From a virus: a stretch of 41,524 bases of DNA. Within the stretch, counting starts at the first letter, position 1; each line of letters starts with the position of its first letter. Where the stretch lies: positions 1 through 41,524 of IMG/VR virus record IMGVR_UViG_3300025108_000009, one strand, 5' to 3'. Below are positions 1 to 41,524 of the stretch, piece by piece. A model generated the notes under the pieces. The model was not told the DNA's origin, did not search any database, and worked only from the letters and a program-made list of their open reading frames with translations. The position numbers and the translations under genes are program-made.

Positions 1-127
1 AGAAACATACACGTGGATACCTTCTTCATCAGACAGAGCCTGTAGGCGCAATGACAGAGGAAGAGGCTATCGAATACTTAATTATGAAAGACTGCCCTGA
101 ATCTGTATGGAAAACATATAACGAGGG
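1..127. repeat. Direct repeat of the contig ends (left copy)
   Basis: The first 127 bases are identical to 41398-41524. The repeat lies inside a protein-coding gene whose frame continues cleanly from one end to the other. This is what an assembler leaves when it closes a circle or a terminally redundant genome, and 127 is a common maximum k-mer length. I read it as an assembly overlap, not as the physical terminal repeat of the virion DNA. The non-redundant length is 41,397 bp. Confidence 0.9.
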
Positions 128-230
128 TAACCGTCCTACGATGGTTATCTGTACTAAACAACAATTACCTCAGACTAGAGAATGGCGTAATGCTTGGAAG
201 ATTTCTGAGGAACTTAACATAGCCGCATAG
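1..230 (+). CDS. C-terminal part of the gene that spans the contig ends (tail-locus protein)
   Basis: This frame, first full codon at base 3, is the continuation of the gene starting at 41160. Joined across the 127-base overlap, the two pieces give one 155-residue protein ending at the TAG at 228-230. This part holds the end of the protein, including PQTREWRNAWKISEELN. I do not recognise a characterised domain. The protein is rich in Trp, Tyr and acidic residues and has no signal peptide or membrane segment. Its place between short tail-fibre genes and two tail-assembly-chaperone-like genes suggests a role in fibre folding or assembly. That is inference from position only. Confidence 0.75.
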   Translation, partial: KHTRGYLLHQTEPVGAMTEEEAIEYLIMKDCPESVWKTYNEGNRPTMVICTKQQLPQTREWRNAWKISEELNIAA

Positions 231-240
231 GAGACTAAAA

Positions 241-603
241 GTGGTTGATACATATATCGTAGATAAAGACGGTAATCAGGCAAATGCTGCTAGTGTAACC
301 GTTCCCTCAGACCGTCACTTTCGTGGTGCTTGGGTACTTAATGGTGCAGTCATCTCAGAAGATGTGGACTCTGCACGTGAAATCTTCAAAGACAAAGTAC
401 GTGAAGCACGTGCGCCTTTACTTGAAGCCAAAGACGTAGAACTGATGAAGGCACTAGAAACAGGTGCTGATACTACAGCTATTGCTGCTGCTAAGAACGC
501 ACTGCGTGATGCACCAGCCGCTGCTGCTATTGCTTCAGCATCTACCATCGAAGAACTAAAGGCTGCTTGGGATACATCTGTACTTGGTGCAAGCCCTTAC
601 TAA
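241..603 (+). CDS. Tail-locus protein, possible tail assembly chaperone
   Basis: A 120-residue protein starting at GTG, 7 bases after a GGAGAC ribosome site that follows the preceding stop. The N-terminal part has the pattern VPSDRHFRGAWVLNG; the rest is Ala-rich, charged and almost certainly helical (residues 40-110). Short proteins with an FRGAW-type motif followed by helices recur beside tail-fibre genes of marine phages. A helper role in fibre assembly is plausible but not shown. No catalytic motif, signal peptide or membrane segment is visible. The 12-base gap to the next fibre gene implies co-transcription. Confidence 0.7.
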   Translation: MVDTYIVDKDGNQANAASVTVPSDRHFRGAWVLNGAVISEDVDSAREIFKDKVREARAPLLEAKDVELMKALETGADTTAIAAAKNALRDAPAAAAIASASTIEELKAAWDTSVLGASPY

Positions 604-615
604 TAGGAGGCTATA

Positions 616-1173
616 ATGGCACGAAGTATAATACAATCCGAAAGCCTAAACCTAGCTGATGACTATGCGTTTACTGGTACGGTAAGTGGTGCTGGCAAAG
701 ACTGGACTAAAACAGCACAGACAACAACAAGTGGTGCGGCAACTTTTACAATCTCAGGCATACCATCAGACGTAACAGAGATTGTTGTGATTGGTAATGC
801 TGTAAGTAGAGGCACAGATACTGCTCAAGCGGGTGTTAGATTAGGTGATTCTGGCGGTTTAGAAACCACGGGATACACTTACAATGTTGTTTATACAGCC
901 AACGCAAATAGCCTGTATCAAAATTCCGTACAGGATAGAGACTTTTGTGAGTTTGGAATATACGACAGCGTGTATAATTTTGTTTGTCGTTGTTGGAATA
1001 CATCAGGAAATGTATGGATGATGACTATGCACAGTCATACGGAATCCTCTGGCGCATATTGGGTTATGGCGGCTTGTCAAAAAACTTTGAGTGGAACTCT
1101 TGATAGAATTGGGATTGTAGATGCTGGCGGCTCTAATTTCGATGGCGGTACATTCCAGCTTTGGTACAAATAG
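616..1173 (+). CDS. Short tail fibre / receptor-binding-like protein
   Basis: A 185-residue protein with a perfect AGGAGG ribosome site 6 bases before its ATG. It is rich in Gly, Ser, Thr, Asn and aromatic residues with alternating hydrophobic residues, as expected for a beta-structured fibre tip. Five Cys residues are unusual for an extracellular fibre. It begins like other short fibre proteins here (MARSIIQ followed by an LADDYAFTGTV segment). No enzymatic motif is seen. Its neighbours are a fibre gene and two chaperone-like genes, so virion adsorption is the likely role. The exact receptor or attachment point cannot be read from the sequence. Confidence 0.65.
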   Translation: MARSIIQSESLNLADDYAFTGTVSGAGKDWTKTAQTTTSGAATFTISGIPSDVTEIVVIGNAVSRGTDTAQAGVRLGDSGGLETTGYTYNVVYTANANSLYQNSVQDRDFCEFGIYDSVYNFVCRCWNTSGNVWMMTMHSHTESSGAYWVMAACQKTLSGTLDRIGIVDAGGSNFDGGTFQLWYK

Positions 1174-1184
1174 GTGACGGTGAT

Positions 1185-1439
1185 ATGGCAATAGAAAAAA
1201 TATATAATATTCAAACTGGTGAAGTTACTGAAGTTACCTATACCGCCCCTACAGTATCGGCAGAAGAACTCTTAGAAGAACTCCGTCAAGTTAGAAATAT
1301 TAAACTAGCAGAGACAGACTATCTAGCATTGTCAGACAATACATTATCAACAGAGATGTCTGCCTACCGCCAAGCCTTGCGTGACATCACCGATACATAT
1401 CAATCGCTAGACACTGTAGTCTGGCCTACGAAACCATAA
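1185..1439 (+). CDS. Phage tail assembly chaperone (Phage_tail_APC-like)
   Basis: An 84-residue protein. The C-terminal half has the hallmark of the Phage_tail_APC family: R-x(4)-LAETDYLALSD, then YRQALRDIT, then a final VVWPTKP. Members are small soluble proteins that help fold or assemble tail or tail-fibre proteins and are not usually part of the virion. I chose the ATG at 1185. The longer frame from 1161 starts at TTG inside the previous gene and adds eight residues that do not fit the family. Flanking genes are fibre proteins, which agrees with the role. Confidence 0.8.
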   Translation: MAIEKIYNIQTGEVTEVTYTAPTVSAEELLEELRQVRNIKLAETDYLALSDNTLSTEMSAYRQALRDITDTYQSLDTVVWPTKP

Positions 1440-1449
1440 GGAGAGGCAG

Positions 1450-2355
1450 ATGCCCTACATAGGAAAATCCCCTGTAGGCGGTGGGTTCCACAAGCTGGAC
1501 AACCTGACTGCCTCTGCTACCGCTACCTACGCTCTTACGCTAGGTGGCGCAGCATACTATCCAGAGACTGCTAATCAGCTTCTGGTTTCACTTAATGGAG
1601 TGATTCAGGCTCCTCAAGATTCGTTCACTGTATCGGGAAGCAACCTTATCTTCGACAGCGCATTAACAGTCACAGACAGCATCGACTTTGTTGTGGCTCT
1701 TGGAGATGTGTTGGGCGTTGGCAGTGTGTCTGATGGCACGATTACTGATGCCAAGATACAGTCAATGGCTGCGTCTAAACTGACTGGTGCATTGCCAGCT
1801 ATTGATGGTTCTGCGCTTACAGGCATTTCTGCTGGTAGTAATATTCTTGAGCAACTGCACCTAAATGCTAATGGTGAACAAGTGACGGTAAGCAGTGGCA
1901 CTTACTCAATCGATGACGTAACTGCCTTTCAAACATTAAGCACAAGCTATGCTGATGTGACTGGTTCTTCTATCTCATACACTCCACCTACAGGTGCAAC
2001 ACTGGTCGTCTACGAGTTCAACTTTGTGATGTTCGGTAAAGACAATAACAATGTCGTTAATGTAAAAATGATGATTGATTCGGATGAAGTAACCCAAGCG
2101 CGTATTGCAATGGGCGGCGGTTCTTCCGGATACGATAGTCACGCTACTAACTTCCGCTGGGGTATTGCCATAGGCGGAACCGCTGACACTGATAGTGGTC
2201 GTCAAGCAACTTGGACTTCCGCCAAAACCATCAAATTGATAGCGAGAGAACATAGTAGTAGTTACGAAGGCGATTTGCATAAAATAACGTATTGGGACGG
2301 TACTACGTATAATGGCGTTCAAAGGCCAACCTTAAAAATTACCGCTTACAAATAG
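1450..2355 (+). CDS. Tail fibre protein
   Basis: A 301-residue protein with a good GGAGAGG site before the ATG. The first ~100 residues (start MPYIGKSP, then LLVSLNGVIQAPQDSFTVSG, then DFVVALG) form a beta-rich head. The same arrangement recurs in the protein at 39451-39948, so the two genes share a paralogous adaptor domain. The linker DGTITDAKIQSMAASKLTGA and ALPAIDGSALTG segments are typical of marine phage fibres. The C-terminal ~170 residues are a different beta-rich module, probably the receptor-binding or trimer-forming part. No enzyme motif is visible. Confidence 0.75.
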   Translation: MPYIGKSPVGGGFHKLDNLTASATATYALTLGGAAYYPETANQLLVSLNGVIQAPQDSFTVSGSNLIFDSALTVTDSIDFVVALGDVLGVGSVSDGTITDAKIQSMAASKLTGALPAIDGSALTGISAGSNILEQLHLNANGEQVTVSSGTYSIDDVTAFQTLSTSYADVTGSSISYTPPTGATLVVYEFNFVMFGKDNNNVVNVKMMIDSDEVTQARIAMGGGSSGYDSHATNFRWGIAIGGTADTDSGRQATWTSAKTIKLIAREHSSSYEGDLHKITYWDGTTYNGVQRPTLKITAYK

Positions 2356-2364
2356 GAGACTGAT

Positions 2365-2913
2365 ATGGCACTTATACGATTAAACAATCAGTCCCTGACC
2401 AACGTCACTGCGTTGCCATCAGGTGTTGGTGGTGGGGTGTTGAATGTTTACTCTGCAAATAAAACCGATACTCAAATTATACCTACTACAACTTTTGCAG
2501 ATATAAGTAATTTAACCCTTACTTTTACCCCAACTTCATCATCAAGCAAGTTTTTAGCAGTAGGGACATTACACCTTGGCGTTATTGACTCAGGTGACTT
2601 TGCATACGCTAGGGTTCAAAGAATTATCACTGGTGGCACAACAACAAATTTAGTTGGTGATACTGATGGTGCAAGGGTTTTTGCAACAACATCGTTTGAT
2701 TATAGTGGCCCTCTTGGTTCTGCATTGACACCTGCTAATTGGCATTACATTGACGAGCCTAATACAGCAACTGAGTTAACGTACAATGTACAAGTAAGAA
2801 CTGGCTCTGGTAACAACCAAGTTTATGTAAACAGAACACATACAGACAGAGCAAGCACCAACTATGACCAAAGAGTTATTTCTAATTTGACCATTTATGA
2901 GATTGCTGGCTGA
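2365..2913 (+). CDS. Short tail fibre protein
   Basis: A 182-residue protein with an AGGAG site 7 bases before its ATG. The start, MALIRLNNQSLTNVTALPSG, is typical of short fibre proteins of marine phages. The rest is Thr/Ser/Asn-rich with alternating hydrophobics (LTLTFTPTSSSSKFLAVGTL), consistent with beta structure. It is the last gene of the fibre locus; the next gene starts within its stop codon (TGATG). A receptor-binding or fibre-tip role follows from composition and position. No direct functional residue can be named. Confidence 0.65.
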   Translation: MALIRLNNQSLTNVTALPSGVGGGVLNVYSANKTDTQIIPTTTFADISNLTLTFTPTSSSSKFLAVGTLHLGVIDSGDFAYARVQRIITGGTTTNLVGDTDGARVFATTSFDYSGPLGSALTPANWHYIDEPNTATELTYNVQVRTGSGNNQVYVNRTHTDRASTNYDQRVISNLTIYEIAG

Positions 2914-3116
2914 TGAAACAAGTACAGGAAGTAACACCCGAACTCCGTGTTGCCCTCGACTTAGAGAGCCATGAGAAAGAATGTGCAGTACGCTACAAGG
3001 CTGTTGGTGATAAACTTGAAAGCCTTGATAAGCGTCTGTGGCGTTTAGAAGCAATGATTATGGGGTCAACAATTATTGTTGTTGGCCTCGCAGCATCCTT
3101 ACTAATGAAACTGTAG
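2913..3116 (+). CDS. Small coiled-coil protein with C-terminal membrane helix (XhlA-like)
   Basis: A 67-residue protein starting in a TGATG overlap with the fibre gene. Residues 8-45 are charged and helical (SHEKECAVRYKAVGDKLESL then LDKRLWRLEAMIM), followed by a hydrophobic helix at about 49-64 (GSTIIVVGLAASLLM) and a single Lys near the end. This layout matches haemolysin XhlA-type accessory holins, which sit in the inner membrane and assist lysis. It opens the lysis cassette upstream of a 3-TM holin and an endolysin. A lysis-accessory role is likely; a structural role is not excluded. Confidence 0.65.
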   Translation: MKQVQEVTPELRVALDLESHEKECAVRYKAVGDKLESLDKRLWRLEAMIMGSTIIVVGLAASLLMKL

Positions 3117-3126
3117 GAGAATAGCC

Positions 3127-3597
3127 ATGTTAGCGGAACTAGCGGCGGCTAACGCTGCCTTTGCCATTATAAAACAAACTCTAGCCAATGGTAAGGAACT
3201 AGTTGACGCTGGCACGGCTATCTCTCAGTACGTAGATGCCAAAGAAACTTTACAATCTAGAGCCAACAAAAAGAAAAATTCTTTCTGGAATCAGGTAGGC
3301 GGTAAGTCTGGTGATGACCTAGAAGAGTTTATGGCTTTAGAAAAAATCAAGCAGCAGGAAAACGAACTACGTGAGGCTATGCAGCTTTACGGTAGGGCAG
3401 GACTGTGGCAGGATTGGGTTAAGTTTCAGGCAGAAGCACGTAGTAAAAGAATTGCTGCACAAAAGCAAGCGGAAAAAGAACGACAACAATTTACTGACAA
3501 CTGCATTATAGTTTTTTATTGGGCTGTGTGTATAGGATTAGGTCTGGCTACGCTAGGTATTATTCTGTGGGTTGTTAAGGAGAGTATGAATGTTTAA
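3127..3597 (+). CDS. Coiled-coil protein with C-terminal transmembrane helix, lysis region
   Basis: A 156-residue protein with an AGGAG site before its ATG. The N-terminal ~25 residues are weakly hydrophobic (MLAELAAANAAFAIIKQTLA). The middle is strongly charged and helical (residues 40-122). A transmembrane segment lies at about 129-149 (IVFYWAVCIGLGLATLGIIL) with a short tail. I do not recognise a named family. The layout would fit a membrane-anchored lysis factor, perhaps a spanin analogue with reversed topology, but there is no lipoprotein partner. The following gene overlaps its end by 8 bases, implying coupled translation. Confidence 0.65.
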   Translation: MLAELAAANAAFAIIKQTLANGKELVDAGTAISQYVDAKETLQSRANKKKNSFWNQVGGKSGDDLEEFMALEKIKQQENELREAMQLYGRAGLWQDWVKFQAEARSKRIAAQKQAEKERQQFTDNCIIVFYWAVCIGLGLATLGIILWVVKESMNV

Positions 3598-3793
3598 GAC
3601 AATAGTACTAGCCTGTGCTATAGCTTCTCCTGACATGTGCTGGGAATACCACGACACACGTGGCCCCTACGAGACACAGGAGCAATGTAAAACCAGAGCC
3701 TACGAAATGGGTAACATGATTGCAGAAATACATGAGGGTGCTATCATGGCACAAAAGTTTAGATGTAAGCAGCTAAAAGGTCAGGCACTATGA
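3590..3793 (+). CDS. Small cysteine-containing protein, possibly exported
   Basis: A 67-residue protein whose start overlaps the previous gene; an AAGGAGAG site lies upstream within that gene. It begins with a short hydrophobic stretch (FKTIVLACAIA) and has four Cys residues (positions 9, 17, 33 and 59) that could form disulphides outside the cytoplasm. The pattern of hydrophobic start, Cys, an aromatic/Asp segment and a second Cys after YETQEQ resembles small phage proteins of the DUF1482 type and the early gene at 7192-7380. The family link is tentative. Its place among lysis genes suggests an envelope role. Confidence 0.6.
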   Translation: MFKTIVLACAIASPDMCWEYHDTRGPYETQEQCKTRAYEMGNMIAEIHEGAIMAQKFRCKQLKGQAL

Positions 3794-4134
3794 TACTAGG
3801 AGTAGTACAGGCCGTGGCTGGCCTAGCCAGTACATGGATGGAAGGTAAGGTTGAGACACAGAAAGCCAAAGTAGCTGTAGCAAAGAAGGTTGCTGCTGGT
3901 GAAATGGAGTGGAACCAGACCATGGCACAGGCTTCTGCGTCAAGCTGGAAGGATGAGTGGCTAACAATTTTGGTGAGCATACCCCTGATACTAGCCTTCA
4001 CAGGACACGAAGACATCGTACAGCGTGGCTTCCAAGCCCTAGACAGTATGCCAGACTTCTATAAGACTGCTGTAGGCGTTGTATTTGCTGCAAGCTTTGG
4101 TGTTCAACAACTTACTAAGATGTTCAAAAAATAG
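3790..4134 (+). CDS. Holin, 3-TM gene-transfer-agent type
   Basis: A 114-residue protein starting in an ATGA overlap. It carries the pattern of the GTA_holin_3TM family: SWKDEWLTILVSIPLILAF at about 52-70, then GFQALDSMPDFY, then AVGVVFAASFGVQQL near 94-108. The N-terminal segment (MILGVVQAVAGLASTWM) provides another hydrophobic stretch. Holins of this family form membrane lesions that release the endolysin or trigger lysis. The endolysin gene lies 149 bases downstream, separated only by a 47-residue basic protein. The endolysin has no signal peptide, so it should depend on this holin to reach the periplasm. Confidence 0.8.
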   Translation: MILGVVQAVAGLASTWMEGKVETQKAKVAVAKKVAAGEMEWNQTMAQASASSWKDEWLTILVSIPLILAFTGHEDIVQRGFQALDSMPDFYKTAVGVVFAASFGVQQLTKMFKK

Positions 4135-4142
4135 AGGTAACT

Positions 4143-4286
4143 ATGAGCCTATACGAAAACATTAACAAGCGTAAAAAAGCTGGTACTAGCAGACCTAAGA
4201 GTAAGTCTACTATCAGTGACAAGTCCTATGCCAACATGAAGGCTGGTTTTCCTAAGAAGACAAATAAGTATAAGAAGAAAGCATGA
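4143..4286 (+). CDS. Small basic protein (47 aa)
   Basis: A short frame with a good AGAGGTAACT ribosome site directly before its ATG, ending in an ATGA overlap with the endolysin. The product starts MSLYENINKRKKAG and is dominated by Lys, Ser and Thr. Its C-terminal end, NKYKKK followed by Ala, closely resembles that of the small protein at 26338-26460 (TDKYKKK). Small basic proteins of this type recur in T7-like marine phages, where their function is unknown. Nucleic-acid binding is possible from charge alone. Confidence 0.65.
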   Translation: MSLYENINKRKKAGTSRPKSKSTISDKSYANMKAGFPKKTNKYKKKA

Positions 4287-4702
4287 ACTATTCACAGTTA
4301 ATTCAACAACTTAAACGTCACGAAGGATTGAGGTTAAAGCCCTACAAATGCACAGCAGACAAGCTTACTATCGGTGTTGGAAGAAACTTGGAAGATGTAG
4401 GCATCTCAGAAGAAGAAGCAGAGATGTTGCTGATAAACGACATAGAGAGGGCAACAAACCAGTTGGTGTTGACCTTTCCGTGGACAGAAGACCTAGACAC
4501 GGCACGTTTTCAAGCCCTTATCAACTTCACCTTCAACGTAGGGATAGGGACAGTGGGCAAGTTCGTAAACGCAATGGCTCTGCTAAAGGACGGAAGCTAC
4601 GATATGGCAGCAGACGAATTTCTGAACAGCAGGTGGGCTAAACAAGTAGGCCAACGTGCGGTAGAAGTTGCGGAGCAGATACGCACAGGAGAGTGGCAAT
4701 GA
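4283..4702 (+). CDS. Endolysin, T4-type lysozyme (GH24) with Cys in the Asp position
   Basis: A 139-residue muramidase that cleaves peptidoglycan between N-acetylmuramic acid and N-acetylglucosamine. The catalytic block is EGLRLKPYKCTADKLTIGVG. Glu14, Cys23 and Thr29 have exactly the spacing of Glu11, Asp20 and Thr26 in T4 lysozyme, so a Cys replaces the usual Asp. Cys at this position is known to be compatible with activity. The later FQALINFTFNVG segment is also typical of the family. There is no signal or anchor sequence, so export must be through the holin encoded upstream. The start overlaps the previous stop (ATGA). Confidence 0.9.
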   Translation: MNYSQLIQQLKRHEGLRLKPYKCTADKLTIGVGRNLEDVGISEEEAEMLLINDIERATNQLVLTFPWTEDLDTARFQALINFTFNVGIGTVGKFVNAMALLKDGSYDMAADEFLNSRWAKQVGQRAVEVAEQIRTGEWQ

Positions 4703-4914
4703 GCCAAAAACAACAGATGGACGATTTACATGCTGCTGTTACTACTGATTTACTAGCACGTGTACGTAGCGGTGAGGCAACTGCAAGTGAACTGTCAGTA
4801 GCTGTCAAATTTTTGAAAGACAATGGTGCATCACTGGATGTCATCACTGCTGAAAGCCCTATGGCTAACCTTCTTAACGACTTACCGTTTGACGTAGCGG
4901 AGAGTGTGCAATGA
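4699..4914 (+). CDS. Terminase small subunit (gp18-like)
   Basis: A 71-residue protein starting at the ATG overlapping the endolysin stop; an in-frame GTG six bases earlier is less likely. It has the helical pattern of T7-like small terminases: LHAAVTTDLLARVRSGEATA, then SVAVKFLKDNGASLD, ending LNDLPFDV. These proteins recognise phage concatemers and regulate the large terminase during packaging. The large subunit follows after two small genes. The order endolysin, small terminase, large terminase agrees with T7-like phages. The next gene starts in its stop codon. Confidence 0.8.
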   Translation: MSQKQQMDDLHAAVTTDLLARVRSGEATASELSVAVKFLKDNGASLDVITAESPMANLLNDLPFDVAESVQ

Positions 4915-5222
4915 GAGGCCACAACGCAAGTCTAGCATCTAAGAACGTCACGCTACCTGCTGACCAGTCTTGGGTAAAGATATTAGATGACAACCCATCT
5001 CGTATGTACCTGTGTATTCAAAATGACCACGACAACCACGCTATTACTATAGGCTTTAGTAATAACACCACAGCACCTACAAGCGGTCTTAATCTTGATG
5101 GCTCTGCTACCGTAGGGGACAAGGCAGCTACGTGGGAGTTCTCAGTAGCACCTATAAACGCTATATGGGCAAAGGTAAACGATGCACATGCACACGACAT
5201 CGAAGTGATATACGATGACTAA
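4911..5222 (+). CDS. Putative small beta-rich virion protein
   Basis: A 103-residue protein starting in an ATGA overlap, with GGAG upstream. The sequence alternates hydrophobic and polar residues (NVTLPADQSWVKILDDNPSR, YLCIQNDHDNHAITIGFSNN) and ends with many acidic residues, consistent with a compact beta sandwich. Its general look resembles the fibre-locus protein at 39104-39439 (both have an ITIGF/ITVDC strand and a late WVES/WAKV strand), but I cannot prove homology. A decoration or tail accessory role is possible. It lies between the terminase subunits. Confidence 0.55.
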   Translation: MRGHNASLASKNVTLPADQSWVKILDDNPSRMYLCIQNDHDNHAITIGFSNNTTAPTSGLNLDGSATVGDKAATWEFSVAPINAIWAKVNDAHAHDIEVIYDD

Positions 5223-5331
5223 ACATGTGTGTAAACATTGTAAGACTGTCCAGTACATTCCGAAGCTATTTGAGAATGTAAAACTACTATGCTATATATG
5301 TACAAATAAAATAGTGTTTAATCGCTCATAG
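5215..5331 (+). CDS. Tiny zinc-ribbon-like protein (38 aa)
   Basis: A short frame whose ATG lies inside the end of the preceding gene. The product has two CxxC knuckles, CKHC at residues 6-9 and CYIC at about 26-29, separated by a short basic and hydrophobic linker. This is a minimal zinc-ribbon arrangement. No enzymatic region is attached. The two intact pairs and the tight overlap argue that it is a real gene despite its size. Its function is unknown; DNA, RNA or protein binding near the packaging genes can only be guessed. Confidence 0.6.
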   Translation: MTKHVCKHCKTVQYIPKLFENVKLLCYICTNKIVFNRS

Positions 5332-5376
5332 AAGCCCACTGACAGGCCTTAGAGCCTTGAGAGGTATGTACCCACT

Positions 5377-7062
5377 ATGCAACAACCAAACGCCGTCCCT
5401 GAGGCTCTGAGAGACTTTAGGAACTTTACGTACTTAGTATGGCAACATCTGGGTCTACCAGAACCTACGCCAGTACAGTACGACATTGCACATTACTTGC
5501 AGCACAGTCCCAAGCGTTGTATTATCGAAGCTTTCCGTGGTGTAGGTAAGTCTTACATCACTGCTGCCTACGTGGTACACCAATTACTCCTAGACCCACA
5601 GTTAAAGTTTATGGTGGTGTCTGCGTCTAAGGCACGTGCTGACGATTTCTCTACGTTTACGCAACGTATTATTATGGAACTGCCCATATGCCAGCATCTG
5701 GTGGCTAAAGAGGGGCAGAGATGGTCTAAGATAGCGTTTGATGTAGCACCTGCTAAAGCATCTGGTAGCCCCTCAGTGAAGTCTGTAGGGGTCACAGGGC
5801 AGCTTACAGGTTCACGTGCTGATATTATCATTGCTGATGACGTAGAAGTTCCTAACAACTCCATGACACACATGATGCGTGAGAAGCTGGGGGAGACTGT
5901 CAAGGAATTTGATGCTGTCTTGAAGCCTGACGGTAAGATTATTTATCTTGGTACACCTCAGAATGAAATGAGCCTGTATAACGTACTGTTGGGGCGTGGA
6001 TACGCCATGAGGGTATGGCCTGCTCGTTATCCTAGCCTAGAACGCGCAGAGAAGGCCTATGGGGGGCGTCTAGCACCCTTCTTGTATGAAACCCTACAGG
6101 AAAAGTTAGAGGCCGTGTACGGTCATCCTACGGACGCTAAACGATTTGATGATGAAGACTTACTAGAAAGAGAACTTAGTTATGGTAGAAGCGGTTTTGC
6201 TCTGCAATTTATGTTGGATACTAGTCTCAGTGACGCAAACAAATATCCGCTTAAACTGAGTGACCTTATTATATACTCCTGTGACAAGGATACAGCACCA
6301 GAAAAGATGGTGTACGGAATAATGAAGCCCATGTCAGAGATTCCTAACGTGGGTTTAAGTGGCGATAAGTACTATGCGCCAGAAGATACAGTAGGTAGGG
6401 CTAAATACACAGGCTCAGTGATGGCTATTGACCCATCAGGTAGAGGTAGTGACGAGACTGCCTACTCGATTGTGAAGATGTTGAATGGTTATCTGTACGT
6501 GGTGGACTGTGGTGGTGTTGAGGGTGGTTACTCTGACACTACACTACAGCATCTTACAGACCTCGCCAAGATACATCAGGTAAACACGGTACTCATAGAG
6601 AGTAACTTTGGTGACGGTATGTTTACTGAGCTGCTCAAGCCGTACATGTTAAAGACTTATCCAGTTACGCTGGAAGAGGTTAGGCATAATACACAAAAGG
6701 AAATGCGTATCATTGATACGTTAGAGCCTGTGATGAACCAGCATAGACTTGTAGTAGACCCTAAGGTCATACAAAAGGACTACGACAGTGTACAGAACAT
6801 GCCCCCTGAAAAGGGTATCAAGTACATGCTGACCTACCAGATGACTAGGATAACTAAACAACGTGGAGCATTAGCACATGACGATAGACTTGACGTACTT
6901 GCTATGGCAGTGCAGTACTGGACAGAGCAAATGGCTGCTGATGCAGATACAGAAATACGAACAAGAAAAGAAGAACTACTGGATAATGAACTAGAAAAGT
7001 TTATGGCACACATGAACGTAGCATCAGTAGATAGGCAGCAGGATGGATGGATAAGTTTCTAA
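5377..7062 (+). CDS. terL: Terminase large subunit (gp19-like)
   Basis: A 561-residue packaging motor and nuclease (T7 gp19 is 586). The ATPase part has Walker A AFRGVGKS (Lys58) and Walker B IIIADDVE (Asp154, Asp155, Glu157). The C-terminal RNase H-like nuclease has AIDPSGRGSDET (Asp352), an IESNFGDGMF segment and HDDRLDVLAMAV (Asp502, Asp503, Asp506). It docks at the portal, translocates DNA into the capsid and cuts concatemers. The start has only a weak upstream GAGAGG. Its last codons lie inside the left arm of the 83-bp inverted repeat, and its stop codon overlaps the CTAAAGTTACA motif. Confidence 0.95.
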   Translation: MQQPNAVPEALRDFRNFTYLVWQHLGLPEPTPVQYDIAHYLQHSPKRCIIEAFRGVGKSYITAAYVVHQLLLDPQLKFMVVSASKARADDFSTFTQRIIMELPICQHLVAKEGQRWSKIAFDVAPAKASGSPSVKSVGVTGQLTGSRADIIIADDVEVPNNSMTHMMREKLGETVKEFDAVLKPDGKIIYLGTPQNEMSLYNVLLGRGYAMRVWPARYPSLERAEKAYGGRLAPFLYETLQEKLEAVYGHPTDAKRFDDEDLLERELSYGRSGFALQFMLDTSLSDANKYPLKLSDLIIYSCDKDTAPEKMVYGIMKPMSEIPNVGLSGDKYYAPEDTVGRAKYTGSVMAIDPSGRGSDETAYSIVKMLNGYLYVVDCGGVEGGYSDTTLQHLTDLAKIHQVNTVLIESNFGDGMFTELLKPYMLKTYPVTLEEVRHNTQKEMRIIDTLEPVMNQHRLVVDPKVIQKDYDSVQNMPPEKGIKYMLTYQMTRITKQRGALAHDDRLDVLAMAVQYWTEQMAADADTEIRTRKEELLDNELEKFMAHMNVASVDRQQDGWISF

Positions 7063-7136
7063 AGTTACATCCTAGACAAGACCCCCTTTAACTATATACT
7101 ATAGTATGTTTAACATGTATTACATTTAGGACATGT
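7054..7136 (+). repeat. Left arm of an 83-bp inverted repeat bracketing the early region
   Basis: The reverse complement of 11072-11154 matches this segment at 79 of 83 positions. The stretch 7078-7136 (59 bases) is perfect, and the four mismatches all lie in 7070-7077. In order the arm holds the last codons of terL, the CTAAAGTTACA motif, a pyrimidine run AGACCCCCTTTAAC, a 12-bp palindrome ATACTATAGTAT (7096-7107), and ACAT units with a 9-bp period. The spacer between the arms is 3,935 bp and contains nearly all early genes. Confidence 0.95.
7059..7080 (+). promoter_or_regulatory. Module-boundary motif, copy 1 (after terL)
   Basis: CTAAAGTTACA followed by TCCTAGACAAG. The core overlaps the terL stop codon. 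The same 11-base core occurs at 13581, 21947 and 37826 on this strand, and inverted at 11139-11149. All four + copies lie at the end of the last gene of a functional module. A promoter for the phage polymerase or an RNA-processing site are the main possibilities; I cannot decide between them. This copy opens the early region. Confidence 0.6.
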
Positions 7137-7148
7137 TTTACATACTGT
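7113..7148 (+). repeat. ACAT repeats with 9-bp period, cluster 1
   Basis: Four consecutive 9-base units each begin with ACAT: ACATGTATT, ACATTTAGG, ACATGTTTT and ACATACTGT. The first two and part of the third are inside the inverted repeat, so the right arm carries them too. The same unit type forms a larger array at 7456-7579. Evenly spaced short repeats like these are often protein-binding iterons. Confidence 0.75.
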
Positions 7149-7191
7149 AGTGATGCTGCTTATGCATCGGCTATGAGATTAAGGCAAGAAC

Positions 7192-7380
7192 ATGGAAGTT
7201 ATATGGACACTACTGCTTACTGTTTGCACAGATGTCAAATGTTTGACACAAGATGTACAGTGGTTTGATACTTATGCTGCTTGCATTGAGTTAAAAGTGA
7301 TACACGAAGAGTATCCACCAGATGGTCATTGGAAAACTATAGACTTTGTATGCACCATTAAAGGTGCTAAACAGGCCTAA
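7192..7380 (+). CDS. Small early protein with hydrophobic start
   Basis: A 62-residue protein, the first gene after the left inverted-repeat arm, with an AAGGCA ribosome site 6 bases before its ATG. The N-terminus (VIWTLLLTVCT) is hydrophobic and there are four Cys residues (positions 12, 17, 31 and 53). The Cys and aromatic spacing (KCLTQDVQWFDTYAAC, then FVC) resembles the lysis-region protein at 3590-3793, so the two may be distant paralogs. Export or membrane association is possible. Its place at the entrance of the early region suggests early expression, but its function is unknown. Confidence 0.6.
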   Translation: MEVIWTLLLTVCTDVKCLTQDVQWFDTYAACIELKVIHEEYPPDGHWKTIDFVCTIKGAKQA

Positions 7381-7396
7381 AAATGACGAAAAAATC

Positions 7397-7438
7397 TGAG
7401 GGGGTATATAATATTAGTAGATGCGCGTGACCCCCTCA
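7397..7438 (+). promoter_or_regulatory. Hairpin with G-run/C-run stem
   Basis: TGAGGGGGT at 7397-7405 pairs perfectly with ACCCCCTCA at 7430-7438 across a 24-base AT-rich loop containing TATATAATATT. There is no U-tract, so it is not a classical terminator. The G-run resembles AGGGGGTCTT in the inverted-repeat arms. It could be an RNA-processing signal or a cruciform. Confidence 0.55.
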
Positions 7439-7455
7439 TGCCTTAAAATTATAGC

Positions 7456-7579
7456 ACATGCAAAACATCTTAGCCATGCCTAACATTATGCGCCACGTTA
7501 AACATTTCTTACATTTCCAACATGTTTAGCATTGCCTTGTGATAAATGTGCAACATGTGTGACATTTTTGACACACTTC
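7456..7579 (+). repeat. Array of ACAT repeats with 9-bp period, cluster 2
   Basis: ACAT starts at 7456, 7465, 7483, 7502, 7511, 7520, 7553 and 7562. Degenerate units (CCAT, GCAT, ACAC) lie in register at 7474, 7529 and 7571. Within clusters the spacing is exactly 9 bases; two breaks of 19 and 24 bases separate the clusters. The loose consensus is ACATKTNNN. The same units occur in the inverted-repeat arms. The array could bind a replication initiator, a repressor or the terminase; nothing in the sequence says which. Confidence 0.7.
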
Positions 7580-7612
7580 TGTGTCTCTCTCTATCTGTTT
7601 TTTTCCTATACT

Positions 7613-7618
7613 TATAAT
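7613..7618 (+). promoter_or_regulatory. Possible -10 element of a host-type early promoter
   Basis: A perfect TATAAT lies in an AT-rich stretch upstream of the early genes. There is no good TTGACA at 16-18 bases upstream; the nearest one, at 7568-7573, is too far (39 bases). It is offered as a weak candidate for early transcription by host polymerase. Confidence 0.25.
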
Positions 7619-7642
7619 ATATATAAACACCTGTCAAAAACC

Positions 7643-7677
7643 TGACACTTGTCAATATTCTGACGCTACAAGTGTCA
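7643..7677 (+). promoter_or_regulatory. Perfect 10-bp stem-loop
   Basis: TGACACTTGT (7643-7652) is the exact reverse complement of ACAAGTGTCA (7668-7677), with a 15-base loop. It lies just downstream of the candidate TATAAT. It could be an operator-like dyad for a DNA-binding protein or an RNA hairpin in the early leader. Confidence 0.5.
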
Positions 7678-8007
7678 AATATTAGTCGTTTACTTTCTCA
7701 ATTATTTGGTGTTAGTCTTTGTGGTGTCGAAGGGAACGACGCACTGCCTAGGCAGACAACAGCCCTACGACATAGGCCGAAAGAAAGCGCATAAGCGATA
7801 CGCTCAACCATGCTAGGCTATAGACTAAAAAAGAATAGCAGACTAAATACGAATATGGATTGACTAACAGAATAAAAGAGAATACCGTATAGAGACTAAA
7901 CATACGCTTGATAGCGATAAGACAACCGAAGTCCGTGGAACGGCGTGGCTACAGACCCTATAAAATCCTAGCAGTAGCTGGCAAGGTGGGGCGTAGGTCT
8001 GGTGCCA

Positions 8008-8049
8008 AGCTAGGCGTGGGCGGGATAGCAACCGTAAAAACGCCTAGCT
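8008..8049 (+). promoter_or_regulatory. 9-bp stem-loop in the early leader
   Basis: AGCTAGGCG (8008-8016) pairs perfectly with CGCCTAGCT (8041-8049) across a 24-base loop. It ends 45 bases before the start codon of the next gene and is close enough to influence its translation. It does not match a riboswitch or structured RNA class that I recognise. Confidence 0.45.
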
Positions 8050-8094
8050 ATTACAAGGTGCAATGGTGCGCCTATATTGAGAGAGGGCTTCATT

Positions 8095-8295
8095 ATGAAA
8101 ACCAAAACTATCAAGATGTTCGGCAAAACTGTAGCAGTAGTAGGCAAGCGGCCACGTGTTAGCAAGTATCGTTTCGGTGTTAGCAGTGGCAACACGTTTA
8201 TGGGACTGCATACAGGCAGGGTTAGCCGGTACTTACATGTGCCAGCATTGGCTAACCGTACATTCGGAGGTGTTGCAGACATTACACGCACTTGA
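8095..8295 (+). CDS. Small basic early protein
   Basis: A 66-residue protein starting at the ATG at 8095, preceded by GAGAGAGGG at a good distance. A TTG 18 bases earlier is less likely. The product is rich in Lys, Arg and Gly (KTIKMFGKTVAVVGKRPRVS) with no acidic cluster, Cys pair or membrane segment. I do not recognise a family. The basic charge and early position would suit a nucleic-acid-binding or host-takeover protein, but this is only inference. Confidence 0.6.
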   Translation: MKTKTIKMFGKTVAVVGKRPRVSKYRFGVSSGNTFMGLHTGRVSRYLHVPALANRTFGGVADITRT

Positions 8296-8305
8296 CATAT
8301 AGGGG

Positions 8306-8328
8306 ACAACAGTGCTAGTCATTGTTGT
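8306..8328 (+). promoter_or_regulatory. Imperfect dyad, possible operator
   Basis: ACAACAGTG (8306-8314) and CATTGTTGT (8320-8328) are reverse complements with one mismatch, separated by 5 bases. The dyad follows TTGACATATAGGGGAC (8292-8307) and lies 27 bases before the next start codon. The ATAGGGGAC string recurs upstream of the capsid gene at 25027-25035. The role is unknown; a protein-binding site or leader hairpin is possible. Confidence 0.4.
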
Positions 8329-8354
8329 ACCTTGTAATAGCTAGGGAGTAGACA

Positions 8355-8939
8355 ATGACTGTAGCAAACATACTGGCAATCTATAAACTTGCCAATCCAG
8401 AAGAGGTCAAGCATGGCATGACATGGTATCATGTAGCCAAGTGCGAGTGCCAAAAGATAGCAGACAAACACGACATATCGTTGCACATTGCAGTGGGTGT
8501 TGTGGCGGCACTATCGCCCAACAACAAGTGGCACAGAAACGTGACCAATGCAGACGACTTGATAGGTGCGTTTATGCGTGGCGACCATATCGAATCGGTA
8601 AAAGTTAGCACATACCATACCATGCGAGCCAAGGCGTGGCGCATACTGCAAGACATGCCAGACTATGCAGAGACCAAGGCTATACTCAATGGGCAAAAGA
8701 TAGTATGTTTCTATGAAAACATCATGGGCGAGGACACATGCACCATAGACGGACATGCCAGAAACATTGCGTATGGTGAGCGAGTAGGCTTGACGGATGA
8801 CAAGACTAACATAGGCAAAAAAGAATATGCCATGTTGCAAGATTTATATAGACATGCGGCAAAACAATGTGGTATCAAAGCATATGAGATGCAAGCTATC
8901 ACATGGGTAGCATGGCGCAGAATACACAACATTACATAG
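8355..8939 (+). CDS. Conserved-looking early protein, 194 aa (possibly DUF7178-like)
   Basis: The largest early protein, with AGGGAG before its ATG. Its motifs look conserved rather than random: GMTWYHVAK, VVAALSPNNKWHRNVTNADD, KIVCFYENIMGEDTCTIDGH and AITWVAWRRIH. Phage proteins with an ALSPxxxWxxN motif, a central D-G-H-A segment and a C-terminal QAxxW motif have been grouped as an uncharacterised family (DUF7178, from memory). The all-helical pattern with an Asp-containing D-G-H could fit a helix-hairpin-helix DNA glycosylase-like fold. That is speculative and no catalytic residue can be assigned. Confidence 0.7.
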   Translation: MTVANILAIYKLANPEEVKHGMTWYHVAKCECQKIADKHDISLHIAVGVVAALSPNNKWHRNVTNADDLIGAFMRGDHIESVKVSTYHTMRAKAWRILQDMPDYAETKAILNGQKIVCFYENIMGEDTCTIDGHARNIAYGERVGLTDDKTNIGKKEYAMLQDLYRHAAKQCGIKAYEMQAITWVAWRRIHNIT

Positions 8940-8963
8940 GGGGCTTTGACATGGAGGAAGACA

Positions 8964-9245
8964 ATGACTGATAACTATGACAGTGGGTTTGACCTAGTAC
9001 TATCTGACTATGAACGTGGATATCTGACTGCCTACTATGACACAGTAATTCTTCAAGACATGGCTAATTGCTGTGATGAAGATTGGTACGGCATCCAGAT
9101 AGGTGACAGGATGTTTGACCTGAACGCCTATACTGATGAGGATACAGGTAACTTTATCTGCACAGTCTACGAGTGCGATTGGGATGGTACACAGAACAAC
9201 TGGAAGACTAACTGCCGCCATAGCTGGACACTTACAGAGAGGTAA
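8964..9245 (+). CDS. Very acidic early protein
   Basis: A 93-residue protein starting at the ATG at 8964, preceded by an excellent GGAGGAAG site. Earlier in-frame starts at 8946 lack one. Asp and Glu are spread along the whole chain and greatly outnumber Lys and Arg, with many Tyr and Trp (DLVLSDYERGYLTAYYDTVI). It has five Cys. No family is recognised. Strongly acidic early phage proteins are sometimes DNA mimics that block host nucleases, such as T7 Ocr, but no sequence similarity to Ocr is visible. Confidence 0.65.
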   Translation: MTDNYDSGFDLVLSDYERGYLTAYYDTVILQDMANCCDEDWYGIQIGDRMFDLNAYTDEDTGNFICTVYECDWDGTQNNWKTNCRHSWTLTER

Positions 9246-9259
9246 GAAAGGATTAGGAC

Positions 9260-9589
9260 ATGACACTAGTAATCAACAACAAAGACTATGACGCACCACA
9301 AGAACACCTTGTCGAATCGTTAGGGGTACTGCCCTATTGGGTGACTGAGGCTGTGTTACTACAGGTGGATAGTCTGCCAGACTATCTAGAAAAAAGCTAC
9401 GGCTACCCATTGCACAAGTTTAATGGTACTGTGGCAGATGATGGCACATACAGCAGTGAGTATGACGAAGACCCTGACATGCCATACATAGGCAAGATGC
9501 AGACGCACAAGGGTACAGTGTACTTTTATCCGTACGCCTTGGTAGCAATACCAACTGATGACGGTTACACAGTGACGAGGATGGACTAA
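9260..9589 (+). CDS. Early protein of unknown function, 109 aa
   Basis: An acidic, Tyr-rich protein with AAAGGATTAGG before its ATG. It begins MTLVINNKDYDAP and ends GYTVTRMD, with several short beta-like stretches (GTVYFYPYALVAIPTDDGYT). No Cys pair, membrane helix or catalytic motif is visible. The following gene begins in a TAATG overlap, so translation is probably coupled. I do not recognise a family. Confidence 0.6.
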   Translation: MTLVINNKDYDAPQEHLVESLGVLPYWVTEAVLLQVDSLPDYLEKSYGYPLHKFNGTVADDGTYSSEYDEDPDMPYIGKMQTHKGTVYFYPYALVAIPTDDGYTVTRMD

Positions 9590-9813
9590 TGACTAACCAT
9601 TGCATAGAAAAACCACCAGAAAAAACATGGGCTAATGCCAAGTTGTTTAGGTGTGACCTATACGACACACGCTGGCCTGTATGCGGCACACGTTTAGTGT
9701 GGGTAGTAGTAGGCAGGAAGTGGGTGAGGTTTTGCACACCCATACAGCGAGACAAGTGGAAGATTAGACGCAGTGAGTGGGACAAGATACCAAGCGAGGA
9801 GTTTGTAAAATGA
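9589..9813 (+). CDS. Small basic, Trp-rich early protein
   Basis: A 74-residue protein starting in a TAATG overlap. It is rich in Trp, Arg and Lys (LVWVVVGRKWVRFCTPIQRD, KWKIRRSEWDKIPSEEF) and has four Cys. Charge and composition differ sharply from the acidic proteins on either side, which suggests a distinct role such as nucleic-acid or protein binding. No family is recognised. Its stop overlaps the next start. Confidence 0.6.
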   Translation: MTNHCIEKPPEKTWANAKLFRCDLYDTRWPVCGTRLVWVVVGRKWVRFCTPIQRDKWKIRRSEWDKIPSEEFVK

Positions 9814-10118
9814 TGAGAACATTACAGCTACACTTAGACGACAGCTACAGGCTGGACATAACACAGGACGGTGAAGGCGCACACACCATGACCCTAATGG
9901 AATACGACAAGCAGCGTAAGGGTTATGTGATTGTTGAGGCCATCGAAGTATACGAGGCACAAGAGATGTATGACCTACTATACGAGGCGTACCGTGGTGA
10001 CTTGTCTATCTGGACAAACCAGTACGTGGTGTCGTTAGACATTGACAATGACAACGAACCTATGCTAAGTCTTATCATAGACAATGACGTAGAGGAGATT
10101 GACAATGACAAAGCTTGA
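9810..10118 (+). CDS. Acidic early protein with Asp/Asn-rich tail
   Basis: A 102-residue protein. I chose the ATG at 9810, which has GAGGAG upstream and overlaps the previous stop by four bases; a GTG at 9777 is in frame but lacks support. The body looks like an alpha/beta fold (TLQLHLDDSYRLDITQDGEG, YVIVEAIEVYEAQEMYDLLY). The last 30 residues repeat Asp-Asn-Asp (LDIDNDNEP, IIDNDVEEIDNDKA). The DNA for these repeats, ATTGACAATGACAA, occurs twice, and the second copy supplies the next gene's start codon. Function is unknown. Confidence 0.6.
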   Translation: MMRTLQLHLDDSYRLDITQDGEGAHTMTLMEYDKQRKGYVIVEAIEVYEAQEMYDLLYEAYRGDLSIWTNQYVVSLDIDNDNEPMLSLIIDNDVEEIDNDKA

Positions 10119-10323
10119 ACTAAAAGACGATGAGATTGCAATCGTGTGGTCTGTTGAGGATGTAATGATAGAGTGTGACTGGCTCACAAAAGAACAAGCA
10201 CTTGATGTGTTACACAAGTTAAAGTCTTGGCATAATGCAACCATCGGTATAAATTTGAATACTATTCGTGACACAGGGGAATTTCTGTATGCACAGGGAG
10301 TAGAAGATGAGCATGTACATTGA
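10105..10323 (+). CDS. Early protein of unknown function, 72 aa
   Basis: Starts at the ATG at 10105 with AGAGGAG upstream, inside the repeated Asp-tail sequence of the previous gene. The product reads MTKLELKDDEIAIVWSVEDV, then LTKEQALDVLHKLKSWHNAT, then IGINLNTIRD. This looks like a conserved small phage and plasmid protein type with a short helical core, but I know of no assigned function. No Cys pair or membrane helix is present. Overlaps on both sides indicate one polycistronic message. Confidence 0.6.
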   Translation: MTKLELKDDEIAIVWSVEDVMIECDWLTKEQALDVLHKLKSWHNATIGINLNTIRDTGEFLYAQGVEDEHVH

Positions 10324-10507
10324 TACATACTGCAAGGACGTGTACTCTGACGATAGGCTAGAGTATACTGTCAAAAAAATGACAGCACTATCCATCAAGA
10401 TACAAGATGCAGAGTGGGATGGTGAGGATGTAACAGCTATGCGACAGCAACTACGCAGTCTAAAGCAACAGCATGAGGATGGCGTAGAGTTTACGCCAAT
10501 GTTCTAA
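10307..10507 (+). CDS. Small helical early protein
   Basis: A 66-residue protein overlapping the previous gene by 17 bases. A second ATG six bases in is an alternative start. The middle is a charged helix (VKKMTALSIKIQDAEW, then VTAMRQQLRSLKQQHEDG) with a heptad-like pattern that could form a coiled coil. It shares its last base with the next start (TAATG). I do not recognise a family. Confidence 0.55.
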   Translation: MSMYIDTYCKDVYSDDRLEYTVKKMTALSIKIQDAEWDGEDVTAMRQQLRSLKQQHEDGVEFTPMF

Positions 10508-10755
10508 TGAAGGTAACACCAGTACACAGAGCAGTGATGCAGACTAGACGGAGACAGACAATGTATCAGGGACGCAACAAGTATGATGATGCCTACGTTA
10601 TGGGCTATCACAATGGCTATCATGGCTTGACTTATGACAACCAGTATGATAAGAACAAACAGGCTCAGTATCATATCAAGTTTAAGATGGGGTATGTAGC
10701 TGGGGAATTGTTGCGTACCAATGAGGAAGGACAGAGCAATGAGCATGGGGTATAA
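10507..10755 (+). CDS. Small early protein with RMF-like Gly/Tyr motif
   Basis: An 82-residue basic protein starting in a TAATG overlap. Its centre reads DAYVMGYHNGYHGLTYDNQY and later FKMGYVAGELLR: two G-Y-x-x-G units flanking a short polar loop. This resembles the layout of ribosome modulation factor (AxxxGxxxGxxG, then GWxxG), a small protein that dimerises ribosomes. The resemblance is a pattern only. If real, it could mean that the phage modulates host translation early. Confidence 0.55.
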   Translation: MKVTPVHRAVMQTRRRQTMYQGRNKYDDAYVMGYHNGYHGLTYDNQYDKNKQAQYHIKFKMGYVAGELLRTNEEGQSNEHGV

Positions 10756-10918
10756 GAACTGTATGCACTGTAGTGGTGAGGCTGAAGCCTTGTACGCAGT
10801 GGATGGGATGATTGAATACTACTGCCCTGAGTGTCAGATGCAGTGGGCAGAAGAACCAGAAGCAGTAATCCAGTCACCACTTGAGACTTGGTTACTTGAG
10901 AATTATGGAGAAGCATGA
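10739..10918 (+). CDS. Small zinc-ribbon early protein
   Basis: A 59-residue protein. The ATG at 10739 has GAGGAAGG at ideal distance; an upstream ATG at 10721 is in frame but is part of that site. It has two CxxC pairs, CMHC at residues 8-11 and CPEC at about 35-38, forming a zinc ribbon, followed by an acidic tail (WAEEPEAVIQSPLETWLLEN). Zinc ribbons of this size commonly contact nucleic acid or RNA polymerase subunits. It lies just upstream of the phage polymerase genes, but its target is unknown. Confidence 0.65.
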   Translation: MSMGYKNCMHCSGEAEALYAVDGMIEYYCPECQMQWAEEPEAVIQSPLETWLLENYGEA

Positions 10919-11070
10919 TGGATGTACTACTTACAGTATGGATTGTATCTATGATAGCAGTAGCAGTAGTAGGTATGCTAGGTGACTATGAATCAGTGAC
11001 AGGTGTACAGTTTGTAGTCATGTTAGCAGGTGTATTCACCATCGGGATAGCAGGGATGCTATCCATCTAA
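10915..11070 (+). CDS. Small two-helix membrane protein (51 aa)
   Basis: A short frame beginning in an ATGA overlap with the zinc-ribbon gene; a second ATG follows at once. The product is almost entirely hydrophobic with two likely transmembrane helices, about residues 4-21 (VLLTVWIVSMIAVAVVGM) and 32-50 (QFVVMLAGVFTIGIAGMLS), joined by an acidic turn (GDYESVTG). Charge is minimal. It ends one base before the right inverted-repeat arm. An inner-membrane role is certain only from composition; superinfection exclusion or host modification are possible. Confidence 0.6.
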   Translation: MMDVLLTVWIVSMIAVAVVGMLGDYESVTGVQFVVMLAGVFTIGIAGMLSI

Positions 11071-11071
11071 G

Positions 11072-11154
11072 ACATGTCCTAAATGTAATACATGTTAAAC
11101 ATACTATAGTATATAGTTAAAGGGGGTCTTCTCATGGTTGTAACTTTAGAAACT
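11072..11154 (-). repeat. Right arm of the 83-bp inverted repeat
   Basis: Inverted copy of 7054-7136, 79/83 identical. The perfect 59 bases are 11072-11130. On the + strand this arm holds the ACAT units, the palindrome ATACTATAGTAT (11101-11112), AAGGGGGTCTT, which supplies the ribosome site of the polymerase gene, and the first seven codons of that gene. The CTAAAGTTACA motif lies here on the minus strand at 11139-11149. A transcript covering both arms could pair over 83 bases and hide the polymerase start. Confidence 0.95.
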
Positions 11155-11931
11155 AACCAAGACCTATTTGAGCATCAGCTTGAACTTGAGGCAGACATGC
11201 TGACAGGTGGTGTCAATCGCTTCAGGAAGGCCAGAGACAAGGCCATTGAAAAGGGTAGGGAATCACACCTGCCACATGGTAGAGCCATTGTGGGTACAGT
11301 TGTGGGGCAGGTAGCACAGGGTATAGAACAGTACCTAGCCAACCCTAACAATCCATCAAGAGACATAGCATGGAAGCGTGTCAGGGATATGGATGCAGAG
11401 CAGGTAGCCTACCTCTCAGTGGTGTCGTTGGTTGACAGCATCAGCAGGAAGAACACACTGCTGCATGTGGCACGTACCATTGGTACTAACATTGAGATGC
11501 AGGATAGACTAGACAGATGGGTACACGCAGAGGGTAGTGTAGCCAAGAACACAATCAAAGAGGCTATGAAGAAAGCCTATGGTGCTAGACGCTACGGCCT
11601 GACGCACAAGATGAACAAGGATGGGTACGAAGAATTAGCATGGCTGAAGTCAGAGCGTGTGCATGTAGGCTTTAAGATGGTGGACATAATCATCCAGCAC
11701 ACAGGCATTGTAAAGCTGGACACACAGCAGACTGAGCGTAGACGTAGGGCTACCTATGTCAAACCTACTGACGGTACGCTAGAGTTTATCCAAGCGTTCA
11801 ACGAATACATGGAAGTATCAAGGCCACGCTACTTACCCTGCATAGTGCCACCCAAGGACTGGACAGATGTACAGGGTGGTGGGTTTCATGGTCACGATAT
11901 AGATGAACTACCTATAGTGAGGCGCAAATGA
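11134..11931 (+). CDS. T7-family RNA polymerase, N-terminal polypeptide
   Basis: A 265-residue protein equivalent to about the first 300 residues of T7 RNA polymerase: the promoter-binding N-terminal domain. Matching landmarks are EHQLELEADM...NRFRKARDKA (T7 REQLALE...RFRK), VHVGFKMVDIIIQHTGIVKL (T7 IHVGVRCIEMLIESTGMVSL) and VPPKDWTDVQGGGF (T7 VPPKPWTGITGGGY). It stops just after LPIVRRK, matching T7 LALVR. The second gene starts in an ATGA overlap. The ATG has AAGGGGG upstream, lying in the inverted repeat. It should associate with the next product to form a two-part polymerase. Confidence 0.9.
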   Translation: MVVTLETNQDLFEHQLELEADMLTGGVNRFRKARDKAIEKGRESHLPHGRAIVGTVVGQVAQGIEQYLANPNNPSRDIAWKRVRDMDAEQVAYLSVVSLVDSISRKNTLLHVARTIGTNIEMQDRLDRWVHAEGSVAKNTIKEAMKKAYGARRYGLTHKMNKDGYEELAWLKSERVHVGFKMVDIIIQHTGIVKLDTQQTERRRRATYVKPTDGTLEFIQAFNEYMEVSRPRYLPCIVPPKDWTDVQGGGFHGHDIDELPIVRRK

Positions 11932-13577
11932 GTTTGAAGACACACTTACGCAGACTAAGACAGGAAGACTTGAGCCAAGAGTATGCCTGTCTTAACACAC
12001 TGCAACAAACAGAGTGGCGTATCAACAAGCCATTGCTTGAGGTGATGCGTACCATATGGGACAACGGACATGAATGGGGTAAGCTACCAGCCAAAGAGGA
12101 TATACCACTACCTGAGTATCCCTTTGACCGTGACCCCAAGCAGTTGACTGAGGATGAGAGGGATGAGTTTCGTGCATGGTCACGCAAGCGTAATCACATC
12201 TACTCTCTCAACAACCGCAGCGTGAGCAAGCGCATACAAGTAGAGCGTACACTACAGATAGCAGAACAGTTTGCTAGGTACGACAGGTTCTACTACGTGT
12301 GGCAGAACGACTTCCGTTCTCGCAAGTATGCAAGCAGCACGTTCCTCTCACCTCAGTCTGCCGATTGGAGTAAAGCACTACTAGAGTTTGGCTACCCAAT
12401 GGCTATCAACAATTGGGATGATGCACGGTGGTTGTGTATTCATGGTGCTAACCTGTATGGTAACGACAAGATTACACTAGACCAGCGAGAGACATGGGCA
12501 TGGGAGTATGCAGAGATGTGGGCGCACCGCATTGTGTCCAACCCATACGAGTGCATGGTCTGGCTTGAGGCAGACAAACCATTCCAGTTCTTGGCGTGGT
12601 GCTACGAGATGTCAGGCCTGATGAAGCATAGCTGGGGGTACGAGACACGCCTACCTGTGTCGGCAGATGGTAGCTGCAATGGGCTACAGCACCTCTCTGC
12701 TATACTGAGGGACAGGCAGGGTGGCCTTGCTACTAACTTAGTACCATCAGGTATACCTCAAGACATCTACACACAGGTGGCAGACAAGACTATCGCACGT
12801 GTGCAGCAGGACGACACAGAACTAGCACGTAAGTGCTTAGCCTTTGGCGTAGACAGGAAGCTTGCCAAGCGTCCAGTGATGATTGTACCCTACTCAGGTA
12901 CACGTCACGCATGTCGTGGCTACATAGAGGAAGCTATGCACGATAAGATAGATGCTGGTGAGCCTAACCCATTCGGTGATGATTTGTTTGAGGCATCCAG
13001 CTACCTAGCTGGTCACGTGTGGGATTCAATCAGTGAGGTGATTGTGTCAGCACGTAAGGTGATGGACTACATCAAGGATGTGGCTGATGTGTATGCTCAG
13101 ATGAACAGGCACATGGAGTGGGTCACACCTACGGGATGGTTAGTGTTACAACAATACAGTGAGGTGCAGCAGAAAAGAATCAAGACACATATCAATGGGG
13201 ACATCGTGTCGTTGTCCTTTCCCAAAGACAAACCACACTCAGTGAACAGGCAGAGGACAGGATTGGGCAGCAGCCCTAACTTTATCCACAGTCTAGATGC
13301 AGCAGCTATGACCAAGACTATCAACAAGGCAAGCAAGCTAGGTATCCAAGACTTTGCTATGGTACACGACAGCTACGGTACACACAGTAGTATGATGCCG
13401 CTGTTGTCTGAGGTATTACGTGAGGAGTTTGTTAATATGTATGAGCAGCATGATGTGTTGACAGAGTTGAGACAACATGCTATTAAGGTACTAGGTACTG
13501 AAGATGTACCAGTGCCACCAGCTAGGGGTGAATTAAATTTGCGTGAGATACTACAATCGGAGTATTTTTTTGCGTGA
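11928..13577 (+). CDS. T7-family RNA polymerase, C-terminal catalytic polypeptide
   Basis: A 549-residue protein with the full palm/fingers core of T7 RNA polymerase. Motif A is ADGSCNGLQH (Asp247, T7 Asp537). Motif B is DRKLAKRPVMIVPYSG (Lys314 and Tyr322, T7 Lys631 and Tyr639, same spacing). Motif C is MVHDSYGT (Asp481, T7 Asp812). The C-terminus, LREILQSEYFFA, matches T7 LRDILESDFAFA. It starts with ATGA at the previous stop, with GAGG five bases upstream. The two products total 814 residues against 883 in T7, with no visible gap at the junction. It would drive middle and late transcription. Confidence 0.93.
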   Translation: MSLKTHLRRLRQEDLSQEYACLNTLQQTEWRINKPLLEVMRTIWDNGHEWGKLPAKEDIPLPEYPFDRDPKQLTEDERDEFRAWSRKRNHIYSLNNRSVSKRIQVERTLQIAEQFARYDRFYYVWQNDFRSRKYASSTFLSPQSADWSKALLEFGYPMAINNWDDARWLCIHGANLYGNDKITLDQRETWAWEYAEMWAHRIVSNPYECMVWLEADKPFQFLAWCYEMSGLMKHSWGYETRLPVSADGSCNGLQHLSAILRDRQGGLATNLVPSGIPQDIYTQVADKTIARVQQDDTELARKCLAFGVDRKLAKRPVMIVPYSGTRHACRGYIEEAMHDKIDAGEPNPFGDDLFEASSYLAGHVWDSISEVIVSARKVMDYIKDVADVYAQMNRHMEWVTPTGWLVLQQYSEVQQKRIKTHINGDIVSLSFPKDKPHSVNRQRTGLGSSPNFIHSLDAAAMTKTINKASKLGIQDFAMVHDSYGTHSSMMPLLSEVLREEFVNMYEQHDVLTELRQHAIKVLGTEDVPVPPARGELNLREILQSEYFFA

Positions 13578-13580
13578 TTT

Positions 13581-13602
13581 CTAAAGTTACAACCTAGCCA
13601 AG
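13581..13602 (+). promoter_or_regulatory. Module-boundary motif, copy 2 (after RNAP, before SSB)
   Basis: CTAAAGTTACA followed by ACCTAGCCAAG starts three bases after the polymerase stop codon and 53 bases before the SSB gene. The extension is nearly identical to copy 1 (TCCTAGACAAG). T7 also has a promoter just upstream of gene 2.5, so the position suits a phage promoter. Confidence 0.6.
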
Positions 13603-13633
13603 TACTAACTAGCATAGAACAGGAGTTACAAAT

Positions 13634-14254
13634 ATGCTGAAGATTAAAGGCAATGCACAATGGGCGAAAGTATTTGAACCAGACACTCGCTTCAACGAGG
13701 ATGGTGAGTATTCGATTCAGGTAATCGTACCAGAAGAACAAGCAGCACACGTATGTGAACAGTTGGATAGCATGGTCAATGCCAAACATGTTGAAGCTGT
13801 CAAGGACAATCCTAAACTCAAGACTGTCCTGTCCACACGTCAAGCATACACACAGGATGTAGACGAAGCAGGTAATCCGACTGGTAACTTAGTCTTCAAA
13901 GCTAAGATGAAGGCGTTAGTTAAGTCTAAGGATGGGCAGTCATGGGAACAAAAGCCCATGGTTGTTGATGCCAAGCGCACACCAATGCAGGGTACTGCGT
14001 TGATTGGTAATGGGTCATTAGTTAATGTAGCTGCTGAACCTGTGCCATACGTGATGGCTGCAACCAAGCAGGTAGGTGTAACACTACGCCTCAAGGCAGT
14101 GCAGGTTATCAATCTTGTGGAGTATGGTGGGTCTACTGCATCTATCTTTGATGAGGAAGACGGATACGTTACATCAGCCGTAACTAGGGATGATGCAGCA
14201 GATGTCTTTAACTCTGAGGATGGTGTGAACGATGCCAACGAAGGGGACTTTTGA
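13634..14254 (+). CDS. Single-stranded DNA-binding protein (gp2.5-like)
   Basis: A 206-residue protein (T7 gp2.5 is 232) with AGGAG before its ATG. Its start, KIKGNAQWAKVFEPDTRFNE, is followed by SIQVIVPEE and RLKAVQVINLVEYG, as in T7-like SSBs. The C-terminal tail is very acidic and ends in an aromatic residue (EDGVNDANEGDF), the hallmark through which gp2.5 contacts DNA polymerase and helicase. It coats single strands at the fork and promotes annealing. It is followed by endonuclease I, overlapping by 23 bases, as in T7 gene order. Confidence 0.9.
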   Translation: MLKIKGNAQWAKVFEPDTRFNEDGEYSIQVIVPEEQAAHVCEQLDSMVNAKHVEAVKDNPKLKTVLSTRQAYTQDVDEAGNPTGNLVFKAKMKALVKSKDGQSWEQKPMVVDAKRTPMQGTALIGNGSLVNVAAEPVPYVMAATKQVGVTLRLKAVQVINLVEYGGSTASIFDEEDGYVTSAVTRDDAADVFNSEDGVNDANEGDF

Positions 14255-14597
14255 GGCGAGGGTCATCAGTGACCTTGATGAACGTGGCGTTGCATATAAG
14301 TATGAGCCAGAGAAGCTGGCCTACTATGTGGAACGTCACTACATCCCTGACTTAGCAGTAGGCACAATGATTGTAGAACTAAAGGGGTACTTCAGACAGG
14401 ATGCCCAACGAAAGATGAAGGCTGTCAAGGCACAACATCCAGAGTTGGACATCAGGTTTGTATTCCAGAACGCTAGTGCTACAGTACAGGGTGCCAAGAA
14501 GCGGAAGGATGGAAGCAAGATGACCTGTAAAGAATGGGCAGACCGTAATGGTTTTGTGTGGGCAGAAGGAACAGTACCTGAGGAGTGGTTACAATGA
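14232..14597 (+). CDS. Endonuclease I, Holliday junction resolvase (gp3-like)
   Basis: A 121-residue protein (T7 gp3 is 149). The catalytic set of the T7 endonuclease I family is intact: Glu8 in FEARV, Asp40 in YIPDL, and Glu49/Lys51 in VELKG, corresponding to T7 Glu20, Asp55, Glu65 and Lys67. The enzyme resolves branched DNA before packaging and helps degrade host DNA, acting as a domain-swapped dimer in T7. The C-terminal segment CKEWADRNGFVWAEGTVPEE also fits the family. It overlaps the SSB gene and the next small gene. Confidence 0.92.
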   Translation: MPTKGTFEARVISDLDERGVAYKYEPEKLAYYVERHYIPDLAVGTMIVELKGYFRQDAQRKMKAVKAQHPELDIRFVFQNASATVQGAKKRKDGSKMTCKEWADRNGFVWAEGTVPEEWLQ

Positions 14598-14857
14598 GCC
14601 TGATTGAAACAAAAGATGAACTAACGACTGAGATTACGTCAGATGTTGATGTGATGGTGAACCTGTACTCAACAGGATTGTCTACCAGTATCTACATTGA
14701 CGAAGAATTATTCTCAGATGATGTGACATGGGAACAGATGGCAGAGAATATCCTTGAAGATATAAGGGATGATGTCTATGATGCTGATGAAGTTAATGAT
14801 ATAGTACAAGGCTTACAGTACATCGTTAATGAGATTGTTAATGCAGTCGGAAAGTGA
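14594..14857 (+). CDS. Small acidic protein between gp3 and gp4
   Basis: An 87-residue protein starting at the ATG overlapping the endonuclease stop; an upstream GTG in frame is less likely. It is strongly acidic with a helical C-terminus (WEQMAENILEDIRDDVYDAD then VNDIVQGLQYIVNEIVNAVG). No Cys, membrane helix or known motif is seen. T7 encodes a lysozyme and small proteins in this interval, but nothing here resembles the T7 amidase. It overlaps the primase-helicase start, so it is in the replication operon. Confidence 0.6.
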   Translation: MSLIETKDELTTEITSDVDVMVNLYSTGLSTSIYIDEELFSDDVTWEQMAENILEDIRDDVYDADEVNDIVQGLQYIVNEIVNAVGK

Positions 14858-16445
14858 GTTCATTAGGCATGAGCCTTGTCCTCACTGTGGTAGTAGTGAT
14901 GCCAATGCTTTGTATGCAGATGGCAATCACTTCTGCTTCGCTTGTGAGACACTGACCCCTGCTGATAAAACGGATGAGGCAGTAGCTATGTTTGAGACAG
15001 CAGACACAATGTTCTTAGACTTACAGTTCAAAGAACTAGCCAAGCGTGGTATCACTGAGAAGACCTGTAAGTTTTGGGGCTATGGTGTCTCAACCTACAA
15101 GGGTCAGGCAGTACAGGTAGCCAACTATCGCAGCCGTGATGGTGAACTGAAGGCACAGAAGGTACGCTTTGTTAACAAAGACTTCTCTGTCATTGGTAAC
15201 ATCAAGGATGTGGCACTGTATGGCGAACACTTATGGCGTGATAGTGGTAAGTTTGTTACTATCACAGAGGGGGAACTAGATGCCCTCTCTCTTAGCCAAG
15301 CACTAGACCACAAGTGGCCTGTGGTTTCACTGCCCTCTGGCTGTACGTCAGCCAAGAAAGCAGTAGGCAAGGCCATCGAATGGTTGTCTAACTACGAGTA
15401 CGTTGTGCTTATGTTCGACAACGATGAGGCAGGACAACGAGCAGCCAAAGAGTGTGCGTCTGTATTGCCACCCAACAAGTGCAGGATAGCTACCCTACCA
15501 CTGAAGGATGCCAACGAGATGTTGGTAGCTGGACGTGTGAAGGAACTGCTTAACTGTATGTGGGAAGCCAAGACCTTTAGACCAGATGGTATCGTAGCAG
15601 GTACAGATGTATGGGACATTGTAATACACAATGACGACAAAGCATCAGTAGGCTATCCCTATGCTGGACTACAGGAGAAGACTGGTGGCTGTCGTAAGGG
15701 TGAGATTGTCACACTTACAGCAGGGTCAGGCATTGGTAAGTCACAATTGGCGAGGGAGTTTGCCCATAACTTTATCAAACATGGGGAGACTATTGGATAC
15801 ATAGCACTAGAGGAGAACATCAAGCGTACTGCTCTAGGTCTGATGTCTATTGAACTCAACCAGCCCTTACACCTACACAGCAATGACCTACCTGAAGAGG
15901 AGATGCGTAATGCTTTTGATGCTACAGTTGGTTCTGGCAGGGTTTACCTGTATGACCATTGGGGCAGCACTGATAGCGATAATCTTCTATCCAAGATACG
16001 CTATCTTGTACGTGGTTGCGGCTGCGAGTATATTATCCTTGACCATATTAGTATCGTTGTATCTGGTATGGAAGGTGGGGATGAGCGTAGAATTATTGAC
16101 AACACTATGACCAAGCTTCGTGCTTTGGTTGAAGAGTTGAACTGTGGTATGATACTCATCTCTCACCTCAAGCGTCCGTCTGGTGACAGAGGACATGAGG
16201 ATGGCGCACAGACTAGCATGTCACAACTACGTGGTAGTGCTGCTATTGGTCAGCTTAGTGACATCGTGATAGGATTAGAAAGGAACCAGCAAGACAAGGA
16301 TAACCCACACATTAGTCAGGTCAGGGTGTTGAAGAACAGATGGTCAGGCGAAACTGGATTATGTTGTTCACTAGAATACATGTCAGATACAGGACGTATG
16401 ACTGAGACATACTTCTCTGACGAAGAGGACGACATAGAATTTTAG
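14841..16445 (+). CDS. DNA primase-helicase (gp4-like)
   Basis: A 534-residue bifunctional replication protein (T7 gp4A is 566). An N-terminal zinc ribbon has CPHC at 13-16 and CFAC at 32-35. A TOPRIM primase follows (TITEGELDALSLSQAL, LMFDNDEAGQRAA). The helicase has Walker A TAGSGIGKS (Lys300), YIILDHISIVVSG and the late LRGSAAIGQLSDIVIGLERN. It unwinds the fork as a hexamer and makes primers. I chose the ATG at 14841 because it places the zinc ribbon at the same distance from the start as in T7; an ATG at 14829 is in frame and possible. Confidence 0.93.
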   Translation: MQSESEFIRHEPCPHCGSSDANALYADGNHFCFACETLTPADKTDEAVAMFETADTMFLDLQFKELAKRGITEKTCKFWGYGVSTYKGQAVQVANYRSRDGELKAQKVRFVNKDFSVIGNIKDVALYGEHLWRDSGKFVTITEGELDALSLSQALDHKWPVVSLPSGCTSAKKAVGKAIEWLSNYEYVVLMFDNDEAGQRAAKECASVLPPNKCRIATLPLKDANEMLVAGRVKELLNCMWEAKTFRPDGIVAGTDVWDIVIHNDDKASVGYPYAGLQEKTGGCRKGEIVTLTAGSGIGKSQLAREFAHNFIKHGETIGYIALEENIKRTALGLMSIELNQPLHLHSNDLPEEEMRNAFDATVGSGRVYLYDHWGSTDSDNLLSKIRYLVRGCGCEYIILDHISIVVSGMEGGDERRIIDNTMTKLRALVEELNCGMILISHLKRPSGDRGHEDGAQTSMSQLRGSAAIGQLSDIVIGLERNQQDKDNPHISQVRVLKNRWSGETGLCCSLEYMSDTGRMTETYFSDEEDDIEF

Positions 16446-16463
16446 CTAGTGCGGAGACACAGC

Positions 16464-18170
16464 ATGGAATACATATGGGACTTAGAATCAGACAACCTAT
16501 TAGAAGAGGTGACACAGATATGGTGTCATGTCTTTAGGGATGTACACACAGATGAGGTACACACCTTTGACCCAACACAAACACAAGAAGCCTTGGAGTT
16601 CATGGACAACGCCAAGACTTTGATAGGTCACAACGTAATTGATTATGACTTACGTGTTGTTGAGAAGCTGCATGGTTACACCTTCAAGGGTAACATTGTA
16701 GATACGTTGGTATACTCTAGAACAATCTGGCCTGATGTCAAAGAGATTGACTTCAAGCTACATGCTAAAGGTTTACTACCACAGAAACTAATTGGTAGCC
16801 ATAGCCTCAAGGCATGGGGATATAGACTAGGAGAATTAAAAGGTGACTTCAATAATGGTAGCGAAAGCTTTGCAGCATACACCCCTGAGATGCTCGACTA
16901 CTGCATCCAAGACACAGCAGTCACAGGCAAACTGCATCGTAAAATTACTGAAAAAAATTTTAGTCAACAGGCACTAGACCTAGAGGCTGAGATACACACA
17001 CTGCTGATACAACAGCAGGAACATGGGTTTGACTTTGATGTCAAAGCTGCTCAAGAATTGTATGGCACACTAGCCCAACGCAGAGCAGACATCGAAGCAG
17101 AGTTGGTTGCAACCTTTGAGCCTACGATAGTAGAGTTAAAGACTAAGACCAAGACTATCCCATTCAACCCTGCATCACGTCAGCAGATTGGTGACAGACT
17201 AATGAGCAGGGGTTGGAAGCCCAAGGTATTTACTGACACTGGTATACCTAAGGTGGATGAGACTGTGCTGTCGGGTATCGACATGCCAGAGGCTAAGTTA
17301 CTTAGTGAGTACTTATTACTTAACAAACGTATCGGTCAGATAGCTACAGGCAAACAGGCTTGGCTGAAGATGGAGAAGGGTGGTAAGTTACATGGTAGAG
17401 TTAATCACATGGGGGCTGTCACGTCTAGGTGTACACACAGCAACCCCAACATGGCTCAAGTTCCTAGTGTTGGTGCGCCTTATGGTGAGGAGTGTAGAGC
17501 CTTATTCAAAGCACCTGCTGGCTACAGTCTCTTGGGGGCTGATGCTTCTGGCCTTGAGTTGCGGTGCCTTGGTCATTATATGGCAGCTTATGACGATGGT
17601 GCCTATGCTACCACAGTAGTTAGTGGTGACATACACACACAGAATCAGGAAGCTGCTGGTCTACCCACACGTGCCAACGCAAAGACATTCATCTATGGAT
17701 TCTTGTATGGTTCAGGTGATGAGAAGACTGGTAAGATAATAGGCAAGGGTGCGAAGGAAGGCAAAGCAATCAAGAAGAAGTTCTTGTCTAAGCTACCTGC
17801 CCTCAAGTATCTAAAGGATGCAGTGTCCAAAGCTGCTGATGAGCGTGGCTGGATTAAGGGATTGGATGGACGTATCATTCCAATCAGGCATAGCCATGCT
17901 GCACTCAACACTTTACTACAAAGTGCTGGTGCTATAATCTGTAAGACATGGTACGTGTTTATTGCACGTGCTATCAAGGAAGCAAACTTGGACGCACAGA
18001 TTGTAGCGTTCATTCACGATGAAGTACAACTAGCAGTAAAGAAGGGACAAGAGGATGCAACAGGCAAACTTATTCAACAGTGTATGCGAGATGTCGAACA
18101 ACACTTCAGGTTCAGATGTCAACTCGACAGTGAGTACAAGTATGGAAGCAACTGGTCTGACACCCACTAA
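16464..18170 (+). CDS. DNA polymerase, family A (gp5-like)
   Basis: A 568-residue polymerase (T7 gp5 is 704). The 3'-5' exonuclease has WDLES (Asp6, Glu8), IGHNVIDYD and YCIQDTAVTG. The polymerase has motif A DASGLELR (Asp360, Glu365), motif B RANAKTFIYGFLYGSGDEK and motif C IHDEVQ (Asp519). Tyr411 occupies the position of T7 Tyr526 (E. coli Pol I residue 762). The ~76-residue thioredoxin-binding insertion of T7 is absent: only about 15 residues separate VATFEP from PFNPASR. The ATG at 16464 has GGAG upstream; an in-frame GTG at 16449 is less likely. Confidence 0.93.
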   Translation: MEYIWDLESDNLLEEVTQIWCHVFRDVHTDEVHTFDPTQTQEALEFMDNAKTLIGHNVIDYDLRVVEKLHGYTFKGNIVDTLVYSRTIWPDVKEIDFKLHAKGLLPQKLIGSHSLKAWGYRLGELKGDFNNGSESFAAYTPEMLDYCIQDTAVTGKLHRKITEKNFSQQALDLEAEIHTLLIQQQEHGFDFDVKAAQELYGTLAQRRADIEAELVATFEPTIVELKTKTKTIPFNPASRQQIGDRLMSRGWKPKVFTDTGIPKVDETVLSGIDMPEAKLLSEYLLLNKRIGQIATGKQAWLKMEKGGKLHGRVNHMGAVTSRCTHSNPNMAQVPSVGAPYGEECRALFKAPAGYSLLGADASGLELRCLGHYMAAYDDGAYATTVVSGDIHTQNQEAAGLPTRANAKTFIYGFLYGSGDEKTGKIIGKGAKEGKAIKKKFLSKLPALKYLKDAVSKAADERGWIKGLDGRIIPIRHSHAALNTLLQSAGAIICKTWYVFIARAIKEANLDAQIVAFIHDEVQLAVKKGQEDATGKLIQQCMRDVEQHFRFRCQLDSEYKYGSNWSDTH

Positions 18171-18564
18171 ACCTAACCGTAAGAAGTTTGACTTAGACTT
18201 AGAGTATGGCAAGGTCAGAGAAAAAATGGTAGCTGACATGCTGCAAGATAAAAAGATTGAGGTTAAGTCTGAGCGTGGTATGTGGATGAAGACAGGTAAC
18301 ATAGCTATTGAATTTGAAAGCTATGGTAAGCCTAGTGGTATTGCTGCTACTGAGGCAGATTACTGGTTTCATAACTTGTGTGTAGAAGATGAGGTCTTTG
18401 CAACACTAGTATTCAAAACGGATAATCTAAAGAAGATTATTGAACAGCTTGATTATGTTAAGACAGTGAAGGGTGGAGATAATTGGGCATCAAAGATGTA
18501 CCTTCTTAATCTACAGAAACTATTCTCTAGTGATGTATTCAAGGCGTTCAAAAATGGACTTTAA
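18142..18564 (+). CDS. Putative PD-(D/E)XK nuclease
   Basis: A protein of about 140 residues if started at 18142; in-frame ATGs at 18055 and 18091 would add 29 or 17 residues over the end of the polymerase gene. The core reads DLDLEYGKVREKMVADML, then IEVKSERGMWMKTGN, then IAIEFESYGKPSGIA. The E-x-K (Glu40, Lys42), with a preceding Glu27 on a helix, fits the catalytic pattern of PD-(D/E)XK nucleases. It lies between DNA polymerase and gp6 exonuclease, so a role in recombination or DNA breakdown is likely. Specific activity is unknown. Confidence 0.75.
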   Translation: MEATGLTPTKPNRKKFDLDLEYGKVREKMVADMLQDKKIEVKSERGMWMKTGNIAIEFESYGKPSGIAATEADYWFHNLCVEDEVFATLVFKTDNLKKIIEQLDYVKTVKGGDNWASKMYLLNLQKLFSSDVFKAFKNGL

Positions 18565-18736
18565 TTTTGTATGGAAGCTAATACTAACCTGTTCATTCCT
18601 GAGTGTAAGCATATGTCTAAGTGTCAAGTGGATTGTGGAAGCTTACCTAGATTACATACAGGTGCAAACAGGACTACGAATACTACGCAAGGCTGAGAAA
18701 GAAGAGGATATAAACGATGACCCTACTGCTTATTGA
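18554..18736 (+). CDS. Small single-pass membrane protein
   Basis: A 60-residue protein whose ATG lies inside the end of the nuclease gene and whose stop lies inside the exonuclease gene. Residues 7-27 (WKLILTCSFLSVSICLSVKW) form one hydrophobic helix, followed by a charged cytoplasmic-type tail (RILRKAEKEEDINDDPTAY). Overlap on both sides suggests translational coupling within the replication operon. I do not recognise it; membrane anchoring of replication or a host-membrane effect are guesses. Confidence 0.5.
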   Translation: MDFNFVWKLILTCSFLSVSICLSVKWIVEAYLDYIQVQTGLRILRKAEKEEDINDDPTAY

Positions 18737-19445
18737 TGGTGACATCATAGCATACAAAGCGGCAGCATCAGCAGAGACATCCATTGATTGGGGTGATGGT
18801 CTGTGGACACTGCATAGTTTTGAATCTGATGTAGCAATACGTATCAAAGACCAGATACAAAAGCTGGTTGATGAAGCACCTGTACAAGATTGCATCGTGG
18901 CTTTGTCAGATAAAGAAAACTTTCGTAAAGAGTTAGCCCCATACTACAAGGCTAACAGGAAGAACACTCGTAAACCTATGCTGCTCACATGGGCTAGAGA
19001 GTTTATGATGAGCGAGTACAATACAGTTATATATAGGAGACTAGAAGCTGATGATGTTCTTGGAATATTGGGTACATCAAACCCTGACACTATTATCTGG
19101 TCTGAAGACAAAGACCTACTCACTATACCAGCAAGGCACTGGATTAACGGCGAAGTGGTTACAATCTCTGAAGCAGAGGCTAACTACAATTTCGCTTACC
19201 AAACTCTGGTTGGGGATAGTACAGATAACTATAGCGGCTGTCCAACTGTTGGCCCCAAGACTGCTAATAAACTTTTATCATCTGGTTGTGGCTGGGATAC
19301 AGTGGTCACTGCGTTTAAGAGTAAAGGTCTATCTGAAGAAGTAGCCCTAGAGAACGCACGACTAGCACGTATCCTACGCAACGGTGAGTACGATACAGAT
19401 ACAGGAGAAGTAAAGCTATGGAAACCAGCTTCGGTATCCCAATAA
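18717..19445 (+). CDS. 5'-3' exonuclease (gp6-like, FEN family)
   Basis: A 242-residue protein (T7 gp6 is 300). Metal-binding acidic residues of the FEN family are visible in LLLIDGDIIAYKA, YRRLEADDVLG and WSEDKDLLT, and the H3TH DNA-binding region in GDSTDNYSGCPTVGPKTANK. Gp6 removes RNA primers and degrades host DNA to nucleotides that feed phage synthesis. The MazG and ribonucleotide reductase genes downstream fit the same recycling theme. The start overlaps the preceding small membrane-protein gene by 20 bases. Confidence 0.9.
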   Translation: MTLLLIDGDIIAYKAAASAETSIDWGDGLWTLHSFESDVAIRIKDQIQKLVDEAPVQDCIVALSDKENFRKELAPYYKANRKNTRKPMLLTWAREFMMSEYNTVIYRRLEADDVLGILGTSNPDTIIWSEDKDLLTIPARHWINGEVVTISEAEANYNFAYQTLVGDSTDNYSGCPTVGPKTANKLLSSGCGWDTVVTAFKSKGLSEEVALENARLARILRNGEYDTDTGEVKLWKPASVSQ

Positions 19446-19732
19446 GACATGAGGCTTACATGAAAGACTTAGCTAACACAGAACAGCCACGTATTAATGA
19501 CATGGTTAACAGTCCAGAACATTACACCACAGGTAAGATTGAGACTTGGGATTACATTGTAGATGTGATTGGTGAGTATGAATCTATATCAGTGGCACAT
19601 GCACAGGTACTAAAGTATCTAGGCTCACGCCTGTGGAACAAGGATAATCCTATTCAGGATGCTGAAAAAGCCAGATGGTATCTAGATAAGATGATAGAAC
19701 TAATGAAGAAAACAGATGGAGTGAACTGGTAA
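19418..19732 (+). CDS. DUF3310 protein (nucleotide-kinase-like region of T7 gp1.7)
   Basis: A 104-residue protein starting at an ATG after GGAGAAG, overlapping the exonuclease end by 28 bases. An in-frame ATG at 19460 with GAGG upstream would avoid the overlap. It has the DUF3310 signature: NSPEHYTTGKIETWDYIVDV, then VLKYLGSRLW, then DAEKARWYLDKMIELM. The domain occurs in T7 gp1.7, a dTMP/dGMP kinase, and is often annotated as nucleotide kinase, but this protein holds only that domain. Its place between exonuclease and MazG supports nucleotide metabolism. The enzymatic claim is moderate. Confidence 0.75.
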   Translation: METSFGIPIRHEAYMKDLANTEQPRINDMVNSPEHYTTGKIETWDYIVDVIGEYESISVAHAQVLKYLGSRLWNKDNPIQDAEKARWYLDKMIELMKKTDGVNW

Positions 19733-20055
19733 TGATGAACTTCTATGAGTACCAGATAGGTGCGTTAAAGACAGCCGTGTACCCTAAGAAGTATGCTATC
19801 TCATACCCTGCCTTGGGTCTAGCTGAAGAGGCAGGTGAGGTATGTGGCAAGATTGCCAAGATGATGCGAGATGACATTCCACTACAAGACCAGAAGCAAG
19901 CTATTGCAGTAGAGATGGGTGACGTACTATGGATGTTGGCTGCACTAGCACATGATTGTGGTCTATCACTACAGACTATTGCAGAGATGAACATAGAAAA
20001 ACTAAAGAAGCGACAAGAAGCTGGAACACTACACGGAGAGGGTGACGATAGATGA
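19732..20055 (+). CDS. MazG-like nucleotide pyrophosphohydrolase
   Basis: A 107-residue all-helical protein starting in a TAATG overlap. It has the metal-binding signature of the MazG family: GLAEEAGEVCGKIAKM (Glu32, Glu33, Glu36) and VEMGDVLWML (Glu61, Asp64). MazG-type enzymes hydrolyse NTPs or dNTPs to monophosphates. In marine phages they are common auxiliary genes thought to tune nucleotide pools or host stress signalling, though the true substrate is debated. It overlaps the RNR start by four bases. Confidence 0.88.
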   Translation: MMNFYEYQIGALKTAVYPKKYAISYPALGLAEEAGEVCGKIAKMMRDDIPLQDQKQAIAVEMGDVLWMLAALAHDCGLSLQTIAEMNIEKLKKRQEAGTLHGEGDDR

Positions 20056-21950
20056 GTAGCAACTACTTACCAACAGACTACCAAACATTTATTGCTACTA
20101 GTAGGTACGCACGATGGTTAGAGGATGAGAACAGGCGAGAGACTTGGCCTGAGACAGTACAACGATACATCAATTACATTGCTACCACTGGCCTACCTAC
20201 TAAAGACCTAAAAGAAATTGAGGAAGCTATCCTCAACCTTGAAGTTATGCCCAGCATGAGAGCCTTGATGACAGCAGGGGTAGCAGCAGACCGTGACAAC
20301 ACCTGCATCTACAACTGTAGCTACCTGCCAGTAGACCACATCCGTGCCTTTGATGAGGCTATGTTTATTCTACTGTGTGGTACTGGTGTTGGCTTTAGTG
20401 TAGAACGTCAGTCTATTGCCAAGCTTCCTGATGTACCTGATGCACTAGAAATAAGTGATGACATCATTGCAGTCAAGGACAGCAAGGAAGGCTGGGCTAG
20501 GGCATTGCATAAGCTGCTATCACACCTGTACTCAGGTGACATTCCTAAGTGGGACTTGTCTAAGATTAGGCCAGCAGGTGCTAGGCTCAAGACTTTTGGT
20601 GGTAGGGCTAGTGGCCCTGAACCACTGAATGACTTGTTTAACTTTGTGGTAGATAAGTTTAAGGCAGCAGCAGGACGTAAGCTGACCAGCATTGAGTGTC
20701 ACGACATTATGTGTAAGATTGGTGAGGTTGTGGTAGTGGGTGGTGTTCGCCGTTCAGCTATGATTAGCCTGTCTAACCTTAGTGACGGACGTATGGCACA
20801 CGCTAAGTCAGGTCAATGGTGGGAGAACGAGGGTCAACGTGCGTTGGCTAATAACTCTGTAGCCTACACAGATAAGCCTGATATGGAAGGGTTCATGCGT
20901 GAGTGGTTGTCTCTTGTAGAATCTAAGTCTGGTGAACGTGGTATCTTCTCACGTGTAGCAGCAGACAATCACGTTAAGATGAATGGACGTAGAGAGACAG
21001 GACATGAGTGGGGAACTAACCCTTGTTCTGAGATTATCCTTCGCCCTTATCAATTCTGTAATCTAACAGAGGTGGTTGTTAGGCACGGTGATGACCTAGA
21101 AAGCCTACGCCGTAAGGTACGACTAGCTACTATCCTTGGTACAGCACAGTCTACCTTTACTAAGATGCCTTACTTACGTAAGATATGGCAGAAGAATACA
21201 GAAGAAGAGCGTCTGCTTGGTGTGTCACTAACAGGTATCATGGATAACTACTTACTATCTAAGACTACCGACAGTTCAATATGGTTGAAAAAATTAAAAG
21301 AACATGCCGTTGATGTCAACCGTATCTATGCTGACAAACTAGGTGTACCTACTTCTGCTGCTATTACTTGTGTCAAACCATCAGGTACTGTATCACAGTT
21401 AACGGATACAGCCTCAGGTATTCATGCACGACACAGCGAGTACTACATCCGCACTGTACGTGGCGATAACAAAGACCCACTAACACAGTTTATGAAGGAC
21501 AGTGGTATCCCTGCTGAACCGTGTGTAATGAAGCCTGATTCTACTACAGTGTTTAGCTTTCCTACTAAGTCACCATCTGGTGCTGTTACTCGTAACGATA
21601 TGACTGCACTACAACAGCTAGAACTGTGGAAGAACTATGCACTCAACTGGTGTGAACACAAACCATCAGTAACTATTACAGTTAAGGATGCAGAGTGGAT
21701 GGCAGTAGGTGCGTGGGTCTACGAGAACTTTGACATATGTTCAGGTATATCGTTCTTACCACACAGTGACCACACGTATGCTCAAGCCCCCTATCAAGAG
21801 ATTGACAAGGAACAGTACGAGGAATTTAAAAAGCAGATGCCTGAAGCTATTGACTGGACTGCTTTATCCCTGTATGAAAAGGAAGATACTACTTCTGGTA
21901 GCCAAACATTAGCCTGTACAGCAGGTGCATGTGAGTTGGTAGACATCTAA
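20052..21950 (+). CDS. nrdJ: Ribonucleotide reductase, class II (adenosylcobalamin-dependent)
   Basis: A 632-residue enzyme converting ribonucleotides to deoxyribonucleotides. It resembles the monomeric class II enzyme of Lactobacillus leichmannii. Landmarks are NTCIYNC (Cys85/Cys89 region), GTGVGFSVE, NPCSEI with the radical Cys325 between Asn323 and Glu327, FCNLTEV, and a C-terminal CTAGAC (Cys622 and Cys627), the CX4C pair used for re-reduction. Class II needs no oxygen or separate radical subunit but requires cobalamin, so the host must make or import B12. The gene ends the DNA-metabolism module, and its stop overlaps a boundary motif. Confidence 0.92.
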   Translation: MSSNYLPTDYQTFIATSRYARWLEDENRRETWPETVQRYINYIATTGLPTKDLKEIEEAILNLEVMPSMRALMTAGVAADRDNTCIYNCSYLPVDHIRAFDEAMFILLCGTGVGFSVERQSIAKLPDVPDALEISDDIIAVKDSKEGWARALHKLLSHLYSGDIPKWDLSKIRPAGARLKTFGGRASGPEPLNDLFNFVVDKFKAAAGRKLTSIECHDIMCKIGEVVVVGGVRRSAMISLSNLSDGRMAHAKSGQWWENEGQRALANNSVAYTDKPDMEGFMREWLSLVESKSGERGIFSRVAADNHVKMNGRRETGHEWGTNPCSEIILRPYQFCNLTEVVVRHGDDLESLRRKVRLATILGTAQSTFTKMPYLRKIWQKNTEEERLLGVSLTGIMDNYLLSKTTDSSIWLKKLKEHAVDVNRIYADKLGVPTSAAITCVKPSGTVSQLTDTASGIHARHSEYYIRTVRGDNKDPLTQFMKDSGIPAEPCVMKPDSTTVFSFPTKSPSGAVTRNDMTALQQLELWKNYALNWCEHKPSVTITVKDAEWMAVGAWVYENFDICSGISFLPHSDHTYAQAPYQEIDKEQYEEFKKQMPEAIDWTALSLYEKEDTTSGSQTLACTAGACELVDI

Positions 21951-21970
21951 AGTTACAACATTAGCGAAAG
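21947..21970 (+). promoter_or_regulatory. Module-boundary motif, copy 3 (after RNR, before virion genes)
   Basis: CTAAAGTTACA followed by ACATTAGCGAAAG. The core overlaps the RNR stop codon and lies 24 bases before the first virion-module gene. The extension is closest to copy 4 (TCATTAGACAAAA). In T7 a promoter (phi 6.5) lies in the equivalent interval. Confidence 0.6.
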
Positions 21971-21980
21971 TTTGTTTTCC

Positions 21981-22160
21981 ATGAAAGTATTAGGCAACGA
22001 TTTTAACATCACAGATGGATTACTTAACCACCTTAGAGAGTTGTATCCTAACAAACTGCCGCTTGGACACGTTACCCCTGAGGAACTAAGCTTTCTTCAG
22101 GGGCAACAATCAGTCATCGACAAGTTAATAGAATTACAACACACAGATTTTGAGGAATGA
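21981..22160 (+). CDS. Small protein upstream of portal
   Basis: A 59-residue protein starting at the ATG at 21981; a TTG nine bases earlier is in frame. The ribosome site is weak (GAAAG). It reads ITDGLLNHLRELYPNKLPLG, then VTPEELSFLQGQQSVIDKLI. Small proteins with the EELxFLQGQQ pattern commonly precede the portal gene in T7-like marine podoviruses. Their function is unknown. The mostly helical, soluble character fits a minor head or regulatory protein. Confidence 0.65.
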   Translation: MKVLGNDFNITDGLLNHLRELYPNKLPLGHVTPEELSFLQGQQSVIDKLIELQHTDFEE

Positions 22161-22164
22161 TACC

Positions 22165-22407
22165 ATGGGTGGAATTTTTAGTGGGCCAAAACCCCCACCA
22201 GTTATGCCAACACCTGCACGTCCTGTGACAGCAGTAACCAAGACACCAGACATTGAGTTAAATGAAACAGATTTGGAATCAGAGCAGCTTACCAAGAAGA
22301 AGAAGGGTAAGAAAGCACTGAAGACACCACTCACCGACACTGCTACACAGACAGGTAGCACTGGTGCTGGTCTACAGATTCCTAAAGCTAATACAGGGGG
22401 TATGTAA
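22165..22407 (+). CDS. gp7.3-like virion protein, copy A
   Basis: An 80-residue protein starting at the ATG at 22165 (AGGA upstream), following MGG with a Pro-rich stretch (SGPKPPPVMPTPARPV), an acidic Thr-rich middle, then KKKKGKKALKTPL and an ending GLQIPKANTGGM. The order basic KKxxxGKK, Leu/Ala, Gly-rich then G-x-x-I resembles the end of T7 gp7.3 (GGKKSLSVARSSGGGINI), which lies at the same place just before the portal. Gp7.3 is a small virion protein needed for tail and adsorption function. The next gene is a paralog sharing the KKKKGKKAL box. Confidence 0.65.
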   Translation: MGGIFSGPKPPPVMPTPARPVTAVTKTPDIELNETDLESEQLTKKKKGKKALKTPLTDTATQTGSTGAGLQIPKANTGGM

Positions 22408-22652
22408 TGGGCGGCGCAATTAGAAAAGTTACAGGCGGCAGTAAACCTAAAACATATAAAGCATCTGAACCTGCTGATGTGACTACTACAGCCGCAGCCA
22501 AAGGTACAGAAGATACAGAAGTTTCAGAAATCGAAACTGATTCAGGTATGATGCAGAAGAAAAAGAAGGGCAAGAAAGCCCTGACACTCAGCCCTGCTGC
22601 TGCTAACGTAGGCGGTGGGGGTTCTAGTGGCCTTAACATTCCAACTTCGTAA
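22407..22652 (+). CDS. gp7.3-like virion protein, copy B
   Basis: An 81-residue protein starting in a TAATG overlap. It begins MGGAIRKVTGG, has an acidic Thr-rich middle (ATTTAAAKGTEDTEVSEIET without the first residues being conserved), then MQKKKKGKKALTLSPA and a Gly-rich ending GGGGSSGLNIP. The KKKKGKKAL box and GLxIP ending are shared with the gene just upstream, and the whole end matches the T7 gp7.3 pattern better than copy A does. It is probably a virion component at the portal-tail interface. The start of the portal gene follows after ten bases. Confidence 0.68.
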   Translation: MGGAIRKVTGGSKPKTYKASEPADVTTTAAAKGTEDTEVSEIETDSGMMQKKKKGKKALTLSPAAANVGGGGSSGLNIPTS

Positions 22653-22662
22653 GGAATAACTA

Positions 22663-24198
22663 ATGGAACAAGAAGTAGGAACAGTAGCTAAACGCTACAG
22701 TCAATTAGAAAGTGAGCGTGATACGTTCCTAGAACGTGGACGTGAAGCAGCAAGGCTGACTATCCCTACTCTTTTGCCAGACGAAGGGCATAGCAGTTCA
22801 TCTGTGTATGCTACACCGTATCAAGGCATTGGGGCAAGGGGTGTAAATAACCTTGCATCCAAATTATTGATGGCACTCTTGCCACCCAACAGCCCTTTCT
22901 TTCGCCTGACCATTGACGACTTTGACTTGCAAACTATTGCTGGTGATAATCGTGGTCAAGTAGAAGAAGGTCTAGCACGTATTGAACGTGCAGCTATGCA
23001 AGAGATTGAAAGCAAAGCCATACGTGTGCCTGTCTTTGAGGCACTAAAGTTGCTTATTGTGACAGGCAATGCTTTGGTATACATGCCTAAACAGGGCGGT
23101 ATGAAAGTATATAGACCTGACCGCTACACTACCAAGCGTGATGCTATGGGTAATATCCTAGAGATTATCACCAAGGAAAGTGTTGCAGCTATGATGCTGC
23201 CTGATGCAGTCAAGGATATGATACCCCCATCAGATTCACCAAAGAAAAACTATGACCTGTACACATGTCTCAAGCGTACAGAAAAAGGCTTTGAGGTGCA
23301 TCAAGAGGTAGCTGGTATCGAAGTACCTAATTCACGTGGTACATTCAAAGAAGACCAGAACCCATTTATCCCATTACGTTTTATCCGTATTGATGGTGAA
23401 GATTATGGGCGTGGTTTCATCGAAGAATACATCGGTGACTTGCGTTCACTAGAGGCATTGACCCAAGCTATTGTGCAGGGTAGTGCTGCATCATCTAAGG
23501 TATTATTCTTGGTACGTCCTAACGGTAGCACTAAGTCAGCGAACCTTGCGAAAGCAGCAAACGGTGCGTTCCTAACAGGTGATGCTAACGATGTATCAAC
23601 ACTACAAGTGCAGAAGTCCAGCGATTTCCGTGTAGCCCTTGAGACTATGCGTATGATTAACGAGCGACTGGCTGCTGCGTTTCTACTTAACTCTTCTATT
23701 CAGCGTCCAGCAGAACGTGTGACTGCCGAAGAGATTAGGTACATGGCACAGGAACTTGAGACTGCCTTGGGTGGTGTATACTCCATCCTGTCCCAAGAGT
23801 TCCAACTACCACTCATCAACCTGCTACTTGAATCATTGACTAAGCAGGGCAAGATGCCTCGTATGCCTAAGGATAGTGTTAAACCCACTGTCGTTACAGG
23901 TATCGAAGCACTTGGACGTGGACAAGACTTGAATAAACTAGCAGCATTTCTGCAATACTTACAGCCCTTGGGTCAAGAAGTTATTGCTAGTGAGATGAAT
24001 CTAGGTGACTACATAGACCGTTTGGCTGCATCACTTGGTATTGATACATCTGGCCTGATTAAATCGCCAGAGCAGAAACAACAAGAGATGATGCAACAAC
24101 AAATGATGATGCAACAACAGATGGAACAGCAAGCAGCTATGGGTGCAATGCAAGCAGCAGCACCACAAGTAGCTAAAGGCGTAGTAGAATCGGAGTAA
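22663..24198 (+). CDS. Portal protein (gp8-like head-tail connector)
   Basis: A 511-residue protein (T7 gp8 is 536). It carries recognisable T7-like portal segments: RLTIPTLLPDEG, YQGIGARGVNNLASKLLMAL with LPPNSPFFRL, RPAERVTAEEIRYMAQELET and LGGVYSILSQEFQLPLINLL. A Gln/Met-rich tail (about residues 465-492) is typical. Twelve copies would form the ring at one capsid vertex through which TerL pumps DNA. The scaffold and capsid genes follow immediately, as in T7. Confidence 0.95.
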   Translation: MEQEVGTVAKRYSQLESERDTFLERGREAARLTIPTLLPDEGHSSSSVYATPYQGIGARGVNNLASKLLMALLPPNSPFFRLTIDDFDLQTIAGDNRGQVEEGLARIERAAMQEIESKAIRVPVFEALKLLIVTGNALVYMPKQGGMKVYRPDRYTTKRDAMGNILEIITKESVAAMMLPDAVKDMIPPSDSPKKNYDLYTCLKRTEKGFEVHQEVAGIEVPNSRGTFKEDQNPFIPLRFIRIDGEDYGRGFIEEYIGDLRSLEALTQAIVQGSAASSKVLFLVRPNGSTKSANLAKAANGAFLTGDANDVSTLQVQKSSDFRVALETMRMINERLAAAFLLNSSIQRPAERVTAEEIRYMAQELETALGGVYSILSQEFQLPLINLLLESLTKQGKMPRMPKDSVKPTVVTGIEALGRGQDLNKLAAFLQYLQPLGQEVIASEMNLGDYIDRLAASLGIDTSGLIKSPEQKQQEMMQQQMMMQQQMEQQAAMGAMQAAAPQVAKGVVESE

Positions 24199-24201
24199 CA
24201 G

Positions 24202-24957
24202 ATGGCAGATGCCTTAAATACTTATCAAGAAGAAACACCAGAATCACAGGAACATGTTCAGGCTATGCTCGACAAAGAGCGTACAGAGACTGAAGAACGT
24301 CCTGACTGGTTGCCTGAAAAGTTTAAGTCTGTGGAAGATATGGCTAAAGCTTACTCAGCATTAGAGAGCAAGCTTGGTCAACCACAGCAAGAAGAAGAGA
24401 CTACAGAAGAAGTAGAAGTCTCTGGTGAAGAGAGTGCCTCAGATGTGGCACAACTACTAGATGATAAAGGACTAGACTTTGACGTATTCCAGCAGGAGTA
24501 CGCAGAGAATGGTGGATTATCTGAAGATGCGTATGAGGCCTTGCAAGAGGCTGGGTTCCCACGTAGTATGGTTGATTCATGGGTTGCAGGTCAGGATGCA
24601 CTAGCTGCACAGATGACCTCAGAAATGTATGACGTTGCTGGTGGTGGAGAACAGTACGCACAAATGGTTCAGTGGGCAGCAGATAACCTTCCAGATAATG
24701 AGGTTAATGCCTACAATGTAACAATGGAAAGCGGTGACCCTAATATGATTAGGTTAGCTGTACAAGGTCTTAATGCACGTTATCGTTCTGAGGCAGAGCC
24801 GACACTTATGCAAGGTGGCACAGGTGCTGTATCCTCAGGTGGGCGTTTTGAAAGTACTGCGGAACTTACTGCTGCTATGGGTGACCCTAGATACGCTAAA
24901 GACCCTGCCTACAGGCAAAGCATAGCTGATAAGTTGGCTAAGTCTAGTCTGTTCTAA
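24202..24957 (+). CDS. Capsid assembly scaffolding protein (gp9-like)
   Basis: A 251-residue, highly acidic protein (T7 gp9 is 307). The N-terminal half is rich in Glu and Gln (QEEEETTEEVEVSGEESASD) after PDWLPEKFKSVEDMAKAYSA, a motif widespread in podovirus scaffolds. The C-terminal part (GGRFESTAELTAAMGDPRYA, then KDPAYRQSIADKLAKSS) is the usual capsid-binding end. It guides procapsid assembly and leaves before DNA packaging. It lies between portal and capsid genes. Confidence 0.92.
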   Translation: MADALNTYQEETPESQEHVQAMLDKERTETEERPDWLPEKFKSVEDMAKAYSALESKLGQPQQEEETTEEVEVSGEESASDVAQLLDDKGLDFDVFQQEYAENGGLSEDAYEALQEAGFPRSMVDSWVAGQDALAAQMTSEMYDVAGGGEQYAQMVQWAADNLPDNEVNAYNVTMESGDPNMIRLAVQGLNARYRSEAEPTLMQGGTGAVSSGGRFESTAELTAAMGDPRYAKDPAYRQSIADKLAKSSLF

Positions 24958-25166
24958 ATTGTTGCATGGGATTGGGGGGCTTGCTCCCCTCTCCTTTTAA
25001 GTACACCTAACGTGGGTGTATTTAATAGGGGACGCCCTATACACGAAAGCACACATACAAACGATTACCCCTGACCCCTTGCGAGGGACAATCTTGGAGA
25101 AAGGATGTAATGTAATGCAGAGTGTAACTACAACTCAACATTAACATTACTAAGAGGTAATTTAAA
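24958..25166 (+). other. Intergenic leader between scaffold and capsid genes
   Basis: 209 bases without a gene. It holds a G/C hairpin with a short T-run (24974-24998), a 6-bp stem-loop TACACC/GGTGTA (25002-25020), the string ATAGGGGAC (25027-25035, also upstream of the early gene at 8355) and a small CCCT/AGGG hairpin near 25077-25088. The capsid gene is usually the most strongly expressed gene, and T7 places promoters just here, so a leader with RNA structure is expected. None of the CTAAAGTTACA motifs occurs in it. Confidence 0.55.
24974..24998 (+). terminator. Possible weak terminator after scaffold
   Basis: GGGGGG at 24974-24979 pairs with CTCCCC at 24984-24989 (one G-U pair) around a CTTG loop, followed by TCTCCTTTT. 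The T-run is short, so it is probably an attenuator or processing hairpin rather than a full stop. Confidence 0.45.
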
Positions 25167-26282
25167 ATGGCACAAGCTGCTTCAAACCCTGCTTACAGCG
25201 TAAGCTTTCAGGGTCAGAATAACCTCTCAGGTGACGTACGTGACCTATTCCTAAAGCTGTATGCTGGGGAAGTCCTTACCGCCTTTGAGGAAAAGAAAGT
25301 AATTATGGATAAGGTGCGTACTCGCACAATTTCCAAAGGTAAGTCTGCATCATTCCCAATGACAGGCCGTGCAACTGCTGAATACCTGACCCCCGGAAAC
25401 GAAATTACTGGTGGTTCTATTCGTGCAGGTGAGCGTATTGTCACGATTGATGACTTGCTTATCTCAAGCCAGTTCATTGCTAACATTGACGAAGCAATCA
25501 ACCATTACGATGTCCGTAGCATCTACTCTAAAGAAGCTGGTATCGCATTGGCTAACGAAGCTGACCGTAACGTAGCACGTATGCTCGTTAAGGCTGCTCT
25601 GGCAACCAACGCAACTGCTGCTGCTGGTCTTATCCAAGACTACAAAGCGTTTACTGAGGAAGACTTTACAGACAACGTAGACATCGGTACAGCTACTGCT
25701 GATTCACTTGACCCAGCTAAGATTGCTAAAGCTATCTTTGATGCTCGTAAAGAGATGGAAGTCAAGAACGTACCAACTGAAGGTGCAACCGTTGTTCTGG
25801 CTCCTGACCAGTACTACGCATTGCTTGACGTTACTGACGGTAGTAAGCTTGTTTACATGAACCGTGACTTTGGTGGCACAGGTTCAGTAGCAGGTGCTAC
25901 AGTACCATCAATCGCTGGTATGCCAGTTATCATGTCAAATCATGCTAACGTAAACAACCTGTATACTTCACTGGTAACAGGTAATGCTGCGGAAGGTGAG
26001 ACTTCTGACAACGCACCACTAGCAAACACTGCTGGTTCAGGCCGTACAACTCATTATGACCTGCCAACTGCTGCTGTTGATACTCGTGACATGGTTGCAG
26101 AAGCCAAGCAGTTCCGTGGATTCGTCTTTACTCCTGATGCCGTTGCTACTGTCAAGTTGCTTGACTTGGGTATGGAATCAGAGTATCAGATTAATCGTCA
26201 AGGCACACTGATGGTAGCCAAGTATGCAATGGGACATAACGTCCTGCGTCCTGCTTGCTGCATCGGCTTGATTGAACAGTAA
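25167..26282 (+). CDS. Major capsid protein (gp10-like)
   Basis: A 371-residue protein (T7 gp10A is 345) with AAGAGGTAATTT before its ATG. Its start (SNPAYSVSFQGQNNLSGDVR, then LFLKLYAGEVLTAFEE) and inner segments (FPMTGRATAEYLTPG, TIDDLLISSQFIANIDEAIN) are typical of T7-like HK97-fold capsids. The C-terminal half includes VVLAPDQYYALLD and SIAGMPVIMSNH. It forms the icosahedral shell. A strong terminator directly downstream isolates its transcription, as in T7. Confidence 0.96.
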   Translation: MAQAASNPAYSVSFQGQNNLSGDVRDLFLKLYAGEVLTAFEEKKVIMDKVRTRTISKGKSASFPMTGRATAEYLTPGNEITGGSIRAGERIVTIDDLLISSQFIANIDEAINHYDVRSIYSKEAGIALANEADRNVARMLVKAALATNATAAAGLIQDYKAFTEEDFTDNVDIGTATADSLDPAKIAKAIFDARKEMEVKNVPTEGATVVLAPDQYYALLDVTDGSKLVYMNRDFGGTGSVAGATVPSIAGMPVIMSNHANVNNLYTSLVTGNAAEGETSDNAPLANTAGSGRTTHYDLPTAAVDTRDMVAEAKQFRGFVFTPDAVATVKLLDLGMESEYQINRQGTLMVAKYAMGHNVLRPACCIGLIEQ

Positions 26283-26289
26283 TCTAACG

Positions 26290-26323
26290 AGGGGAGAGGT
26301 TTCTAGAGCCTCTCTCCTTTTTT
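26290..26323 (+). terminator. Strong rho-independent-type terminator after capsid
   Basis: AGGGGAGAGG (26290-26299) pairs with CCTCTCTCCT (26309-26318) over ten positions with one G-U pair, across a 9-base loop. The end of the stem runs into six Ts (26318-26323). It is in the same place as T-phi of T7, directly after gene 10. It should stop most transcripts after the capsid gene while allowing read-through into tail genes. Confidence 0.88.
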
Positions 26324-26337
26324 ATTTGGAGTAAGAT

Positions 26338-26460
26338 ATGCCAAATGTAGCAGGTAAAGAATACAAGTACACTAAAAAAGGTATGGCACAGGCTAAAGCT
26401 GCGGCTAAGAAGACTGGTATGCCTATGAAATCTAAAACAGATAAATATAAGAAGAAGTGA
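26338..26460 (+). CDS. Small basic protein downstream of capsid (40 aa)
   Basis: A short frame with TTGGAG before its ATG. The product (MPNVAGKEYKYTKKGMAQAK, then AAAKKTGMPMKSKTDKYKKK) is mostly Lys and Ala. Its TDKYKKK end recalls the 47-residue protein at 4143-4286. Tiny basic proteins follow the capsid gene in many podoviruses and may be minor head or DNA-binding proteins. It lies just after the capsid terminator and one base before the next gene. Confidence 0.65.
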   Translation: MPNVAGKEYKYTKKGMAQAKAAAKKTGMPMKSKTDKYKKK

Positions 26461-26461
26461 T

Positions 26462-26716
26462 ATGGCTATTAAACACGCAGGTGAAACCTTCCAAGGACTA
26501 CGTATACCAAAGCGTTCTCCTAAGGGTAACAAATCACATGCTGTACTGGTAGGCACAAAAGAAAAACCAGAAATTATTAGGTTTGGTGAACTAGGTGCTA
26601 AAACAAACCAGTCAGCCGCACAACGTAAAGCTTTCAAAAGCAGACACGCTAAGAACATAGCCAAAGGGCCATCAAGCGCAGCTTATTGGGCTAATAAGGT
26701 TAAGTGGAAAGCATAG
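26462..26716 (+). CDS. Conserved basic head-region protein
   Basis: An 84-residue basic protein with GTGATATGG at its start (the ribosome site is probably AAGAAG in the preceding gene). It reads GLRIPKRSPKGNKSHAVLVG, then IIRFGELGAKTNQSAAQRKA, then FKSRHAKNIAKGPSSAAYWA. This strongly patterned sequence recurs in many tailed phages near head genes. I know no experimentally assigned function. The positive charge suggests contact with packaged DNA or with capsid. Confidence 0.75.
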   Translation: MAIKHAGETFQGLRIPKRSPKGNKSHAVLVGTKEKPEIIRFGELGAKTNQSAAQRKAFKSRHAKNIAKGPSSAAYWANKVKWKA

Positions 26717-26725
26717 GTAAACGAC

Positions 26726-27310
26726 ATGGCAGGAACAACTAAATTAGATGCGGTCAACATAATGCTCTCTGCCATTGGCGAAGCACCAGTTAGTAGTCTA
26801 TCATCTGGCTTGCTTGAGGCAGAGGTAGCAGAAACTATTGTAGATACAGTTGACCGTGAAGTGCAGTCTATGGGCTGGCACTTTAATACAGAATTAAATA
26901 AGTCATACGCACAGGACACTAACGGTGAGATTATATTAGGCACTGACATCCTACGTGCAGATGCAACACAAAAACCAGACAGTCCAGACCTAGTACAACG
27001 TGGTCTGAAGATGTATGATAGAAAGAACCATACATTTACAATCAATGCAGAGGCAGCACTTGATGTTGTCGTACAGCTAAACTTTGCAGATTTACCAGAG
27101 GTGGCTAAACGCTACATAGTAATGAGAGCCACACGTATCTTCCAAGATAGAGTTGTAGGTTCCAACACATTACATGATTTCCAAATACGAGATGAGGCAC
27201 AAGCACTAACAGAACTTAAAGAGTTTGACAAGGCTGCTGATGACCACAACATCTTTGACAACTATGACACCTTTAGTATTATCGACAGGCAGGGACGGAG
27301 AACACTCTAA
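26726..27310 (+). CDS. Tail tubular protein A (gp11-like)
   Basis: A 194-residue protein, almost the same length as T7 gp11 (196). It begins LDAVNIMLSAIGEAPVSSLS and contains LVQRGLKMYDRKNHTFTI and PEVAKRYIVMRATRIFQDRV, the usual gp11 pattern. It forms the ring joining the portal to the nozzle and anchors the tail fibres. The gp12 gene starts in its TAATG overlap. Confidence 0.94.
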   Translation: MAGTTKLDAVNIMLSAIGEAPVSSLSSGLLEAEVAETIVDTVDREVQSMGWHFNTELNKSYAQDTNGEIILGTDILRADATQKPDSPDLVQRGLKMYDRKNHTFTINAEAALDVVVQLNFADLPEVAKRYIVMRATRIFQDRVVGSNTLHDFQIRDEAQALTELKEFDKAADDHNIFDNYDTFSIIDRQGRRTL

Positions 27311-29652
27311 TGGCACTCATCAGTCAATCTATCCCCAATCTGATTAACGGTGTATCACAACAACCACCATCTCTACGTCTTAACACACAGGCAGAGTTAC
27401 AGGAAAACGGTTTATCTAATGTTGTAACAGGCTTATCTAAGCGTCCTAGTTCTCAGCACATTGCTGACTTAGGAGTTATTAACAACATAGACAAGGCTTT
27501 TATCCACACTATCCGTAGAGATGAGAACGAGTTCTACTCTATGGTTGTTGATACTGCTGGCACAATCAACGTGTTTGACAAGGATGGTGTATCAAAGACT
27601 GTAACTAATAATGCAGCCTCATACCTATCTGGATTGACTGACCCAAGCCAAGAGTTGGCTGCTGTCTCTATTGCTGATACAACTTTTATTCTAAACAAGA
27701 ACACAGTAGTAGCTAAAGGTACTAACACATCACCCTCACGTAATCCTGAGGCATTGGTGTATGTCAAGCAAGCTGACTACTCTTCAACATACCGATTAAA
27801 ACTAACAAAGGGTGCAAGCACAAGCACTGTTGAGTTTGCTACTAAGTCATCAACACAAAGTAGTACGTCACTAACACAGAACGCAGAACGTGGTGCATCA
27901 ACAGACTTGATTGCAGAGAACTTAGATACGTTCTCAGGCACAGCAGTTAACACTACCTACTATGATAACATTACTGACGGTACTGCTGTCACAGGTTTGA
28001 CACTAACACGCTACGGTTCTGTTATACACATCCAATCAGATGATACGACTAACTTTACAGTAGAGGTAGGTGATTCACACGGTGGTGACCACTTACTGTT
28101 GTTTAAGACTGAGACTGCTGACTTTAAGAAGCTGCCCACAGAAGGGCCAGTAGACTTTAACATTAAAGTATCTGGCGACAACCAAAAGGCGCAGGACGAT
28201 TACTACGTCAAGTTTACAGCAGACGGTGTTTGGAAAGAAACCATTGAGCCTAATATTATTATAGACCTTGATGCCACCACACTACCACACAAACTAGCCA
28301 AGCAACCAGACGGTAGCTTTATCTTTGATGAGGTTAGCTACGCTGACCGTAGGGTGGGTGATGACGGTACTAACGACTTCCCATCATTCATAGGTTATAC
28401 CCTTGCTGACATCTTCTTCCATCGTGATAGGCTAGGTGTTCTAGCTGATGAGAATGTTATCTTTGCACGTGCAGGAGAATATGTTGACTTTGATTTCTTC
28501 CGTAAATCTACACTTACTATTGTTGATAGTGACCCCATTGATGTTGCAGTATCCTCTAATAAGGTTAGTATTCTTAAACATGCTGTACCCTTCAACGAGG
28601 CCTTACTACTATTCTCAGACCTTACACAGTTCAAGCTAACTGCTGACCCTGTACTTACCCCTGAGACTGTAAACATTGCTAACACCACAGAGTTTGAGGC
28701 ATCCCTTAGAGCCAAGCCAGCACAAGCAGGTAAGTTTGTGTACTTCGCATCTAAGCGTGGTGCATGGTCTGGCATGTGGGAGTACTATGTAGATACAGAC
28801 ACAGATACTAACGATGCTACAGAATCTACAGCACACGTACCTGAGTACCTCAATGGTGATGTAACTAATATCCAAGCATCATCCAATGAGGATATGCTAC
28901 TGGTACAGACTGACAATGACCCAGAGGCCTTGTATGTATACAGGTACTATTGGTCAGGTAGAGAGAAGTTACAGTCGTCATGGTCACGCTGGGTGTTTGA
29001 TGGTGATGTAATAGGATGCTCATTTAACCGTGCAGATATTACACTGCTAATCAAGAGAGACACTAATCTATACCTTGAGCGTATTAACTTATCAGTAGAT
29101 GATGCAACGAACTACACCACAGGTCAGTTCTCCATCCATCTAGATAGACGTGTACAATTAGAAACTGCTGGTCTTACTACAGTACCATACGTTGACGCAG
29201 CCACAATCTACATTGACCAAACAGGTAATGTAATAAACCTAGCAGATGTAGCAGGTAAGTTAGCTGACAGTGAAATAGTCTATGCTGGTATTCCGTACAT
29301 ATTTAAGTACCAGTTCTCTGAGCCTGTAGTAAAGCAAGCCAACCAACCAGTAACCACAGGTGTACTGAACCTTAGAAACTATGCAGTTGTGTATAACAAC
29401 ACAGGTTTCTTTGAGGTAGATGTAACACCTTCTAGACGTGCCACATACAATCGTAAGTTTACAGGACGTATTGTGAGTGGTGCAGCAAACATACTTAATA
29501 GAGCCGCCATTGATTCAGGTACATATGAGTTTGGTATTCTGGCTAAGTCAGACAAAGTTAGTATCGTACTAAAAAGTGATAGCCACCTGCCATGTGTATT
29601 CCAATCGGCAGAATGGGAAGGCTTCTATGTTCTACGTTCTAGGAGAATGTAA
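27310..29652 (+). CDS. Tail tubular protein B (gp12-like nozzle)
   Basis: A 780-residue protein, close to T7 gp12 (794). The start, LISQSIPNLINGVSQQPPSL, is diagnostic, followed by LQENGLSNVVTGLSKRPSSQ and FHRDRLGVLADENVIFARAG. Six copies form the tail nozzle that closes the DNA channel until adsorption. The C-terminus (FQSAEWEGFYVLRSRRM) also matches. It overlaps both neighbours by one base. Confidence 0.95.
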   Translation: MALISQSIPNLINGVSQQPPSLRLNTQAELQENGLSNVVTGLSKRPSSQHIADLGVINNIDKAFIHTIRRDENEFYSMVVDTAGTINVFDKDGVSKTVTNNAASYLSGLTDPSQELAAVSIADTTFILNKNTVVAKGTNTSPSRNPEALVYVKQADYSSTYRLKLTKGASTSTVEFATKSSTQSSTSLTQNAERGASTDLIAENLDTFSGTAVNTTYYDNITDGTAVTGLTLTRYGSVIHIQSDDTTNFTVEVGDSHGGDHLLLFKTETADFKKLPTEGPVDFNIKVSGDNQKAQDDYYVKFTADGVWKETIEPNIIIDLDATTLPHKLAKQPDGSFIFDEVSYADRRVGDDGTNDFPSFIGYTLADIFFHRDRLGVLADENVIFARAGEYVDFDFFRKSTLTIVDSDPIDVAVSSNKVSILKHAVPFNEALLLFSDLTQFKLTADPVLTPETVNIANTTEFEASLRAKPAQAGKFVYFASKRGAWSGMWEYYVDTDTDTNDATESTAHVPEYLNGDVTNIQASSNEDMLLVQTDNDPEALYVYRYYWSGREKLQSSWSRWVFDGDVIGCSFNRADITLLIKRDTNLYLERINLSVDDATNYTTGQFSIHLDRRVQLETAGLTTVPYVDAATIYIDQTGNVINLADVAGKLADSEIVYAGIPYIFKYQFSEPVVKQANQPVTTGVLNLRNYAVVYNNTGFFEVDVTPSRRATYNRKFTGRIVSGAANILNRAAIDSGTYEFGILAKSDKVSIVLKSDSHLPCVFQSAEWEGFYVLRSRRM

Positions 29653-30110
29653 TGAAAGTCCATGTGAGACAGAGTACCCAAGATGATGTTGAATATCTTT
29701 GTGACAACTTACGCCCTGAGGATAGGGAAGAGGTACTTGCCTCACATGGTAGCACTAGAGAGGCCTTACAGGTAGGCTTTGATGAATCAGAAGAATGTTG
29801 GACTATCACTGTGAAAGACACAGGTGAGATAGCTGGTATATATGGACTAGCTAGGTATGATGATGACGCAGCAGTGCCGTGGTTACTGACCACACCTGCT
29901 ATTAAAAAGGTATGGCTACCATTCCTACGTGGCTCACGTAAATGGGTAGAAGAAGCTAATCAAAAATACCCCCTACTTACTAATGCAGTAGATGCAGACT
30001 ATACTGTAGCTATCAACTGGCTACGTTTTGTTGGTTTCACGTTTATCAAGAAACATGAGAAATGGGGCGTAGGTAATAAACCATTTCTAGAATTTGTGAG
30101 GATACGATAA
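29652..30110 (+). CDS. gp13-like protein with GNAT-type fold
   Basis: A 152-residue protein (T7 gp13 is 138) with AGGAG before its ATG. It starts VHVRQSTQDDVEYLCDNLRP and has GEIAGIYGLARYD, then NWLRFVGFTFIKKHEKWGVG near the end. This is the arrangement of GNAT acetyltransferases (helix, beta hairpin, late FxxxG). T7 gp13 occupies the same place between gp12 and gp14 and is needed for virion maturation. Whether the fold is catalytic here is unknown; its position argues for a structural or assembly role. Confidence 0.82.
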   Translation: MKVHVRQSTQDDVEYLCDNLRPEDREEVLASHGSTREALQVGFDESEECWTITVKDTGEIAGIYGLARYDDDAAVPWLLTTPAIKKVWLPFLRGSRKWVEEANQKYPLLTNAVDADYTVAINWLRFVGFTFIKKHEKWGVGNKPFLEFVRIR

Positions 30111-30751
30111 TGGACCCAATGACTATTGCTGTCGGTGTACAGGGTGTAGCCAATTACTTTGATGCAGAAAACAAAGCAGCATGGACTGAGTATGACTTTC
30201 TACAAAATAGAGTTAATGCTGCTGTAGCACGTGACTTAAAAATACAAAGCTTAAACCGTAGAGCAATACAAGAAGCAGAAGCTACAGCAGGTCAAAAGTT
30301 TGACTTAGCTATTGCATCTATGGAATCTAGGGAAGCACGTACTGTTGCTGCTGGTGAATCAGGTCTAGGTGGTAAGAGTATTGATGCTCAAGCAAACATG
30401 GTTACGGCTAGACAGTTACGTGGTGAAACAGTACTAAATGATAATCTGCGTATGACGCTAGACCAAATTGAAGATGAAAAAGAAGGCTTCAGTACTGAGA
30501 TGATGAACAGGATTAACTCACTACCACGTGGGCAAAAACCTAACATGTTAATGCACGCACTCAACACTGCTGCTAATATGTATGGTACTGAAGCAGCTAT
30601 GACAGGTAAATCACCATTCTCTAGTAGCGTGGCAAGTAAGGGTTCAACTATAGCTATGCCAGTTAGTAAGACCGCAAGCATAAGTACAGTACAAGCAGGT
30701 ATGACACCAGCTTCTACATACGCCTATATTACTGGTATGCCTAAGATTTAA
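30110..30751 (+). CDS. Internal virion protein (gp14-like)
   Basis: A 213-residue protein (T7 gp14 is 196) starting in a TAATG overlap. It is helical and Ala-rich (YDFLQNRVNAAVARDLKIQS, NRRAIQEAEATAGQKFDLAI), with GESGLGGKSIDAQAN as in other gp14-like proteins. In T7, gp14 is ejected first and forms a pore in the outer membrane for DNA entry. The large gp15- and gp16-like genes follow in the same order as T7. Confidence 0.88.
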   Translation: MDPMTIAVGVQGVANYFDAENKAAWTEYDFLQNRVNAAVARDLKIQSLNRRAIQEAEATAGQKFDLAIASMESREARTVAAGESGLGGKSIDAQANMVTARQLRGETVLNDNLRMTLDQIEDEKEGFSTEMMNRINSLPRGQKPNMLMHALNTAANMYGTEAAMTGKSPFSSSVASKGSTIAMPVSKTASISTVQAGMTPASTYAYITGMPKI

Positions 30752-30763
30752 TGAGGAGTTATT

Positions 30764-33700
30764 ATGGCACAATCTAGAGTACAAGTGGGTAGATTAAACG
30801 CACCCACACAGTCTGATTTACGTCCACAAGCTGCTCCTGTAGAGACTTATGTAAGACCAGTTGAATCACAGGTTCAAGCTAGTCCTTTATCTCAGTTCAT
30901 GTCAGCAATTAGTCCTGCTATCGAAGCAGACGCTCAAATAAGAAAAGCTGACAGATTAAAGCGTGAAAGAGAATTAGAAACTAATAAGACCAGAAGGCAG
31001 TTAAATCAATTACAACAAGCTGGTAAAATTCTAGAAGCTAATATGGATGCAGAGTACTATACTACCAATGAAGCTGGTAAACTAGTATTCAAACCAGAAT
31101 ATCTAGACATGGATACTGCTGATGTATTAGCTTTACGAGAAAAATCCGTAGATGAGTATACTAAGCAACTAGAGGGTGTTATAGACCCTATGTACATTGA
31201 GGGCTTTAAGGAAGACCAACTAGCTGTCTCAATGATATGGGGAAATACTACATATAGGACTGCTAAAGAAGCGCACAACAAAGGTAAGTTAAATAATGCA
31301 CTTACTACAACTCTAACAGCTATCAATGACCAAGCTGCTAGGGACATAGCTAACGGTGTGCCTAATGCTATGGAAAACGCTGCATTACAAGTTAATGCAC
31401 AAATTAACAACCATTATGCAGCTAACTCAGACCTTTATTCTAGCTTTGAAGAATTAAATAATGTAGTAAGAAACTTTGCTTTTGATGAAATTAAGTATCG
31501 TGCAGATACACCTACAGTAGCATGGTTAGATGATGCTAAATTATCTAAGAACCAATTAGGTGTAGGCAAGTATGCTGCAAGAAACTCTGCTATCTTAGCA
31601 GCTAGGGAGACAGAAAGAAAAACTACCTATAACGCTACTGCTAAAGCTACCTCAATAAATAAGCAGGTTACTGATGCTGTTAATACTGGTAATGCTTCCT
31701 CTATTACTAAAAAATATACAAAGATTGATGGCACAGAAGGTACATATACTGATGCAGAATTAGATGCAGCTATCTTTGCTAATGAAGATTTTAAAGCACT
31801 AGGTGGCCCTAATGGTGAATTGACTGGTCAACAATCTCGTTTGTTTGGGAAGTGGGGGTACGTTCCTAAAGTATTCAAAAACAGAGTTACAGATATTCTT
31901 CCTTTATTTAATGCAGGTCAAGATGTATCGTCATCAGAATCTAATGAAAAATTAATGCTTGGTTTTCAGACTTATCAGATGATAAGGAACTCTGGGGCTG
32001 TCGTTGAAAGTGTCTTAGATATCAATGAGGATGATATTGAAAGATTTGATGCTTTGGAGTACTTAGTACAAGAACAAGCTAGAGTAGGAGAAGTGTCACA
32101 AGAAGGTAAAACAGTACAGAACTATAGTAATGCTGTTGCTATGGTTCAACGTATGGACTTTACTATACCCAGACCAACTAAATTAACAGAGGATGTAGCT
32201 GCCTCTATGGATGCTAGTTGGTATGCGGATGCTTTTGGTACAGACCTAAGTGAATCTTATAATTCAGCACATATAATGGCAGAAGCTGCTGACCGTGTAC
32301 ATCATTTAGTACAGCTAGGTCAGGTTTCGTATAAAGATGCGTTAAAACAAGTAGCTGCACAAATGGCTAGGGATTATCCCATAACTAAATCTAGTGATGG
32401 GACTGCTTATGCTTATAAACAGTTAAACACAGGTATTGATGAAAGTCTAAATGCCTCTGATGTAATAGCAGACTACAACGCAGCCCTAGCTAACTCAGAC
32501 AAGCTTGCTAAGTATATGGCGGATACTCATAGATTAAAAAAAGGTGAGTATGTTGTAGCTTTACAGCCAAATACTGTTAATCCTAAAGCTACTTCAATAC
32601 ATGTATGGGATACTAGAGAAGATACTCCTCTATACTTAGGTGTAGCGGGTGGGCAGATAGATAGAATAACACTGCTTAATGACAAGCAGCAGTTATATAA
32701 TCTTGAAGCCACTGTGATGACACAGGATAACGAGTTTACTACTGGTTATACAAGCACAGTACCAGATGCTTTGTTGTCTGATTCCCAGCAAGTCATAGAA
32801 GATACCATTAACCAGAACCTTACATACTTTGGTGGTACAGGTGAAGCAGGACAAGCAGGAACATTTGAAGACTTATTAAATTCCCCTGCTGCAAAAGACT
32901 TAGACAAACTTATAAACCCAAATTATGGTATCTTAACCAGAGGTATTACACATGGCTTTAATTTAGTACCTACAGCAGAAGGTCTGGCAAAAGAAGCTGA
33001 ATATGTAAAAAGTTTGTTTAAGGGTACAGGACAAGTCAGGGAAACTGTAACACCTGAGGATGCCGCTGCAAGAAGAGAAGACCTTGGTCTTAGTATTGGT
33101 GATGTAACACCAATGAACGCCTTTACTGATATGTTCAAGGATGCTACACCAGAAGTTAAGGAAGTCGTAGATAAGCTATCTTCTAACTTAAACTTTGTAA
33201 CAACAGCTAATGCTACTGCAACCATTATGAATGATGAGGGTTTTGAATACACTCCTTATGATGATATGGGTAAGCAGTCAGTAGGTCATGGTCTACAGAT
33301 TGAATCACTAGAGGATGATGAGAAGGCTCTTATTGCTGACATCAACAACGTACAGCCTGAGGAATCTGCTGCTGTAGTTGCTTTGAAAGTAGATAAAATA
33401 ACTAACTACTTTTCTGACGCAGTAGAAGGCTTTGAGAACCTACCAGAAACAGCAAAGTCTGGTATGATTCAAATGGGTTATCAGCTAGGTAGATTTAATG
33501 TCACCAAAGAGTGGCCTAAATTTATGGAATCAATTAAGGAAGCTGCACAGTATGCAGAAGGTTCCGCAGAACAGGCTACTGCTCTTGCCAAGGCTAAGTT
33601 TAATATGCTTTACAATGTTGCAGAGGATGGTACTGCTACCGCTACTAGGTGGGCTACACAGACTAAGAACAGGGCTATAAAAGTAGCTAATGAACTTGCG

Positions 33701-34456
33701 AGTAGTGCAGGTGATGCAGCCGCATCTATCTTTGAAGCTGTTATACCTAAGGCACACGCTGATACAGACCTTATTCCACAGAAAGAACAGTTAAAGGTGG
33801 GTGATGTCCCAACAGCTTCTGCTGTTGTAGATATTGCCCTAGCGCAAAACCCTGCTGATGCTGCTTATAAATACTACGGTATTGATGAGAACACAGATGA
33901 GGGTGCTGCTGCTGTTAAAGGTTTCTTTAAAACATCTGTGGGTGATTGGAACCCAGACCAAGAAACAGTAGAAGAGTTTGCCACAAATAAAGCGTGGTGT
34001 GCTGCTTTCTTAACACAGGTCTTGCGTGATTCAGGTATCGACACTAAGGCTCTATTTGGTACAGACAAGTTTGACCAGATACGTGCTAAAGCTTACACTA
34101 ATGTTGGTACTCAAGTAGAACCTACACAAGTTAAAGCTGGTGATGTGATGGTTAAACAACACACGGCAGAAGAGCGTAAAAAGTTTAAGCTAGGCTATGG
34201 TCACGTGGGCATTGTTGTAAAAGTAGAAGGTGATGAGGTATTCTTTATTGGTGGTAACACTGGTGATAGGGTAACCATGTCTTCTTACAACATGAACGAA
34301 AAGCAGGTTGATTTCAGAAGAATCCAAAATGCTTCTGACATCCCTACTGAAAGCTTACCTTCTATGCTTGAATTAAAAGCTGGCGTGTACACTAGAAAAG
34401 CAGTGAAGAAAGCAAAGAACTTGTTTACTAGTATGTATGACAACATATTTGGATAA
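30764..34456 (+). CDS. Internal virion protein (gp15-like) with lysozyme and CHAP-like domains
   Basis: A 1230-residue protein, far longer than T7 gp15 (747). The first ~820 residues are a helical core protein. Next is a GH24-like domain: NDEGFEYTPYDDMGKQSVGHG with Glu825, Asp834 and Ser839 aligned with the T4 lysozyme triad (Ser for Thr, one residue shorter). The end is a cysteine-peptidase-like domain of the TIGR02594/CHAP type: AWCAAFLTQVLRDSGI (Cys1079), GHVGIVVKVEGDEVFFIGGN (His1147, Asn1165). Both could cut peptidoglycan during DNA entry. AGGAG precedes the ATG. Confidence 0.9.
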   Translation: MAQSRVQVGRLNAPTQSDLRPQAAPVETYVRPVESQVQASPLSQFMSAISPAIEADAQIRKADRLKRERELETNKTRRQLNQLQQAGKILEANMDAEYYTTNEAGKLVFKPEYLDMDTADVLALREKSVDEYTKQLEGVIDPMYIEGFKEDQLAVSMIWGNTTYRTAKEAHNKGKLNNALTTTLTAINDQAARDIANGVPNAMENAALQVNAQINNHYAANSDLYSSFEELNNVVRNFAFDEIKYRADTPTVAWLDDAKLSKNQLGVGKYAARNSAILAARETERKTTYNATAKATSINKQVTDAVNTGNASSITKKYTKIDGTEGTYTDAELDAAIFANEDFKALGGPNGELTGQQSRLFGKWGYVPKVFKNRVTDILPLFNAGQDVSSSESNEKLMLGFQTYQMIRNSGAVVESVLDINEDDIERFDALEYLVQEQARVGEVSQEGKTVQNYSNAVAMVQRMDFTIPRPTKLTEDVAASMDASWYADAFGTDLSESYNSAHIMAEAADRVHHLVQLGQVSYKDALKQVAAQMARDYPITKSSDGTAYAYKQLNTGIDESLNASDVIADYNAALANSDKLAKYMADTHRLKKGEYVVALQPNTVNPKATSIHVWDTREDTPLYLGVAGGQIDRITLLNDKQQLYNLEATVMTQDNEFTTGYTSTVPDALLSDSQQVIEDTINQNLTYFGGTGEAGQAGTFEDLLNSPAAKDLDKLINPNYGILTRGITHGFNLVPTAEGLAKEAEYVKSLFKGTGQVRETVTPEDAAARREDLGLSIGDVTPMNAFTDMFKDATPEVKEVVDKLSSNLNFVTTANATATIMNDEGFEYTPYDDMGKQSVGHGLQIESLEDDEKALIADINNVQPEESAAVVALKVDKITNYFSDAVEGFENLPETAKSGMIQMGYQLGRFNVTKEWPKFMESIKEAAQYAEGSAEQATALAKAKFNMLYNVAEDGTATATRWATQTKNRAIKVANELASSAGDAAASIFEAVIPKAHADTDLIPQKEQLKVGDVPTASAVVDIALAQNPADAAYKYYGIDENTDEGAAAVKGFFKTSVGDWNPDQETVEEFATNKAWCAAFLTQVLRDSGIDTKALFGTDKFDQIRAKAYTNVGTQVEPTQVKAGDVMVKQHTAEERKKFKLGYGHVGIVVKVEGDEVFFIGGNTGDRVTMSSYNMNEKQVDFRRIQNASDIPTESLPSMLELKAGVYTRKAVKKAKNLFTSMYDNIFG

Positions 34457-34479
34457 TATTATAGACGGAAGGTCAAACT

Positions 34480-37400
34480 ATGGCTACTGAAAACGAACAA
34501 CTTCTCCAAGACCTTGGCATAAAGGGTGTCAATCCTGACGCATTACCCTTAGTCACGACTGTGGACGAAGCTGCCCTAACTAAGCAGCAGGTGCTGGCTG
34601 ACAGCAGAAGTTCTACATTTCTTAATAGTTTAGGAAGTGCGGTGGAAGAGGAATGGATTGCTACTTCCGTCTATAATAATCTAGATAGGTTTCAGTCATC
34701 AGGCGTACCTGTGACTAAGTTTACACCTGAGTTGGTCAAACAACTAACTGAAGGCCTAGAAGAAACTCTGGCAGCACGTGAGGTGTTAGAAGATGCACAA
34801 TTACGTGGCGTTAATTCAGCCATGAAAACACGTGAATCTTACTTACGCACACAAGCAAACAGAAGACAAATAGCAGAGGACGGTTGGTCTGGTGTTACAG
34901 CAACCGCCCTAGCTGCTATGTTTGACCCTGTAGAGTGGACAGCTATCTTTGGTACAACAGCAGCCGCAACAGCCGTTGCTGGCCCTGTAGGGGGTGGTGC
35001 TGCATTAGTAGCAGGTACAGCTAAAAAAGCTTACAATGTAGGACGTGCGTTTAAGTATGGAGCAGTAATTGGTGGTGCAGAAACAGCAGCATTTGAAGCC
35101 ATCCGTGCAAACTTAAAGTATGATGTAACTGCTAGTGATGTTGTTATAGCAGGTGGTTTAGGGGCTACCCTAGCTGGCGGTTTGAACGCAGGTGCTACAG
35201 CTTTTGTTCGTGCTGGGCATCGTGCTAGGGTTGCACAAAAGGTTTTGCGTGGGGAAACACTAACACCAGCAGAGCAAAGATTTCACGATGAATACAACGT
35301 AGATGCTCTAGCAGAAAAAATACTACGTGAAGAATTAGATGGAGAAAAGTTTATTGAAGCTGCTGATGGTTTACCTACCCAACAGAAATCTATTCCTGTA
35401 GGTGAAGTAACTAAAGAAGTAGCAGAAGCTATTCCAGAACAAGCTGGTTGGAATATGCTTGGGCTGCGTAAGCTATTATCTACTGGTTATAGACTAGCAA
35501 GCCATAAGCTTGGTTACGCTAGGTATGCTGCACGTGTTTTAGGTCTTAACTCATCAGGGTATAAAGGCGGTAAACTAGAAACAGGTATGTCTGCTTCTGA
35601 GTGGTCAGAAATGTATCAGGCTAGGTTCCGTAGCACTATGTCTAATGTTATGCCTAATGCACAGTCTCGTTGGAAGCAACGTACTGGTGGCACTATTTCA
35701 GACTTTAATACCTTAGTATCACGCTATGTACGTGGTATTGATACTGAAGTCCCTAATGAAGTAAAAGAGGTAGGAGACTTAGTAAACAAGCTACAAAGAG
35801 AATTAGCCGAAGAAGCTGTCAAGCATGATGTAGCAGGGTTTAGCATGGATATGCTTAATAACCACTCTAACTACATGACACGTATCTTTAACGATGAAAA
35901 GATTAGAGCATTACGTATGCGACTAGGTGATGAGGCAGACCTACAAATCGCTGAATTAGTAGATACAGCTATTAGAAAAGGTCAACCTGACATTGTAGCT
36001 AATGTTAGAAAACATCTTGCATCTAAGGGTAAGAAAAAAGTTACCGATAAAATGGTAAAGGACTATATTAGAAAGATAGCTACAGCATATACTAAATCAA
36101 TTACTGACCCTAAGTTGGGTAAGTTAGGTCATGCTGGTGCTAACGAAATGAACCTAGAAGACCTTGCTGATATTCTTAAAGCAGGTGGGTTTGATGCAGA
36201 AGATATAGACATAGTAACAGACTTTCTTACACGTACTAATATACCTAAGGCTCATAAAAGAGCAAGACATCGTTTAGTACTGTCTGAAGATGCTGTGATA
36301 AAAGCACAAGATTCTGATGGTAATGTCTTTGAACTAAAGTTTGCTGACTTATTGGAAGAAGATGCAGAACAGTTGTTTAACAGTTATGTGTTTCAAATGT
36401 CAGGTGCTATTGGTTTAGCACGTAATGGTATCAACACTAATCAAGTAAACTCAAATTTTGATAACTTACTAGAAAACATTAGAATAGAAGGTAAGAGAAA
36501 GAACGCATCTAAGGATGAAATAGACGAAGCCATAAATGCTGCTGAGTTTATGTATGACGGTATCACTGGTAGACTAGCACACCGACAAGAGGTGTCAAAC
36601 AGAACACGTGATTTCTTTATTGCCACACGTGCTTTTAGCTTTGCTATAAACATGGGTATGTCAGGCATGTCAGCCTTGATGGAATTATCAAACGCTATGT
36701 TTGAGTATTCTTTCAGAACTATCCTTAAATCCTCACCTGCTTATAGAAGCCTAATAGGAAAAGCAAAGCAGGGTAGATTACCTGACGATATTATGCGTGA
36801 GTTAGTTGAGGCCTTTGGTTTAGGTGAAGAGGTTGCTCTTGGTAACTGGACTAATGTTACACGGTACGATACAGAAGATGTAGGAGATACTATATCACCT
36901 GAACGTGCTTGGGTAGATAAAAAAGGTTGGAGTGCTAGGTTAGCTAGGGGTACAGAGCAGTTTGGTTTTACTGCTCAGAAGAATGTAGCCTACTGGTCTG
37001 GCTTGACAGGTGTAACACAAACTCTTCGTAGATTGTCAATGCTAAATTATACGAATGAGTGGGTACTTGCTGCTCAAAAAGGTAACCTACCTTTCTCTGT
37101 AACCAAGCGTCAACAACTAGGCCTAAATGAAGAAATGGCTGGGCGTATTTCTGCTATTATGCGTAGTAATACTGTAGAAAAAGAGGCTAATGGTGCAGTA
37201 AAAAAGTTAAATCTAAAAGATTGGCCTGATGATGTACGTGATGCGTTTCAAGCCTCAGGTTTTAAGGAAGCTAGGAACAACGTACAAGAAAGTAACATTT
37301 CTTCTACCAATCCGTGGCTCCGTGGTGAAGTAGGTAAAACTTTTTTCCAGTTTATGAACTTTACGGTAGCATCCCTAGAGCAACAAACCATGCGTTTAGG

Positions 37401-37824
37401 TGTACGTATGCGTAGAGGAGACATGGCTGTTAGTAAAGTACTTCTTTCTGCTGCTATGATGGGTTCACTAATGTATATAGCACGTGTTAATCTTAATGCT
37501 GCTGGACGTAGTGACGCAGATGAGTACGTAAGGGACATGATGGAAGGTGATAAGATTATACTAGGTGCATTAAATCAGATTGGTGCATCTTCCATGTTAA
37601 TGTATATCTATCAACTTTCTAGTGGTGCTATGTCTGGCAATACTTACGCCATTACACCACCAGCGTTTTCTCTGGCACAGTCTGCTTTTCAGACAGTAGA
37701 TTCCATTGCACAAAATGATTGGTCAGAATCCGATTGGAGAACTTTCCTACGGCTTGCTCCGTACCAATCTTTATATGGCGCACGTCAAGGACTTAACGCT
37801 GTAGCTAATTACTTTGGCAACTAA
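34480..37824 (+). CDS. Internal virion protein (gp16-like), no transglycosylase domain seen
   Basis: A 1114-residue protein (T7 gp16 is 1318) following the gp15-like gene. The N-terminal region (NEQLLQDLGIKGVNPDALPL) lacks the lytic transglycosylase ES/GxMQ-type motifs that T7 gp16 has at its N-terminus. Residues about 140-245 contain Gly/Ala-rich hydrophobic stretches (VAGPVGGGAALVAG, VIAGGLGATLAGGL) that could enter membranes. The C-terminal third (LRGEVGKTFFQFMNFTVASL) is typical of large internal core proteins. It should form the trans-envelope channel with gp14 and gp15. Confidence 0.88.
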   Translation: MATENEQLLQDLGIKGVNPDALPLVTTVDEAALTKQQVLADSRSSTFLNSLGSAVEEEWIATSVYNNLDRFQSSGVPVTKFTPELVKQLTEGLEETLAAREVLEDAQLRGVNSAMKTRESYLRTQANRRQIAEDGWSGVTATALAAMFDPVEWTAIFGTTAAATAVAGPVGGGAALVAGTAKKAYNVGRAFKYGAVIGGAETAAFEAIRANLKYDVTASDVVIAGGLGATLAGGLNAGATAFVRAGHRARVAQKVLRGETLTPAEQRFHDEYNVDALAEKILREELDGEKFIEAADGLPTQQKSIPVGEVTKEVAEAIPEQAGWNMLGLRKLLSTGYRLASHKLGYARYAARVLGLNSSGYKGGKLETGMSASEWSEMYQARFRSTMSNVMPNAQSRWKQRTGGTISDFNTLVSRYVRGIDTEVPNEVKEVGDLVNKLQRELAEEAVKHDVAGFSMDMLNNHSNYMTRIFNDEKIRALRMRLGDEADLQIAELVDTAIRKGQPDIVANVRKHLASKGKKKVTDKMVKDYIRKIATAYTKSITDPKLGKLGHAGANEMNLEDLADILKAGGFDAEDIDIVTDFLTRTNIPKAHKRARHRLVLSEDAVIKAQDSDGNVFELKFADLLEEDAEQLFNSYVFQMSGAIGLARNGINTNQVNSNFDNLLENIRIEGKRKNASKDEIDEAINAAEFMYDGITGRLAHRQEVSNRTRDFFIATRAFSFAINMGMSGMSALMELSNAMFEYSFRTILKSSPAYRSLIGKAKQGRLPDDIMRELVEAFGLGEEVALGNWTNVTRYDTEDVGDTISPERAWVDKKGWSARLARGTEQFGFTAQKNVAYWSGLTGVTQTLRRLSMLNYTNEWVLAAQKGNLPFSVTKRQQLGLNEEMAGRISAIMRSNTVEKEANGAVKKLNLKDWPDDVRDAFQASGFKEARNNVQESNISSTNPWLRGEVGKTFFQFMNFTVASLEQQTMRLGVRMRRGDMAVSKVLLSAAMMGSLMYIARVNLNAAGRSDADEYVRDMMEGDKIILGALNQIGASSMLMYIYQLSSGAMSGNTYAITPPAFSLAQSAFQTVDSIAQNDWSESDWRTFLRLAPYQSLYGARQGLNAVANYFGN

Positions 37825-37825
37825 C

Positions 37826-37850
37826 CTAAAGTTACATCATTAGACAAAAC
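37826..37850 (+). promoter_or_regulatory. Module-boundary motif, copy 4 (after gp16, before tail fibre)
   Basis: CTAAAGTTACA followed by TCATTAGACAAAAC starts two bases after the gp16 stop codon and 38 bases before the tail-fibre ATG. It nearly fills the only gap between these two genes. T7 has promoter phi 17 in the same interval. Confidence 0.6.
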
Positions 37851-37863
37851 ACAAGGATAAGAG

Positions 37864-39093
37864 ATGGCTCTTTCATATACTAATTACACAGGGGATGGTA
37901 CAACAGATACGTTTGCCATCAACTTTACATATCAAGATACCAGTGAGATTAGCGTCACGGTAGATGGTGTGGCTGAGACAGGCCTGACCTTTCCTTCTGC
38001 TGCAAGTGTACAGCTAACTTCTGCACCAGCTTCTAGTGCTATTGTACAGGTTCGCCGTACAACTGACTTGGCTACACGTGCAGTTGACTTTGCATCAGGC
38101 TCAGTTCTCACAGAAGAAGACTTAGACAATAGTGCTATCCAACTCTTTCATTCTGCACAAGAGGCAGTAGACAGGGTTGGGGACACTATTGGTCTGGACA
38201 CAACTAATCGCTGGGATGCAGGTAACAACAGAATCATTAACGTAGGCTCTCCTACAGCAAGCACAGACGCTGCTACGAAAGCCTATGCAGATAGCATTGT
38301 TACAGCAGCAGAAGCAGCAGCTATTGCGGCAGCACAAGCTGAAGTTAGTACAGCTACAGGTAACATCATTCCAGATGCTACTAAGCTGGCTATTCATCCC
38401 ATTGGTTCACAGTACACACTGTCAGACGGTACAACGACTGACTATTCAGCCAAGCATTATCAGGATGCAGCAGCTACCTCTGGTACTAATGCAGCTACCA
38501 GTGAGACTAATGCTGCAACTTCTGAGACTAACGCACAGAATTGGGCTGTTAAGACAGACGGTGAAGCAGTAACAGGTCAAGGTTACTCAGCGAAGGCTTG
38601 GTCTGTAGGTGGTACAGGTATCACAGATACTGCTGGTGCTGGCCCCGCTAAAGATTGGGCAGTAGAAACCACAGGATTAGTGGATGGCACTGAGTTCTCA
38701 TCTAAAGAATACGCTATTGGTACACAAGTAACAAATCTAGAAGGCTCCGCTAAACAGTGGGCATTAGGTGGTGGTAGTGGTTTTGACCGTGACACAGCCG
38801 TTAAGGGTGCAGGTGCGGCTGCTGAATACTCAGCTAAGTATTGGGCTAACCAAGCAGCTAACTCTGCTAAAGACTTTGTAGATGTGTACTACGGTTCATT
38901 TACTTCAGATTCAAACGCAGAAGATTACCAGCTAAACACTAACGAAGGCACAGTGAATGTCGGTGACCTTTACTTCAACAGCACAGACAATGTGATGCGT
39001 GTACGCACGTTCTCAGGATGGCAGGATGTAGCTACAGATACTAGTAGTCTTGCCACTAACGGCTTCGCAATCGCAATGGCAATCGCCCTATAG
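37864..39093 (+). CDS. Tail fibre protein (gp17-like)
   Basis: A 409-residue protein (T7 gp17 is 553) with AAGGATAAGAG before its ATG. The first ~150 residues are the T7 tail-fibre N-terminal domain that attaches to the gp11/gp12 tail: YTGDGTTDTFAINFTYQDTS, then LTEEDLDNSAIQLFHSAQEA, then NRIINVGSPTASTDAATKAY. Low-complexity repeats rich in Ala, Thr, Ser and Asn follow (GTNAATSETNAATSETNAQN), then a short beta-rich end (GSFTSDSNAEDYQLN). The distal receptor-binding parts may be supplied by the short fibre proteins encoded downstream. Confidence 0.92.
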   Translation: MALSYTNYTGDGTTDTFAINFTYQDTSEISVTVDGVAETGLTFPSAASVQLTSAPASSAIVQVRRTTDLATRAVDFASGSVLTEEDLDNSAIQLFHSAQEAVDRVGDTIGLDTTNRWDAGNNRIINVGSPTASTDAATKAYADSIVTAAEAAAIAAAQAEVSTATGNIIPDATKLAIHPIGSQYTLSDGTTTDYSAKHYQDAAATSGTNAATSETNAATSETNAQNWAVKTDGEAVTGQGYSAKAWSVGGTGITDTAGAGPAKDWAVETTGLVDGTEFSSKEYAIGTQVTNLEGSAKQWALGGGSGFDRDTAVKGAGAAAEYSAKYWANQAANSAKDFVDVYYGSFTSDSNAEDYQLNTNEGTVNVGDLYFNSTDNVMRVRTFSGWQDVATDTSSLATNGFAIAMAIAL

Positions 39094-39103
39094 AGGATAA
39101 ACT

Positions 39104-39439
39104 ATGGCACAGAATTTTAGACGATATAAGCTACAGGGCGTAGGCACTTCGGCTGCTGATATACCTAATGGCACAGACTTTGACAGTTACGATACGATTG
39201 TTGGTATCCATATGACTAACACAACATCTAATGCAATCACTGTGGACTGCTACCTTTCTAACGGTGGCACTAACCACTACCTCATTAAAGGCGCACCAAT
39301 CGCTGCTGGCGGTGCTTTGCAGCTTCTTGATGGTGGTGCAAAAGTAGTTGTAGCTAGTGGTGACAGACTGTGGGTAGAATCTGATACGGCATCCTCATTG
39401 GATGTGTGGGTATCTGCTGTTGACGCAATTAGCACGTAA
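39104..39439 (+). CDS. Small beta-rich tail-locus protein
   Basis: A 111-residue protein beginning MAQNFRRYKLQGVGTSAADI, with AGAGGATAAACT before its ATG. It alternates hydrophobic and polar residues (SNAITVDCYLSNGGTNHYLI, ALQLLDGGAKVVVASGDRLW), as expected for a compact beta sandwich. Proteins of this type are common in tail loci of marine phages, and I would expect a virion accessory or fibre role. A faint likeness to the protein at 4911-5222 is noted there. Function is not shown by any motif. Confidence 0.65.
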   Translation: MAQNFRRYKLQGVGTSAADIPNGTDFDSYDTIVGIHMTNTTSNAITVDCYLSNGGTNHYLIKGAPIAAGGALQLLDGGAKVVVASGDRLWVESDTASSLDVWVSAVDAIST

Positions 39440-39450
39440 GGGAGAGAGAC

Positions 39451-39948
39451 ATGGGTTACATTGGTAATCAGGCTGTACAAGGCTACAGCAGCATCCCTGC
39501 TAAACAAGACTTAACAGGTGCGACAGGTGGGACACTAACACTGACCCACGCTGTATCTAGCCCAGAGGCTATTGACCTGTACATCAATAACGTCCGTCAG
39601 GAGCCTACTGAATCATACGGTGCAGCAGGTACTACAGTTACCCTCAATGGTTACACTGTAGCAGCAACTGATGATATTTACGTGGTATATAATGCACTAG
39701 CATTGCAGACATCTGTACCCCCTGATGGTTCTGTCACATCAGCCAAGCTAGACCCTAACCTTGTACTAGGTGGCGGTAGCTTTCTTGGAGACAGTGGTGG
39801 TGGAACCGCAGACATCTTTCGTGTGCATGAGGATGAGTTGAACACAGACATTACTGTGGCAGCTAATACCAACGCTCTGTGTGCTGGCCCACTAACTGTA
39901 GCGACTGGGGTTACTGTGACTGTAAACGGTAATATGGTGATAGCATGA
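39451..39948 (+). CDS. Tail fibre adaptor-like protein
   Basis: A 165-residue protein with GGGAGAGAG before its ATG. It starts MGYIGNQAVQGYSSIPAKQD and has IDLYINNVRQEPTESYGAAG, then DDIYVVYNALALQTSVPPDG with SVTSAKLDPNLV. This head is paralogous to the first ~120 residues of the fibre at 1450-2355 (MPYIGK..., LLVSLNGVIQAPQDSFTVSG, TITDAKI). The last 45 residues form a short beta-repeat end. It probably links a distal fibre to the tail. It overlaps the next gene by four bases. Confidence 0.72.
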   Translation: MGYIGNQAVQGYSSIPAKQDLTGATGGTLTLTHAVSSPEAIDLYINNVRQEPTESYGAAGTTVTLNGYTVAATDDIYVVYNALALQTSVPPDGSVTSAKLDPNLVLGGGSFLGDSGGGTADIFRVHEDELNTDITVAANTNALCAGPLTVATGVTVTVNGNMVIA

Positions 39949-40364
39949 GCGAGTTAAGAGCAGACACAATCACAGGCAGTGATGGCACCAGTCCAGTTAC
40001 GCTGACGAAGCAGAGTGCGGCGAAGGCGTGGTATCATTTAGATAATGATTACACAGGCACAAACCCAAATGCTGGGCAAACAAATGGTGTAACTGTGCAA
40101 AATAGTTTCAACGTCAGCAGTATCACAGATAATGGCACCGGCGATTTTACAATGGCGTGGGTTAACAGTTTCGATAACGCACTCTATGCCATAACACAGC
40201 AAGGTCAGTATCGTGATGATAGTGATAGCTTTGATTATGGTTTTATGGAAGTAATAAAAGGCTCACCGACTGCCAGTGGGTATACTTTTAGATGGGTATA
40301 CTACTCTGCTAGTTATTATGACCCGTCTAAGTGGTGGGCAGTAGCACACGGAGATTTAGCATGA
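39945..40364 (+). CDS. Short tail fibre protein, paralog 1 of 3
   Basis: A 139-residue protein starting in an ATGA overlap. It begins MSELRADTITGSDGTSPVTL and has KAWYHLDNDY, then VQNSFNVSSITDNGTGDFTM, a block frequent in marine phage short fibres. The next two genes share the layout: a start with ADTITG/VDTLTG/ADTLEH, a KAW- or KCW-type aromatic motif, and an F-T-N-S/M strand. The three look like tandem paralogs that have diverged widely. A receptor-binding role is likely. A good ribosome site is not obvious, so translation is probably coupled. Confidence 0.68.
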   Translation: MSELRADTITGSDGTSPVTLTKQSAAKAWYHLDNDYTGTNPNAGQTNGVTVQNSFNVSSITDNGTGDFTMAWVNSFDNALYAITQQGQYRDDSDSFDYGFMEVIKGSPTASGYTFRWVYYSASYYDPSKWWAVAHGDLA

Positions 40365-40789
40365 GTGAGATAAAAGTAGATACCCTCACAGGCAAGACCA
40401 CCGCCAACGACATCACAGTGACTGTTGGTGCTACTGCCACGCAGTCTCTGCATGACGCAATTATAAAAGCGTGGGCATCTTTTGACCAACATTCAACTGA
40501 CCATCCTATTTATTCTAATTCTTCACTTAACACCGCATCAACCTTAGATGTGGGGGCTGGTGTTACAAAGATTTCTTTTACAAACAGTTTTAGCAACGCA
40601 ACGTATGGTGTAAGCGGGTGTACTCAGTCACAAGGCACAGCCGGAACTATTTTTACCATTTGGGGATATAGCACAACTAGCAGTCGGCAAATGACTACTT
40701 CTGATTTCCATACAGATTTTAGAAGTAGTGCCGGTGCTAGTACAGATAGTGACTATGTTGCTTATAATGTTTTAGGAGACCTAGCATAA
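40361..40789 (+). CDS. Short tail fibre protein, paralog 2 of 3
   Basis: A 142-residue protein. I chose the ATG at 40361, which overlaps the previous stop by four bases; an upstream GTG at 40331 is in frame but would overlap by 34. It starts MSEIKVDTLTGKTTANDITV and has IIKAWASFDQHSTDH, then KISFTNSFSNATYGVSGCTQ, matching the layout of its neighbours. The C-terminal part differs, as expected for host-range variation. No enzymatic motif is visible. Confidence 0.68.
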   Translation: MSEIKVDTLTGKTTANDITVTVGATATQSLHDAIIKAWASFDQHSTDHPIYSNSSLNTASTLDVGAGVTKISFTNSFSNATYGVSGCTQSQGTAGTIFTIWGYSTTSSRQMTTSDFHTDFRSSAGASTDSDYVAYNVLGDLA

Positions 40790-41163
40790 TGGCTGGTAAA
40801 ATTATAGCAGATACGCTGGAACACAGCACCTCTGGTTCTATTGGCACAAATTATCTTAAAGAAGGTACAAAGTGTTGGTTGCGTTACAATCAAAGCACAG
40901 CGTCAGTACTGGGCAGTTTTGCCACAAGCTCAGTCGCTGATACGGCTACTGGCAAATATACACCTGCTTTTACCAATAACATGAGTTCATCAACAGATTT
41001 TGCGACCTCTGTTACAAGACAAGCAGTTGCCAATTTTAATCATAATGTGAATTACACAGAATCTGAGACATCAAGCAACACTCTTGTTTTTACCGTTGAA
41101 AATGCAACCCATGTTGATGGCGTAAACAATCACTTCTCCATTTCCGGTGGGGTGTTGGCATGA
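40789..41163 (+). CDS. Short tail fibre protein, paralog 3 of 3
   Basis: A 124-residue protein starting in a TAATG overlap. It begins MAGKIIADTLEHSTSGSIGT and has KCWLRYNQSTASVLGSF, then SVADTATGKYTPAFTNNMSS, the same layout as the two genes upstream. The end (ENATHVDGVNNHFSISGGVLA) is beta-rich. It is followed in an ATGA overlap by the gene that crosses the contig join. A distal fibre role is inferred from composition, paralogy and place. Confidence 0.68.
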   Translation: MAGKIIADTLEHSTSGSIGTNYLKEGTKCWLRYNQSTASVLGSFATSSVADTATGKYTPAFTNNMSSSTDFATSVTRQAVANFNHNVNYTESETSSNTLVFTVENATHVDGVNNHFSISGGVLA

Positions 41164-41524
41164 TTAAAACACCAGAGTTTCAAGGCACACATTTGTTTGA
41201 CCGACTATGCTGGGCAAAGGAAAACCTAGACGGTGTGCAGTCAGACTATCGTGTTGTCTTTGAGGACAGCATTGATGATTGCGCCAAGATACTTGTGCCT
41301 GACCCTAATTGGATGGCGTGTGCGCTACAGGGCGGTATTCTGCCGCCTGTGTGGGTGTACCATGAGTTGGCTAAAGATGAGGCACAACCTGATTTTAAGA
41401 AACATACACGTGGATACCTTCTTCATCAGACAGAGCCTGTAGGCGCAATGACAGAGGAAGAGGCTATCGAATACTTAATTATGAAAGACTGCCCTGAATC
41501 TGTATGGAAAACATATAACGAGGG
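41160..41524 (+). CDS. N-terminal part of the gene that spans the contig ends
   Basis: Starts at the ATG overlapping the previous stop and runs off the window; it continues at base 1 and ends at 230, giving 155 residues in all. The start is MIKTPEFQGTHLFDRLCWAK, followed by VQSDYRVVFEDSIDDCAKIL and PDPNWMACALQGGILPPVWV. The sequence has a strongly patterned look and four Cys in this part. I do not recognise a characterised family. It lies between short fibres and chaperone-like genes, so an assembly role for the fibres is the best guess. Confidence 0.75.
   Translation, partial: MIKTPEFQGTHLFDRLCWAKENLDGVQSDYRVVFEDSIDDCAKILVPDPNWMACALQGGILPPVWVYHELAKDEAQPDFKKHTRGYLLHQTEPVGAMTEEEAIEYLIMKDCPESVWKTYNE
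41398..41524. repeat. Direct repeat of the contig ends (right copy)
   Basis: Identical over all 127 bases to 1-127. See the left copy. Because it lies inside a gene, and far from the terminase/early-gene border where T7-type ends occur, it is most likely an assembly overlap. Confidence 0.9.

Follow-up and report, generated by a model that had tools for sequence, protein, structure and literature searches.

The open reading frame at positions 30764-34456 of the window, that is the whole stretch of 41,524 nucleotides analysed here (IMG/VR record IMGVR_UViG_3300025108_000009), very probably encodes a gp15-type ejection protein to whose C-terminus an exchangeable cassette of virion-associated lysin domains has been added; the phage is uncultured and T7-like. 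The product of 1230 amino acids is 483 residues longer than gp15 of T7 (747 residues). A first-pass annotation made from the sequence had given exactly this frame, this length and an excess of about 480 residues, and the six residues which it named as catalytic (Glu825, Asp834 and Ser839; Cys1079, His1147 and Asn1165) are all found at those positions. The gene lies between a gp14-like and a gp16-like gene, as recognised by Pfam T7_gp14 and phrog_342, and the features of the locus are as follows.

29652-30110, + strand: acetyltransferase-like gene, 152 amino acids, in the gp13-like position of the ejection cluster (phrog_308 'internal virion protein', E = 2e-38).
30110-30751, + strand: gp14-like ejection protein, 213 amino acids (Pfam T7_gp14, PF24072, E = 1e-16, above cut-off; phrog_805).
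30764-34456, + strand: probable gp15-like ejection/tunnel protein, entire open reading frame, 1230 amino acids (gp14-gp15-gp16 synteny; N-terminal fold).
30764-33133, + strand: probable tunnel part, residues 1-790 (AF2 model m77d78b62e7ba; VIA-align).
33206-33709, + strand: predicted GH24/T4-lysozyme-fold domain, residues 815-982 (VIA-align Z 15.0; alignment of relatives; hhalign to phiKMV gp36 and SP6 gp36).
33944-34297, + strand: predicted CHAP/TIGR02594-like cysteine domain, residues 1061-1178 (PF05257; TIGR02594 below threshold; invariant Cys, His and Asn).
34298-34453, + strand: C-terminal helical tail, residues 1179-1230 (kept in CHAP-bearing relatives; predicted helix, low pLDDT).
34480-37824, + strand: gp16-like ejection protein, 1114 amino acids, lacking both an SLT domain and an internal insert of the phiKMV type (phrog_342; family HMM offsets).
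4283-4702, + strand: separate late endolysin, GH24, 139 amino acids (Pfam Phage_lysozyme, E = 4e-19).

Given the endolysin at 4283-4702, the gp15-like protein is not the sole lysozyme of this genome. Elsewhere in the window the coding sequence of the T7-type RNA polymerase is divided between two open reading frames, 11134-11931 (265 amino acids, RPOL_N) and 11928-13577 (549 amino acids, positions 271-816 of the phrog_414 profile), which overlap by ATGA. The five relatives inspected (L093-L097, 50-98% identical) all have the N- and C-terminal halves in separate neighbouring frames as well, and the split is thus conserved and not a sequencing error.

Structure was used to identify the tunnel part because hhalign, run with a shallow profile of 20 rows against single sequences, showed no homology of residues 1-811 to gp15 of T7, SP6 or phiKMV. 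The AF2 model of these residues has a mean pLDDT of 70 (85-94 in its best part) and, over residues 1-790, consists of approximately 40 low-confidence first residues with a PVETYVRP motif, long helices, a helical solenoid and a small beta domain. Foldseek gave zero matches to this model at E<=0.001. When its top chains were re-aligned with VIA-align, six of the first seven rows were gp15-type chains (Z 7.2-8.7), the first being chain 8vb2_E of the PhiM1 ejectosome (Z 8.7). T7 gp15 (6ysz) aligned over 200 residues at 3.8 Å with Z 8.0, the T7 core structures 7k5c, 6yt5, 9jyy and 7eyb were also among the leading rows, and a core protein of phage E1004 appeared at rank 14. VIA Z scores of this moderate size (6-9) may arise by chance in helical proteins; with one family filling nearly all of the leading rows and the gene in its expected position, chance is not a likely explanation. 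Together with synteny these scores argue for a gp15-type tunnel protein, as the annotation had proposed for the N-terminal part, at the confidence given above for the reading as a whole.

The GH24-like lysozyme claimed for the next region was borne out by structure prediction. Residues 815-982 (residues 16-183 of the model, with pLDDT mostly 85-91 and some blocks at 59-79) superimpose on T4 lysozyme with Z 15.0 and an rmsd of 2.3 Å over 140 aligned residues at 21% identity (AF2 model, VIA-align). Since residue 16 of the model sits on residue 1 of T4 lysozyme, Glu825 corresponds to E11 and Asp834 to D20. The signal from sequence was weak: Pfam reported the Pesticin-lysozyme family below cut-off (E = 0.0026), and a profile of 31 relatives retrieved T4-lysozyme chains from the PDB at E = 0.08-0.7, the top row being an artificial protein (E = 0.002). 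By hhalign, phiKMV gp36 (E = 2.5e-5) and SP6 gp36 (E = 3e-4) align to the domain. In the 31-sequence alignment Glu825 is invariant and Asp occurs at +9 in every row, in agreement with the first two members of the triad which had been named. The third did not stand, Ser839 (the T26 position) being replaced by Ala in L008, L016 and L018 and by Thr in L011, L013 and L059, and lying one position nearer than its counterpart in T4 lysozyme. The active-site loop of phiKMV gp36, E-x8-D-x4-S-V-G (E753/D762), has the identical spacing, shortened relative to T4 lysozyme, and the KW-TQT-DRA end motif is common to both proteins; as PMC5380687 counts phiKMV gp36 among the virion lysozymes, the shortened loop would be compatible with activity. 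The model clearly points to a T4-lysozyme fold with the catalytic Glu and Asp, and we predict a muramidase. In L011, L013 and L059 the gp15 lysozyme has the canonical T4 hairpin spacing (E-x8-D-x5-T), while the rest of the C-terminal part is 77-88% identical, which suggests an exchange within the lysozyme domain itself.

The second domain had been described as TIGR02594/CHAP-like, and it is the CHAP part of that description which holds. Pfam CHAP (PF05257) matches residues 1076-1165 at E = 4.1e-7, with 30.8 bits (cut-off 26), over positions 6-81 of a profile of 81. TIGR02594 gives E = 2.2e-11 yet only 44.2 bits, below its cut-off of 70.55 bits, and by NCBI's rule the domain therefore belongs to the CHAP superfamily and is not a member of TIGR02594. 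In the PDB, a CHAP-only profile matched only Tn916-type cell wall hydrolases, and weakly (E = 0.05-0.14), while the full 1230-residue sequence used directly as a query returned nothing relevant. The nearest cultured homologues are proteins of approximately 210 amino acids in Roseobacter phages CRP-804 (gp40), CRP-403 (gp39) and CRP-118, annotated only as hypothetical; they possess the same Cys, His and Asn but, unlike the domain here, are separate proteins with a hydrophobic C-terminal stretch. From its profile matches, the domain is predicted to be a cysteine peptidase.

Two other readings of this domain were weighed. It is rather unlikely that the lysozyme alone is active and that the CHAP-like domain is degenerate or a binding module, serving for example in peptidoglycan binding or tunnel anchoring. 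The sub-threshold TIGR02594 score and the low confidence of the CHAP part of the AF2 model would fit such a role, as would relatives which keep the lysozyme yet omit the CHAP domain or replace it with unrelated domains. However, every CHAP-bearing relative which covers those positions, down to approximately 45-50% identity, has Cys1079, His1147 and Asn1165, as do the free-standing phage homologues; a decayed enzyme would not have kept them. We regard it as distinctly improbable that the domain is an amidase or peptidase for another step, for example the trimming of envelope proteins of the host or of the phage core itself, and not for peptidoglycan. The link to peptidoglycan comes from the fold family and the substrates of TIGR02594 proteins are poorly characterised, both of which leave room for it, but the genes of the short proteins CRP-804 gp40 and CRP-403 gp39 are flanked by the tail genes on one side and DNA maturase A on the other, where lysis genes are typically found, which suggests a role in lysis, and the annotations of further homologues of the free-standing proteins name them baseplate hub/tail lysozymes, in large phages, or peptidoglycan-binding proteins. 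Cleavage of both glycan and peptide, as the annotation had it, is thus a prediction, its lysozyme half being strong and its CHAP half based on the fold family.

The claim that the gp16-like protein lacks its transglycosylase was upheld. It aligns to phrog_342 (E = 2e-101) from residue 28 over profile positions 205-1224, whereas the alignment of T7 gp16 starts at profile position 4; SP6 gp37, likewise without SLT, starts at the same point (position 206, at its residue 21). With a gp16 profile of the clade, RHEph21 gp16 is displaced by 168 residues and T7 gp16 by 162, which is the size of the SLT block, and the N-terminal block of approximately 165 amino acids found in both is absent here; the gp16-like protein accordingly starts at the point which corresponds to the end of the SLT block in T7 gp16. 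Pfam gave no SLT match in it, an SLT profile of T7 and RHEph21, run at full sensitivity, scored 1 bit against 283 for T7, and the same profile found no SLT domain in any open reading frame of the fetched relatives. A hidden SLT domain in the gp16-like protein is ruled out by Pfam, the dedicated profile and the block anatomy. Also ruled out is an endolysin-like insert of the phiKMV/PhiM1 type: phiKMV gp37, the gp16 of that phage, has an internal extra block of approximately 270 amino acids, which is missing here. RHEph21 has a short, enzyme-free gp15 and a gp16 with SLT (E = 1e-7).

Searches of IMG/VR yielded 42 loci with the whole protein as query and 50 with the enzyme part, the two sets overlapping. 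Relatives are 63-100% identical over residues 801-1230, whereas the tunnel mostly reaches 15-30% and gp16 31%. L073, which lies on one contig with L023, is 13-34% identical over tunnel residues 101-800, 78% over residues 801-900 and 93-100% over 901-1230, with gp16 at approximately 31%; identity likewise jumps at about residue 800 in L050, L010 and L064. L010 and L024 have a common tunnel and lysozyme, followed by CHAP in the former and an unrelated domain in the latter, and in L029-L037 the protein stops after the lysozyme. These alignments show that the C-terminal cassette is mobile and has been exchanged between phages. That the single frame is an artefact of assembly or gene calling, with gp15 wrongly fused to an adjacent lysis gene, might be entertained for an uncultured virus record; its likelihood is practically nil, and it is refuted by the recurrence of the same single-frame architecture, at 100% to approximately 35% identity and with varied tunnels, in many independent metagenome contigs.

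Two further types of end domain, each of approximately 200 amino acids, occupy the place of CHAP after the gp15 lysozyme. One is present in L024 (12848-13453), L082 (3573-4172) and L085 (6586-7182), and its L024 copy has no PHROG match; the other, with a GEVIITDQYNFND motif, is present in L079 (6604-7203) and L083 (3235-3813) and has no useful PDB match. No mutual homology between them was detectable. Gp15 relatives without GH24 carry a WHESKL...GRGYFQYE domain (L038:5670-6155, L042:3543-4064, L043:5369-5890); its resemblance to a transglycosylase, noted by eye, was unsupported by Pfam, the SLT profile or the PDB. Perhaps enzymes that cut the envelope are exchanged at the C-terminus of gp15 in this clade, some of them possibly recruited from CHAP lysis genes that stand alone, a view which we hold only tentatively. 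Were it true, the two types of end domain would be undescribed envelope-active enzymes adapting the ejectosome to different host walls.

We propose that the gp15-type protein would be packed in the internal core and leave through the tail. In the periplasm the lysozyme would cut glycan strands around the growing tunnel and the CHAP domain would cut stem peptides or cross-links there, the two together doing the job of the SLT domain of T7 gp16, while the separate GH24 endolysin would serve late lysis. In T7 the gp15 tunnel bears wings made by the N-terminus of gp16 (PMC8954989), so an enzyme on the C-terminus of gp15 may stay near the same place. In T7-like DNA injection the tunnel protein could then accomplish wall cutting entirely by itself, its single chain combining two predicted chemistries. 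The swappable cassette makes it testable whether the enzymes of ejectosomes match the chemistry of the host wall, and the relatives reveal two further uncharacterised domains at the place of CHAP.

In T7 the gp14-gp15-gp16 order and the tunnel fold are as proposed here, but the SLT enzyme is on gp16 (residues 15-127) with none on gp15, the reverse of the present arrangement. The annotation had suggested that wall cutting moved to another core protein. Two predicted domains on the gp15-type protein and none on the gp16-like protein agree with this; as a relocation it is not new, since gp15 homologues that cut the wall have been published for SP6, K1-5, phiKMV and PhiM1 (PMC8954989, PMC5380687, PMC11440229), and the hydrolase domain of gp16 is known to be able to swap to the gp15 homologue (PMC8954989). 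SP6 gp36, and gp35 of K1-5 and K1E, are gp15 homologues with a C-terminal Phage_lysozyme domain, as here (PMC8954989, PMC5380687); that of SP6 gp36, which is listed among virion lysozymes (PMC5380687), is a canonical Pfam lysozyme (residues 770-905, E = 7e-10), and, unlike our protein, SP6 gp36 has no CHAP domain. phiKMV gp36 occupies the gp15 position with a homologous C-terminal lysozyme but terminates after it, at 898 amino acids, and likewise lacks CHAP. The best VIA-align match to the tunnel part, gp49 of Pectobacterium phage PhiM1 (PDB 8vb2), is an octameric ejection protein with a described lysozyme-like domain (residues 718-903), and its gp16-type counterpart has an endolysin-like domain inserted in the hub (PMC11440229); the second enzyme-like domain is on the tetrameric, gp16-type protein in PhiM1 and on the gp15-type protein here. 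Two-enzyme virion lysins occur in staphylococcal phages, HydH5 of phiIPLA88 and gp61 of phiMR11 combining an amidase and a lysozyme in one virion protein (PMC5380687); those are tail or baseplate proteins of phages of a Gram-positive host, whereas the two-domain protein here is probably a T7-type core protein. In the open-licence literature neither a gp15-type protein with both lysozyme and CHAP nor the exchange of the cassette turned up. The present locus extends published mosaicism without a new principle, and what appears to be new is the added predicted peptidase and the swapping of end modules among relatives.
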